NCBI GenBank assembly: GCA_030158585.1
Contig: JAOASR010000101.1
Location: 1 to 46,158 of the forward strand
Direction: 5' to 3'
Origin: Microcella sp.
GTDB taxonomy: Bacteria > Actinomycetota > Actinomycetes > Actinomycetales > Microbacteriaceae
Length of the DNA stretch: 46,158 nt
The translations under genes were made by a program, and so were the position numbers. The notes beneath the pieces were generated by a model. That model searched no databases. It was not told the origin of the DNA and worked only from the letters and a program-made list of their open reading frames with translations. Position 1 is the first letter of the stretch. Each line of letters begins with the position of its first letter. Below are positions 1 through 46,158 of this stretch, one piece after another.

Positions 1-121
1 GCAAGCAGTACGCCCGGGGGCGCGCGGTGTGCCCGAAACAGCGCGGTGTGCGCGCGGAAGACCCCGCGTGCGCGCCGCCGCCCGACCGGCGTGGATGCCC
101 GAGGCCGTCGCGCGCGCCGGG

Positions 122-127
122 TACCGT
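122..127 (+). promoter_or_regulatory. -10 element of a leaderless DUF3097 transcript
   Basis: TACCGT lies exactly six bases before the GTG at 134, so transcription should start at or next to the start codon. Bases 1-121 hold no gene I can support. Confidence 0.5.
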
Positions 128-133
128 CGCCGG

Positions 134-1033
134 GTGACCGCTTCACCGCTCGGCCCCGGCTCCTCCGACCGCGACCTCGACGACCGTGCGAGCGGCTACG
201 TCGACCCGTACGGCGCCGACGTGCTCGGCGGCGACTGGCGGGCGCGCGGCCGCGTCGTCGTGCCCGAGGTTCCGGCCGAGAAAGACCTCGTCGTCGAGCT
301 GCCCGACTCAGGTTTCGTCGGCGCCGTCGTGCGCGTCGAGCTCGGCACCGTGCTCCTCGAAGATCGCAGGGGCAGGGTGCGGGTCTTCCCGCTGGGAGGA
401 GGCTTCCTCGTCGAGGGCGCCCCGGTCATCCTCACCGCCCCCGTCGCGGCGAAGCCGACGGGCCGTCAGCGCACCGCGAGCGGATCGTTCGCCGTCGACG
501 AGCAGCGCGCTCGCGTCGCCCGCGGCAGCCGCATCTGGGTCGAGGGCCGCCACGACGCCGAGCTCGTCGAGCAGGTGTGGGGCGACGACCTGCGCGTCGA
601 GGGCGTCGTCGTCGAGTACCTCGAAGGCGTCGACCACCTCGCCGAGCGGCTGCGCGAGTTCGACCCCGCGCCCGGGCGTCGCGTCGGCGTGCTCGTCGAC
701 CACCTCGTCGCAGGATCGAAGGAGGAGCGGCTCACGCGCGAGGCGCTGAGAGGGGTGGATGCCCGCCACGTGCTCGTCGTCGGGCATCCGTACATCGACG
801 TCTGGGCCGCCGTGAAGCCCGCCCGCGTCGGCATCGAAGCCTGGCCGGACGTGCCGAGGGGCGAAGAGTGGAAGACGGGCGTGCTGCGCCGTCTCGGCTG
901 GCCGCACGCGACGCAGGCCGACACGGCCGCGGCGTGGCGACGGATTCGCGGCTCGGTGCGCAGCTTCGCCGATCTCGACCCGGCGCTGCTCGGCCGGGTC
1001 GAGGAGCTCATCGACTTCGTGACCGCGCCTTAA
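134..1033 (+). CDS. DUF3097 family protein
   Basis: A 299-residue protein of the actinobacterial DUF3097 family, which has no established biochemical role. The recognisable core is the central stretch reading SRIWVEGRHDAELVEQVWGD and then VEYLEGVDHLAERL, which in my memory resembles a Toprim-like nucleic-acid fold. This resemblance is inference. An upstream in-frame ATG exists at 29, but I chose GTG 134 because the sequence before it is low-complexity Arg-rich read-through and because a -10 hexamer sits six bases upstream of 134. It is monocistronic and ends at a hairpin shared with the convergent cold-shock gene. No signal peptide or membrane segment is visible, so it should be cytoplasmic. 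Confidence 0.85.
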   Translation: MTASPLGPGSSDRDLDDRASGYVDPYGADVLGGDWRARGRVVVPEVPAEKDLVVELPDSGFVGAVVRVELGTVLLEDRRGRVRVFPLGGGFLVEGAPVILTAPVAAKPTGRQRTASGSFAVDEQRARVARGSRIWVEGRHDAELVEQVWGDDLRVEGVVVEYLEGVDHLAERLREFDPAPGRRVGVLVDHLVAGSKEERLTREALRGVDARHVLVVGHPYIDVWAAVKPARVGIEAWPDVPRGEEWKTGVLRRLGWPHATQADTAAAWRRIRGSVRSFADLDPALLGRVEELIDFVTAP

Positions 1034-1040
1034 CGACGAA

Positions 1041-1068
1041 AGCCGCCCCACATCATCGGGGGGCGGCT
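1041..1068. terminator. bidirectional hairpin between DUF3097 gene and cspA
   Basis: A perfect 9-bp stem AGCCGCCCC/GGGGCGGCT with a ten-base loop lies between two convergent genes. No T run follows on either side, as is common in high-GC actinobacteria. Confidence 0.7.
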
Positions 1069-1118
1069 CTCGTGAGGTTCGCGTGACGAGTCACGCGACG
1101 CGCTGCAGTCGGTGAAGA

Positions 1119-1322
1119 CTAGAGCGGGCGGATGTTCTCGGCCTGGAGGCCCTTGGGGCCCTGGGCCACGTCGAACTCGACCTTCTGGTTCTCATCGAGC
1201 GAACGGTAGCCGTTGCTCTGGATGGCCGAGAAGTGCGCGAACACGTCGGCGCTTCCGTCATCGGGGGTGATGAATCCGAAGCCCTTTTCGGCGTTGAACC
1301 ACTTAACGGTGCCTGTCGTCAT
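1119..1322 (-). CDS. cspA: cold-shock protein (CspA family)
   Basis: A 67-residue single-domain cold-shock protein that binds single-stranded RNA and DNA and acts as an RNA chaperone in the cytoplasm. The protein starts [18 protein letters not shown], with the RNP1 motif KGFGFI, and continues with DVFAHFSAI (RNP2-like VFAHF). The length is typical of the family. AAGGGAG lies six bases upstream of the ATG. The upstream intergenic space is long (about 280 bases), leaving room for the long 5' leader usual for cold-shock genes, and contains a perfect palindrome at 1353-1369. Identity is secure. Which paralog of the genome it is cannot be told from this window. Confidence 0.95.
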
Positions 1323-1352
1323 TACTGACTCCCTTGTTTCCTACTTCACGGA

Positions 1353-1369
1353 GTTTCGACTGTCGAAAC
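1353..1369. promoter_or_regulatory. palindrome in the cspA leader
   Basis: GTTTCGAC-T-GTCGAAAC is a perfect 8+1+8 inverted repeat about 30 bases before the cspA start codon. It could be a hairpin in the leader RNA or an operator. The remainder of 1323-1602 shows no gene. I could not choose a convincing cspA promoter. Confidence 0.45.
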
Positions 1370-1602
1370 CACCAGTCGAACCAACTCGTGAACCGTATCC
1401 ATCGGGGAGTAGCGACCTGCTTGGTGTTCCAGGACGCCCGGCGCAGCGAGGCGTATCAACTTCGTTGCTCACAGTAGTGCACGGCCCCTCTTTCGGCACC
1501 ATCGTCATCGAGTTGTTACCGATCCGGCGCTCAGCCTGCTGCAAGAGCGGCGCACTACGGTCGCCCCGGGCGCCCTGCCCGCTCCCTCACCTGGAGAGAC
1601 CC

Positions 1603-2229
1603 ATGAGCTTCTTCGACCGCATCTTCGGCAGCCGCACTCCCGAGCCCGAGACCGCCCCGCCGCCGCCCCGCGCGCCGCGCAGCGACGACGAGCGCGCGGT
1701 CGAGCGCTACCGCTACCTGCTCGAGACGGCGCCGCCCGAGACGATCGAGAAGGTGCACGCCGAGGCCTTCGCCAAGCTCACGCCCGAGCAGCGTCGCCTC
1801 GTGTTCGAGCGCCTGAGCGCCGAGGCTCCGCAGGGCGAGGCCCCGCGCGACGACCAGCCCTCGACGCTCGCGCAGGCCGCCACCCGCTCCGAGCTGCGCC
1901 AGCCCGGCACGATGGAGCGCTCGTTCGCCGGCCCCTCGTTCGGCAGCATGATGGGCGCCTCGCTGCTCGGCACGGTCGCCGGCTACGTCGTCGCCTCGGC
2001 GCTCGTGAGCGCCTTCCTGCCGCCCCTGGACGGCGGCGGGGCCGAGGCGGGTGGCGAGGGCGACACCGGTGGCGAGGGCGACGCCGGCGATGCCGGTGCG
2101 ACGGATGCGGGCGGTGCCGACTCCGGCGCGGATGCGGGCGCCGGCGACGGTGGCGGCTTCTTCGACGCCGGTGGCTTCGACGGAGGCGGCGGCTTCGACG
2201 GCGGCGGCTTCGGCGATTTCGGCTTCTGA
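1603..2229 (+). CDS. hypothetical protein with one membrane segment and Gly/Asp-rich tail
   Basis: A 208-residue protein I do not recognise. The start ATG is supported by GGAGAG six bases upstream; a longer in-frame extension exists but would overlap the cspA leader. Residues 1-30 are Pro-rich, and residues 35-75 are charged and helical (ERYRYLLETAPPETIEKVHAE). A hydrophobic segment lies at about 110-130 (SMMGASLLGTVAGYVVASAL). The last 75 residues are almost only Gly, Asp, Ala and Phe and end GGGGFDGGGFGDFGF. One base separates it from the DUF427 gene, so the two are probably cotranscribed and coupled. A membrane-anchored protein with a flexible glycine-rich tail is the most that can be said. 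Confidence 0.7.
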   Translation: MSFFDRIFGSRTPEPETAPPPPRAPRSDDERAVERYRYLLETAPPETIEKVHAEAFAKLTPEQRRLVFERLSAEAPQGEAPRDDQPSTLAQAATRSELRQPGTMERSFAGPSFGSMMGASLLGTVAGYVVASALVSAFLPPLDGGGAEAGGEGDTGGEGDAGDAGATDAGGADSGADAGAGDGGGFFDAGGFDGGGGFDGGGFGDFGF

Positions 2230-2230
2230 C

Positions 2231-2740
2231 ATGGCCCGTCGCGACCTCCGAGCCGGCCGCATCGAGCCCGGCCCCGGGCAGGAGTCGGTCTGGGACTACC
2301 CGCGCCCGCCGCGCGTCGAGCCCGTGCACGCACGCGTCACGATCGAGCTCGGCGGCCACGTGATCGCCGACTCGACGCGCGCGGTGCGCGTGCTCGAGAC
2401 GAGCCACCCGCCCGCGTACTACCTGCCGCCGGACGACTTCGTCGACGGCGCTCTGCGCCCCGTCGAGGGCTCGACCTTCTGCGAGTTCAAGGGCCGCGCC
2501 GCCTATGCCGACGTCGTGTGCGGTCAGTCGATCGCGCAGCGCGCCGCCTGGTACTACCCGTCGCCGAGCCGCGGCTTCGAGAGCATCGCGGGCTTCGTCT
2601 CGGTGTATCCGGGCCGCATGGATCGCTGCACCGTCGACGGCGAGGTCGTGCAGCCGCAGGAGGGCGACTTCTACGGCGGCTGGATCACCGCGAACATCGT
2701 CGGGCCGTTCAAGGGAGCCGAGGGCACCTGGGGCTGGTGA
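2231..2740 (+). CDS. DUF427 domain-containing protein
   Basis: A 169-residue cytoplasmic protein of the DUF427 family (small beta-rich fold, role unknown). Diagnostic stretches are VWDYPRPPRVEP near the N-terminus, the central PPAYYLPPDDF, FCEFKGRAAYADV and, near the end, GDFYGGWITANIVGPFKG. The length agrees with the family. The ATG at 2231 follows the stop of the preceding gene by one base and has no ribosome binding site of its own, which suggests translational coupling. An in-frame upstream ATG at 2051 lies within the Gly-rich gene and is rejected as out-of-frame shadow. Confidence 0.85.
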   Translation: MARRDLRAGRIEPGPGQESVWDYPRPPRVEPVHARVTIELGGHVIADSTRAVRVLETSHPPAYYLPPDDFVDGALRPVEGSTFCEFKGRAAYADVVCGQSIAQRAAWYYPSPSRGFESIAGFVSVYPGRMDRCTVDGEVVQPQEGDFYGGWITANIVGPFKGAEGTWGW

Positions 2741-2845
2741 GCGGCACCTCCGCCTGAGCGTGCCACCTGCGCGGCTCACGTCAGCGGGTCACGCGGGCTG
2801 TGAACCTTTCGGGCGGCCGAACTGCGCCCCGGGCATCCGCCCTGG

Positions 2846-2851
2846 CACACT
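2846..2851 (+). promoter_or_regulatory. -10-like element, leaderless VIT gene
   Basis: CACACT (fits nAnnnT) is six bases before GTG 2858, the same spacing as the other leaderless-type starts in the window. There is no Shine-Dalgarno sequence before this GTG. Confidence 0.4.
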
Positions 2852-2857
2852 GACGGC

Positions 2858-3964
2858 GTGACCGAGGCGAGCCCTTCTGACGCGCCGAGCCGCGCCGACA
2901 TCCGGCGCTGGCGGCGCTACCTCGCCGACGAGCGAGCCGAGGCCGCCGTCTACCGCGACCTGGCCCGCCGTCGCGCCGGCGAGGAGCGCGCGATCCTGCT
3001 CGCGCTCGCCGACGCCGAGGGTCGTCACGAGGCGCACTGGATGTCGCTGCTGGGCGACGAGGCCGCTCGGGTTCCCGCCGTGTCGCTCCGCACGCGCATC
3101 CTGGGGTTCTTCGCGCGGCGCTTCGGCAGCGTCTTCGTGCTCGCGCTCGCGCAGCGCGCCGAGTCCCGCTCGCCGTATGAAGACGATGCGCACGCGACCG
3201 CGGCGATGGCGGCCGACGAGCGCATCCATCAGGAGGTCGTGCGCGGCCTCGCCGCCCGCGGGCGCCAGCGACTCTCGGGCACCTTCCGCGCCGCGGTGTT
3301 CGGCGCCAACGACGGACTCGTGTCGAACCTCGCTCTCGTGCTGGGCATCGGGGCGACCGGCGTGCCGGCGACGACCGTGCTCTTCACGGGCATCGCGGGC
3401 CTGCTTGCCGGAGCGCTCTCGATGGGCGCGGGCGAGTACGTCTCGGTGCGCTCGCAGCGCGAGCTGCTCGACGCCTCGACGCCCGACCCCGACGCGCACA
3501 CCGCCGTGCCGCACCTCGACGTCGACGCCAACGAGCTCGCGCTTGTCTACCGGGCGCGCGGCATGAGCGAAGGCGAGGCGCTCGCTCGCGCTCGCGAGGT
3601 CGTCGCCGAGTACGACCCGACCGTCGCCGCCGCCCGCGCCGCCGAGACGCGTGCGCGCGTCGCCCTGACCGACGAGCACGAGGCGATCGGCTCGGCGTGG
3701 GGTGCGGCGGCGTCGAGCTTCTGCTTCTTCGCGAGCGGTGCGGTCATCCCCGTCATCCCCTACCTGCTGGGGATGTCCGGCGTCGCGGCGGTCATCACGG
3801 CGGCCGTTCTCGTCGGTCTCGCGCTGCTCGTGACGGGCACGATCGTCGGTGTGCTGTCGGGGGCATCGCCGTGGCGTCGGGCCCTGCGTCAGCTCGCGAT
3901 CGGGTACGGCGCCGCTGCGGCGACGTACGCCCTCGGGCTCGCCTTCGGCACGACGCTCGCCTGA
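2858..3964 (+). CDS. rubrerythrin-VIT1/CCC1 fusion, putative Fe/Mn transporter
   Basis: A 368-residue integral membrane protein. Residues 15-125 form a ferritin-like (rubrerythrin) domain with E/ExxH features such as DERAEAAVYRDLA, ALADAEGRHEAHW and ADERIHQEVV. From about residue 145 the VIT1/CCC1 domain begins (FRAAVFGANDGLVSNLALVL, then GALSMGAGEYVSVRSQREL), with the last membrane helices at 285-365. Characterised relatives (MbfA-type and plant VIT) move Fe2+ or Mn2+ out of the cytoplasm, with the ferritin-like part sensing or oxidising the metal. Direction and metal here are inferred. It stands alone on its strand. The start is GTG, with a -10-like element six bases before it and no ribosome binding site. 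Confidence 0.9.
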   Translation: MTEASPSDAPSRADIRRWRRYLADERAEAAVYRDLARRRAGEERAILLALADAEGRHEAHWMSLLGDEAARVPAVSLRTRILGFFARRFGSVFVLALAQRAESRSPYEDDAHATAAMAADERIHQEVVRGLAARGRQRLSGTFRAAVFGANDGLVSNLALVLGIGATGVPATTVLFTGIAGLLAGALSMGAGEYVSVRSQRELLDASTPDPDAHTAVPHLDVDANELALVYRARGMSEGEALARAREVVAEYDPTVAAARAAETRARVALTDEHEAIGSAWGAAASSFCFFASGAVIPVIPYLLGMSGVAAVITAAVLVGLALLVTGTIVGVLSGASPWRRALRQLAIGYGAAAATYALGLAFGTTLA

Positions 3965-4227
3965 CGCGGACGTTCGCTGTGACGAACGCTCGCGAACGAT
4001 TCGTGAGCGTTGCCAGGCTTTTGCCAGGTTCGGTCACCGACTCTGGTAGTGCGGCTCCGACAGCCGTAGGGGCGAGCATCCCCGGTGTGTGCGATTCCAC
4101 CGGGTGCGGTGCAGTGACCTCCTGACGCCGGCTCTGACGAGCGGGTGCGAATGCGCAACGACGTGCACTGCCCGTATTCGACCAGCGCCCGCTCCTGGAC
4201 GCTGCCACGAGAAAAGCCCCACGCTCC
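3965..4227 (+). other. 263-base non-coding leader before the M23 gene
   Basis: No gene is visible. It has a TTGCCAGG direct repeat (about 4011-4028), a weak promoter-like TTGCCA-17-TGGTAG at 4021-4049, and several GC-rich segments able to pair. A structured leader is possible. I looked for and did not find the conserved bases of the c-di-AMP riboswitch often found before such peptidase genes. Confidence 0.3.
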
Positions 4228-4974
4228 ATGCCCACTCCACCCTGGTTCTTCCGCGTGCGCCCCGGCGCCTCCACCTCGACCTCGGCCGATGAGCCGGCCC
4301 GCCGCGGGGCGCACGCCTACCCGGCGAAGGCCGTCGACCCGCACCATCGCCGTGAGCGCCTGCTGGCGAGCGGCATCGTGCTGCTGGCGTCGACGCTGCT
4401 CGCCGGCAACGGCGTCGCGGCGATGGGAAGCGTGCTCGACGACGAGACCCGCGCCGCCGCTCAGCCGCGGCCGCAGACCTTCGCCGTGAGCGCCGACGTC
4501 GCCACCCCCACCGCCGTGCGCGACGACTTCGGCGTCACCTGGACTCCGCCGGTCGTATACCCCCTCGGCCCCGGCGCCCCGCAGACCGATGGCTTCGGCT
4601 ACCGCGCAGCGCCCTGCGCCGGATGCTCGACCGACCATCACGGAGTCGACTGGACTCCCGGCGCGGGAACCCCCGTCGCGAGCATCGCCGACGGCGTCGT
4701 GACCGCGGTGGGCCACGACGGCACCTTCGGTATGCGCGTCGAGATCGAGCACGTCGTGGACGGCGTCGCCGTGCGCACCCTCTCGGCCCACCTGCAGTCG
4801 AACTCGGTGCCGGTGTCGGTCGGCGAGACCGTCGAGGTCGGCCAGGTCATCGGCGCCGTCGGGAACACCGGGCAGAGCACCGGCGCTCACCTGCACTTCG
4901 AGGTACACCTGGGTGGCACGCCCGTCGACCCCGTGGCGTGGCTCGCGACGCACGTGCGCACCCAGCCGCGCTGA
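4228..4974 (+). CDS. M23 family metallopeptidase (LytM-type), membrane-anchored
   Basis: A 248-residue cell-wall peptidase that probably cleaves peptide bonds in peptidoglycan outside the membrane. A basic N-terminal 45 residues precede one hydrophobic segment (LLASGIVLLASTLLAGNGVA, about 45-65), acting as signal or anchor. The peptidase domain occupies about 110-240. The zinc motif HxxxD is at H137-D141 (HHGVD), the catalytic-type His at H189 (SAHLQ), and HxH at H221-H223 (HLHFE), so all residues for activity are present. The start codon has only a weak ribosome binding site; no better in-frame start exists nearby. The gene is preceded by a long non-coding leader that may carry its control. 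Confidence 0.9.
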   Translation: MPTPPWFFRVRPGASTSTSADEPARRGAHAYPAKAVDPHHRRERLLASGIVLLASTLLAGNGVAAMGSVLDDETRAAAQPRPQTFAVSADVATPTAVRDDFGVTWTPPVVYPLGPGAPQTDGFGYRAAPCAGCSTDHHGVDWTPGAGTPVASIADGVVTAVGHDGTFGMRVEIEHVVDGVAVRTLSAHLQSNSVPVSVGETVEVGQVIGAVGNTGQSTGAHLHFEVHLGGTPVDPVAWLATHVRTQPR

Positions 4975-5064
4975 CGCGCTCGACCCGGCCCCCGCATCCG
5001 CCACCGCTCGCGACGCGCAGCGGCGAGCAAACCGAGAGTTCATCCGCTCCGAATCCCTCGTGCT

Positions 5065-5070
5065 TAGACT
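5065..5070 (+). promoter_or_regulatory. -10 element (TAGACT) of the radical SAM gene
   Basis: TAGACT would start transcription near 5077, giving a leader of about 50 bases that carries the ribosome binding site before GTG 5129. The -35 region is not obvious. Confidence 0.45.
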
Positions 5071-5128
5071 GACGCCACGCTGCGCATCGCCGCTCTGCGT
5101 CCGCCGGAACCACCGAGGGAGACCACCT

Positions 5129-6604
5129 GTGTCGATCGCCGCTTTCGCCCGCCGAGTAGAGCTGCAGACGCGGCCGATCCACCCCGAGACGCAGGCCGCG
5201 CTCGAGAAGCGCTGGGCAGAGCTGCCGGAGCACGCGAAGACCCCCGAGCAGCTGCTCGGCAAGTGTGCGGTCGGGTGCGAGGGCACGCACGGCGTGTTCC
5301 CGAAGTGCAACCTCACGTGCTCGCCCTGCTACCACTCGGCTGACGCCAACAAGGTGCGCATCGACGGCGATCACACCGTGAACGAGGTCACCAAGCAGAT
5401 GGCGCTGCTGCGGCAGATCCGCGGCCCGCGTGCGCACGCCCAGCTCATCGGCGGCGAGGTGAGCCTGCTGCCCCCGAAGGCGCACCGCGACACCCTCAAG
5501 GCCATGCGCGCGGTCGGGCGAGAGCCGATGTCGATGACGCACGGCGATTTCGACTACGACTACCTGCTCGACGTCGTGCTCGACGACGATGGCAAGCCGG
5601 CCTTCAAGAAGGTCTCGTTCGCCGCCCACTTCGACTCGCTCATGCGCGGTCGTCGCGGTGCGGTGCGGCCGAAGAGCGAGGCCGAGCTGAACCCGTTCCG
5701 CGAGAAGTTCGCCGAGATGTTCGTCGACCTCAAGAAGCAGACCGGCGTGCAGTCGTACCTCGCGCACAACATGACGGTGACCCCGACGAACCTCGACGAG
5801 GTCGAGGAGGTCACGCGCGACGTGCTCGCGATGCCCTACGACATGATGTCGTTCCAGCCCGCGGCCTTCATCGGCGACGACCGCCGCTGGAAGGAGAACT
5901 TCGAAGAGGTCACGATCGACGCGGTGTGGGAGCGCATCGAGGCCGGCGCCGGCCAGAAGCTGCCCCACAAGGCCGTGCAGTTCGGAGACCCGCGCTGCAA
6001 CCGCCACACGGTCGGCGTCATGGTCGACGGGCGCTTCGCCTCGGTGCTCGACGCCGACGAGCCGAAGGACATCGCCGCGCGCGACCGCTTCCTGAAGCAC
6101 TACGGCGGCATGATCTTCGGCGACATCCCGCGCTGGGCGCTCACGGTCAAGGTCATCCGCGCGGTGCTGAGCCACCCGCAGGACCTCCCGCCGCTCGTCG
6201 GACTCATGAGCCGCATCGTCAAGCGCGGCGGAGGCCTGCGCGCCGTCATCCGGGCCGCGCGCAAGGGCAAGGTGAGCTTCAAGACCTTCGTCGTGCACAA
6301 CTTCATGGACGCCGAGCAGGTCAAGCCCGCCTGGGACATGATGAAGAAGGGCATCGTCGCCGACGACCCCAAGCTGAAGGAGACGCAGGAGCGCCTCGGC
6401 TCGTGCATGTACGCCATGAGTCACCCCGAGACGGGCGAGCTCGTGCCGGCGTGCGCCCAGCACTCGGTGCTCGACCCGATCGAGAACATCGGCCTGCGCA
6501 CGCTGCTGCCGCTTGAGCCCAAGGGCGAGCGCCCGGGCGAGCGCCGCACGGGCATCTCGAACGGCAAGGTCGACGAGCTCGTCTCCGACGGCTCGCGCTG
6601 GTAG
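5129..6604 (+). CDS. radical SAM domain protein
   Basis: A 491-residue radical S-adenosylmethionine enzyme of unknown substrate. The cluster motif CNLTCSPC (CxxxCxxC, about residues 57-64) would bind the [4Fe-4S] cluster, and GGEVSLLPPK about 50 residues later matches the GGEP-like SAM-binding motif. Two more cysteines lie just before (KCAVGCEGTHG) and others near the C-terminus (GSCMYAMSHPETGELVPAC), which could bind a further cluster or a substrate. The family normally does carbon-radical chemistry on peptides, cofactors or RNA; nothing nearby identifies the target. I chose GTG 5129 because GAGGGAGA sits eight bases upstream; the same reading frame continues upstream through the M23 gene only as a shadow. 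It stands alone and ends before a large hairpin. Confidence 0.85.
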   Translation: MSIAAFARRVELQTRPIHPETQAALEKRWAELPEHAKTPEQLLGKCAVGCEGTHGVFPKCNLTCSPCYHSADANKVRIDGDHTVNEVTKQMALLRQIRGPRAHAQLIGGEVSLLPPKAHRDTLKAMRAVGREPMSMTHGDFDYDYLLDVVLDDDGKPAFKKVSFAAHFDSLMRGRRGAVRPKSEAELNPFREKFAEMFVDLKKQTGVQSYLAHNMTVTPTNLDEVEEVTRDVLAMPYDMMSFQPAAFIGDDRRWKENFEEVTIDAVWERIEAGAGQKLPHKAVQFGDPRCNRHTVGVMVDGRFASVLDADEPKDIAARDRFLKHYGGMIFGDIPRWALTVKVIRAVLSHPQDLPPLVGLMSRIVKRGGGLRAVIRAARKGKVSFKTFVVHNFMDAEQVKPAWDMMKKGIVADDPKLKETQERLGSCMYAMSHPETGELVPACAQHSVLDPIENIGLRTLLPLEPKGERPGERRTGISNGKVDELVSDGSRW

Positions 6605-6655
6605 GTCGCCTGCGCTGGCGCGTCGCGGCGCTGCTCCGCCACCCGCGTGACAGCA

Positions 6656-6729
6656 CCGCGAGTGTGCCCGTTTGTGGCGATTGATCGGGAAGATTTCGGC
6701 TCACTCGCCACAAACCCGCGCACTCGCGG
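6656..6729. terminator. large imperfect inverted repeat between convergent genes
   Basis: Arms 6656-6680 and 6705-6729 pair at 22 of 25 positions (outer CCGCGAGTG, inner TTTGTGGCGA), around a 24-base loop. Lying between convergent genes it can end transcription from both sides. The length is more than a terminator needs, so a dispersed palindromic repeat is also possible. Confidence 0.6.
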
Positions 6730-6735
6730 GCGGCG

Positions 6736-7830
6736 TCAGCCCGCGACGACCGTGCAGGCCGAGCGGGGGATGAGCGCCGTCGCGCGCTCGCCGATCGCGA
6801 GCGGCCGGCTCGCAGGCACCTCAGCGGTCAGGCGCGGGCTGTCGACCGACCCGGCCGGAGCATCCGCTGCCTGATCGGTGACGGCGAGCGCGAGCTCGGC
6901 ACGCGGTCCGCGCGGGGTGCGCTCGGCGACGACGACGTCGACCGCGACGAAACCCTCGGGGGCGGATGCTCGTGCCGCGACCACCTGGATCGCCTCGTGC
7001 CGCACGACGAGCACTCCCGCACCCTCGGCCCACGTCTCACCGTCGGCGGCGGGCACCTCGCCGATCGCCGAGACGTGGATTCCATCGCGCACGGTGCCCG
7101 GCACCTCGATGCGGCCGCCCATGAGCCTCGCCACGTCGAGCGACACCGGGCGCGTGTAGAGGCGCTCGACGGTGTCGTGCTGCAGGAGGCGCCCGCCCTT
7201 GAGCAGGGCGACCCGGTCGGCGACGATCGCCGCCTCGTCGCGGTCGTGCGTGACCATGACGACCGTGGGGGCGACCTGGGCGCGAATGGCCGCGAGCAGC
7301 TCGTGCATGTCCGAGCGCAGCTCGGGGTCGAGAGCGCTGAACGGCTCGTCGAGCAGCAGCACGCGCGGCCGGGCGGCGAGGGCGCGAGCGAGGGCGACGC
7401 GCTGCTCCTGGCCGCCCGAGAGCGCCGTGACGGGGCGCGGGCCGAAGCCCGCGAGCTGCACGAGCTCGAGGAACTGGGTCGCATCCGCCCGCGCCTCGCG
7501 CTTCGGCTGGCCCGCGACGGTCGCCGCGAAGGCGACGTTGTCGAGCACGCTCAGGTGCGGGAAGAGCAGGGGGCGCTGGAAGACCATCGCCATGCCGCGC
7601 CGCTCGGGAGCGAGACCCGCGACGTCGGCTCCGTCGACGAGGATGCGGCCGGCGCTCGGCACGTCGAGGCCCGCGATCGAGCGCAGCACGGTCGATTTGC
7701 CCGAGCCGGAGGGCCCGAGGATGGCGAGGCACTCGCCGGGCGCGACCGAGAACGACACGGCGTCGACGGCGGGGCGGGAGGCGTCGTCGAAGACCTTGGT
7801 CAGGGCGTCGAGGCTGAGAGAGGCGCTCAC
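6736..7830 (-). CDS. ABC importer ATP-binding protein
   Basis: A 364-residue ATPase of an importer, acting at the inner face of the membrane. Walker A GPSGSGKST is near residue 38, the signature LSGGQEQRVALARAL near 140, Walker B LLLDEPFSALDP after it, and the switch His follows in VTHDRDEA. After about residue 235 there is a C-terminal extension rich in beta strands that resembles the TOBE-type regulatory domain of CysA/PotA-like proteins. The GTG start at 7830 overlaps the stop of the permease gene by four bases (GTGA) and has AAAGG upstream. It is the last gene of a four-gene operon. The substrate is not evident; the operon arrangement recalls the uncharacterised YnjBCD importer. Confidence 0.9.
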   Translation of the reverse strand: MSASLSLDALTKVFDDASRPAVDAVSFSVAPGECLAILGPSGSGKSTVLRSIAGLDVPSAGRILVDGADVAGLAPERRGMAMVFQRPLLFPHLSVLDNVAFAATVAGQPKREARADATQFLELVQLAGFGPRPVTALSGGQEQRVALARALAARPRVLLLDEPFSALDPELRSDMHELLAAIRAQVAPTVVMVTHDRDEAAIVADRVALLKGGRLLQHDTVERLYTRPVSLDVARLMGGRIEVPGTVRDGIHVSAIGEVPAADGETWAEGAGVLVVRHEAIQVVAARASAPEGFVAVDVVVAERTPRGPRAELALAVTDQAADAPAGSVDSPRLTAEVPASRPLAIGERATALIPRSACTVVAG

Positions 7831-8732
7831 GGGGAACCTTTCGGAGAGCGGCTGGGCGTCGGCCCGGCGAACCGGGCGGCGGGGTAGCGACGGCCGAATC
7901 GGCCGAGAGCGAGCAGCAGGAGCAGGGGAGGGATGATGGCGCTGAGCGACAGCACGGCGACGATCGCGTCGTTGCCGACGCCCGCCGCGTACGAGCCGAC
8001 GAGCAGCGGCAGGGTCACGAGGGTGCCGCCGCCGACGAGCACGGTGACGACGTAGTCGCTCCAGCCGACGAGGAACGCGAGGAAGGCCGCGCGCGCGAGC
8101 CCCGGAGCGACGAGCGGCAGGTGCACGCGCCACAGCACGTGCCAGCGCGAGGCGCCGAGCGTGCGGGCCTCCTCCTCGAAGGCGAGATCGTGGGCGGCGT
8201 AGGCGACGCGCATCGTGTACACGGTGTACGGCAGGGCGGCGGCGACGAGCAGCAGCAGCACCGCGAGCGCGGCGGGCACACGCGCGCGCAGCAGCACGAT
8301 CGTCAGGCCCATGACGGCGACGAACGCCGGCAGGGCGAGCGGCGCGAGCAGGATGCCGCTCACGAGCCGTGGCGCGGGCACCCGGCCGAGCGTGAGCGCG
8401 CGGGCGGCGAGAGCGCCGAGCGGTGTGGCGATCGCGGCGACGGCGAGAGCGAGCACGATCGAGCGCCCGAACGCGGGCGCGGCCCCCTGCTCGAGCGCCG
8501 TCATGAGCCCGTCGAGCCCCCACTCGGTCGGCAGCACGGCCGGGAACGACCAGCGATTCGCGACCGACCACACGAGCAGCGGCACGAGCGGCAGGGCGAA
8601 CCACAGCGCGAGCAGCGATGCGAGCACGACGCGCACCACCCGGCCGAGCGGCCGAGGGCGCATGAGGCCGCGCGATCGCGTCTCGCGGGTGTCGGGCGTG
8701 ATGCGCTGCCCGTAGGGGATCATCATCGCCAT
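7827..8732 (-). CDS. ABC importer permease (second)
   Basis: A 301-residue inner-membrane permease with about six hydrophobic helices. The binding-protein-dependent transport EAA loop appears as EEEARTLGASRWHVLWRVHL (about 187-206), the site that contacts the ATPase. The protein starts MAMMIPYGQR; three ATGs in a row are possible starts (8732, 8726, 8723). I take the first because a perfect GGAGGTG lies eight bases upstream. That ribosome binding site is inside the first unit of a 3 x 15 bp tandem repeat. It overlaps the ATPase gene by four bases. The tail after residue 285 is basic and cytoplasmic. Confidence 0.88.
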   Translation of the reverse strand: MAMMIPYGQRITPDTRETRSRGLMRPRPLGRVVRVVLASLLALWFALPLVPLLVWSVANRWSFPAVLPTEWGLDGLMTALEQGAAPAFGRSIVLALAVAAIATPLGALAARALTLGRVPAPRLVSGILLAPLALPAFVAVMGLTIVLLRARVPAALAVLLLLVAAALPYTVYTMRVAYAAHDLAFEEEARTLGASRWHVLWRVHLPLVAPGLARAAFLAFLVGWSDYVVTVLVGGGTLVTLPLLVGSYAAGVGNDAIVAVLSLSAIIPPLLLLLALGRFGRRYPAARFAGPTPSRSPKGSP

Positions 8733-8738
8733 CGCGCA

Positions 8739-8783
8739 CTCACCTCCACGGCGCTCACGTCCACGGCGCTCACTTCCACAGCG
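8739..8783 (-). repeat. 3 x 15 bp tandem repeat at the permease-permease junction
   Basis: Units 8739-8753, 8754-8768 and 8769-8783 differ at only one or two positions (plus-strand form CTCACNTCCACGGCG). The unit at 8769-8783 contains the last codons and stop of the upstream permease. The other two fill the gap, and the unit at 8739-8753 supplies GGAGGTG, the ribosome binding site of the downstream permease. Confidence 0.85.
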
Positions 8784-9660
8784 GCGTGCGCCGCAGCAGG
8801 GCCATGCCGATCGCGACGGCGATGAGCGAGACGAGCGTCGTGACGACGGCGACCGCGGCCGCCTCGGGCCTCGAGGTCAGGGTGATCGAGTTGAAGAGCC
8901 GGAAGGCGAGCACCGGCAGCGGCTCGGGGTACGGCCGACCGAGCAGCCAGGCGACCTCGTACGAGCCGAGCGTGTACACGAAGATGATGACCGCGCTCAC
9001 GATCACGGCGGGCTTCGCGAGCGGGATGACGACGTGCCACAGGCGGCGCGCGCGGGAGGCGCCGAGCAGTGCGGCCGTCTCGTCGTAGCGGGCGACGCGC
9101 GTCGCGAGCACTCCGGCGACGACGAGGGCGACGAACGCCGACTCCTTCCACGTGTACTCGAGCACGACGGCGACCCACCAGGGCCCGCCGACGAGATCGG
9201 GCCACGCGGTCGGCGCGATGCCGAGAACGCGGGGGATGAGCCCCGAGTCGGCGATCAGCAGTCCCACCGAGGCGGCCCCGACGAGGTGCGGCACGGGAAT
9301 CGTGAGCGCGCTCAGCGCCGCCACGAGGCGCCCGGTCGAGCGCCCCTGCGTGATGATGATCGCGGCCGTGAGGCCGATGACGCACGAGAGCACGGTCGAC
9401 GCCGTCGCGATCGCGAGCGAGAGTCCGAGCCCGGTGAGCAGCTCGTCGCCGTTCGCGAGGTAGGCGTCGAGAGTGAAAGCGGCCTCGCCGACCAGCGGAA
9501 CGAGCCCCACCGACTGCGCCACGGACATCCCGATGCCGCCGACGACGACCAGCCCCGCGATCAGCAGGGCGGGCGCGACGGCCGCGAGCCCCCACCAGCG
9601 ATCGCGGGATGCCCGGGGCCGGGCGCGCGCGACGGCACCCGGCCCCGGCATCGGCAGCAT
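8770..9660 (-). CDS. ABC importer permease (first)
   Basis: A 296-residue inner-membrane permease, partner of the permease that follows. Hydrophobic helices begin at about residue 25 (WWGLAAVAPALLIAGLVVVGG). The EAA loop reads DETAALLGASRARRLWHVVI and faces the ATPase. The protein ends MALLRRTPLWK. The ATG at 9660 is 14 bases downstream of the stop of the binding-protein gene. Its ribosome binding site is weak (GAAGA), so translation probably follows that of the lipoprotein gene. The in-frame reading upstream of 9660 is a shadow of that gene. Together with the second permease it forms a heterodimeric channel. Confidence 0.88.
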   Translation of the reverse strand: MLPMPGPGAVARARPRASRDRWWGLAAVAPALLIAGLVVVGGIGMSVAQSVGLVPLVGEAAFTLDAYLANGDELLTGLGLSLAIATASTVLSCVIGLTAAIIITQGRSTGRLVAALSALTIPVPHLVGAASVGLLIADSGLIPRVLGIAPTAWPDLVGGPWWVAVVLEYTWKESAFVALVVAGVLATRVARYDETAALLGASRARRLWHVVIPLAKPAVIVSAVIIFVYTLGSYEVAWLLGRPYPEPLPVLAFRLFNSITLTSRPEAAAVAVVTTLVSLIAVAIGMALLRRTPLWK

Positions 9661-9674
9661 TCTTCGCGGCTCGC

Positions 9675-10949
9675 CTACTGCGCGAGCACGAGTCGGCGCC
9701 ACTCCTCGTCGATCGGCGTGACCCACGCCGACGCGAGCTCGGGGTTGGCGTTCTCGCTCAGCACGTCGTAGCTCGGCACGACGGGCGACTCGGGCAGCGC
9801 ATCGAACAGTGCGCGGTCGTCGGCCTCGAGGCGGTCGAGGTCGAGCACCGTGAACTGGCCCCACACGTCGGGCTCGGCCTTCGCCGCCTGCTGCTCGGGC
9901 GAGAGCGAGAGGTTGGCGATGACCATCGCGCCGGCCTTGCTGCCCGAGGTCGAGGCGAGGCCCAGGAAGCTCGCGTTGCCGACCGTGCCCTCGTCGAGCG
10001 TGAGCACCTTCGTGCCGGCGGGATAGGTGCCGTCGGCGACGAGAGCGGTGAGCGTGGCGGGGCCGTACGTCATCGTGAAGTCGACCTCGCCGTTCGCGAA
10101 GAGTTCGTTGAGCTCGTTCGAGTTCTGCGGGTACGTCTCGCCGCCGCGCCAGAGCGAGGGGGCGAGGTCGGCGAGCTCGTCGAACAGCGCCGGAGTGACC
10201 TCGGCGAAGTCCTCCTCGCTGTAGGTCAGCGGCACGTTCTCGTAGCCGCCGTTGACGCTGTAGAGCACCTCGCGCACGAAGACCGATCCCGTGAAGTCCG
10301 GCGGGGCGGGGTAGGTGAAGCGGCCAGGGTTCGCGCGCGCCCAGTCGAGCAGCTCGTCGAGCGTCGTCGGCACGTCGGTGACGGTGTCGCTGTTGTAGAC
10401 GAAGGTGAACTGCGCCTTGTGCCACGGCGCCTCGCAGCCGTCGACGGGCGTGCCGAAGTCGTTGAGCAGCAGCGGGTCGTCGGGGTCGGTGAGCTGCATG
10501 TTGGGCAGCAGATCCGTCCAGCCGCACTCCCAGGCGCCGGCCTCCTTGCCGGTGCCGAAGTTGTTGCCGTTGACCCACACGAGGTCGACCTCGCCGTCGG
10601 TCTCGCCGGCCTGAACCTCGCTGAGGATGCGATTGAGCGCATCGGGGGTGTCGGCGATCGGCACCTGCTCGAGCGTGACGCCGAGCTCGGCGGCCGCGGG
10701 CACGAGCACGTCGTTGACGTAGGCGTTGCCCTGCTCGTCGCCGCCGTACATCCAGAGCTTGACGGTCTGGCCGTCGGCGGCCTCGAGCACCTCCTCCCAG
10801 CTGTCGTACTGCTGGTCGTCGCCCGCGGCGGGCGTGGCCGAGCAGGCGGCGAGCGGGGCGATGAGGCCGAGCGCGAGGGCTGAGGCGACGGCGCCGCGGC
10901 GCAGGGTCGACGAGCGCGGCGAGGCGCGGCGGAGGTGAGTGCTGTGCAA
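9675..10949 (-). CDS. ABC importer substrate-binding lipoprotein
   Basis: A 424-residue extracellular binding protein anchored by lipid. The signal peptide ends with the lipobox LAAC (Cys36). The mature protein is acidic, with the two-lobe binding-protein pattern (DGQTVKLWMYGGDEQGNAYV, later EVDLVWVNGNNFGTGKEAGA and TFVYNSDTVTDVPTTLDEL). Overall it resembles YnjB/thiamine- or spermidine-binding type proteins, but the ligand cannot be read from sequence. The start is TTG 10949, supported by GGAG at proper distance; no nearby ATG or GTG is in frame. It is the first gene of the operon lipoprotein-permease-permease-ATPase. Confidence 0.88.
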   Translation of the reverse strand: MHSTHLRRASPRSSTLRRGAVASALALGLIAPLAACSATPAAGDDQQYDSWEEVLEAADGQTVKLWMYGGDEQGNAYVNDVLVPAAAELGVTLEQVPIADTPDALNRILSEVQAGETDGEVDLVWVNGNNFGTGKEAGAWECGWTDLLPNMQLTDPDDPLLLNDFGTPVDGCEAPWHKAQFTFVYNSDTVTDVPTTLDELLDWARANPGRFTYPAPPDFTGSVFVREVLYSVNGGYENVPLTYSEEDFAEVTPALFDELADLAPSLWRGGETYPQNSNELNELFANGEVDFTMTYGPATLTALVADGTYPAGTKVLTLDEGTVGNASFLGLASTSGSKAGAMVIANLSLSPEQQAAKAEPDVWGQFTVLDLDRLEADDRALFDALPESPVVPSYDVLSENANPELASAWVTPIDEEWRRLVLAQ

Positions 10950-11013
10950 GGGGACTCCAGGTGACGGGACCGCTGCCGTGGTGGCTGGTCGACGGTGATC
11001 AGGCTGTGGGTGG

Positions 11014-11019
11014 AGCGTA
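11014..11019 (-). promoter_or_regulatory. candidate -10 for the ABC importer operon
   Basis: TACGCT on the minus strand would start transcription near 11007, giving a leader of about 58 bases to TTG 10949. No clear -35 or operator is visible. Confidence 0.35.
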
Positions 11020-11097
11020 CGGCGCAGGGCCGGTGGTTCGCCGTGGATCTCCCGCTGTGCGCGAGCGGCGGCCCGGAGCGGACGTGAGGCCGGCTCT

Positions 11098-11103
11098 TAG
11101 ACT
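11098..11103 (+). promoter_or_regulatory. -10 element, nearly leaderless TVP38-family gene
   Basis: TAGACT lies eight bases before ATG 11112, and no ribosome binding site is present between. Confidence 0.5.
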
Positions 11104-11111
11104 GACCCACG

Positions 11112-11858
11112 ATGACTCCGGGCGCCGACAACCACGCCGCGGGTCGAGCATCGCTCGCCCCTCGACGGGTCGTGGCGCGCGCGGTCGCTCTTGCTGTCTT
11201 CGTCGCCGTCGCCATAGCGGTTGGGGTTCTCGTGCCGCTGCCCTCGGTCGACGAGGTGCGCGCGACCGTCGCCGGGCTCGGAATCTGGGGCGGGCCGGCG
11301 CTCGCCGTGATCTACGCCCTCGTGACGCTCACGCCTGCGCCGAAGAACGTGCTCTCGATCGCGGCCGGCCTCGCGTTCGGCTTCTGGACGGCCCTGCTCT
11401 GGGTCTACCTCGGCGCCCTGCTCGGTGCGGCACTCGCGTTCGTGCTCGGTCGAGCTCTCGGCCGCGACGCCGTTGAGCGCTTCACGGGGGCCCGCGTCGC
11501 GCGGGTCGACGACCTCCTCGCCCGCCGCGGCCTGCTCGCGGTGCTCGGCGTGCGCCTCGTCCCGGTCGTGCCCTTCACGGCGATCAACTACGTCGCGGGG
11601 CTCACGGCCGTTCGCCGCCGCGACTACGCGCTCGGCACGGCGCTCGGCATCATCCCCGGCACGGTCGCGTACGTCGCGCTCGGCGCCTACGGCCTCGAGC
11701 TCGGCTGGCCCGCGTGGCTCGCGCTCGGCGTGCTCGGCGCCCTGACGCTCGCCGGTGCCGTGGTCGCGTGGCGCGGGCGGCGTGCGGGTCGCGAGGCGCG
11801 CACGTCGCATGACGATGCGGCGGATGCTCGTGCCGACGACCCCCGGAAGGCCCCCTGA
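11112..11858 (+). CDS. TVP38/TMEM64 (DedA-like) family membrane protein
   Basis: A 248-residue integral membrane protein of the VTT/DedA superfamily; eukaryotic relatives scramble phospholipids and bacterial ones affect membrane homeostasis. Hydrophobic segments occur at about 22-42, 55-72, 80-115 and 140-220. The conserved re-entrant motif is seen as VRLVPVVPFTAINYVAGLT (about 153-171), preceded by GALLGAALAFVLGRALG. The last 30 residues are charged and cytoplasmic. Its stop codon overlaps the next start (TGATG), so it is coupled to a CDP-alcohol phosphatidyltransferase. That pairing suggests a lipid-related job, which is inference. Confidence 0.88.
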   Translation: MTPGADNHAAGRASLAPRRVVARAVALAVFVAVAIAVGVLVPLPSVDEVRATVAGLGIWGGPALAVIYALVTLTPAPKNVLSIAAGLAFGFWTALLWVYLGALLGAALAFVLGRALGRDAVERFTGARVARVDDLLARRGLLAVLGVRLVPVVPFTAINYVAGLTAVRRRDYALGTALGIIPGTVAYVALGAYGLELGWPAWLALGVLGALTLAGAVVAWRGRRAGREARTSHDDAADARADDPRKAP

Positions 11859-12487
11859 TGCTCGATCGCCCCGTCCGCGCCCTGCTCGAGCGGCCCGTCA
11901 ACGCTCTCGCCGCGGCGCTCGACCGCCCGGGCATCACGCCCGACGGGCTCACCGTCGCGGGCCTCGTGCTGGGGCTCGCCTCGGCCGTCGCGGCGGCGCT
12001 GCAGCTCTGGGCGCTCGCCCTCGTGCTGTGGCTCGTCTCGCGCGTCATCGACGGGCTCGACGGCGCGCTCGCGCGTCGGCGCCGCGCCGATGGCCGCGTC
12101 ACGGGCGACAGCGAGGCGGGCGGGTTCCTCGACATCACGGCCGATTTCGTCGTCTACGGCGCGACCGTGCTCGGCGTCGCCCTCGGCGCGACGGCCGCGT
12201 TCGACGCCCCGTGGCAGCCGTTCGCGGCCGTGCTGCTCGCGTACTACGTCAACGGGGCTGCCCTCCTCGCGTTCAGCTCGATCGCCGAGCGCACCGGCCG
12301 GCGCATCGACGACGGACGCTCGCTGTCGTTCCTCGGCCGCATCGCCGAGGGCACCGAGACGATCGTCGTGCACAGCCTGTGGCTCATCGTGCCGTTCTGG
12401 GCGTGGCAGCTCGCCGTCGTGTGGGCGGTCTTCGTGGGCATCAGCGCCGTGCAGCGCATGGTCGCCGGCTATCGCGCCCTGCGGTGA
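11858..12487 (+). CDS. CDP-alcohol phosphatidyltransferase family protein
   Basis: A 209-residue membrane enzyme that would transfer a phosphatidyl or similar group from a CDP-linked donor to an alcohol. The catalytic signature is present: D65-x2-D68-G69-x2-A72-R73, then G88-x3-D92-x3-D96 (ending GGFLDITAD). The spacing between AR and the G is 14 residues instead of the usual 8-9, so a short Arg/Gly-rich insertion lies next to the active site. About six hydrophobic segments are seen. The start ATG overlaps the preceding stop. Acceptor alcohol unknown; it ends ten bases from the convergent reductase gene. Confidence 0.88.
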   Translation: MLDRPVRALLERPVNALAAALDRPGITPDGLTVAGLVLGLASAVAAALQLWALALVLWLVSRVIDGLDGALARRRRADGRVTGDSEAGGFLDITADFVVYGATVLGVALGATAAFDAPWQPFAAVLLAYYVNGAALLAFSSIAERTGRRIDDGRSLSFLGRIAEGTETIVVHSLWLIVPFWAWQLAVVWAVFVGISAVQRMVAGYRALR

Positions 12488-12497
12488 TGCCGGGCGA

Positions 12498-13976
12498 CTA
12501 GCGCGTGCGCCAGGCGGTGAGTCGCGCGAGCAGGCCGATCGCGTGCGAGAGCGCGCCGGTGCGCAGTCGGCCGCGAACATCCGCCACCGCTGCGTTCCAC
12601 AGCGCGTCACTGTAGGTCGGGTATGCGTGGGTGGCGCTCGCGATCTGACTCGTGCGCAGCCCGTGGCGCACGGCGAGCGACGCCTCGCCGAGCGACTCTC
12701 CCGCGCGAGGGCCGACGATCGTGGCACCTCGCACCCGCCCGCGACCGTCGACGACGAGCCGCGTGAAGCCAGACTCGTCGCCCTCGGCGATCGCGCGGTC
12801 GGTGTGGCTGTGGCGCACCTCGTGCACGGTGCAGCCGTGCTCGGCGGCCTCGGAGGGCAGCAGCCCCACCGCGCCGACCTCGGGGTGCGTGAACGTCACG
12901 CGCGGCACGGCGTCGCGGTCGATCGTGCGGCGCAGGCCCAGCACGGCGTTGGTCGCGGCGATGCTGCCGTTGACGCCTGCGAGGTGCGTGAACTGCGGCA
13001 GCCCGCTCACGTCGCCGGCCGCGAAGATGCGCCGGCTGCTCGTGCGCAGCGTGTCGTCGACGACGACGTGGCCGCGGTCGTCGGTGCGCACGCCCGCCTC
13101 GTCGAGGCCGAGGCCGGCGGTGCGGGGGCGGCGTCCGAGAGCGACGAGCAGGCGATCGAACGCGACCGCCTCACCGGTCGACAGGTGCAGGATGCCCGCG
13201 CCCCGGGCATCCCTGCCCTCGACCCGCACCGCCTCGACCCGTACCGCCTCGACCCGTACCGCCTCGGTCGCGAGCCGCACGTCGACTCCGTCGGCAGACA
13301 GGGCCGCGGTGATGATCGCGCTCGCGTCGGGGTCCTCCTTCGGCAGCAGCCGCTCGTTGCGCTGCACGAGGGTCACGCGCGAGCCGAGCCGCGCGAACGC
13401 CTGCCCGAGCTCGCAGCCGATCGCGCCACCGCCGAGCACGACGAGGCGCTCGGGGAGCTCGGTGAGATCCCACACCGAGTCGCTCGTGAGCACGTCGACG
13501 TCGTCGATGCCGGGCAGCGACGGCACAGTCGGTTCGGAGCCCGTCGCGATGATCGCCTGCCGGAACCGGATCGGCCGCCCGTCGATCTGGGCCATGCGCG
13601 CGCCCGTGAAGCCCGCTCGCCCGATGACCGCGAGCGCGCCGGCGGCCTCGGTCGCCTCGATCGAGTCGACGGGCTCGATCTCGTGCATGGCGCCGTGCAC
13701 GTGCCGCATGACGGCCGCGAAGTCGACGCGCACGTCGCTCGCCGTGACCCCGAGCGAGCCGGAGTGCGCGGCGGTGCGCGCGGCGTGGGCCGCGGCGATG
13801 AGCGCCTTCGAGGGCACGCAGCCCGTCCAGAGGCAGTCGCCGCCCATTCGGTGCGCCTCGACGAGCAGCGCCGTCGCGCCGAAGCTCGCGCCGGTCTTCA
13901 CGGCGACGAGGCCGGCGGTGCCGCCTCCGATCACGAGCAGGTCGACGTCGGCGGGCAGGTCGGCGAGGGCGGTCAT
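12498..13976 (-). CDS. FAD/NAD(P)-dependent disulfide oxidoreductase (MerA/Lpd-like)
   Basis: A 492-residue cytoplasmic flavoenzyme. The FAD-binding GGGTAGL lies at 17-23. The redox-active disulfide is C48-x4-C53 in GGDCLWTGCVPSKAL. The NAD(P)-binding Rossmann motif VVLGGGAIGCELGQAF starts near 180, and the C-terminal interface domain has HPEVGAVGL and HAYPTYSD in place of the HPT-type catalytic His motif. These features fit the MerA/lipoamide-dehydrogenase class, but no heavy-metal-binding domain, mer gene or 2-oxoacid dehydrogenase is near, so the substrate is open. Residues of about 239-253 are AVRVE repeated three times, from a DNA tandem repeat. The start is ATG 13976, with a -10 element six bases upstream and no Shine-Dalgarno sequence. 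Confidence 0.9.
   Translation of the reverse strand: MTALADLPADVDLLVIGGGTAGLVAVKTGASFGATALLVEAHRMGGDCLWTGCVPSKALIAAAHAARTAAHSGSLGVTASDVRVDFAAVMRHVHGAMHEIEPVDSIEATEAAGALAVIGRAGFTGARMAQIDGRPIRFRQAIIATGSEPTVPSLPGIDDVDVLTSDSVWDLTELPERLVVLGGGAIGCELGQAFARLGSRVTLVQRNERLLPKEDPDASAIITAALSADGVDVRLATEAVRVEAVRVEAVRVEGRDARGAGILHLSTGEAVAFDRLLVALGRRPRTAGLGLDEAGVRTDDRGHVVVDDTLRTSSRRIFAAGDVSGLPQFTHLAGVNGSIAATNAVLGLRRTIDRDAVPRVTFTHPEVGAVGLLPSEAAEHGCTVHEVRHSHTDRAIAEGDESGFTRLVVDGRGRVRGATIVGPRAGESLGEASLAVRHGLRTSQIASATHAYPTYSDALWNAAVADVRGRLRTGALSHAIGLLARLTAWRTR
13217..13261 (-). repeat. 3 x 15 bp in-frame tandem repeat in the flavoenzyme gene
   Basis: Plus-strand units CCTCGACCCGYACCG at 13217-13231, 13232-13246 and 13247-13261; the last two are identical. 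In the protein they give AVRVE three times, in a strand pair of the NAD-binding domain. The repeat length keeps the frame. Confidence 0.9.
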
Positions 13977-13982
13977 GCCCGA

Positions 13983-13988
13983 AGGCTA
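13983..13988 (-). promoter_or_regulatory. -10 element, leaderless flavoenzyme gene
   Basis: TAGCCT on the minus strand, six bases from ATG 13976. Confidence 0.5.
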
Positions 13989-14006
13989 CTCAGCAGGACT
14001 GTCGAA

Positions 14007-14012
14007 TACGCT
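14007..14012 (+). promoter_or_regulatory. -10 element, leaderless methyltransferase gene
   Basis: TACGCT, seven bases before GTG 14020. Its -35 zone would fall on the -10 of the divergent flavoenzyme gene, so the two promoters overlap. Confidence 0.5.
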
Positions 14013-14019
14013 CGCAGTC

Positions 14020-14724
14020 GTGCCTCGCGAACGATATTCCTCCGGCGCGCGGCTCTATGACGTGCTCTCGGCCGAGTGGCCCGTCTATCGCGTCGGCCGC
14101 ACGACCGCGATCGAGCTGCTCGCGCCGCGCGCGGGCGAGCGCGTGCTCGACCTCGGCTGCGGCACGGGGCTGAACCACGCTCTGCTCGACGCCGCCGTCG
14201 GCCCGACCGGGGCCGTGCTCGGGGTCGACCGCAGCGCCGCGATGCTCGCCGTCGCGCGCCGCCGTGCCGCCCGTCAGGGGCTGCGCACTGTGCGCGTGCT
14301 CGAGGCCGACGCGACCGCCCTCGACGTCGACGCGGCCCGCGAGGCCCTCGGCGGCCCTGCCGACGTGGTGCTCGCGACCTACACGCTCTCGATCATGAGC
14401 GACCCCGCTGAGGCCTGGCGCCGCGCCCTCGCCGTCGCCCGTCCGGGCGCACGGGTCGCGATCGTCGACATGCAGGAGCCACACGGCGCCGCCCGCCTCG
14501 TCGCTCCGCTCGCCCGGGCGTTCGCGGGCTTCGGCGGCGCCGATCTCACGGCCCGACCGTGGACGATGATCGAGAACGATGCGACGGATGTCCGTGAGCG
14601 CTCTCTGCGCGGCGGCCACATCCAGGTGCGCACCGGCATCGCTGGCTCGCACGACGTCGCCCCGCCCGCCGACCCACCTCAGCCCCCCGACCCACCTCAG
14701 CCTTCGACCCTGGAGCGTCCGTGA
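14020..14724 (+). CDS. class I SAM-dependent methyltransferase
   Basis: A 234-residue cytoplasmic methyltransferase. Motif I is VLDLGCGTGLNHALLD (about 41-56), then GVDRSAAMLAVARRRA (motif II region) and, later, LATYTLSIMSDPAEAWRRAL (motif IV). The N-terminal RLYDVLSAEWPVYRVGR resembles UbiE-like and small-molecule methyltransferases; the acceptor is unknown. The C-terminal 20 residues are a Pro-rich tail made by an imperfect 18-bp duplication (DPPQPPDPPQP). The GTG at 14020 is preferred because the long upstream reading in the same frame runs antisense through the flavoenzyme gene. It overlaps the GNAT gene by four bases. Confidence 0.85.
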   Translation: MPRERYSSGARLYDVLSAEWPVYRVGRTTAIELLAPRAGERVLDLGCGTGLNHALLDAAVGPTGAVLGVDRSAAMLAVARRRAARQGLRTVRVLEADATALDVDAAREALGGPADVVLATYTLSIMSDPAEAWRRALAVARPGARVAIVDMQEPHGAARLVAPLARAFAGFGGADLTARPWTMIENDATDVRERSLRGGHIQVRTGIAGSHDVAPPADPPQPPDPPQPSTLERP

Positions 14725-15227
14725 CCCACCCCGCCCCGAGCATCCGCCCCCTGACCGCAGCGGATGCGCCTGCGCTTGTCGCCCTCAACGACGCCGCGCA
14801 CCCCGCCGTGCCGATCACGAGCGTCGACGAGATGCGCGCCCTGCTCGAGCTCGGCGCGCTCACGCTCGGCCTCGAGCGCGAGGGTGAGCTCGTCGGCTTC
14901 GTCATCGCGATGACGCCCGGAGCCGCCTACGAGAGCGAGAACTACCGCTGGTTCGAGGCGCGCGAGGTCGGGCACGTGTACGTCGACCGCATCGTCGTCG
15001 CGGAGAGCGAGCGGGGGCGGGGCCTCGGGCCGATGCTCTACGACGCGGTGTTCGCCGAGGCGAGGCGGCTCGGACACCCCGAGGTCACGTGCGAGGTCAA
15101 TCTCGACCCGCCGAACCCGGGCAGCCTCGCCTTCCACGGCCGGCTCGGGTTCGTGCAGATCGGCACGCAGGCGACGAAGGGCGGCAGCGTGACGGTTGCG
15201 CTCATGGCGGCGCCGGTGCGCGGCTGA
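14721..15227 (+). CDS. GNAT family N-acetyltransferase
   Basis: A 168-residue acetyltransferase that uses acetyl-CoA. The pantetheine-binding motif A is RGRGLGPMLYDAVFAEARRL (about 97-116), preceded by VGHVYVDRIVVAESE. Motif B is NPGSLAFHGRLGFVQIG. The length is normal. GTG 14721 overlaps the methyltransferase stop (GTGA), so both are cotranscribed and coupled. The substrate (amine of a small molecule or protein) cannot be predicted; cotranscription with a methyltransferase suggests two group transfers in one process. Confidence 0.88.
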   Translation: MTHPAPSIRPLTAADAPALVALNDAAHPAVPITSVDEMRALLELGALTLGLEREGELVGFVIAMTPGAAYESENYRWFEAREVGHVYVDRIVVAESERGRGLGPMLYDAVFAEARRLGHPEVTCEVNLDPPNPGSLAFHGRLGFVQIGTQATKGGSVTVALMAAPVRG

Positions 15228-15265
15228 GCCGACGCTCGTCCCCGGCACGCGACGGCGCTGTGGGC

Positions 15266-15283
15266 ACTGGCGGTGGCGCCAGT
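15266..15283 (+). terminator. short hairpin after the GNAT gene
   Basis: ACTGGCG-GTGG-CGCCAGT, a perfect 7-bp stem with a 4-base loop, 39 bases after the GNAT stop. Confidence 0.5.
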
Positions 15284-15342
15284 AGGAGCGCGGGCGTCGC
15301 CAGGCCGTGACAGGCCGGCGCGACGGGCGGTCCTTCCGCACG

Positions 15343-15397
15343 CTTCGATAAGTACGGAGAGGGCGAACGAAATTCACGCGTTCCGTACTTATCGAAG
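15343..15397. repeat. perfect 16-bp inverted repeat, AT-rich
   Basis: Arms CTTCGATAAGTACGGA (15343-15358) and its exact complement (15382-15397) flank 23 bases. They are much less GC-rich than the neighbourhood and lie between convergent genes. It may be a terminator or a remnant of a small mobile palindromic element. I saw no target-site duplication or second copy in the window. Confidence 0.7.
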
Positions 15398-15491
15398 TGC
15401 CACCAGAGTTGGGGTGCCCACAGGTGCGCGACCTGCCCGACCAGGACCCGGGCACGCTGGCGGGGTCGGATCGCGGCCGGATCGCGGCCGG

Positions 15492-15536
15492 GCGACGAGC
15501 GCGACGAGCGCGACGGGCGCGACGGGCGCGACGAGC
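15492..15536. repeat. 5 x 9 bp tandem repeat next to a regulator stop codon
   Basis: Five units of GCGACGRGC (R = A or G) lie immediately upstream (plus strand) of the stop of the response-regulator gene at 15544. The rest of 15228-15543 carries the two hairpins, an 11-bp duplication near 15468-15490, and no gene. Confidence 0.8.
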
Positions 15537-15543
15537 GCGAGAC

Positions 15544-16197
15544 CTAGTCCTTGCGCATCCACTCGGTCGCGAGCACCGCGGCCTGCGTGCGGCGCTGCAG
15601 GCCGAGCTTCGACAGGATTCCGCTCACATAGTTCTTGACCGTCTTCTCGGCCAGGAACAGCCGCCCCGCGATCTCGCGGTTCGACAGCCCCTCGGCGATG
15701 AGGGCGATGATCTCGCGCTCGCGCGGGGTGAGGCTCGCGAGCGGCGAGTCGACGGCGGTGTCGTGGCTCGCCGCCGTCATGCGCGAGCGCACGCGCTCGA
15801 CGACCTCGGGGTCGAGCAGCGACTCGCCGAGCGCGACGCGACGGATGCCGTCGACGAGGCGCGTCGCGCGCACCTCTTTCAGCAGGTACCCGTCAGCACC
15901 GGCGAGCACGGCACCGAGCACGGCCTCGTCGTCGTCGTACGAGGTCAGGATGACGCAGCCGATCGTCGGGTCAGCCGACTTCACGTCGCGGCACACGTCG
16001 ATGCCGCTGCCGTCGGGCAGGCGCCCGTCGAGCACGGCGACGGTCGTGCCGGCGGCGACGATCGCCTCAGCGGTGCCCGCGACCTCGCCCGCCTCGCCCA
16101 CGACGATGATGCCGTCCTCCTCGGCGAGGAGGTCGGCGAGCCCGCGACGCACGATCTCGTGATCGTCGAGCAGGAAGACGCGAATGGGCTCGGTCAT
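15544..16197 (-). CDS. response regulator, NarL/LuxR (DosR-like) family
   Basis: A 217-residue DNA-binding response regulator. The receiver domain spans 5-120, with acidic pocket D11-D12, phospho-acceptor D57 (VLDGRLPDGSG), the conserved T/S (VILTSYDD) and Lys (GYLLKEV). The LuxR-type helix-turn-helix spans about 150-215 (LTPREREIIALIAEGLSNRE, KTVKNYVSGILSKLGL). The ATG overlaps the stop of the kinase gene by four bases, so this is the partner of that kinase. In mycobacteria the most similar pair, DosS/DosR, responds to hypoxia, NO and CO; transfer of that role here is inference. Targets are not known. Confidence 0.92.
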   Translation of the reverse strand: MTEPIRVFLLDDHEIVRRGLADLLAEEDGIIVVGEAGEVAGTAEAIVAAGTTVAVLDGRLPDGSGIDVCRDVKSADPTIGCVILTSYDDDEAVLGAVLAGADGYLLKEVRATRLVDGIRRVALGESLLDPEVVERVRSRMTAASHDTAVDSPLASLTPREREIIALIAEGLSNREIAGRLFLAEKTVKNYVSGILSKLGLQRRTQAAVLATEWMRKD

Positions 16198-17747
16198 GAC
16201 GCCTTCCAGGGTACGACCCAGCGCAGCTGCGTGCCGCGCGGCGAAGCGGGACCGACCGAGAAGGTGCCGCCGAGCTCGACGGCGCGGGCGCGCAGATTCT
16301 CGAGCCCGCTGCGTCGGCCCCCGGCGGGCATCCCGATGCCGTCGTCGGTGACCGTCAGCACGACCTGGGCGCCGCGCACCGCGACGCTCACCGCGACGGC
16401 CCGAGCTCGCGAGTGGCGCATCGCGTTCGAGAGCGCCTCGCGGATGACCGCCGCGACCTCATCGCCGAGCCGCGTGTCGACGAGCGTGTCGACGGGGCCG
16501 CTGAACTCGAGACGCGAGTCGAGGTCTTCGCCCTCGAGCGTCTGCCGCACGAGCGTGTTGATGCGCGCGCGCAGGCTGTAGGTCTCGGCCGATGGGGGAG
16601 CGGAGAGGCGGTAGATCGCCTGACGGATCTGACGGATCGTGGCATCGATCGCATCGACCTGGGCGGCGATCTTGGCTCCGGTGGGCGAGAGCGGGTCGCC
16701 CACGGCGCTCTGCAGCGTGAGGCCGATCGCGAACAGGCTCTGGATGACGTGATCGTGCAGATCGCGTGCGATGCGCTCGCGCTCGTCGGCGAGGGCGAGG
16801 CGCTGCTCGTCGATGCGCGACAGGGCGAGCTCGCGCGCGATCGCGACCGAGCGCGCGAACCGCTCGGCGGTCTCGCGATCCGCCTCCTCGAAAGGATGCC
16901 CGCCCGGGCCTCGCACGATCGCCAGGGTGCCGATGCGGCGCTCCTCCGCCCCCAGCAGAGCCACATCGAGGCGCGGGCCAGCGCCGCCGACGTCTCCTGC
17001 GGTCGCCGAGAGCGCGTCGTCGCCCTCGTCGATCCGCAGCAGCACTCCGCGCGCCTCGGAGACCGCGAGCACGGTCTCGGCGACCTCGGCGGCGTCGTCG
17101 GGGCTGAGCTGGCCGGCGAGCAGGCGCTGGATGACGCGCTCGGAGGCCTCGAGCCACCGGCGCTCCTCCTGCGCGCGCTCGTAGAGGCGCGAGTTGGCGA
17201 TCGCCGTGCCGGCCATCGCTGCGAGGGTCGTGATGATCGCCTCGTCGACGTCATCGAAGGGCTCGCCCCCGGCGCGCTCGGTGAGGTAGAGGTTGCCGAA
17301 GACCGCTCCGCCGACGCGCACGGGCACGCCCAGGAACGAACCCATCGGCGGGTGGTGGGCAGGGAAGCCGGCCGAGCGCGGATCGTGGTCGAGATGATCG
17401 AGCCTGATGGTCGCGGCATCGGTGATGACCGCGCCGAGAATGCCGTGCCCCGTCGGCAGGTGGCCGATGAGCGCCGCCTGCTCGGCGTCGATGCCCGAGT
17501 GCAGGAAGCGCTCGAGGCTGCCGTCGGGGGCGATTACGCCGAGCGCACCGTACTGGGCGCCGACGAGCTCGCGCGCGGCCTCGACGATGCGCTGGAGCGC
17601 GTGCGTGAGGTCGAGCTCGCGCGTGACGGTCTGCGCCGCCGACAGCAGCAGTGCGAGCCGGGCCCTGCCGGCCTCGGCGTCGTCGGTGCGCTCGAGGATG
17701 CGCGCGACGAGAGCGGTCAGGTCGGCGTGCTCAGCGCCGTGGTCCAT
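16194..17747 (-). CDS. two-GAF sensor histidine kinase (DosS/DevS-like)
   Basis: A 517-residue soluble kinase. GAF-A spans about 45-190 and GAF-B about 200-310. The HisKA_3 dimerisation helix carries H331 in ERERIARDLHDHVIQSLF, and the ATPase has REALSNAMRHS (N box) and DDGIGMPAGGRRSGLENLR (G1/G2 boxes). In GAF-A the sequence AHHPPMGSFLGVPVRV then GNLYLTE places H132 and Y154 22 residues apart. From memory, the proximal heme ligand His149 and distal Tyr171 of M. tuberculosis DosS have the same spacing and context, so heme-based gas or redox sensing is likely. No membrane segment. It starts six bases after terC and overlaps the regulator gene. Confidence 0.92.
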   Translation of the reverse strand: MDHGAEHADLTALVARILERTDDAEAGRARLALLLSAAQTVTRELDLTHALQRIVEAARELVGAQYGALGVIAPDGSLERFLHSGIDAEQAALIGHLPTGHGILGAVITDAATIRLDHLDHDPRSAGFPAHHPPMGSFLGVPVRVGGAVFGNLYLTERAGGEPFDDVDEAIITTLAAMAGTAIANSRLYERAQEERRWLEASERVIQRLLAGQLSPDDAAEVAETVLAVSEARGVLLRIDEGDDALSATAGDVGGAGPRLDVALLGAEERRIGTLAIVRGPGGHPFEEADRETAERFARSVAIARELALSRIDEQRLALADERERIARDLHDHVIQSLFAIGLTLQSAVGDPLSPTGAKIAAQVDAIDATIRQIRQAIYRLSAPPSAETYSLRARINTLVRQTLEGEDLDSRLEFSGPVDTLVDTRLGDEVAAVIREALSNAMRHSRARAVAVSVAVRGAQVVLTVTDDGIGMPAGGRRSGLENLRARAVELGGTFSVGPASPRGTQLRWVVPWKAS

Positions 17748-17753
17748 GTCGGG

Positions 17754-18551
17754 CTACTTCGTCGGGTCGCCGACGGGCTCGCCGGTCTCCTTGACGAGCA
17801 CGGGGCGCAGGTGCACGGGCTCGATCGGCGCCTGCCGCTTCTTCGCGGCCCGGCGGCGGGCGGCGAGGTTGAGCATCTCGACGCCGATCGCGAAGGCGAT
17901 GGGGCCGTAGATGAGCGCCTTGTCGATCTTGACCTCGAAGCCCTCGGCGATGAGCATGGCGCCGATGAGCACGAGGAACGCGAGGGCGAGCATCTTGACC
18001 GTGGGGTGACGGTTGACGAAGTCGCTGACGGCCTTGGCCGAGAACAGCATGATGACGACGGCGATGACGACGGCCGTGACCATGACCCAGAGCTCGTCGA
18101 CCATGCCGACGGCCGTGATGACCGAGTCGATCGAGAACACGAGGTCGACGAGCAGGATCTGCGCGATGACGGCGCCGAACGTGACGGCCTTGCCGCCGCC
18201 GGAGGCGTGGCCCTCGGCGCCCTCGAGCCGCTCGTGGATCTCGGTGACCGCCTTGTAGAGCAGGAACAGCCCTCCGAGGATCAGGATCATGTCTTTGCCC
18301 GAGAAGCCCATGCCGAAGAGCTCGAAGACGTCGGCGGTGAGCGTGATCACCCACGACGCGGCGAAGAGCAGGCCAATGCGCAGGAACATCGCGAGCGAGA
18401 GGCCGACGATGCGCGCCCTGTTCTGCTGCTCGGGCGGGAGCTTGCCCGCGAGGATCGAGATGAACACGACGTTGTCGATGCCCAGCACGATCTCGAGCAC
18501 CAGCAGGGTCGCGAAGGCGACGAGAAGCTCCGGAGTGAAGACGATGTCCAT
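17754..18551 (-). CDS. TerC family integral membrane protein
   Basis: A 265-residue membrane protein with about seven helices. TerC-family signatures are LEIVLGIDNVVFISILAGKLP (a stretch near residues 19-39, with the acidic helix end) and DLVFSIDSVITAVG, with the paired Asp residues thought to handle metal ions. Relatives (Alx, TerC) export manganese or act in tellurite resistance and in metal loading of exported enzymes. The basic C-terminal tail (RRRAAKKRQ) is cytoplasmic. The start ATG 18551 has a -10 element seven bases upstream; the longer reading frame upstream is antisense to the neighbour. It appears to be the first gene of an operon with the two-component pair. Confidence 0.92.
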   Translation of the reverse strand: MDIVFTPELLVAFATLLVLEIVLGIDNVVFISILAGKLPPEQQNRARIVGLSLAMFLRIGLLFAASWVITLTADVFELFGMGFSGKDMILILGGLFLLYKAVTEIHERLEGAEGHASGGGKAVTFGAVIAQILLVDLVFSIDSVITAVGMVDELWVMVTAVVIAVVIMLFSAKAVSDFVNRHPTVKMLALAFLVLIGAMLIAEGFEVKIDKALIYGPIAFAIGVEMLNLAARRRAAKKRQAPIEPVHLRPVLVKETGEPVGDPTK

Positions 18552-18558
18552 GTCGAGG

Positions 18559-18564
18559 ATCCTA
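18559..18564 (-). promoter_or_regulatory. -10 element, leaderless terC
   Basis: TAGGAT on the minus strand, seven bases from ATG 18551. Confidence 0.5.
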
Positions 18565-18586
18565 CTGAGCCGCTGTCGCGAGACCC

Positions 18587-19390
18587 CTATGCGACGTCGT
18601 CGGCCCAGCCCAGCCGCTGCTTGACGACGGCTGCGGCCTCGGCAGGCCACTCGGCCCAGCGGGCGATCGCGGTCGCCTCGGCGACGTAGAGCAGGCCGCG
18701 CGCGGCGGTCTCGGGGTCGCGCTCGAGGGCGCGCTCGATGACGGCGGCGAGGTCGGGATGCACCTGCTCGAGTCGGCGATAGACGTCGAGATCGTCGAGC
18801 CGAGGGTCGTTCGCGCCGGGCACGACGCGGCGGTGCAGCGCGAGCAGGTGCGCGAGAGCGTGCGTGCGGATGAACTGCCCGGCCGTGAGCGTCTCGCCGC
18901 GCCGCGCACGCCCGACGCCGATGAGCACGAGGGTCAGGAAGAGCTGGGCGTGTTGGAGCGGGCTGAGCTCGGTGCCGGGCTTGGGGCGAGCCGCGACATC
19001 CCGCATCATCGCGTAGATGCCGCCGCGATCGAGCGGCACCTCGAAGGCGTTCGCGTGCGCGAGCCTGAGCTCGTCGGGGCCGAAGACGGCGAACTCGAGC
19101 ACGTGGCCGTCGCGGTAGACGCCCTTGACGCCGTGAGCGGTGTCGCGCACGACGATGACGAGGTCGCGGTGGTCGGGCAGCCAGCTGACGTCGGCGCGCA
19201 TCGCCTCGGCGGCGTGGAAGCTGTCGCACACGACGAGGAAGTCGTGGTCGCTCCACTCGTCGACGCGCGAGCGGTCGGCGGTCGAGCCGGCGAGCACGAG
19301 ACCCGTGACCTCGGGGCGCGATTCGAGGGCGTCGATGAGGCGGTCGAGGTAGGCGGAGAAGGCGCGGCGCACGCCGGTGACATCGAGCAT
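18587..19390 (-). CDS. nucleotidyltransferase domain protein
   Basis: A 267-residue protein with an N-terminal DNA-polymerase-beta-like nucleotidyltransferase domain. Residues of about 31-52 hold the GS motif and metal-binding DxD (AGSTADRSRVDEWSDHDFLV). The rest is helical (SPLQHAQLFLTLVLIGVGRA) and may bind the substrate, as in aminoglycoside or lincosamide adenylyltransferases and in many uncharacterised relatives. It would transfer a nucleotide to a small molecule or protein; resistance is possible but unproven. The start is ATG 19390, with a -10 element seven bases before it. It stands alone, with terC's promoter starting just after its stop. Confidence 0.8.
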   Translation of the reverse strand: MLDVTGVRRAFSAYLDRLIDALESRPEVTGLVLAGSTADRSRVDEWSDHDFLVVCDSFHAAEAMRADVSWLPDHRDLVIVVRDTAHGVKGVYRDGHVLEFAVFGPDELRLAHANAFEVPLDRGGIYAMMRDVAARPKPGTELSPLQHAQLFLTLVLIGVGRARRGETLTAGQFIRTHALAHLLALHRRVVPGANDPRLDDLDVYRRLEQVHPDLAAVIERALERDPETAARGLLYVAEATAIARWAEWPAEAAAVVKQRLGWADDVA

Positions 19391-19397
19391 GCGCACC

Positions 19398-19403
19398 ACC
19401 CTA
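19398..19403 (-). promoter_or_regulatory. -10 element, leaderless nucleotidyltransferase gene
   Basis: TAGGGT on the minus strand, seven bases from ATG 19390. Confidence 0.5.
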
Positions 19404-19432
19404 GGCGCGCGGTGGGCGTAGACTCGCGGCTG

Positions 19433-19524
19433 TACACGGGAGTCCGGTGAGCCGGGCTGAGAGGAAGCTTCTCCAAGCTTCGACCGTCGAACCTGATCCG
19501 GATCATGCCGGCGCAGGGAGGACT
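19433..19524 (+). ncRNA. TPP riboswitch (THI element)
   Basis: The conserved thi-box sequences are all present and in order: GGGCTGAGAGG (19453-19463), GAACCTGATCCGGATCATG (about 19489-19507) and GCGCAGGGAGG. It binds thiamine pyrophosphate and lowers expression of the transport genes that follow. Downstream, CGTGCC (19534-19539) can pair with GGCACG (19578-19583), which overlaps the AAAGG ribosome binding site of the YkoE gene. Control at translation initiation is therefore likely (inference). Confidence 0.95.
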
Positions 19525-19589
19525 TCTCGCACCCGTGCCGAACCGTTCGGCGTCGATTCTCGGCGCCCTTCTCGAAAGGCACGATCACC

Positions 19590-20240
19590 ATGGTCTCGAC
19601 CGCAGCATCCACCCCAGCAGCATCCACCCCCGCCACTGCGCGCGCACCTCGACCGTCGCTGCGCTGGCGCGTCGTCGACATCGTCGTCGCGAGCGTTCTC
19701 GGCGTCGCCGGCGGCCTCGTCATGACGGTGTGGAACCTCACCTACTCGCCCCTCACGGCCCCGATCGAGGCGGCCCTGCCCGGTCTGCAGGCGCTGCTCT
19801 ACGGCGTGTGGCTCTTCCCGGCGGTGCTCGTCGCGCTCGTCGTGCGCAAGCCGGGTGCGGCCCTCTACGGCGAGCTCGTCGCGGCGGCCACCTCGGCGCT
19901 GCTCGGCGGATTCTGGGGCTGGTCGGCCGTGCAGTGGGGCCTCGTGCAGGGCCTCGGTGCCGAGCTGATCTTCGCGATCTTCCTCTACCGCGCGTGGGGT
20001 CTCGTGCCCGCGCTGCTCGCCGGTCTCGGCGCGGGCGTCGGCATGGCCGTCATGGATCTCACGTTCTACTACGCCGAGTCGCGCCCCGAGTTCGCCGCGA
20101 TCTACGCCGCGAGCGCGATGACCTCGGGCGCCCTGCTCGCCGGTGGCGGCTCGTGGCTGCTGACGCGCGCGCTCGCCCGCACGGGAGCGCTGAGCCGGTT
20201 CGCCGCGGGGCGGGAGCACGCGGCGCGTGCCGACTCCTGA
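19590..20240 (+). CDS. ykoE: YkoE-type ECF substrate-capture protein (thiamine precursor)
   Basis: A 216-residue membrane protein, the S-component of an energy-coupling-factor transporter. After a Pro/Ala-rich N-terminal 25 residues it has about six helices, with the YkoE features VWNLTYSPLTAPIEAALPG, GELVAAATSALLGGFWGWSA and VQWGLVQGLGAELIFA. YkoE proteins are thought to take up hydroxymethylpyrimidine or a related thiamine precursor. The TPP riboswitch directly upstream supports this strongly. The ATG 19590 follows AAAGG at ten bases. It overlaps the next gene by 14 bases, so it forms one operon with the ECF energising subunit. Confidence 0.93.
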   Translation: MVSTAASTPAASTPATARAPRPSLRWRVVDIVVASVLGVAGGLVMTVWNLTYSPLTAPIEAALPGLQALLYGVWLFPAVLVALVVRKPGAALYGELVAAATSALLGGFWGWSAVQWGLVQGLGAELIFAIFLYRAWGLVPALLAGLGAGVGMAVMDLTFYYAESRPEFAAIYAASAMTSGALLAGGGSWLLTRALARTGALSRFAAGREHAARADS

Positions 20241-22539
20241 CGCTTCGGTGACCTCGGCGGCGGATGCTGCGCTCGCGCATCGCGCGGGCGCGGCATCCCT
20301 CGCCGCCGAGGCCTGGAGCTGGACCCCCGCGGGCCGTGCCGCCCCCGTGCTCGACGGCCTCGATCTGGCGATCGAGCCCGGCGAGCGCGTGCTGCTGCTC
20401 GGCGCCTCCGGCAGCGGCAAGTCGACCCTGCTGCAGGCCTTCGCGGGTGTGCTCGGCGGCGACGACGAGGGCACGCGCGCGGGGGCTCTGACCGTCGACG
20501 GGGTCGACCCCGCCGAGGCCCGCGGCCGGGTCGGTCTGCTCCTGCAGGATCCGGATGCGCAGCTCGTGCTCTCGCGCGCGGGCGACGACGTCGCGTTCGG
20601 CCCCGAGAACCTCGGGGTGTCGGCCGACGAGATCGCGCGCCGCGTGCCGGAGGCGCTCGCCGCCGTCGGGCTCGACCTGCCGCTCGATGCCGACACCACG
20701 CGCCTCTCGGGCGGCCAGAAGCAGCGCCTCGCGCTCGCGGGCGTGCTCGCGCTGCGGCCGGGCGCGCTGCTGCTCGATGAGCCGACCGCGCAGCTCGACC
20801 CCGCGGGTGTCGGCGAGGTCGCCGCGGCCGTCGCCGAGCTCGTCGCCGACCGCTCGATGACGCTCCTCGTCGTCGAGCACCGCGTCGACGTGTGGGCGCC
20901 CCTCGTCGATCGCGTCATCGTGCTCGAGCACGGACGGGTGCTGGCCGACGGGCCCGTCGCTGACGTGCTGCGCGCGCAGGGAGACGGGCTCGCCGCGCGC
21001 GGGGTGTGGGTTCCCGGGCGCTCGCCCGAGCATCCGTCGCCCGCGTCGCGCGAGCCGGGCGAGGTGCTGCTGAGCGCGCGGGGGCTCTCGGTGCGGCCCC
21101 GCGGCGGCGAGATCGTGCAGCGCGGCGTCGATCTCGACGTGCGCGCGGGCGAGATCGTCGCGCTCACGGGCGTCAACGGCGCCGGCAAGACGACGCTCGC
21201 TCTCACGCTCGCGGGGCTGCTCGAGCCGGCCGCGGGCACGGTCGAGGCGGGGGATGCTCTGCGCGGCATCGACCCGACCGTCGAGCACCTCTCGCCCGCC
21301 GACTGGAGCTCGCGGGCCCTCGTCGCCCGCCTCGGTGTCGTCTTCCAGAACCCCGAGCACCAGTTCGTCGCGCCGACGGTGCGCGCCGAGCTCGAGGTGG
21401 GGCCCCGCGCGCTCGGACGCAGCGGTGCCGAGGCGCGCGGGATCGCCGAGCCGCTGCTCGAGTCGCTACGGCTGCGGTCGCTCGCGGGCTCGAGCCCCTT
21501 CACACTGAGCGGGGGAGAGCAGCGTCGCCTCTCGGTCGCGACCGCTCTCGCGACGGCGCCGCCCGTGCTCGTGCTCGATGAGCCGAGCTTCGGGCAGGAT
21601 GCGCGCACGTGGGCCGAGCTCGCCGCCCTGCTCGCGGCGCACCGCGACGCCGGCGGCGCGATCGTCATGGCGACGCACGATCGCGAGCTCATCCAGTCGC
21701 TCGGCGCGCGCGAGGTCGTGCTGCCGGCGCCCGCCGCGCCCGCCGCCCCGCGAGCCGGCGCGCCCGCCGCCCCCGCCGCCCGCCGCCCGCTCGTCGAGCG
21801 CCTCAACCCCGTCGCGAGCATCGCCGCGAGCCTCGTGCCGTCGCTGTTGCTCATCGTCACGCTCGACGTCGTCTCCGCCGCCGTCGCCCTCGCGCTGCAG
21901 CTCGCCCTGCTGCCGCTGCTCGGCGTGCCGTGGCGCCTGCTGCTGCTGCGCATCGCGCCCGTGCTCATCGCGGCCCCGCTCACCGCGCTGACCCTGCTGC
22001 TCTACGGCGAGACGAGCGGGCGGATCCACGCCGAGTTCCTGCTCGTGCAGATCAGCGACGGTTCGATCGAGCTCGCGCTCGCCTCGTTGCTGCGCGTGCT
22101 CGCGATCGGCATCCCCGCGATCGCGCTCTTCGCCCGCCCCGACGCGACGAGGCTCGGAGACGCGCTCGGGCAGAACCTGCGGCTCCCGGCGCGGTTCGTG
22201 CTCGGCGGCGTCGCGGCTCTGCGCCTCGTGACGCTCATGCGCGACGACGCGCGCATGCTCGAGCGCGCGCGTCGAGCGCGGGGAACGGCCGACCGCGGGC
22301 GCATCCGCCGCCTTGCAGGTCTCGTGCTGTCGCTGCTCGTGCTCGCGATCAGGCGCGGGTCGAGTCTCGCGATCGCGATGGAGGCGCGCGGCTTCGGTGC
22401 TCCCGTGCGGCGCACCTGGACGCGCCCCTCGCCGTGGCGCGGCATCGACACCGCGGCGGTGCTCATCGGGCTGACCATCTCGGCGCTCGCGCTCGCCGCG
22501 GCCGTCGCAACCGGGAGCTTCCTTGGCGTCATCGGCTGA
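20227..22539 (+). CDS. single-chain ECF module: two ATPase domains fused to EcfT (YkoD-YkoC fusion)
   Basis: A 770-residue protein that energises YkoE. The first ATPase domain has Walker A GASGSGKST at 59-67 and LSGGQKQRLALAG near 160. The second has GVNGAGKTT at 315-323 and LSGGEQRRL at 427. After an Ala/Pro-rich linker (about 500-520) comes an EcfT-like membrane part with helices to the C-terminus and the two Ala-Arg-Gly coupling motifs (MLERARRARG and AMEARGFGAP). In Bacillus, YkoD (two ATPases) and YkoC (EcfT) are separate, so this is a natural fusion. The GTG 20227 start lies inside the end of ykoE; GTG 20248 is an alternative. Confidence 0.9.
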   Translation: MPTPDASVTSAADAALAHRAGAASLAAEAWSWTPAGRAAPVLDGLDLAIEPGERVLLLGASGSGKSTLLQAFAGVLGGDDEGTRAGALTVDGVDPAEARGRVGLLLQDPDAQLVLSRAGDDVAFGPENLGVSADEIARRVPEALAAVGLDLPLDADTTRLSGGQKQRLALAGVLALRPGALLLDEPTAQLDPAGVGEVAAAVAELVADRSMTLLVVEHRVDVWAPLVDRVIVLEHGRVLADGPVADVLRAQGDGLAARGVWVPGRSPEHPSPASREPGEVLLSARGLSVRPRGGEIVQRGVDLDVRAGEIVALTGVNGAGKTTLALTLAGLLEPAAGTVEAGDALRGIDPTVEHLSPADWSSRALVARLGVVFQNPEHQFVAPTVRAELEVGPRALGRSGAEARGIAEPLLESLRLRSLAGSSPFTLSGGEQRRLSVATALATAPPVLVLDEPSFGQDARTWAELAALLAAHRDAGGAIVMATHDRELIQSLGAREVVLPAPAAPAAPRAGAPAAPAARRPLVERLNPVASIAASLVPSLLLIVTLDVVSAAVALALQLALLPLLGVPWRLLLLRIAPVLIAAPLTALTLLLYGETSGRIHAEFLLVQISDGSIELALASLLRVLAIGIPAIALFARPDATRLGDALGQNLRLPARFVLGGVAALRLVTLMRDDARMLERARRARGTADRGRIRRLAGLVLSLLVLAIRRGSSLAIAMEARGFGAPVRRTWTRPSPWRGIDTAAVLIGLTISALALAAAVATGSFLGVIG

Positions 22540-23047
22540 CGACGTGAGCGCTGACCGCCCGCGCGTCACCCTCGTCGACGGGCGCAGCGGCTCGGGCAAG
22601 ACGACCTGGGCGACCGCCCTCGCGACGCGCACGGGCGCGCGCCTGCTGAGTCTCGACGAGATCTACCCCGGCTGGGATGGCCTCGAGGCCGCCGAAGCCC
22701 ACGTCATCGCCCACGTGCTCGCCCCGCTCGCTGAGGGTCGCGACGGCCGCTACCGCACGTGGAACTGGACCCTCGGCCGCCCCGGTGAGTGGCGAGAGGT
22801 GGATGCTGCGCTCCCGCTCGTCGTCGAGGGCTGCGGTGCGCTGAGCCCCGCGTCTCGATCGCTCGCCCACCATGGCGTCTGGATCGAGCTCGGCGACGCC
22901 GCCCGCCGCGAGCGGGCGATCAGCCGCGACGGTGAGGTGTTCGCGCGCGAGTGGGAGCGGTGGGCGCGCCAGGAGGAGTGGCACGCACGCCTGCATGACC
23001 CGCGCCGGTGCGCCGACGAGATCGTCGACGGTGGCGGCGAGCTCTAG
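22523..23047 (+). CDS. P-loop NTPase, uridine kinase-like
   Basis: A 174-residue P-loop protein with Walker A GRSGSGKTT (near 18-26) and the kinase-like LSLDEIYPGWDGLEAAEAHV, as in small nucleoside- or uridine-kinase-like proteins. It may phosphorylate a small molecule. Its place at the end of a TPP-controlled transport operon makes a thiamine-precursor kinase conceivable but unproven. TTG 22523 is chosen because GGGAG lies five bases upstream; the GTG at 22544 has no such site. It overlaps the preceding stop, and its stop shares the palindrome CTAG with the convergent gene's stop. Confidence 0.75.
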   Translation: MASSADDVSADRPRVTLVDGRSGSGKTTWATALATRTGARLLSLDEIYPGWDGLEAAEAHVIAHVLAPLAEGRDGRYRTWNWTLGRPGEWREVDAALPLVVEGCGALSPASRSLAHHGVWIELGDAARRERAISRDGEVFAREWERWARQEEWHARLHDPRRCADEIVDGGGEL

Positions 23048-24255
23048 CCGATCCAGCGGTCGAGCACGGTGAGCGGATCGGCGAAGCGCCAGGCGACGCC
23101 GGGCTCGCCGATGGCCCCGGCCGTCTCGAGCCGCACAGACTGGGTGCCGCCCGGCGTGGTCACCTCGAGCCTGCCGATGTTGCTGCCCGCGAGCACCGAT
23201 CGCCGCTCGGTGATCTCGACGCTCGTCTCGACCTCGCCGGCGTCGAACGCGAGCACGGTCGCCGACTCGACCGCGATGAGGTCGACCGTGCGGCCCCAGT
23301 CAGAGCTCAGCTCGCCCACGACGTCACCCACCTCGACGATCGGCAGCGGTCGCACTCCCGACTGGATCGAGGGGATGAGGGCGCCGAGCGCGGCGTTCGC
23401 GGCGTCATAGCCGGGCTGCCCGACGATCACGGCTCCGACGAGCACGTCGCCGACGGGGACGAGCATGAGCTGGCAGACTCCCGCGGCGTCGGTGTAGCTG
23501 TTCGCCGCCCCGAGGGCCCCTGAGACCGCGACGGCCGCGTTGTCGTCGAACCGCTGACCGGCAGCGCTGAGGGGGCGCTGCTGCAGCACGTCGCTGAGGG
23601 TCGGGTCGGCGGCGACGAGCTGCGCCAGCCGGCCAAGATCGGCGGCCGTCGAGACGGAGGCGCGGTTGAGCCCGGTCGCGTCGACGATCACGGTGTCGGG
23701 CATCCCGTTCTCGGCCAGCCACGCCGTCGTCGCCTCGAGATAGGCATCGATGCTGCCGAAGACCGTCTCAGCCAGAAGCTCGGCGGAGTTGTTGCCCGAC
23801 CCGATGACGGTCGCGAGCAGCAGGTCGCGCGTCGTCCAGGTCTCGCCGAGCGAGACGGGCACGATGCGCACTCCGCTCGCCTGCAGGCCGCGCTGGCGCT
23901 GCAGGTCGGCGGTGTCGATCGTCATCGTCGGCCCGATGCGGCCGGGCTCGAGCTCGCCCTCCTCGATCGCGACGAGGGCGAGCACGAGCTTCACGATGCC
24001 GGCGATCGACACCGGCTCGGTCGACCCGGCCGTGATCGGAGCGCCCTCGGGCAGGGCGACGGCGCTCGCTCCCGTCTCGGGCAGCACGATCGCGGCGGCG
24101 CCCTCGTCGAGAGCGTCGGCGCTCAGCGGCCGCAGCTCGGCGGTGAGCGGCGGGATCGGGCTCAGCAGCGCGCCCGCGGCGTAGACGGTGACGAGCACGA
24201 GGAGGAGGGCGAAGATGCTGCTGATGGTGCGCATGACGCGCCTCGCCGGTTCCAT
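23044..24255 (-). CDS. PBP5-like (S11) D-Ala-D-Ala carboxypeptidase homolog, catalytic residues lost
   Basis: A 403-residue protein with one N-terminal membrane segment (about 10-30) and a periplasmic-side PBP fold. The family normally trims D-Ala from peptidoglycan using S-x-x-K, S-x-N and K-T-G motifs. The first aligns here as IAGIVKLVLALVA, so the nucleophilic Ser is Gly (GIVK). The second is intact (GSGNNSAEL). The third reads GAANSYTDAAG, where active relatives have KTGYTDAAG. Both the Ser and the Lys are absent, so I predict a non-enzymatic protein, perhaps a muropeptide binder or regulator. The start ATG has a -10 element six bases upstream. Confidence 0.85.
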   Translation of the reverse strand: MEPARRVMRTISSIFALLLVLVTVYAAGALLSPIPPLTAELRPLSADALDEGAAAIVLPETGASAVALPEGAPITAGSTEPVSIAGIVKLVLALVAIEEGELEPGRIGPTMTIDTADLQRQRGLQASGVRIVPVSLGETWTTRDLLLATVIGSGNNSAELLAETVFGSIDAYLEATTAWLAENGMPDTVIVDATGLNRASVSTAADLGRLAQLVAADPTLSDVLQQRPLSAAGQRFDDNAAVAVSGALGAANSYTDAAGVCQLMLVPVGDVLVGAVIVGQPGYDAANAALGALIPSIQSGVRPLPIVEVGDVVGELSSDWGRTVDLIAVESATVLAFDAGEVETSVEITERRSVLAGSNIGRLEVTTPGGTQSVRLETAGAIGEPGVAWRFADPLTVLDRWIG

Positions 24256-24261
24256 GCGGCC

Positions 24262-24267
24262 AGGGTA
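24262..24267 (-). promoter_or_regulatory. -10 element, leaderless PBP-like gene
   Basis: TACCCT on the minus strand, six bases from ATG 24255. Confidence 0.5.
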
Positions 24268-24325
24268 GGCCGCGCTGTCTGCCGTGTCGCTGGGGGCGCG
24301 CCGAACCGGGCGCACCCGAGCGGGA

Positions 24326-24712
24326 TCAGCCCCAGCCGAGGCGGTGCAGCTCGTCGTCGTCGATGCCGAAGTAGTGCGCGATCTCGTGCACGAGCGTGAT
24401 GTGGATCTGGTCGCGCAGCTCATCGAGGTCGCCCTCGGCGATCGCGAGCAGAGGCTCGCGGTAGAGGATGATGCGGTCGGGCAGCTCGCCGAAGCCGTAC
24501 TGGCCGCGGTCGGTGAGCGCGGTGCCCTCGTAGAGGCCGAGCAGGTCGAGCGTGCCGTCCTCCGGGCGATCCTCGACGACGAACACGAGGTTCTCGAGGC
24601 CCTCGACCATGTCGTCGGGCAGCTCGTCGAGCTCGGCGACGACGAGCGCCTCGAAGGCCTCCTCGTCGAGGTCGAGCGGAGGGAGGTCGTGCGGGGCGAG
24701 CTCGTCGCTCAC
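24326..24712 (-). CDS. zincin-like metallopeptidase family protein
   Basis: A 128-residue protein of the small actinobacterial zincin-like family. It ends with the zinc-binding motif HEIAHYFGIDDDELHRLGWG, i.e. HExxHxxGxxD with the Glu acting as base. The N-terminal half is acidic (PPLDLDEEAFEALVVAELDE). The substrate is unknown; cotranscription with ClpS suggests protein turnover. The GTG start at 24712 overlaps the stop of the DUF2017 gene by four bases; the longer upstream reading is a shadow. It is the last gene of a clpS-DUF2017-zincin operon. Confidence 0.88.
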   Translation of the reverse strand: MSDELAPHDLPPLDLDEEAFEALVVAELDELPDDMVEGLENLVFVVEDRPEDGTLDLLGLYEGTALTDRGQYGFGELPDRIILYREPLLAIAEGDLDELRDQIHITLVHEIAHYFGIDDDELHRLGWG

Positions 24713-25269
24713 GGCGCCGTCCCGGCCGCGTCGTCGAGCACCTGCACGAGGTCGTCCTGCATCCAGGCGAGCCACTGGTAGAGGTCGACGAGCCCGGCGC
24801 GCTCGGCGTCAGCGGCGTCGGCGGCGTCCTCGTCGTCGAGCTCGTCGAACCCGTCGAACTCGTCGTCATCCTCCTCGGTGAGGCCCATGCGCTCGGCGAG
24901 CACGAGCCGCAGGTCGCCGATCGAGCGCATCCAGTCGAGCGCGCCGGCCTCGTCGATGCGGATGCGCGTCGTCTCCGAGGCGGCCGCCGCGTCGGCGAGG
25001 TCGGCGGCGAAGCGGGCCGCGAACGCGCCCTTGCGCTCTGCCAGGGCGCGGCGGCTCAGGCGGCGCCACTCGGCGGCCGCCTCCTCGTCGTCGCGATAGG
25101 CGTCGGGCAGCAGTCGGGCGACAGCGGGGTCGGCCTGCGAGAGCTCGACATCGTCGGCGGCCTCGCCGAGCAGCGCCGACAGCTGGGCGGCGAGCGAGGC
25201 GAGCACGCGCGCCTCCTCGGGCTCGAGGAGCGCCTCGAACTCGTCCCCGACGGGCACGAACCCCCTCAT
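24709..25269 (-). CDS. DUF2017 family protein
   Basis: A 186-residue acidic cytoplasmic protein, DUF2017 family, restricted to actinobacteria and normally encoded next to clpS. It is helical. Recognisable parts are MRGFVPVGDEFEALLEPEEA at the start, VARLLPDAYRDDEEAAAEWR in the middle and LYQWLAWMQDDLVQVL at the end, with a very acidic run (TEEDDDEFDGFDELDDEDA) in an expected loop. No catalytic motif is visible. The ATG overlaps the clpS stop by four bases (ATGA). The constant neighbourhood makes it a candidate ClpS- or ClpC-associated factor (inference). Confidence 0.9.
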   Translation of the reverse strand: MRGFVPVGDEFEALLEPEEARVLASLAAQLSALLGEAADDVELSQADPAVARLLPDAYRDDEEAAAEWRRLSRRALAERKGAFAARFAADLADAAAASETTRIRIDEAGALDWMRSIGDLRLVLAERMGLTEEDDDEFDGFDELDDEDAADAADAERAGLVDLYQWLAWMQDDLVQVLDDAAGTAP

Positions 25270-25571
25270 CGCCGAGCCCGATCGAGCGTCGCCCAGAGCC
25301 CGTACTCGTGCATCGCCTCGACGTGCCGCTCCATCGCCTCGCGATTGCCCTCGGCGACGACGGCGCGGCCCTCGGTGTGCACCTGCATCATGCGCTTCTC
25401 GGCGGTGCGAGCATCCATGCCGAAGTGACGGCGGAAGACCCACGAGACGTAGCTCATGAGGTTGACCGGGTCGTTCCAGACGATCGTGATCCAGGGCACC
25501 TCGCTCGCGTGCAGCTCGCGGCGCTCGACCTCGACGTCGTCATCGACGAGAGGAACGGACGGGAGGGCCAT
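25266..25571 (-). CDS. clpS: ATP-dependent Clp protease adaptor ClpS
   Basis: A 101-residue adaptor that recognises N-degron substrates and hands them to the ClpC/ClpA-ClpP protease. Conserved features are PWITIVWNDPVNLMSYVSWV (with the Asn-Asp substrate pocket), FGMDARTAEKRMMQVHTEGR and AVVAEGNREAMERHVEAMHE. The start ATG 25571 is preferred over an in-frame start 33 bases upstream because a -10-like element lies six bases before it. First gene of an operon with DUF2017 and a zincin-like protein. Confidence 0.94.
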   Translation of the reverse strand: MALPSVPLVDDDVEVERRELHASEVPWITIVWNDPVNLMSYVSWVFRRHFGMDARTAEKRMMQVHTEGRAVVAEGNREAMERHVEAMHEYGLWATLDRARR

Positions 25572-25577
25572 GCCGTC

Positions 25578-25583
25578 ATTCTC
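25578..25583 (-). promoter_or_regulatory. -10-like element, leaderless clpS
   Basis: GAGAAT on the minus strand (fits nAnnnT), six bases from ATG 25571. Confidence 0.4.
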
Positions 25584-25623
25584 CCGCACCGCGCTCACGG
25601 GCACGTGCGGGCGGATGCTGCGC

Positions 25624-26082
25624 TCAGGCCTCGGCGAGGATCTGCTCGCGGGCCCGCGTGAACTCCTCGTCCGACACGAGTCCCTCGTCGCGCGCCGCGG
25701 TGAGCGCGCGCAGGCGGGAGGTGACGTCGGCGGCGACCGGCGTCTCGCCTGCGGAGGTCGGGGCGTCGTGGCGATCGACCGCGTCCTTCACGGCGGCGCT
25801 CGCGACGAACGCGGTCGCGGCGTTTTCGTCGGTGACGGCGAGGAAGGTGCCGGTCGGGCCGAGCCCGAGCTTCTGTGAGGCCTGGTGCGCGATGACCATG
25901 CGGTAGATGCCGAAGGCGATCGCGGCGACGAACGCGAGAGAGAACAGCACGCCGAAGAGCCCGAACCAGCCGACGAAGGCCCCGCCGCTCGGGTCGATCG
26001 GGAAATCGGGGGTGCCGGGGCCGGGGAACCCTCCGTCGATGCCGGGGTCGAAGCCGGGGTCGAACGAGCGCCAGTGCATCAT
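25624..26082 (-). CDS. SHOCT domain membrane protein
   Basis: A 152-residue protein. The N-terminal 30 residues are Gly/Pro/Asp-rich (SFDPGFDPGIDGGFPGPGTP). One membrane helix follows at about 38-63 (FVGWFGLFGVLFSLAFVAAI). The C-terminal 30 residues are a SHOCT motif (short C-terminal oligomerisation domain; LRALTAARDEGLVSDEEFTR). Function unknown; SHOCT domains promote oligomer formation. The start ATG 26082 is followed directly by a second ATG; the first is chosen because a -10 hexamer lies seven bases upstream. It is separate from clpS. Confidence 0.85.
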   Translation of the reverse strand: MMHWRSFDPGFDPGIDGGFPGPGTPDFPIDPSGGAFVGWFGLFGVLFSLAFVAAIAFGIYRMVIAHQASQKLGLGPTGTFLAVTDENAATAFVASAAVKDAVDRHDAPTSAGETPVAADVTSRLRALTAARDEGLVSDEEFTRAREQILAEA

Positions 26083-26089
26083 GAGCGTC

Positions 26090-26095
26090 ACTCTA
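26090..26095 (-). promoter_or_regulatory. -10 element, leaderless SHOCT gene
   Basis: TAGAGT on the minus strand, seven bases from ATG 26082. Confidence 0.5.
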
Positions 26096-26123
26096 GACCT
26101 GGAGCAGGTCGAGAGCGAGAGCG

Positions 26124-27014
26124 TCAGGCCGACTTCTTGCGAGGCGCGGGCTTCTTCTTCGCGGGCGCCTTCGCCGAGCTCTTCGGTGCCGCCTTGGGTG
26201 CCGACGTCCGAGCCCCGCCGCCCTTCTTCTTCGCCCGGTTCGCCTCGATGCTGCGCTGCAACGCGTCCATGAGGCTCAGCACCTCGCCGCCCGAGTCCTC
26301 CTCCTGCTCGCCGAAGGTCTCGTCGGTCGACATCGCGTCGCCCTGCGCGAGCTTCGCCTCGACGAGCTGCCGCAGCTGCTCCTGGTACTCGTCGGTGAAC
26401 TGCTCGGGGGCGAAGTCGCCCGCGAACGACTCGACGAGCGAGCGGCTCATGTCGAGCTCTTTCGCGCCGATGCGCACCGAGGCATCGAGCGACGGGAACC
26501 GCGCCTCGCGCACCTCGTCGTCCCACAGCAGCGTCTGCAGCATGAGCACGTCGCCGCGCACGCGCAGGGCCGCAAGGCGCGTCTTCTGCCGCAGCGAGAA
26601 CAGCACGATCGCGGTGCGCTCCTGCTCCTCGAGCGTGCGGCGCAGCAGTACGTAGGCCTTGGGCGAGGAGCCGTCGGGCTCGAGGAAGTAGCTGCGGTCG
26701 AACATGATCGGGTCGATCTGCTCGGTCGGCACGAACTCGACGACGTCGATCTCTCTGCTGCGCTCGCTCGGCAGCGTCGCGAGGTCGTCGTCGGTGAGCA
26801 CGACCGTGCGCTCGCCGTCGTCGTAGGCCTTGTCGATGTCGCCGAAGTCGACGACCTTGCCGCAGATCTCGCACCGCCTCTGGTACCGGATGCGCCCGCC
26901 ATCGGCGTCGTGCACCTGGTGCAGCGGCAGGTCGTGGTCCTCGGTCGCGCTGTAGACCTTGACGGGAACATTGACGAGCCCGAACGTGATCGCGCCCTTC
27001 CAGATCGATCGCAT
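26124..27014 (-). CDS. ku: non-homologous end-joining protein Ku
   Basis: A 296-residue homodimeric DNA end-binding protein. The family start is typical (MRSIWKGAITFGLVNVPVKV), followed by RCEICGKVV and DDEVREARFPSLD and the bridge region. The last 35 residues are a Lys/Ala/Pro-rich tail (ANRAKKKGGGARTSAPKAA and on), as in mycobacterial Ku, where such tails bind DNA. It recruits LigD, encoded divergently 88 bases away. The ATG 27014 is right for the family; CACGCT lies six bases before it and there is no Shine-Dalgarno sequence. Confidence 0.97.
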   Translation of the reverse strand: MRSIWKGAITFGLVNVPVKVYSATEDHDLPLHQVHDADGGRIRYQRRCEICGKVVDFGDIDKAYDDGERTVVLTDDDLATLPSERSREIDVVEFVPTEQIDPIMFDRSYFLEPDGSSPKAYVLLRRTLEEQERTAIVLFSLRQKTRLAALRVRGDVLMLQTLLWDDEVREARFPSLDASVRIGAKELDMSRSLVESFAGDFAPEQFTDEYQEQLRQLVEAKLAQGDAMSTDETFGEQEEDSGGEVLSLMDALQRSIEANRAKKKGGGARTSAPKAAPKSSAKAPAKKKPAPRKKSA

Positions 27015-27048
27015 CGCCCCAGCGTGCGCGCGGGGCGAGCACACGCCA

Positions 27049-27068
27049 ACCCCCTTGCGCAAAGGGGT
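27049..27068. promoter_or_regulatory. 20-bp palindrome between ku and ligD
   Basis: ACCCCCTTGCGCAAAGGGGT is an inverted repeat with a single mismatched pair (TTGCGCAA core), in the middle of the 88-bp divergent gap. It is a good candidate operator acting on both promoters. Its regulator is unknown. Confidence 0.5.
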
Positions 27069-27102
27069 GGCAGGGGCGGATGCCTCGGCGAACCATGGCG
27101 GA

Positions 27103-29598
27103 ATGGCAACCTCTGACACTCGCGTCACCATCGAGGGCCGCACGCTCAAGCTCACGAGCCTCGACAGGGTGATCTACCCCGAGACCGGCACGACCAAGGC
27201 TGACGTGCTCGCGTACTACGCCGCCGTCGCCGAGGCGATGCTGCCGCACGTGCGCCACCGCCCCGCGACACGCAAGCGCTGGGTCGACGGCGTCGGCACG
27301 CTCGAGAAGCCCGGGCAGGTGTTCTTCCAGAAGAACCTCGACGCCTCGACGCCCGAGTGGGTCGAGCGGGTCGAGATCCAGCACTCGGACCACGTGAACA
27401 CCTACCCGCTCGTCAACGAGGCGGCGACGCTCGCCTGGCTCGCGCAGATCAGCTCGCTCGAGATCCACGTGCCGCAGTGGCGCGTCGGGCGAGCAGGGAA
27501 GCCCAAGCGGCCCGATCGGCTCGTGCTCGACCTCGACCCGGGGCCCGGCGTGGGGCTGCCCGAGTGCGCCGAGGTCGCGCGGCTCGCGCGGAGCATCCTG
27601 AAGGACATCGGGCTCGACCCGCTGCCCGTGACGAGCGGGAGCAAGGGCATCCACCTCTACAGCGCGCTCGACGGCACGCAGACCTCGGATCAGATCTCGG
27701 CCGTCGCGCACGAGCTGGCGCGCGCCCTTGAGGCCGACCACCCCGACCTCGTCGTGAGCGACATGAAGAAGTCGAAGCGCGAGGGCCGCGTGCTCGTCGA
27801 CTGGAGCCAGAACAGCGGCGCCAAGACGACCGTCGCGCCGTACTCGCTGCGCGGCCGCTCGCGGCCCATGGTCGCCGCACCCCGCACGTGGCGCGAACTG
27901 GACTCGCCGACGCTCGCGCACCTCGACCACCAGGAGGTCGTGCGGCGCGTCGCGAAGCGCGGCGACCTGCTCGTCCCGCTCGAGGCGGCGTACACCGACG
28001 ACGACGAGGAGGACGACCGACTCGCGACCTATCGGTCGATGAGGGATGCCCGGCGCACGCCCGAGCCCGTGCCCGAGTCGGTGCCGCCCCCGAGCGATGA
28101 GCGGCGCTTCGTCATCCAGGAGCACCACGCCCGGCGCCTGCACTACGACGTGCGGCTCGAGCGCGACGGCGTGCTCGTCAGCTGGGCCGTGCCGAAGGGG
28201 CCGCCCGACGACCCCGCCGTGAACCGGCTCGCGGTGCCGACCGAGGACCACCCGATCGAGTACCTCGACTTCGAGGGCACGATTCCGGCGGGGGAGTACG
28301 GCGCGGGCGACATGACGATCTGGGATGCGGGCACCTACGAGCTCGAGAAGTGGCGCGACGGCGAGGAGGTCATCGCGACGCTGCACGGGCGGCGCGGCTC
28401 GCACCGCTACGCGCTCATCCGCACGGGCGAGAGGGCGCCGGCGGGCGTCGCCGGGCCGGGCCGCGCGCAGTGGATCATGCACCTCATGGACGAGGGGCCC
28501 GCTCGCCGGCCGGCCGCCGAACCGCGCCTCGAGCGGCGGTCGGGGCGGCGCGTGCTCGGCGGCAGCGGTCGGGGCGCGGGGGCTGCGGGCGGGGGAGCGG
28601 GCGGTGGATCGGGACCGAGCTCGTCGACCGCGTCGCTCGCCCCCATGCTCGCGACCGCCGGCAGCGTCGCCGACATCGCCGAGCCCGAGCAGTGGGCGTT
28701 CGAGATGAAGTGGGACGGCATTCGCGCCCTCGCCCACCTCGACTGCGGGTCGCTCGCCCTGCGCAGCCGCAACGGCATCGACCTCACGCCCGCCTACCCC
28801 GAGCTCGCGGTGCTCGCCGACCTCATCGACGAGTCGGTGCGCGACGCCGGGCCGGTCGTGCTCGACGGCGAGATCGTCGCCCTCGACGAGAGCGGCCGCC
28901 CCGACTTCGGCCTGCTGCAGCGCCGCATGGGCCTGACGAAGCCGCGCGAGATCGCGGCGATGGTCTCGGCCGTCCCCGTTCGGGTCATGCTCTTCGACGT
29001 GCTGCTGGCCGGCGGTGAGGATGCCGCGGGGCTCGACTACGCCGCCCGCCGCGAGCTGCTCGCCGCCCTCGTGACCGACCAGAGCCCGGTGCACGTGCCG
29101 CCCGCGTTCGACGGCGACCTCGACGACGCGCTGACCACGAGTCGCGAGCTCGACCTCGAGGGCGTCATGGCGAAGCGCCGCGACAGCCTCTACCGCGCCG
29201 GCCGCCGCTCGAGCGCGTGGATCAAGCTCAAGCACGTGCGCGCCCAGTCGGTCGTCGTGGGCGGCTGGCGCCCGGGCTCCGGCCGACGTGCCGACGGCAT
29301 CGGGTCGCTGCTCGTGGGGGTGCCGCAGGGCCGCGGCCTCGCGTACGCGGGGAAGGTCGGCTCGGGGTTCAGCGAGCGCGAGCTCGATAGGTTGCGCGAC
29401 CGCCTGCGGGCGCTCGAAACCTCGCGGAGCCCGTTCACGGACATCCCCTCGGTCGACGCGCGTGATGCCGTGTGGCTGCGCCCGGAGCTCGTGGGAGAGG
29501 TCGCGTTCACCGAGTGGACGGGCACGGGGAGGCTGCGGCATCCGGTCTGGCGGGGGTGGCGCGACGACGTCGACCCGGCCGCGATCGAGCGGGAATGA
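27103..29598 (+). CDS. ligD: ATP-dependent DNA ligase LigD (polymerase-phosphoesterase-ligase)
   Basis: An 831-residue three-domain NHEJ enzyme in the mycobacterial order. The primase-like polymerase domain is residues 1-300 (DRVIYPETGTTKADVLAYYA, then LVLDLDPGPG with catalytic Asp pair, and GSKGIHLY). The 3'-phosphoesterase domain is about 325-470 (FVIQEHHARRLHYDVRLERD). A Gly-rich linker (about 490-505) leads to the ligase domain, with nucleotidyl-accepting K536 in EMKWDGIR and DGEIVALDE. Catalytic motifs are all present. ATG 27103 was chosen by homology and has AACCAT six bases upstream. It ends before a strong hairpin. Acts with Ku on double-strand breaks. Confidence 0.97.
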   Translation: MATSDTRVTIEGRTLKLTSLDRVIYPETGTTKADVLAYYAAVAEAMLPHVRHRPATRKRWVDGVGTLEKPGQVFFQKNLDASTPEWVERVEIQHSDHVNTYPLVNEAATLAWLAQISSLEIHVPQWRVGRAGKPKRPDRLVLDLDPGPGVGLPECAEVARLARSILKDIGLDPLPVTSGSKGIHLYSALDGTQTSDQISAVAHELARALEADHPDLVVSDMKKSKREGRVLVDWSQNSGAKTTVAPYSLRGRSRPMVAAPRTWRELDSPTLAHLDHQEVVRRVAKRGDLLVPLEAAYTDDDEEDDRLATYRSMRDARRTPEPVPESVPPPSDERRFVIQEHHARRLHYDVRLERDGVLVSWAVPKGPPDDPAVNRLAVPTEDHPIEYLDFEGTIPAGEYGAGDMTIWDAGTYELEKWRDGEEVIATLHGRRGSHRYALIRTGERAPAGVAGPGRAQWIMHLMDEGPARRPAAEPRLERRSGRRVLGGSGRGAGAAGGGAGGGSGPSSSTASLAPMLATAGSVADIAEPEQWAFEMKWDGIRALAHLDCGSLALRSRNGIDLTPAYPELAVLADLIDESVRDAGPVVLDGEIVALDESGRPDFGLLQRRMGLTKPREIAAMVSAVPVRVMLFDVLLAGGEDAAGLDYAARRELLAALVTDQSPVHVPPAFDGDLDDALTTSRELDLEGVMAKRRDSLYRAGRRSSAWIKLKHVRAQSVVVGGWRPGSGRRADGIGSLLVGVPQGRGLAYAGKVGSGFSERELDRLRDRLRALETSRSPFTDIPSVDARDAVWLRPELVGEVAFTEWTGTGRLRHPVWRGWRDDVDPAAIERE

Positions 29599-29631
29599 GG
29601 CGCCGTGCCGGGCGCCCGAAGTGGCGAACGA

Positions 29632-29667
29632 CGAAGCCCCGGTCCGCACTGCGGAACCGGGGCTTCG
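29632..29667. terminator. bidirectional terminator between ligD and tRNA-His
   Basis: A perfect 12-bp stem (CGAAGCCCCGGT with its complement at 29656-29667), extended inside by CCGC-ACT-GCGG. Serves convergent ligD and tRNA-His. Confidence 0.75.
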
Positions 29668-29673
29668 AGCTGG

Positions 29674-29747
29674 GGTGAGTAACGGGACTTGAACCCGCGG
29701 CCCCCTGGACCACAACCAGGTGCTCTACCGACTGAGCTATACCCACC
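29674..29747 (-). tRNA. tRNA-His (GUG)
   Basis: Minus strand. The acceptor stem GTGGGTA pairs with TACTCAC. The D-arm reads TAGCTCAGTCGGTAGAGC, the anticodon loop TTGTGGT gives GUG, and the T-arm is GGGTTCAAGTCCC. The encoded G at 29747 matches C73, giving the extra G(-1) of tRNA-His. CCA is not encoded. Confidence 0.95.
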
Positions 29748-29846
29748 AGGCGTCACGCCGAGGCGCGACCGGTCAATGCTAATACAGGCGAGGCCTCGCG
29801 CGCGCCACGGAGCCCGGTCGCGCGTTCGGGTCTGCCGTCAGGGCGC

Positions 29847-30470
29847 TCAGCCGAGTCGCGGCGCCCAGCGCTCGACGATCGTCGCGGCGACGGCCTGGGC
29901 ATCGTCGCTCGAGGGGCCGGGCTCGGCGACGAAGCCGACGCGGCGGTAGTACTCGAGCTCGCGGATCGACTCGAGGATGTCGGCGAGCGCCCGGTGCCCG
30001 CCGTTCTTCGCGGGAGCGTTGAAGTACACGCGCGGGAACCAGCGCCGCACGAGCTCTTTGATGCTCGAGACGTCGACCGAGCGGTAGTGCAGATGGGCGT
30101 CGACGCGAGGCATGTCGCGGGCGAGGAACGAGCGGTCGGTGCCGATGGTGTTGCCCGCGAGTGGCGCCTGCCCGGCGGTCGGCACGTGCTCGGCGATGTA
30201 GGCCAGCACCGCCTCTTCGGCCTCGTCGAGGCTCACGCCGTGCTCGAGCTCGGTCAGCAGGCCCGACGACTCGTGCATGGTGCGCACGAAGTCGCCCATG
30301 CTCGCCAGGGCGCTGGCCGACGGCTTGATGACGATGGCGAAGCCCGGATGCACGGGCTCGAGGTCGTAGTCGGTGATGACCACGGCGACCTCGACGAGCT
30401 CGTCCTTCGTCAGATCGAGGCCCGTCATCTCGCAGTCGATCCAGACGAGTCGATCCGTTGCAGCGCTCAC
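29847..30470 (-). CDS. orn: oligoribonuclease
   Basis: A 207-residue 3'-5' exoribonuclease that degrades di- to penta-nucleotides, including pGpG from c-di-GMP breakdown. DEDDh residues: D12 and E14 in VWIDCEMTGLD, the central Asp in AGNTIGTDRSFLARDMPRVD, and the C-terminal NGGHRALADILESI with the catalytic His and last Asp. The length fits. The GTG at 30470 has a -10 element exactly six bases upstream, so it should be leaderless. tRNA-His follows on the same strand. Confidence 0.97.
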   Translation of the reverse strand: MSAATDRLVWIDCEMTGLDLTKDELVEVAVVITDYDLEPVHPGFAIVIKPSASALASMGDFVRTMHESSGLLTELEHGVSLDEAEEAVLAYIAEHVPTAGQAPLAGNTIGTDRSFLARDMPRVDAHLHYRSVDVSSIKELVRRWFPRVYFNAPAKNGGHRALADILESIRELEYYRRVGFVAEPGPSSDDAQAVAATIVERWAPRLG

Positions 30471-30476
30471 CCCCGG

Positions 30477-30482
30477 AGTCTA
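30477..30482 (-). promoter_or_regulatory. -10 element, leaderless orn
   Basis: TAGACT on the minus strand, six bases from GTG 30470. Confidence 0.55.
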
Positions 30483-30501
30483 ACGGCCAGCCCCGACGGC
30501 C

Positions 30502-30507
30502 TACGCT
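30502..30507 (+). promoter_or_regulatory. -10 element, leaderless thioredoxin-like gene
   Basis: TACGCT, six bases before GTG 30514. It lies 19 bases from the divergent -10 of orn, so the two promoters share their core region. Confidence 0.5.
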
Positions 30508-30513
30508 GGGCGA

Positions 30514-30777
30514 GTGCTGCTCGAGCTCTACACCTCCGCCTTCTGCGACCCGTGCCACCGGGCGCGCGAGGTCGTCGCCGAGGCGCAGCGACTCGTGCCC
30601 GCCCTCGTCGTCGACGAGAGGGATGTCGCGGCGCATGCCGAGCTCGCCGAAGAGCTCGGCATCACGAGCACGCCGACGACGATCATCCGCCGCGCCGACG
30701 GCACCGAGGTCGTGCGCGCCGCAGGCGTGCCGACGCTGCCGCGCCTGTTGACGGCGCTCGCGCAGGCCGCCGACTAG
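30514..30777 (+). CDS. thioredoxin/glutaredoxin-like protein
   Basis: An 87-residue thioredoxin-fold protein. Active site C11-D-P-C14 (TSAFCDPCHRAREV), cis-Pro region GITSTPTTI, and DGTEVVRAAGVPTLPRLL at the end. It would carry out thiol-disulfide exchange in the cytoplasm (no signal peptide). It is shorter than classic thioredoxin, resembling glutaredoxin-like or alkylhydroperoxide-type small carriers; partner unknown. The GTG start is chosen since no other in-frame start precedes it and the -10 lies six bases before. Its stop and that of the convergent channel gene share the palindrome CTAG. Confidence 0.88.
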   Translation: MLLELYTSAFCDPCHRAREVVAEAQRLVPALVVDERDVAAHAELAEELGITSTPTTIIRRADGTEVVRAAGVPTLPRLLTALAQAAD

Positions 30778-31424
30778 CTTTCGGCGCGCGCCGCCTTCTC
30801 CGCCTCGCGCGCGAGCTGCACGCGCTCGACGAACCACGACGCGAGGGTCGCTGTCACGGCGCCGACGAGCGCGACTCCGCTGAGCATGAGGAAGACGGCG
30901 AGAACCCGCCCCGCTACGGTCACGGGGTACAGGTCGCCGTAGCCGACCGTGGTGACGGTCGTCATGGCCCACCAGAGCGCATCGCCGTAGGTGGTGATGA
31001 GCGCGCCGGGAGCATCCTGCTCGGCATCGAGAACGGCCAGCGAGCCCATGCCGACGATCAGCGCGGTCGACGCCACGACGTAGAGGATGACCCGCCCGCG
31101 GAAGGCGGTGCTCGTCACGCGCCCGAGCGCGCCGAGCAGCGCCACGAGCCGCAGCAGGTAGAGGGGACGGAAGAACGGCAGCGCCACGAGAGCGAGCAGA
31201 TGCAGGTTGCGCACGAACCAGCGGCGGCGGTCGGGCACCAGTCGCAGGCGCACGACGTAGTCGATCGCGAAGACGAGCCACACCGCGCTCGTCACCCCGA
31301 GGGCGAGGGCCTGACCGGCCTCACCGGGGCGGCCGATGACGAGCCAGGCGTACACGGCGAGGAACACCACTGACGCGGCGGCGAGCGGCCACTCGACCAG
31401 GCGATCCCAGCGCTCGTACGTCAT
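30774..31424 (-). CDS. potassium channel-like protein (two-pore/voltage-gated superfamily)
   Basis: A 216-residue membrane protein with about six helices. The selectivity filter is TTVGYGD in WWAMTTVTTVGYGDLYPVTV. A basic helix resembling S4 is seen in FFRPLYLLRLVALLGALGRV, but with few regularly spaced Arg residues, so voltage sensing may be weak. The C-terminal part after the last helix (VERVQLAREAEKAARAES) is a short charged helix. It should conduct K+ as a tetramer. Start ATG 31424, with a -10 element six bases upstream. Confidence 0.9.
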   Translation of the reverse strand: MTYERWDRLVEWPLAAASVVFLAVYAWLVIGRPGEAGQALALGVTSAVWLVFAIDYVVRLRLVPDRRRWFVRNLHLLALVALPFFRPLYLLRLVALLGALGRVTSTAFRGRVILYVVASTALIVGMGSLAVLDAEQDAPGALITTYGDALWWAMTTVTTVGYGDLYPVTVAGRVLAVFLMLSGVALVGAVTATLASWFVERVQLAREAEKAARAES

Positions 31425-31430
31425 GCGCTC

Positions 31431-31436
31431 AGGCTA
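31431..31436 (-). promoter_or_regulatory. -10 element, leaderless K+ channel-like gene
   Basis: TAGCCT on the minus strand, six bases from ATG 31424. Confidence 0.5.
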
Positions 31437-31467
31437 GCCAGCCGCGGGCGCAGAACAGCCCCTCCGG

Positions 31468-31473
31468 TATCGT
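31468..31473 (+). promoter_or_regulatory. -10 element of tRNA-Arg
   Basis: TATCGT, ten bases before the first base of tRNA-Arg. Confidence 0.4.
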
Positions 31474-31483
31474 GTGTACGCCA

Positions 31484-31556
31484 GCCCTCGTAGCTCAATG
31501 GATAGAGCATCGGCCTTCTAATCCGGTGGTTGCAGGTTCGAGTCCTGCCGGGGGCA
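31484..31556 (+). tRNA. tRNA-Arg (UCU)
   Basis: The acceptor stem GCCCTCG pairs with CGGGGGC. The D-arm is TAGCTCAATGGATAGAGC, the anticodon loop CTTCTAA gives UCU (reads the rare AGA/AGG codons), and the T-arm is CAGGTTCGAGTCCTG. CCA is not encoded. Seventy-three bases. Confidence 0.95.
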
Positions 31557-31654
31557 CTCACCGCCCCACCGCGTTCGCGACACGAACGCGCCTCTGACAC
31601 GACGTGCCGCATTCACGGCATCATGAGCTCAGTTCCCCCTCGCCCAGGAGTCTC

Positions 31655-33142
31655 ATGTCGCGCTCGATCCCCGATTCCCGCACGCTCGTCGCTGCCCTGC
31701 TGCTCGCTCTCGCCGCGCCGGGTCTCGCCGCTGCGCCGGCGAACGCCGCCGTCGACCCCGTGTGCGACCGCACTTTCGTCGGCGGGGAGGACACGGTCGG
31801 CGAGATGAACGCCGAGCTGTTGTCGCTGGCGGCCGGTGCGACGACCCCGACGTACTGCTTCACGGGCACGTTCGAGCTGGATGCTCCGCTCGACGTGCTC
31901 GGCTCGGTCACCCTGCGCGCCGAGGGCGACGCAGAGTTCGTCGTGTCGGGGGCCTCCGCCGTGACGACCGCGAGCACCGAGCAGGACGTGCTGCTCACCA
32001 TCGAGGGCTTGACGATCCGTGCGGCCGAGGATCGGCCGACCGGCGAGAGCCTCGTCGACGGACGGTCGGGTCTCACGCCGACGAGCACCGACATCACGCT
32101 GCGCGACGTCACGATCTCGGGCGGCGACGCAGAGTTCGGTGGGGCCGTGCTCGGCACCTCGATCCTGATCGTCGACTCGCTGCTCGAGGGCAACTCGGCG
32201 ACGACGGGCGGCGCGGCGCATGCGCTGGGCATCCTCGTCGTTGTCGATTCCGAGTTCACCGGCAACAGCGCGGTCAACGCCGGAGCGCTCTTCGCCGGCG
32301 GATCTCTGACGCTCAGCTCGTCGACCCTCGAGGGCAACACGGCGACGGGTCTCGGAGGCGCCGTGTTCTCGCGCGGCATCGCCGACATCGAGAACTCGAC
32401 CTTCGTCGGCAACACCGCCGGCGACGAGGGCGGTGCGCTCTACCTCTTCGGCGGTCGCACGCGGTTCTCGACCTTCCTCGACAACGCCGCGCCCGCGCCG
32501 GTCGAGGGTGAGGAGCTGCCGGGAGACGCCATCTACCTCGACTCGACCGGCGGCAGCGATCTGCGCCTGAGCGGCAGCATCTTCGCCGGCTCGACCGGTC
32601 ACCCGCAGCTCGGCGTCGGCGGAGCGGCGACGGGGGCCTTCGTCGACGCCGGCGGCAACCTGTTCACCACCGCCGCGATCGACGAGCGCGACCTGCCTCT
32701 TCCCGCGGACTCGAGCGTGTTCGAGCTGACGACGCTCGAGATCTTCGGCGCCGCGCCGGTGCTCGCCGACAACGGAGGACCGACGCGCACTCTGGCGCTC
32801 CTCGTCGACGCGCTGGCGGTCGACGCCGCGGGCACGCAGGAGCAGGTGCGAGGGCCCGACATCGACCAGCGGGGCCTGGCTCGCGGCGAGCTGCGCGACG
32901 CCGGCGCGGTCGAGCTGCAGCCCGGTGAGGGCGAAGCGCCTCCCGGCGGCGGTGAAGAGCCTCCTGCGGGCGGCGGCGTCGAGCCTCCCGCGGACGGAGG
33001 CGGGGGCGAGTCGCCGCGGGCCCCCGCGCCGCAGCCGGAGCTCGCCGAGTCCGGCGCAGCCGATCTGAGCGCTGTCGCCCTCGCCGCGATGCTGCTCGCT
33101 CTGCTCGGCGGTCTCGCCCTCCTCCGCGCCCGGCGCGCCTGA
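31655..33142 (+). CDS. surface parallel beta-helix protein with sortase-type anchor
   Basis: A 495-residue exported protein. The signal peptide ends near residue 31 (APANAA). The middle (90-330) has repeated beta-helix-like turns with GGA and ENS/NT patterns (SLLEGNSATTGGAAHALG, STLEGNTATGLGGAVFSRG, STFVGNTAGDEGGALYLFG), as in pectin-lyase-fold adhesins and polymorphic outer proteins. A Pro/Gly-rich stalk (about 425-460) precedes a sorting-type C-terminus: LAESG, a hydrophobic helix and the tail RARRA. LAESG resembles the LAxTG-type signal of class E sortases. ATG 31655 follows CCAGGAG. The binding target is unknown. Confidence 0.85.
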   Translation: MSRSIPDSRTLVAALLLALAAPGLAAAPANAAVDPVCDRTFVGGEDTVGEMNAELLSLAAGATTPTYCFTGTFELDAPLDVLGSVTLRAEGDAEFVVSGASAVTTASTEQDVLLTIEGLTIRAAEDRPTGESLVDGRSGLTPTSTDITLRDVTISGGDAEFGGAVLGTSILIVDSLLEGNSATTGGAAHALGILVVVDSEFTGNSAVNAGALFAGGSLTLSSSTLEGNTATGLGGAVFSRGIADIENSTFVGNTAGDEGGALYLFGGRTRFSTFLDNAAPAPVEGEELPGDAIYLDSTGGSDLRLSGSIFAGSTGHPQLGVGGAATGAFVDAGGNLFTTAAIDERDLPLPADSSVFELTTLEIFGAAPVLADNGGPTRTLALLVDALAVDAAGTQEQVRGPDIDQRGLARGELRDAGAVELQPGEGEAPPGGGEEPPAGGGVEPPADGGGGESPRAPAPQPELAESGAADLSAVALAAMLLALLGGLALLRARRA

Positions 33143-33179
33143 ACCGCTCATTCGTCCCCAAACGGTGCGTCGGTTTCCG

Positions 33180-33185
33180 TAGACT
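33180..33185 (+). promoter_or_regulatory. -10 element of the PLP decarboxylase gene
   Basis: TAGACT; transcription would start near 33192, giving a leader of about 60 bases with AAGGAG before GTG 33253. Confidence 0.45.
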
Positions 33186-33252
33186 CCTCGTGTCCGTCCG
33201 CGAGGCCCACCAGGCCGACCGGGCCCCAGCATCCACACGAAGGAGTGCGGTC

Positions 33253-34689
33253 GTGAGCGACAAGCGTCCCGTTGACCTCGGCGAGCTTCTGCCCCAGGTG
33301 ATGACCGGCATCGACGGCCTGAAGGCCACGTACGGAACCTGGGATCAGCATCCCTCGACCCACGCCGACCCCGACAAGGTGCACGCCGTGCTCGGCGAGC
33401 TCATCGAACGGCTCGACGACAACTTCCCGTACTTCCACCCGCAGTACGCGGGCCAGATGCTCAAGCCTCCACACCCCGTCGCGACCGCCGCCTACCTCGC
33501 GACGATGCAGCTCAACCCCAACAACCACTCGATCGACGCGAGCCGCGCGACCACCGCCATGGAGCATGAGGTGCTCGACCAGCTCGCCGAGATGTTCGGC
33601 TACCCGAGCAGCTACATGGGCCACCTGACCTGGAGCGGCACGACCGCGAACCTCGAGGCGCTCTGGATCAGCCGCGAGATCGCGCCAGGCAAGGCCATCG
33701 CCCATTCCTCGGATGCTCACTACACGCATTCGCGCATGGGCGAGGTGCTCGGCATCGACACCGTGGGCATCCCGACCGACGCCACGGGGCGCATGGAGCT
33801 CGAGGCGCTCGAGCGCGTGCTCGCGACCGGCCGCATCGGCGTCGTCGTCGCGACCCTCGGCACGACGGGCCTCGGAGCGGTCGACCCGCTCGCCGACATC
33901 ATCCCGCTCGCGCGGCGGTACGGCGCACGCATCCACGTCGACACGGCCTACGGCGGGTTCTTCTCGATCATCGCTGACGAGCTCGAGCCCGAGACGGCCC
34001 GGCACTTCCGCGCGATCAGAGACGCCGACTCGGTCGTCGTCGACCCCCACAAGCACGGCCTGCAGCCCTACGGCTGCGGCGCAGTGCTCTTCAACGACCA
34101 GTCGATCCTGCGGTACTACCACCACGAGTCGCCGTACACGTACTTCGCGAGCACCGAGCGGCACTTCGGCGAGATCCAACTCGAGTGCTCGCGCGCGGGG
34201 GCCGCGGCCGCGGCGCTCTGGGCGACGCTGCGGGTCTTCCCGCTCACGATGGAGGGCCTCGGCGGCATCGTGCTGCCCGGCTACCGCGCGGCGCAGCAGT
34301 GGCACCGACTCATCGAGGAGTCGGACATCCTGCAGCCGTACCAGCGGCCCGAGCTCGACATCATCACCTACCTGCCGCGCGTGCGCACGATGGCCGAGCT
34401 CGACCGTGTGAGCCACGCGATCTTCGAGATGGCCGCCGACACGACGCGCCCGCAGCAGACTCACCTCGCGACCTACGTCGTGAAGCCCGAGCAGCTGCGC
34501 GCCCGCGGCATCGCGCTCGACGAGGATGCGCCGACCGGCCGCATCATGCGCAGCGTGCTCATGAAGCCCGAGCACGAGCCGCTCATCCCCGAGATGCACC
34601 ACCACGTGTCGATGTGGTCGCGGCGCGCGTACGCGGCGACGCACGATGGCCTGACTGCCCCCGACACCGCAGAGGCGCCCGTCGGCTGA
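33253..34689 (+). CDS. PLP-dependent group II decarboxylase family protein
   Basis: A 478-residue enzyme of the pyridoxal-phosphate decarboxylase (glutamate/aromatic amino acid decarboxylase) superfamily. The Schiff-base lysine is K267 in DPHKHGLQPYGCGAV. HLTWSGTTANLEALWISRE provides the phosphate-binding turn, and HVDTAYGGFF contains the Asp that pairs with the pyridine nitrogen. N-terminal YFHPQYAGQMLKPPHPV is typical for the family. The substrate cannot be assigned; glutamate, tyrosine, or an aminotransferase-like activity are possible. The GTG has AAGGAG eight bases upstream. No transporter for its product is adjacent. The last 15 residues are acidic and variable. Confidence 0.88.
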   Translation: MSDKRPVDLGELLPQVMTGIDGLKATYGTWDQHPSTHADPDKVHAVLGELIERLDDNFPYFHPQYAGQMLKPPHPVATAAYLATMQLNPNNHSIDASRATTAMEHEVLDQLAEMFGYPSSYMGHLTWSGTTANLEALWISREIAPGKAIAHSSDAHYTHSRMGEVLGIDTVGIPTDATGRMELEALERVLATGRIGVVVATLGTTGLGAVDPLADIIPLARRYGARIHVDTAYGGFFSIIADELEPETARHFRAIRDADSVVVDPHKHGLQPYGCGAVLFNDQSILRYYHHESPYTYFASTERHFGEIQLECSRAGAAAAALWATLRVFPLTMEGLGGIVLPGYRAAQQWHRLIEESDILQPYQRPELDIITYLPRVRTMAELDRVSHAIFEMAADTTRPQQTHLATYVVKPEQLRARGIALDEDAPTGRIMRSVLMKPEHEPLIPEMHHHVSMWSRRAYAATHDGLTAPDTAEAPVG

Positions 34690-34722
34690 GCCGGCGGACG
34701 CCTCGAGAGGGGTTGCGGAGCG

Positions 34723-35724
34723 CTAGTCCTCGTCGTGCGGGGCGATGCGGTCGCGCACGTTCTGCGCGGGCATCGGCGGGGGAGCGTCATCCGCACCGGG
34801 GGTGCTCGGGCTCTCGGCGCGGGCCGGCATGACGAAGGCCTGCGTCGGCACGGGGTCGCTCTCGCCCGCGTCGATGTCACTTCCGGTGCTCGAGGTCGTG
34901 CTCGTGAGCGTCGGCGCGAACGGCGTCGAGACGACCATCGGCGTGCCGGCGTGCGGCGGGGTCACGGGCGGCTCGTCGCTCGAGAGCGGGCCGGCAGGGC
35001 TCGAGATCGGGGGGCTCACGGCGGGCGTGCTCGACGCGGCACCCGCGGCGTAGGCGGCGACGGGCACGGCGACAGCGGCGGGGGCGACGGATGCTCCCGC
35101 AGAGCTCGCGGGGGCCGGCGTCTGCGCGGCAGCGGGTGCCGAGGGTGCCACGGCGGCCGTCTCGCGCTGCGGCGTGTGCTCGGCCTCCCAGCGGGCCTGT
35201 TCGGCGACGAGCTGCTGCTCGGCCGGGTCGGCGTCGTACTTCCAGCGCTCGAGGTCGGCGCCGAAGAGCTTCTTGGCCTGACGCGGCTTCTCGCTCCACG
35301 AGATGAGGCGGTCGCGGTACTCGGCGAGCGTCTGCTGGGCCTGGAACGAGAACCCGGCCGAGTTGCGCTTCATGTCCTCCAGCTGGTGGGCGGCCCAGTT
35401 CGCCGCCATGGCGGCGCCGGGCACGGCGAGCAGGCGGATGCGCGTCTCGGCCTCGCCGATCAGGTGGTCGACCTGCACGCGCTCGATCGTGCCGATGGCG
35501 TTCCAGCCCGCCGCCTTGCGGCCCGCGAGCACGAGCGCCTGCACTGCGGCGGTGAGCGCATCACGGTTGTACTGGGCGATCACACGCTTCGTCGAGCCGC
35601 GGCCGATGAGGCCGGCGATGATGCCGGAGACGATGATCGCGATCGCCGGGATGATCGTGCTCGCGGTCACGCGTCGACCCTCCGGCGAGCCGAGCCAGTC
35701 GAGGATGCCGTTTACCCATTCCAT
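34723..35724 (-). CDS. hypothetical protein, single membrane segment, Pro/Ser-rich tail
   Basis: A 333-residue protein I do not recognise. One membrane helix lies at about 22-41 (TIIPAIAIIVSGIIAGLIG). A conserved-looking helical domain follows at 45-175 (TKRVIAQYNRDALTAAVQAL, GWNAIGTIERVQVDHLIGEA, FSFQAQQTLAEYRDRLISW). After 190 it is a low-complexity Ala/Pro/Ser/Thr tail, ending NVRDRIAPHDED. The cytoplasmic helical region could bind a partner; nothing suggests an enzyme. ATG 35724 has a -10 element six bases upstream. Convergent with the decarboxylase gene. Confidence 0.75.
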   Translation of the reverse strand: MEWVNGILDWLGSPEGRRVTASTIIPAIAIIVSGIIAGLIGRGSTKRVIAQYNRDALTAAVQALVLAGRKAAGWNAIGTIERVQVDHLIGEAETRIRLLAVPGAAMAANWAAHQLEDMKRNSAGFSFQAQQTLAEYRDRLISWSEKPRQAKKLFGADLERWKYDADPAEQQLVAEQARWEAEHTPQRETAAVAPSAPAAAQTPAPASSAGASVAPAAVAVPVAAYAAGAASSTPAVSPPISSPAGPLSSDEPPVTPPHAGTPMVVSTPFAPTLTSTTSSTGSDIDAGESDPVPTQAFVMPARAESPSTPGADDAPPPMPAQNVRDRIAPHDED

Positions 35725-35730
35725 GGCCGC

Positions 35731-35736
35731 AGGCTA
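35731..35736 (-). promoter_or_regulatory. -10 element, leaderless hypothetical membrane gene
   Basis: TAGCCT on the minus strand, six bases from ATG 35724. Confidence 0.5.
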
Positions 35737-35793
35737 CCCCCGGGCGCGGGCGGGCTTCGGATTCGCCACACCCGCGTCGAGCATCCGGATCAT

Positions 35794-36759
35794 TCAGCGT
35801 TCGCTCGTGACCGTCACCGTCGTGATGGGGCCCGTCGTGAGGGCGAGGTCGGCGTCGACGACCTTCCCGACGCGAGCCGTCTGGGCGAGGATGATGCCCG
35901 CGAGCACGACCGCGGCGCCGACGATCTGCACGAGGTCGAGGGTCTCGCCGAGCCACACCCAGGCAACGGCGAAGGCGAAGATCACCTCGGAGGAGGCGAC
36001 GATGCCGGCCGCCGTCGCGGGCAGGTGGCGCAGCGCCGCGAGGCTCAGCAGGAACGGCGCGAAGGTGCCGAGCACGACGTTCCACAGCAGGGGCAGCCAC
36101 ATCGGCACGGCGAGCGAGGCGTAGGCGCCGCCGATGTCGACGGGGGAGGTGAACACGCTCGGCTCGAGCTCCCACCAGCCGCTCACGAACGACCAGAAGA
36201 TCGTCGCGATGAGCATCGTCCAGAACGAGACGGCGAGGGCCGAGGTCTTGGCGACCTGCCGCTCGCCGATGAGGAAGTAGAGCGCGAGGCACACGGCCGC
36301 GGCGAGCGCGAGAACGACGCCGAGCGCGTCGAGGGTGCTCGACCACACGCGTGCGACGACGGCCAGCCCGGCGAGCACGAGGGCGATGGCGATCCACAGC
36401 CGTGCCTTCACCTGCTCCTTGAAGAAGAAGTAGGCGACGAGCGCGACCATGAGCACGGCCGTGTACTCGAGCAGCAGGGCGATGCCGACGGGAAGGCGCT
36501 GCACCGCGGCGGCGTAGGTGGCCTGCAGCAGCGCGACGCCCACGACGCCGAGCACGATCATGATCGGCCACTGGCGCCGGGGGAGTCGGAACGAGGCGCG
36601 GTCGATCGCGAGCAGCACGAGGCCGGCGACGATCGCTGTGCCGACGAGGCGGAACTGCGTCAGCTGCGCGGGGCTCAGCCCGGCCTGCATGATGGCCTTC
36701 GACACGCTGCCGTTCGCGCCGAACAGCACCGCCGCCGCGAGGGCGAGAAGGTAGCCCAC
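35794..36759 (-). CDS. EamA (DMT superfamily) permease
   Basis: A 321-residue inner-membrane transporter with about ten helices in two EamA repeats. The first is roughly 1-135 (ANGSVSKAIMQAGLSPAQL, then the conserved LLEYTAVLMVALVAYFFFKE). The second is roughly 145-295 (ASSEVIFAFAVAWVWLGETL, GAAVVLAGIILAQ). Relatives export amino acids or other metabolites; substrate unknown. The GTG at 36759 directly follows the stop of the aldo/keto reductase gene with no spacer, so the two form an operon. The last 25 residues are a cytoplasmic tail. Confidence 0.88.
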   Translation of the reverse strand: MGYLLALAAAVLFGANGSVSKAIMQAGLSPAQLTQFRLVGTAIVAGLVLLAIDRASFRLPRRQWPIMIVLGVVGVALLQATYAAAVQRLPVGIALLLEYTAVLMVALVAYFFFKEQVKARLWIAIALVLAGLAVVARVWSSTLDALGVVLALAAAVCLALYFLIGERQVAKTSALAVSFWTMLIATIFWSFVSGWWELEPSVFTSPVDIGGAYASLAVPMWLPLLWNVVLGTFAPFLLSLAALRHLPATAAGIVASSEVIFAFAVAWVWLGETLDLVQIVGAAVVLAGIILAQTARVGKVVDADLALTTGPITTVTVTSER

Positions 36760-37767
36760 CTACGACCTCGAGCCGGTGCCGTGCACCGCGTGCGGCTCGA
36801 TGGCGGCGATCTCGTCGGCCGTCAGCGCGGCGCCGTGCAGGGCATCCAGGCTGTTGTCGAGCTGGCGCATGCTGCTCGCGCCGATGAGGGCGCTCGTCAC
36901 CTGCGGGTGCCGCAGCACCCACAGCAGCGAGAGCTGCGCGAGCGACTGGCCGCGCGCGGCCGCGATGTCGTTGAGGGCGCGAGCGCGCTCGAGGTAGGCG
37001 TCGTCGATGTTGTCGCCGCTGATCCAGCGGCCCTCCGAGGCGCGCGAGCCGGCGGGCACGCCGTCGAGGTACCGGTCGGTGAGCAGCCCCTGAGCCAAGG
37101 GGGAGAAGACGATGCTGCCGATGCCGGTCTCGGTGAGAGCATCCAGCAGCCCCTCCTCCATGCGGCGGTCGAACATGTTGTAGCGCGGCTGGTGGATGAG
37201 CAGCGGCACGCCGAGCTCGCCGAGGATGCGGTGCGCATCGCGCGTCTGCTGGGCGTCGTAGTTCGAGATGCCCGCGTAGAGCGCCTTGCCGCTCTGCACG
37301 GCCGTCGCGAGCGCGCCCATGGTCTCTTCGAGCGGCGTCTCGGGGTCGGGGCGGTGGCTGTAGAAGATGTCGACGTAGTCGAGCCCCATGCGCGTGAGGC
37401 TCTGGTCGAGCGAGCTCAGCAGGTACTTGCGCGAACCCCACTCGCCGTAGGGGCCCGGCCACATGTAGTAGCCCGCCTTCGTCGAGATGATGAGCTCGTC
37501 GCGGTACGGCACGAAGTCGTCGTGCAGGATGCGCCCGAAGTTGGTCTCGGCCGTGCCGTCGGGCGGCCCGTAGTTGTTGGCGAGATCGAAGTGCGTCACG
37601 CCGCGGTCGAAGGCCCGGCGCAGAATGGCGCGCTGCGTCTCGATCGGGCGGTCGTCGCCGAAGTTGTTCCAGAGCCCGAGCGAGATGCGGGGCAGTCTCA
37701 GCCCGCTACGGCCCACGCGGGCGTACTCGAGCTGCTCGTAGCGGTCATCGGCGGCGGTGTACGGCAT
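36760..37767 (-). CDS. mgrA: aldo/keto reductase (YghZ/MgrA-type)
   Basis: A 335-residue NADPH-dependent reductase of the YghZ (L-glyceraldehyde-3-phosphate reductase) branch. The catalytic tetrad is visible: D61 and Y66 (FDLANNYGPPDG), K97 (STKAGYYM), and H138 (FYSHRPD). NADPH-binding residues appear in SPLAQGLLTDRYLDG and LIGASSMRQLDNSL. The family detoxifies methylglyoxal and related carbonyls. ATG 37767 has a -10 element six bases upstream. It is the first gene of an operon with an EamA exporter. Divergent to msrA; both would suit a response to oxidative or carbonyl stress (inference). Confidence 0.93.
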   Translation of the reverse strand: MPYTAADDRYEQLEYARVGRSGLRLPRISLGLWNNFGDDRPIETQRAILRRAFDRGVTHFDLANNYGPPDGTAETNFGRILHDDFVPYRDELIISTKAGYYMWPGPYGEWGSRKYLLSSLDQSLTRMGLDYVDIFYSHRPDPETPLEETMGALATAVQSGKALYAGISNYDAQQTRDAHRILGELGVPLLIHQPRYNMFDRRMEEGLLDALTETGIGSIVFSPLAQGLLTDRYLDGVPAGSRASEGRWISGDNIDDAYLERARALNDIAAARGQSLAQLSLLWVLRHPQVTSALIGASSMRQLDNSLDALHGAALTADEIAAIEPHAVHGTGSRS

Positions 37768-37773
37768 GCCGTC

Positions 37774-37779
37774 ACTCTA
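37774..37779 (-). promoter_or_regulatory. -10 element, leaderless aldo/keto reductase gene
   Basis: TAGAGT on the minus strand, six bases from ATG 37767. Confidence 0.5.
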
Positions 37780-37851
37780 ATGGCCGCGAACGACCCGATC
37801 GTATCGATTCGATGCGGGGCGGATGCCCGGCTGACGTCGCGCGCAGATGCG

Positions 37852-37857
37852 TACGAT
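37852..37857 (+). promoter_or_regulatory. -10 element, leaderless msrA
   Basis: TACGAT, six bases before ATG 37864. Confidence 0.5.
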
Positions 37858-37863
37858 TGCCGC

Positions 37864-38391
37864 ATGCGAACCTTCCATCTCGCCGGCGGATGCTTCTGGT
37901 GCCTCGACGCCGTCTACCGCGTCATCGACGGCGTTCACGATGTCGTCTCGGGCTACACCGGCGGTACGGTCGACCACCCGTCGTACGAGGCGGTGTGCAC
38001 CGGCACGACCGGCCACGCGGAGGCCGTCAAGGTCGTCTTCGACCCGGCCGTCGTGCCCGCCGACGTGATCCTCGACGTGTTCTTCACGCTGCACGACCCT
38101 CGGCAGCTCAACCGCCAGGGCAACGACATCGGCACGCAGTACCGCTCGGCGATGTACTACGCCGACGAGGAGGAGAAGGCGCTCTTCGAGGCCGCGCGCG
38201 ACCGCGCGAACGGCTACTGGGAGGGCGGCATCGTCACCGAGATCACGCCGCTGGGCGAGTGGTACGACGCCGAGGAGTACCACCAGGACTTCTTCGCCAA
38301 GAACCCCGGCCAGGGGTACTGCCTCGCCGTCGCGCTGCCGAAGGTCAACAAGATCCGCTCGTCGTACGCCCCGTACATCAAGGCCTCCTGA
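37864..38391 (+). CDS. msrA: peptide-methionine (S)-S-oxide reductase
   Basis: A 175-residue repair enzyme that reduces methionine-S-sulfoxide in proteins. The nucleophile is C10 in LAGGCFWCLDAVYR. Other family features are VVSGYTGGTVDHPSYEAVC and HDPRQLNRQGNDIGTQYRSA, with a resolving Cys near the C-terminus (GQGYCLAV). The length is normal for a single-domain MsrA. The start ATG has a -10 element exactly six bases upstream, and there is no ribosome binding site. Divergent from the aldo/keto reductase operon. Confidence 0.96.
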   Translation: MRTFHLAGGCFWCLDAVYRVIDGVHDVVSGYTGGTVDHPSYEAVCTGTTGHAEAVKVVFDPAVVPADVILDVFFTLHDPRQLNRQGNDIGTQYRSAMYYADEEEKALFEAARDRANGYWEGGIVTEITPLGEWYDAEEYHQDFFAKNPGQGYCLAVALPKVNKIRSSYAPYIKAS

Positions 38392-38486
38392 GCGGTTCGC
38401 CCCAGGGGTGGACGACGGGGGTCTCCGGGCGTAGCGTCGGCCCTGCACGGCGCGATGGCGCGCCGCTCGAAGGAGGGAGCTCGACG

Positions 38487-38696
38487 ATGAGCATGACCAC
38501 CGGAACGCAGACCTGGGTCGCCGCAGGGCCCGCCGGCACCGTCGGATCGATCCACCGCGATGGCGAGAACTTCATGGTGCGCGTGCGGATGGAGGGCGAC
38601 GCCCGCGGGCCGTACCCCACGCTCGAGGCCGCGAAGCGCGCGCTGCACGCGACACTCGGCCCGGGGGCCGATCGCCCCGAGTTCCGCGAGCACTGA
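38487..38696 (+). CDS. small conserved-looking hypothetical protein
   Basis: A 69-residue cytoplasmic protein with a strong ribosome binding site (AAGGAGGGAG) before ATG 38487; a second in-frame ATG lies six bases later. It reads as a beta-hairpin/helix fold: TWVAAGPAGTVGSIHRDGEN, then a helix TLEAAKRALHATLGPGADRP. It looks like a small domain that binds something through an Arg/Gly pattern, but I do not recognise it. The reading frame continues upstream, but that part is a shadow of msrA. Followed by a GC-rich direct repeat (GGGGCCGTCAG) at 38712-38750. Confidence 0.65.
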   Translation: MSMTTGTQTWVAAGPAGTVGSIHRDGENFMVRVRMEGDARGPYPTLEAAKRALHATLGPGADRPEFREH

Positions 38697-38741
38697 GCCA
38701 CGGCGGCGGGGCCGTCAGCGCCGTCAGACCGGGCGGGGCCG

Positions 38742-39242
38742 TCAGGCCGGGCGGGCGTACTCCGACCCGTCGCGTCGCCTCTCGAGCAGTCCTGCATCGA
38801 CCAGGTAGCGCCGCAGCGCGACGGGGTCGTCGAACACCTGGGCCAGCCGCTCGGTGACGACGGACTCGGTGGCGGTCTCGCCGGGCGCCAGCGCCTGATC
38901 GGCCGCCCAGGCGAGCAGCGTCGTGCGGTCAGCCGCGCCCGACGGCCAGCGGTCGATCCGGCCGTCGCGGAGGAACCGCTCTACCCCCGTCGGTCGAGAC
39001 ACGTGAGCCGCCTCGAGAAGCTCGCGATACACCTGGGTTCGCGCGGTGAGCCTGCCGTCCGTCTCGACGGCCAGACCCGCCCTGATCAGGAGCGTAATGA
39101 CGCCTCGACGTCGTGACGCAGACAGAGCATCGAGCTTGGCCGTGGCATCGTCGCCGGCAAGCAGCGCCCCCAGCACCGGCCTGGCATCGTCGTTCGCGAG
39201 CGCGGCGATGATCGGTCGCCACGCTGTGTCAGCACTCGCCAT
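38742..39242 (-). CDS. DUF2087 domain protein
   Basis: A 166-residue protein. The N-terminal 75 residues resemble a small winged-helix (LDALSASRRRGVITLLIRAG, then LTARTQVYRELLEAAH), consistent with an ArsR-like fold. The C-terminal 85 residues are a DUF2087 domain (ERFLRDGRIDRWPSGAADRT, then FDDPVALRRYLVDAGLLERR). Such proteins are often annotated as putative regulators; no target is known. ATG 39242 has AGAGGAAG upstream. Transcribed away from the SSB gene. Confidence 0.8.
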   Translation of the reverse strand: MASADTAWRPIIAALANDDARPVLGALLAGDDATAKLDALSASRRRGVITLLIRAGLAVETDGRLTARTQVYRELLEAAHVSRPTGVERFLRDGRIDRWPSGAADRTTLLAWAADQALAPGETATESVVTERLAQVFDDPVALRRYLVDAGLLERRRDGSEYARPA

Positions 39243-39408
39243 CGCTTCCTCTCTGGACGACCCGCAGAAGCCTGATCTCGGTTCCACATTGTCGCGGGCC
39301 GAGCCGGTCCTCCTATCCGGTCCTCCCCAGACGGCTCCGAAGGGCTCGTACTCCACCGTTGCGCCGATCCCTCTCTGATCGCTGGTGGCTCAGGCGCATC
39401 CTCTGTGC

Positions 39409-39444
39409 GGGCGCCGGCGTCTCCGGCACGAACCGCCGGCGCCC
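39409..39444 (+). promoter_or_regulatory. 11-bp inverted repeat in the ssb leader
   Basis: GGGCGCCGGCG and its exact complement (39434-39444) flank a 14-base loop, ending 18 bases before the ribosome binding site of ssb. Could be an attenuator, operator or structured leader. Apart from this and a CCGGTCCTCC direct repeat near 39308-39328, I see nothing in 39243-39472. Confidence 0.45.
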
Positions 39445-39472
39445 ACCCGACATCCATGATCAGGAGGACGCC

Positions 39473-39967
39473 ATGACCGACACCATCACCCTCACGGGGC
39501 TCGTCGCCACGACCCCGCGCCACATCGTCACGAGCGAGGGGCTCGCGATCACCTCGTTCCGGCTCGCCAGCAATCAGCGCCGCTTCGATCGCGCAAAGGG
39601 GGCGTGGATCGACGGCGACACCAATTGGTACACCGTCACGAGCTTCCGGCAGCTCGGCACCCATGTCGCGAGCTCGGTGCAGAAGGGCGAGCGCGTGATC
39701 GTGACGGGCCGCGTGCGCATCCGCGAGTGGGAGAACGGCGAGAAGAACGGCACGACGATCGAGATCGACGCCGACGCGGTCGGTCACGACCTCACGTGGG
39801 GTCGGGCGACCTTCACGCGCAGCGTCGTCGTCGGCCGCTCCGAGAGCGCCGAGACTCCTGAAGCGGATGCCCCCGGCGAGCCCGTCGACGCGCTCGAGGT
39901 GCCCGACGACGCGTCCGAGCTCACGCCGCGCGTGCTCGTGGGCGAGTCGTCCGAGACTCCGTTCTGA
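39473..39967 (+). CDS. ssb: single-stranded DNA-binding protein (second type)
   Basis: A 164-residue OB-fold protein that binds single-stranded DNA. The OB domain is residues 1-110 (SEGLAITSFRLASNQRRFDR, NWYTVTSFRQLGTHVASSVQ, VTGRVRIREWENGEKNGTTI). The C-terminal 55 residues are acidic and flexible. The usual partner-binding tip (DDxIPF) is replaced by ESSETPF, keeping only the last Pro-Phe. No chromosomal rpsF/rpsR neighbours of the housekeeping ssb are present, so this is likely an accessory paralog. The AGGAGG before ATG is strong. It stops three bases from the convergent regulator gene. Confidence 0.9.
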   Translation: MTDTITLTGLVATTPRHIVTSEGLAITSFRLASNQRRFDRAKGAWIDGDTNWYTVTSFRQLGTHVASSVQKGERVIVTGRVRIREWENGEKNGTTIEIDADAVGHDLTWGRATFTRSVVVGRSESAETPEADAPGEPVDALEVPDDASELTPRVLVGESSETPF

Positions 39968-39970
39968 GCG

Positions 39971-40615
39971 TCAGCGCACGCGGATGCCGCCGCGCTGCCA
40001 CATCGTGACAGCGGCGACCCGCGGATTCGCGTTCTCTCCGGTGTCGAGACCGAGAGCGGTGAAGAGCCGCGCGAGCATGGTCTCGACGGCGCGTACCGTC
40101 GTTCCGCGGTGCTCGGCGAGAGCCCGGGTCGACGCGCCCTCCGCCAGCAGGCGGAGCACGTCGGCCTGGGCGGCCGTGACCATGGGCACGTTGTCCTCGT
40201 CGCGGCGCACGACCTCGTCGTGCTGGCCGCTGATCGAGCGGTGCACGGCGTCGATGAGGTCGTCGATCGCGCCGAGCTGCGACTTGACGAGATAGACGAC
40301 ACCGGCCGGAATGCGCTCGGGGTTCGGCACCGCGAGCTCGGGCGAGCGGTGCGAGGTGAGCACGACGAGTCCGATCCACGGATATTCGTCGGCGACGGCG
40401 CTGAGCAGATCGGCGCCTGATTCGCTCGTGCCGAAGTTCAGGTCGGTGATGAGCGCGTGCGGGTCGTTCTCTCCGACGGCCGCGAGGGCCTCCGCGACCG
40501 AGGTGGCCGTCGTGACGTCGAAGCCTCGGGCGCCCAGCCCTCCCGAGACGAGCGAGACGGTGAAGCCGTCGTCGTCGGCCACGACCACTCTCAGTGCTTT
40601 GCTGTCGGTCGTCAC
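39971..40615 (-). CDS. response regulator, LuxR-type
   Basis: A 214-residue response regulator. Receiver 1-125: acidic pocket DDD (13-15), phospho-acceptor D58 (ALITDLNFGTSESG), and Ser/Thr and Lys of the switch (VVLTSHRSPEL, VYLVKSQLG). Residues 145-205 are a LuxR-like helix-turn-helix (VTAAQADVLRLLAEGASTRA, TTVRAVETMLARLFTALGLD). The start is GTG 40615. It lies 19 bases downstream of the hybrid-kinase gene on the same strand, so it is probably the output of that phosphorelay. Target genes are unknown. Confidence 0.88.
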   Translation of the reverse strand: MTTDSKALRVVVADDDGFTVSLVSGGLGARGFDVTTATSVAEALAAVGENDPHALITDLNFGTSESGADLLSAVADEYPWIGLVVLTSHRSPELAVPNPERIPAGVVYLVKSQLGAIDDLIDAVHRSISGQHDEVVRRDEDNVPMVTAAQADVLRLLAEGASTRALAEHRGTTVRAVETMLARLFTALGLDTGENANPRVAAVTMWQRGGIRVR

Positions 40616-40634
40616 GCCTGCCCGCTTCCGTTGA

Positions 40635-43337
40635 TCATCCGTCGTTCGTCAGTGTCTGCTCGCCATGGTGTCCACGACGGGCGGAAGCGTCAAGCACTTC
40701 ACGGAGGGTCGTCAGAAGAAGGCTCGTCGTGTACGGCTTGGGCAGGAACGCGGCGATGCCCATGCCCGCGCTCCGCGAGGCCCCGCCGGCCGACGTCAGG
40801 CCGCTCGCAGCGACGACGGGAATCTCGGGGTGGTGCTCTTCCAGATAGGCGGTGGTCGCCGCGCCATCCATGACGGGCATCATCATGTCGGTGAGTACGA
40901 GCGCGACGTCCGTGTCATCGCGCTCGACGATGCCGATGGCCACGCGGCCGTTCTCGGCCGTCAGGGTGCGGTAGCCGTAGCTTTCGAGCGTGCGCGACGC
41001 GATGAGCCTGATCGTGTCGTCATCGTCGACGATGAGGATGAGCTCGCCGTCGCCGTGCGGCAGCTGGCGCGTGGGCAGCACGCCGCTTCGCGGCCCGCGT
41101 GGCTCTCCGACTACCACCGGGAGGACGACGGAGAACCGAGTTCCCTCGCCCGGTTCGCTGTAGACGCGGATCGTTCCGCCGTGGCTGCGCACGATCGTGA
41201 GCGAGCTTGCGAGACCGAGCCCCGTGCCCTTGCCGACCGACTTGGTCGTGTAGAACGGCTCGAAGATCTTCTCCTGCACCTCGGGCGTCATGCCGTGACC
41301 GGTGTCGACGACATCGACGACGACGTACCGGCCCGGGTCGAGCCGGAACAGTTCAGCCGAGAAATCGTCCTCGAGCAGCAGTGTTGAGGCTGATACCTCG
41401 AGCGATCCGCCCTCGGGCATGGCGTCGCGCGCGTTCGCGACGAGATTTGTGAGCACCTGGATCAGCTGCGTGGAGTCGCCCATGGTGTCGGGCACGTCGT
41501 CGTCGAGCTCGACGCTGAAGGCGATATCGGCGGGAAGCGAGTCGGTCGCAAAGCGGCGAACCTCCTCGAGCAGCTCGTCGATCGAGATGCGCTCGCGGCG
41601 GCCATCGACGCCTCGAGCGAACGACAGCACCTGCTGAATCATGTCGGCCCCGCGCTTGGCCGCCGCTTCCATCGTCCTCAGCAGCTCGAGTCGACTCGAG
41701 TCGGTCTCTCCGTTCTCGAGCAGCTGGATCGACATGAGCACGGGCGTCAGCACGTTGTTGAGGTCGTGCGCGATGCCACCGGCGAACGTGCCGAGGCTCT
41801 CCATCCGGGTCGCTCGGGCGCGCAGGTTCTCCTGCTTGCGCCACTCAGTGACGTCAGTGTCGACGGAGAAGATACGGTCGGGCTTCCCTTCGGCGTCGTA
41901 CAGCACCTGCCAGCGGATGTCGATGATCAGGGAGCGCCCGTCGTGCGTCACGACAGGCCGCTCCTCCGACCAGTGGCCATCGGTCAGAGCGAGCGCCGTG
42001 CACCGCTCGAAGTCGTCGACATCGATCGAGATCACGTCGCGCACGCGCTTGCCCAGCACCTCCTCCGCCTTGTAGCCGTAGAGGGCCTCGGCTGCGGGGT
42101 TCCAGTACAGGATCACCTCGTCGAGGGTGCGCACGATGATCGCGTCGCGTGCGGCGTCGATGAGGGCCGCCTGCTCGGTCACGCGACGCTGAGCCTCATG
42201 CATGCTCTGCCGGGTGAGCTCGTCAGAGGAGACATCGCGGATGTACAGAGCGATGCCGGTCGCCGTCGGGTACGCCGTGACGTCGAACCATGCATCGTTC
42301 GGTACGTCGTAGGTGCGCACCGTCGTGCGCACCTTCTCACGCGCGGTGCGCTGGTAGGCGAGCTCGAGCTCGCTGTCGGCCAGCTCGGGGAAGCACTCCC
42401 ACACGCTTCGCCCGACGACGCCGGCGAGAGGTCGGCGGATGAGTCGCTCGACCTGCGTATTGGCGTAGGTGATGCGCCAGGAGGAGTCGAGGAACATCAG
42501 GCCGTCTTCGATGGAATCGAGCGTGACATCGAGTCGCTGCTGAAGAACGGCCTCCCGCTCCTGGGCTTCGACGGCCTCCGTGACGTCCCAGATCGCACCG
42601 TGCACTGTGCGGATCGAGTCTCCGGGCGCCACTTGAATGGCCTCGCCCATCACCCGGACGAAGGTGCGCCGACCGTCGAGCCTCGTGATCTCCGACTGGA
42701 AGTCGACCGGCGTGCCCTGCTCGAAGCACGCCTCGATGGCCGCGGCGATCTCGTCTCCGTTGACCGCCTCGAAGAGCTCGATGGCGTCGGCGAGCGAGAT
42801 GGGCTTCGCGCCCTCGAAACCCAGGACGCGGCCGGCCTCCGGCGTGAGCCGCAGCTCCTGCGTCGCACGATCGACCGACCAGGCGCCGAAGGAGGCGAGG
42901 GCGCCGGCGATGCGGAGCAGGTCGTCGGCCTCGCGCTGATGCCGCTCGCGCTCCTCGACCGCGGCGATGGGGAACGCGTACCCGAGCACGGCGACGACCT
43001 CACCGTCGACGGTCACAGGGCTGTAGGTGATCTCGGCGCGGCTGGAGTCGTCGCGCGAACTGCCCTCGGTGCGGAACCGGCGCGTCTCGCCCTGCAGCGC
43101 TTTCTCGAACTCGGCGATGAGCACGCAGCGGTCGTCGGGCACGGCCCACAGGTCGAAGCGCGAGCCGACGAACGTTTCGTGGGGGATGGATCCGCGCGCA
43201 CTCAGCGCGCGATTGGCGCCACGAATCACTCCGTCGGCGTCGATGAGGAAGAGAGGATCGACGTACGCGTCGGTCAGCTGCTCCAGGGCGCGCGCGAGGC
43301 GCTCGACCTCCGTGCCGAGCCGCTCAGCGCTCGTCAC
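40635..43337 (-). CDS. four-PAS hybrid sensor histidine kinase
   Basis: A 900-residue soluble hybrid kinase. Four PAS domains lie at about 20-125, 140-255, 265-370 and 385-505 (the last begins RTLDEVILYWNPAAEALYGY). The HisKA domain has phospho-acceptor H524 in GTFAGGIAHDLNNVLTPVLM. The ATPase covers 620-745 (NLVANARDAMPEGG; DTGHGMTPEVQEKIF; GKGTGLGLASSL). A receiver domain with D817 (VLTDMMMPVMDG) sits at 767-885. The whole reads as a phosphorelay. The ATG at 43337 lies within the end of the lone receiver gene (14-base overlap). No membrane helices, so the signal is cytoplasmic; PAS ligand unknown. Confidence 0.92.
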   Translation of the reverse strand: MTSAERLGTEVERLARALEQLTDAYVDPLFLIDADGVIRGANRALSARGSIPHETFVGSRFDLWAVPDDRCVLIAEFEKALQGETRRFRTEGSSRDDSSRAEITYSPVTVDGEVVAVLGYAFPIAAVEERERHQREADDLLRIAGALASFGAWSVDRATQELRLTPEAGRVLGFEGAKPISLADAIELFEAVNGDEIAAAIEACFEQGTPVDFQSEITRLDGRRTFVRVMGEAIQVAPGDSIRTVHGAIWDVTEAVEAQEREAVLQQRLDVTLDSIEDGLMFLDSSWRITYANTQVERLIRRPLAGVVGRSVWECFPELADSELELAYQRTAREKVRTTVRTYDVPNDAWFDVTAYPTATGIALYIRDVSSDELTRQSMHEAQRRVTEQAALIDAARDAIIVRTLDEVILYWNPAAEALYGYKAEEVLGKRVRDVISIDVDDFERCTALALTDGHWSEERPVVTHDGRSLIIDIRWQVLYDAEGKPDRIFSVDTDVTEWRKQENLRARATRMESLGTFAGGIAHDLNNVLTPVLMSIQLLENGETDSSRLELLRTMEAAAKRGADMIQQVLSFARGVDGRRERISIDELLEEVRRFATDSLPADIAFSVELDDDVPDTMGDSTQLIQVLTNLVANARDAMPEGGSLEVSASTLLLEDDFSAELFRLDPGRYVVVDVVDTGHGMTPEVQEKIFEPFYTTKSVGKGTGLGLASSLTIVRSHGGTIRVYSEPGEGTRFSVVLPVVVGEPRGPRSGVLPTRQLPHGDGELILIVDDDDTIRLIASRTLESYGYRTLTAENGRVAIGIVERDDTDVALVLTDMMMPVMDGAATTAYLEEHHPEIPVVAASGLTSAGGASRSAGMGIAAFLPKPYTTSLLLTTLREVLDASARRGHHGEQTLTNDG

Positions 43338-43722
43338 GGTCGCTCCCGTTCAGTGGCTCAGCCGCGAGAAGTCGCGTGACGATCTCCTGGAACGACGTCA
43401 GATCGATCGGCTTGCGAGCGAAGCTGTCGGCGCGCGCGGCGAGAGAGGGAGCATCCTCGCCGCTCAGCAGGAGCACGCGCGGCCGCGGGTAGCGCGCGTC
43501 GAGCGCGTCGAGGCACTCGCTCGTCGTGCCGCCCGGCATGTTGACGTCGAGGATCACCAGGTCGACCGCCGAGTCGGAGTCGAGGTGGACGACCTCGCTC
43601 ACCGACCGCGCCTCGAGAACACGATGGCCGAGGCTCGTGAGCGCCATTCTGAGCACCGTGCGCACCAACGGATCATCGTCGGCGACCAGCACGGCGGCGA
43701 CAGAGACGCCCGGGTCGGCCAT
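43324..43722 (-). CDS. single-domain response regulator
   Basis: A 132-residue protein that is only a receiver domain. Acidic residues D15-D17 (VLVADDDPLV), phospho-acceptor D59 (DLVILDVNMPGG), Ser (LLLSGEDAPS) and Lys (SFARKPIDL) are present, so it should be phosphorylated. No output domain, as in CheY- or Spo0F-like relays. The start ATG has a -10 element six bases upstream; the long reading frame upstream is a shadow. It overlaps the hybrid-kinase gene by 14 bases and likely exchanges phosphate with it. Confidence 0.88.
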   Translation of the reverse strand: MADPGVSVAAVLVADDDPLVRTVLRMALTSLGHRVLEARSVSEVVHLDSDSAVDLVILDVNMPGGTTSECLDALDARYPRPRVLLLSGEDAPSLAARADSFARKPIDLTSFQEIVTRLLAAEPLNGSDRDER

Positions 43723-43728
43723 GGCCTC

Positions 43729-43734
43729 AGTGTA
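43729..43734 (-). promoter_or_regulatory. -10 element, leaderless receiver-kinase-regulator operon
   Basis: TACACT on the minus strand, six bases from ATG 43722. Confidence 0.5.
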
Positions 43735-43760
43735 GGCGCGAGGCGGCAGCCATTCGCCCC

Positions 43761-45134
43761 TCAGTTCGGGGGTCGGCCCTCGGCCAGAAGAGACAGATCG
43801 CGCGCCGCGGCGGCGAGGTGATCGAGCACCTGGCCGGTGATGGTGTCGAGTGCGCCGGGGGCCGCATCGGCCGTCGAGAAGAAGGTGAGCGCCATGACGC
43901 ACGCCGCGATGCGCCCCTGCACGGGGCCGTGCATGAGTTCGCTCAGCCGGTGCCGCTCGCGCTCGAGCGACGCCGTGTGCGCCTCCTCGAGGCGGCGCAG
44001 GTCGGCCTGCATGGCGTTGATCGTGCGCTCGTCGACGGCGTTCGCGCGCGCGAGCACGAGCGCGGCGATCACGACGGAGCACGAGGCGAGGAAGCCGCCG
44101 GCGAGGACGGGAAGCACGATCGCCCCATGCCACGTGATCGAGTCGATGCCGCTGTGCAGCATCACCCACGTGCTCACGAGGATGGCCGCACCGAGGGCGC
44201 TCAGCGTCACGCTTGACGCCCGAGAGCGCGAGACGGCCGACCACGCTGTCGAGAGACGCAGGACGACGCCGAGCGTCGCCCCGCCGGCGAGGCACGCGAC
44301 CACGATCTCGAGCGCGGCCTCGTTGCCGAAGATGCGCCACGCATCGGCGAGGATGAGGGCGATGGTCGCCATGGTGACGAGCCCGGCGGCTCGCCATGGC
44401 TGAGTGAGGTGCACGTCGAAGATCTCACGCAGAGAGGCTCGGCGCGGGCGCTCGGGCGCGGGCGGGGGAGCAGGAGCCGCCGATTCGACGAGGTCGGCCG
44501 TCTCTTCGTGCAGGCTCGACAGCCTCATGCTGATCTCGGCGAACGCGTGCACGTCGAGGCTCTGCCGCACGGCGACGAGCCGGGTGAGCAGGTCGTCGAG
44601 CACGGGAGCGACCGACTGCTGCACGGTGCCCGCGAGTCGTGACTGGATGGCCTCGCTCGACTCGGTGGCGAGGGCGGTGGCCTCCTCGAGACGCCGCTGC
44701 GTCTGCTCGAGCTCGCCGATGAGCTCGCGTCGACGCTCGATCTGCGCGATGCCGTAGACGAGGGCGGTCAGCCACACCGCCGAGACGACGAGCCACGAGC
44801 CGAGGCGGAAGAGGAGGTAGCCGGGAACCTCCGCGACGATCTCGGCCACGGTGCACCCGACGACCGCGCGGATGAGTGACGCCAGACCCCAGAGGCTCGC
44901 GACGACCCAGACGGGCAGGACAGGCTGGCGTCGACGAGCGATGAGCCCTCCGCCGACGATGACGATGCCCGTGAGCAGGTGCTGCACGGTGCCCGACAAG
45001 ACGGGCCACCACCAGTCGGGGTAGTCGGTCGTCGACTCGCGCACCAGGATGAGGCCCACCGCCGGCGGATACATCGAAAGCCAGAGCAGCCAGTGGGTCG
45101 ACCACCGACCGCCGAGGGCCTCTCGCAGGGTCAT
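43761..45134 (-). CDS. membrane sensor-like protein with H-box but no ATPase domain
   Basis: A 457-residue membrane protein. About four helices lie in residues 15-130. A coiled cytoplasmic part follows (about 130-225; GELEQTQRRLEEATALATES, LTRLVAVRQSLDVHAF), then four more helices at about 245-375. Near the end, LERERHRLSELMHGPVQGRI resembles the HisKA_3 H-box (ERxRIARELHDxV), but no ATPase motifs follow: the gene stops about 60 residues later. It could be a phosphotransfer or dimerisation partner, or a kinase that lost its ATPase domain. ATG 45134 is preferred over GTG 45137 because GGAG lies at five bases. It ends 38 bases upstream of the lone receiver gene. Confidence 0.75.
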   Translation of the reverse strand: MTLREALGGRWSTHWLLWLSMYPPAVGLILVRESTTDYPDWWWPVLSGTVQHLLTGIVIVGGGLIARRRQPVLPVWVVASLWGLASLIRAVVGCTVAEIVAEVPGYLLFRLGSWLVVSAVWLTALVYGIAQIERRRELIGELEQTQRRLEEATALATESSEAIQSRLAGTVQQSVAPVLDDLLTRLVAVRQSLDVHAFAEISMRLSSLHEETADLVESAAPAPPPAPERPRRASLREIFDVHLTQPWRAAGLVTMATIALILADAWRIFGNEAALEIVVACLAGGATLGVVLRLSTAWSAVSRSRASSVTLSALGAAILVSTWVMLHSGIDSITWHGAIVLPVLAGGFLASCSVVIAALVLARANAVDERTINAMQADLRRLEEAHTASLERERHRLSELMHGPVQGRIAACVMALTFFSTADAAPGALDTITGQVLDHLAAAARDLSLLAEGRPPN

Positions 45135-45202
45135 CACGTCTCCGCTCGCACCGAGTCATCTTCGCGCGTGCGGGCCCGTCTGCACCACGTGAGATATGAG
45201 AA

Positions 45203-45244
45203 GCGGCCGCCCCAGCTCAACCCGAATGAGCCGGGGACGGCCGC
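45203..45244 (-). terminator. strong hairpin in a divergent intergenic region
   Basis: GCGGCCG pairs with CGGCCGC; inside, CCCC pairs with GGGG and GCTCA with TGAGC around a short loop. Reading the minus strand, T-rich TTCTCATATCTC follows it, as at an intrinsic terminator. No gene ends here on either strand. Confidence 0.6.
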
Positions 45245-45348
45245 GTTATCACTCGGCGATCTCGTCCGACCCGAACGGTTGAGATCTCCGGTTGCGGTTC
45301 GCGGCCCCCCGGAGTCCCCCGACTCCTGTACCGCGTGTCCTTGACTTG

Positions 45349-45377
45349 ATACTGCTCGTACCCCGGTCGGAGCGCAA
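45349..45377 (-). promoter_or_regulatory. candidate minus-strand promoter upstream of the hairpin
   Basis: TTGCGC (45372-45377) and CAGTAT (45349-45354) stand 17 bases apart on the minus strand. Transcription would start near 45342 and meet the hairpin after about 100-140 bases. The transcript would be either a small RNA or an attenuated leader of the 45134 gene. The rest of 45138-45502 has no gene. Confidence 0.4.
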
Positions 45378-45456
45378 TTGTCCCCCACCTCGGTGTGTTC
45401 GGTTATCGAATGCGACCGGTGTTCGCCTCTCGGCGGGAGGCGTGGGCTCTCGCCTC

Positions 45457-45462
45457 TAGACT
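45457..45462 (+). promoter_or_regulatory. -10 element of the lipoprotein gene
   Basis: TAGACT; transcription would start near 45469, with a ribosome binding site GGAGGGG before ATG 45503. Confidence 0.45.
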
Positions 45463-45502
45463 GCTGCGGGCGGCCTTCCGGCCGGGAGAGGGAGGGGTGA
45501 GG

Positions 45503-46003
45503 ATGCGGTCGAGCGCGAGTCGAGCATCCACCGTTCTCGTCGGCCTGGCCGCGATCGCGGCTCTCGTTGCCGGATGCACGGCGTCACCCGGCCCCTCCGG
45601 CGCGCCGAGCGCGACGCCCTCGAGCTCTGCCCCCGTCGCCGAGCCGTCGGCCTCGGCCGAGCCGACGCCCGAGCCGACCCCGACGTTCGACCCGGCCGCC
45701 GACGCCGAGGCGAACCGCCCGGTCGTCGATGCGGCGCTCGCCCCACTCGCGCAGGCGGGCGGCATCCCGGCAGGCCGAGCCGTCGCCGACGCGCTCACCG
45801 GCGCCGGCATTCCGCTGAGCGCGCTGCAGGTCACGCCCGACGAGACCGCGATCGGCCTCGCCGTCGACGCCCTGCTGCTCTCGGTGCTCACGGGCGAGAC
45901 GTGCGTGCTCGGCCAGTTCGACGGAGACGGCTACACGAGCACGACGGCGCCTGTGCTCTCGACCGGGCAGTGCCTGATCGGAGCCACCGCTTCTCTAGAC
46001 TGA
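45503..46003 (+). CDS. lipoprotein of unknown function
   Basis: A 166-residue exported lipoprotein. The lipobox LVAGC ends the signal peptide (AIAALVAGCTAS; Cys near residue 24). A Ser/Pro/Glu-rich linker (about 28-60) precedes a small folded domain (70-166) with VVDAALAPLAQAGGIPAGRA, VTPDETAIGLAVDALLLSVL and two cysteines (GETCVLGQF, STGQCLIG) that could form a disulfide. Unknown role at the cell surface. ATG 45503 was chosen over the upstream in-frame start because GGAGGGG lies five bases before it. Its stop codon overlaps the -10 element of ettA. Confidence 0.8.
   Translation: MRSSASRASTVLVGLAAIAALVAGCTASPGPSGAPSATPSSSAPVAEPSASAEPTPEPTPTFDPAADAEANRPVVDAALAPLAQAGGIPAGRAVADALTGAGIPLSALQVTPDETAIGLAVDALLLSVLTGETCVLGQFDGDGYTSTTAPVLSTGQCLIGATASLD
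45996..46001 (+). promoter_or_regulatory. -10 element, leaderless ettA
   Basis: TAGACT, six bases before ATG 46008; its last base is the first base of the lipoprotein stop codon. Confidence 0.55.
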
Positions 46004-46007
46004 AGCA

Positions 46008-46158
46008 ATGGCCGAATTCGTTTACTCCATGGTCCGCGCCCGCAAGGCGGTGGGCGACAAGCTCATCCTCGATGACGTCACGATGTCGTTCTACCCGGGC
46101 GCCAAGATCGGCATGGTCGGCCCGAACGGCGCCGGCAAGTCGACGATCATCAAGATCA
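46008..46158 (+). CDS. ettA: energy-dependent translational throttle protein EttA (N-terminal part, cut by window end)
   Basis: Only the first 50 residues are present. They read MAEFVYSMVRARKAVGDKLI, then the first Walker A GPNGAGKSTIIKI, exactly as in the EttA group of ABC-F proteins, which bind the ribosomal E-site and control early elongation in response to ATP/ADP. The start has no ribosome binding site and a -10 element at six bases, so a leaderless message is predicted. The second ATPase domain lies outside. Confidence 0.93.
   Translation, partial: MAEFVYSMVRARKAVGDKLILDDVTMSFYPGAKIGMVGPNGAGKSTIIKI

Follow-up and report, generated by a model that had tools for sequence, protein, structure and literature searches.

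Four adjacent genes on the minus strand of the window (the whole stretch of Microcella DNA analysed, 46,158 nucleotides, from a genome that is 82.61% complete) encode a membrane protein (mem), a lone receiver, a four-PAS hybrid kinase (HHK) and a LuxR-type output regulator, and this single cluster holds one ATPase among its four genes (Table 1). All four reading frames are open at the places given by the first-pass annotation. The receiver gene shares 14 nt with the HHK gene, and the remaining gaps, calculated from the coordinates, are 38 and 19 nt, so that the cluster looks like one operon. The mem frame is tabulated from its ATG; translation could also begin at a GTG in the same frame (45137), yielding a protein of 458 aa, and mem residues are numbered here from that GTG. 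Beyond the LuxR gene lies a convergent ssb-like gene (39473-39967), which is conserved at this position in all 20 Microcella loci whose stretch reaches LuxR.

Table 1. Genes of the cluster and features of mem, in positions of the window.
Feature	Position	Strand	Description
mem	43761..45134	-	membrane protein, about 8 TM; C-terminal H-box, no ATPase
mem first helical hairpin	residues 161-219 = 44481..44657	-	AlphaFold helices 161-190, 196-219; matching position lacks a conserved His
mem second hairpin	residues 395-452 = 43782..43955	-	helices 395-422, 429-452; H-box LMHGPVQGRIAACVMAL
mem H403 codon	43929..43931	-	presumed phospho-His; H in 27/27 rows
lone receiver	43324..43722	-	Pfam Response_reg 3.4e-15; D59 codon 43546-43548
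HHK	40635..43337	-	4 PAS, HisKA (H524, codon 41766-41768), HATPase_c, receiver (D817, codon 40887-40889)
LuxR-type output regulator	39971..40615	-	Response_reg 2e-9; HTH weak; D58 codon 40442-40444

Pfam recovered the receiver, HisKA and HATPase_c domains of HHK clearly, together with four PAS stretches, each where it had been claimed from the letters alone, and HATPase_c was found in HHK only, in agreement with the claim that the genes supply several His and Asp sites but one ATPase. H524 is present in 23 of 24 alignment rows and D817 in 21 of 24, the remainder being gaps, and both residues are invariant wherever a letter is present; the top NCBIfam model for HHK was the CckA one, at a score far under cut-off (285.6 of 1000 bits). 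The lone receiver was likewise correctly recognised, its D59 being kept in 24/24 rows. For the output regulator, the phospho-acceptor named at the outset was upheld (D58 in 21/21 rows), but the LuxR-type label calls for correction, as the Pfam GerE match of its helix-turn-helix was weak and under cut-off (E 0.21); the term LuxR-type is used here on the strength of that match and of whole-regulator NCBIfam matches to MctR, MadR and FixJ, all far under their cut-offs.

Matches to mem were obtained in 26 of 149 genomes searched, namely 24 of the 26 Microcella genomes (source genome included) plus G069 and G135, the G135 match spanning mem residues 125-234 only. Wherever the end of mem is visible in Microcella (23 loci, the window included), the receiver and then HHK come after it, and LuxR follows in 21 of these, the other two (L034 and L039) running off the contig; the synteny survey thus found the genes together, not scattered. 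Among Microcella the identity of mem falls to 34-65%, and conservation of the cluster across the genus in the face of such divergence argues that the arrangement is more than chance. One Microcella genome that is 99% complete (G003) gave no match to mem, LuxR or HHK, and another (G017, 81% complete) is without a mem match or a close LuxR and contains an HHK-like gene of 45% identity with an in-frame stop. A second gene of the mem family was not found in any Microcella genome at E<=0.001, split contigs aside. A second HHK-like gene (43% identity) lies past the ssb-like gene in L041 (G004, about 12996-14831) and L042 (G001, 1532-3367), and L166 (G010, about 4.9-10 kb) carries a second HHK-LuxR pair followed by a GGDEF-type protein in place of an H-box protein, its diguanylate cyclase-like motif being read by eye.

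The AlphaFold model of mem, built from 27 aligned sequences, is all-helical (pLDDT 86.3, pTM 0.73), with about eight membrane helices as judged by eye from the model and from hydrophobicity, and it contains no ATPase fold. H403 is invariant in every row of the alignment of ATPase-less forms (26 relatives plus mem), confirming the lone H-box that had been proposed. Across 21 full Microcella sequences, residues 403-419 are the best-kept stretch of the protein, with 12 of 17 residues invariant, as compared with 36 of 458 overall and 3 of the 175 in 220-394. The description of this helix as HisKA_3-like held for the conserved H-box but not for the Pfam family itself: mem has no match to HisKA_3 (PF07730) at E up to 10, and the HisKA_3 model touches just 2 of 15 H-box pieces of the mem family, at a best E of 0.0064. 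Neither Pfam Hpt (PF01627) nor any other Pfam family matched mem near a cut-off when scanned to E 10.

Mem is without a histidine-kinase catalytic ATPase domain. A family ATPase profile built from 5 complete relatives detected each of the 8 further complete relatives on which it was tried (E 2.1e-24 to 3.5e-11); the same profile does not report mem at E<=10, and none of the 27 ATPase-less rows scored well enough for inclusion (best E 0.069, 3.8 bits). The distance from the His to the end of the protein is 53-74 residues in these 27 rows, against 161-205 in complete relatives.

Foldseek returned no match at E<=0.001 for the mem model. The VIA structure matches listed are generic helical bundles, including several receptor entries, some titled as BRIL fusions; these bundles align 91-108 mem residues within 163-456 at 2.6-3.0 A, and the aligned residues presumably lie in the four-helix part of BRIL. 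Such matches would support a four-helix arrangement only. Spo0B, ChpT and Hpt are not among the structure matches listed, and the listing excludes none of the three. Judging from the alignment ranges, a single mem chain seems to suffice to close the bundle. The layout of mem repeats, a membrane part plus a hairpin occurring twice, yet an internal duplication is not claimed, since the hhalign P values of 0.014-0.021 do not improve on the 0.006-0.018 of reversed controls.

Relatives of mem were sought with an H-box profile over the family (398 genomes) and by scans of named genomes, and the best loci were opened. Two kinds were found. Complete kinases, which retain the ATPase, lie beside a gene of the same LuxR family at 12 of 12 loci, with no HHK in the stretch examined, whereas ATPase-less forms are accompanied by HHK at 29 of 29 loci (23 Microcella, L108-L112 and L055), the counts not being independent. 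A Fisher P calculated on 29 and 12 loci disregards this and is not relied on. All 29 ATPase-less forms also have a lone receiver, that of L108 being read by eye. These counts exclude N-terminal pieces at contig ends (L051, L053, L054), a short contig without a LuxR match (L115), generic kinases with an H-D-G type H-box (L119, L120, L124, L125), two loci that are the same places as L109 and L113 (L098 and L105, respectively), and L106 and L107. The complete kinases combine an HGPVQ-type H-box with an ATPase tail, HGP being replaced by HSG or HAG in L122 and L123 and by HGA in L121. At seven of their loci the LuxR neighbour is 38-47% identical to the LuxR of the cluster; at the other five (L116-L118, L122, L123) it is more distant (31-36%). 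A single genus, g105, holds both kinds: G416, G353 and G464 have ATPase-less forms with HHK, and G313, G215 and G267 have complete kinases and gave no genome-wide HHK match at E<=1e-20, a threshold at which the first three genomes do match. As a separate observation, each of the small-genome Microbacteriaceae of L115-L118 gave more than one LuxR match, and the loci opened encode complete membrane kinases in which HG replaces HD in the H-box, three of them in tandem in L115.

In a tree of the LuxR regulators, a branch with support of 96 separates 43 HHK-linked rows (one locus being included twice, as L041 and L170) from the 7 close complete-kinase rows, although the method was a quick one and the branches are long. 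Because the switch falls on a single branch of this tree, the association between ATPase loss and HHK, though strong, amounts to about one event, not 41. The H-box region of mem was aligned and profile-matched to the ATPase-bearing relatives beside related LuxR genes, which suggests that mem descends from a histidine kinase, the direction of change being drawn from the LuxR tree. The simplest order would be an ancestral LuxR plus kinase, followed by the gain of HHK and then by loss of the ATPase. An order-wide search (396 genomes) gave only weak matches outside the family (best E 2e-7), which we read as generic kinases.

Forward-acting Hpt domains are usually fused behind the receiver of a hybrid kinase. 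No match to Pfam Hpt was found at E<=0.05 in any of 15 Microcella genomes searched, control matches being obtained in 9 of 14 genomes. This result leaves room for a phosphotransferase that is diverged or of another kind. In genus g56, where BLAST of the loci did not find mem beside the HHK and LuxR genes, HHK continues in frame past its receiver into a further domain of about 110 residues at 8 of 11 loci, and at the other 3 this domain is a separate adjacent ORF (L163, L164 and L184-L192 in all). Its motif is H[RG]I[VI]GAA and its His is invariant in 11/11 domains; the model has four helices (pLDDT 89.5), the His sitting close to where the third one begins, and likewise gave no Foldseek match at E<=0.001. 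None of 10 members scanned matched Pfam Hpt, the best match of any family having an E of 0.012. Homology between this domain and the mem hairpins is not claimed (hhalign P 0.016, probability <3%), and because the sequence link to mem is not significant the g56 domain may be an independent replacement; even so, such a replacement would point to a need for a His carrier at that step. The mem counterpart of G069, beside a receiver and HHK, is a short protein of 157 aa from its ATG that keeps the H-box and has no membrane part. Together, the g56 domain and the short G069 form suggest that selection keeps the His bundle, not the membrane part.

In g56 the lone receiver was found at 3 of 3 loci with a separate domain compared with 1 of 8 fused loci (Fisher P 0.024, kinship ignored; suggestive only). 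Receivers missed by BLAST are soft absences, since the same BLAST missed the L108 receiver that is readable by eye; at the 7 fused loci where no receiver was found, the gap between HHK and LuxR, by coordinates, is shorter than a receiver gene. As the lone receiver occurs with 29/29 ATPase-less forms and was not found at 7 of 8 fused g56 loci, it may be a carrier to a separate His protein, or else a sink. In G150, in G221 and at the second HHK-LuxR pair of G010 no H-box protein lies nearby, and G150 and G221, which we take to be among the 398 genomes, have no H-box profile match among the matches listed; an HHK-LuxR pair can therefore exist without an H-box protein.

We reasoned that mem is probably a former membrane histidine kinase that has lost its ATP-binding domain and now serves as the His-phosphotransferase of a phosphorelay. 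On the best reading, a two-component system became the relay H524-D817-H403-D58, in which the four-PAS HHK would autophosphorylate on H524 and pass the phosphate to its own receiver, at D817. H403 of mem would then be phosphorylated from D817 or from the lone receiver (D59), and H403 would phosphorylate D58 of the LuxR regulator, which would act on DNA. The lone receiver would be a carrier or a side sink, and the membrane helices of mem would probably act as a gate on the final transfers, combining two signals in series. Transfer from receiver to His to receiver is argued for by the pairing of ATPase-bearing relatives with the same kind of LuxR, by the absence of Pfam Hpt matches from the 15 Microcella genomes searched and by the g56 fusion. 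The joint lack of matches to mem, LuxR and HHK in G003 is in keeping with the main reading, as is the G069 form, which retains the H-box beside the receiver and HHK. More tentatively, and with somewhat less than even confidence, we propose that a whole sensor kinase was demoted to a membrane phosphotransferase, in which a PAS signal admits the phosphate and a membrane signal at the second His passes it on, that the His-less first hairpin completes a one-chain, Hpt-like monomer, and that the g56 equivalent was absorbed into the kinase.

The pairs that lack a nearby H-box protein in G150, G221 and the G010 paralogue are also what would be expected if HHK reached LuxR by another route and mem were a phosphatase, a phosphate sink or a PhyT-like negative regulator, with H403 draining or holding the phosphate of LuxR; PhyT itself is reported to inhibit its regulator as well as to serve as a phosphotransferase (PMC5898713). 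We consider this unlikely, because the His domain of g56 sits behind the HHK receiver, in the usual forward position, and because the 15 Microcella genomes offer no Pfam Hpt as the carrier. Direct action of the HHK ATPase on H403, or a hybrid dimer of mem and HHK, appears less probable still: HHK owns the sole ATPase of the cluster, and no complete relative is at hand in the shape of a second mem-family gene in the Microcella genomes at E<=0.001, but the dimerisation helix of HHK is of the HisKA type with an AHDLNN box, as opposed to the HGPVQGR box of mem, and the mem bundle appears closed within one chain. Accordingly, of the circuit first put forward, the multi-part phosphorelay stands, and trans-phosphorylation of mem or its dimerisation with the kinase is less supported, given the LuxR-paired relatives, the absence of Pfam Hpt matches from 15 Microcella genomes and the g56 fusion. 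That H403 has no phosphoryl role, its stretch being instead the surface on which LuxR or the lone receiver docks, with mem as a sensor or tether, is very improbable, for although several neighbouring residues are conserved equally and no structure match listed identifies a phosphotransfer fold, the His persists in all 27 rows, the short G069 form included, and an invariant His is found in all 11 g56 domains too.

If it is a former kinase turned phosphotransferase, mem would resemble Spo0B, ChpT and, most of all, PhyT in its mode of action. Hpt domains (PF01627) act as phospho-His carriers between two receivers on a helical bundle, the role proposed for mem; mem differs in having no Pfam match to them and in having relatives that point to descent from an ATPase-bearing kinase. 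Spo0B is soluble, has a different hairpin sequence and retains a CA-like remnant, all of which distinguish it from mem. It is described as the phosphotransferase between the receiver Spo0F and the output regulator Spo0A (PMC11210211). ChpT, in the CckA-ChpT-CtrA system, links a PAS hybrid kinase to an output regulator by phosphotransfer, as mem would. It is reported to be a dimer resembling a histidine kinase (PMC3433190), whereas mem is a membrane protein whose bundle apparently closes within one chain. PhyT, of the Sphingomonas melonis general stress response, is described as membrane-anchored and, in the suspicion of its authors, of histidine-kinase origin, and as receiving phosphate from the lone receiver SdrG and giving it to the output regulator (PMC5898713). 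In that account the catalytic domain of PhyT is taken to be degenerate, whereas mem has none left, and PhyT is alphaproteobacterial with source kinases scattered in the genome, whereas the mem cluster includes HHK. Within the mem family, the complete kinases L113, L114, L121 and L101-L104 share a similar membrane layout (by eye) and the H-box HGPVQGR or one close to it, but keep the ATPase, with 176-205 aa from H-box to end, and have no HHK or lone receiver in the stretches examined. No description of a mem-receiver-HHK-LuxR cluster was found in the titles and abstract openings of the literature searched.

For the receiver of a hybrid kinase, an HPt protein or a pseudo-kinase is described as the His carrier that is normally required (PMC9981736), and one survey reports HPt domains in 14.49% of 635 actinobacterial species (PMC4558063). 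The cluster offers a concrete answer, for one genus, to the missing His carrier of hybrid kinases, and its relatives straddle the step from two-component system to phosphorelay; what is distinctive is that a polytopic protein appears to have lost its ATPase altogether and has relatives on both sides of the change. The ATPase loss, the recruitment of HHK, the disappearance of the membrane part and the fusion are each testable steps. If the proposed relay is true, an actinobacterial phosphorelay would read two signals in series, first through PAS domains and then at the membrane.
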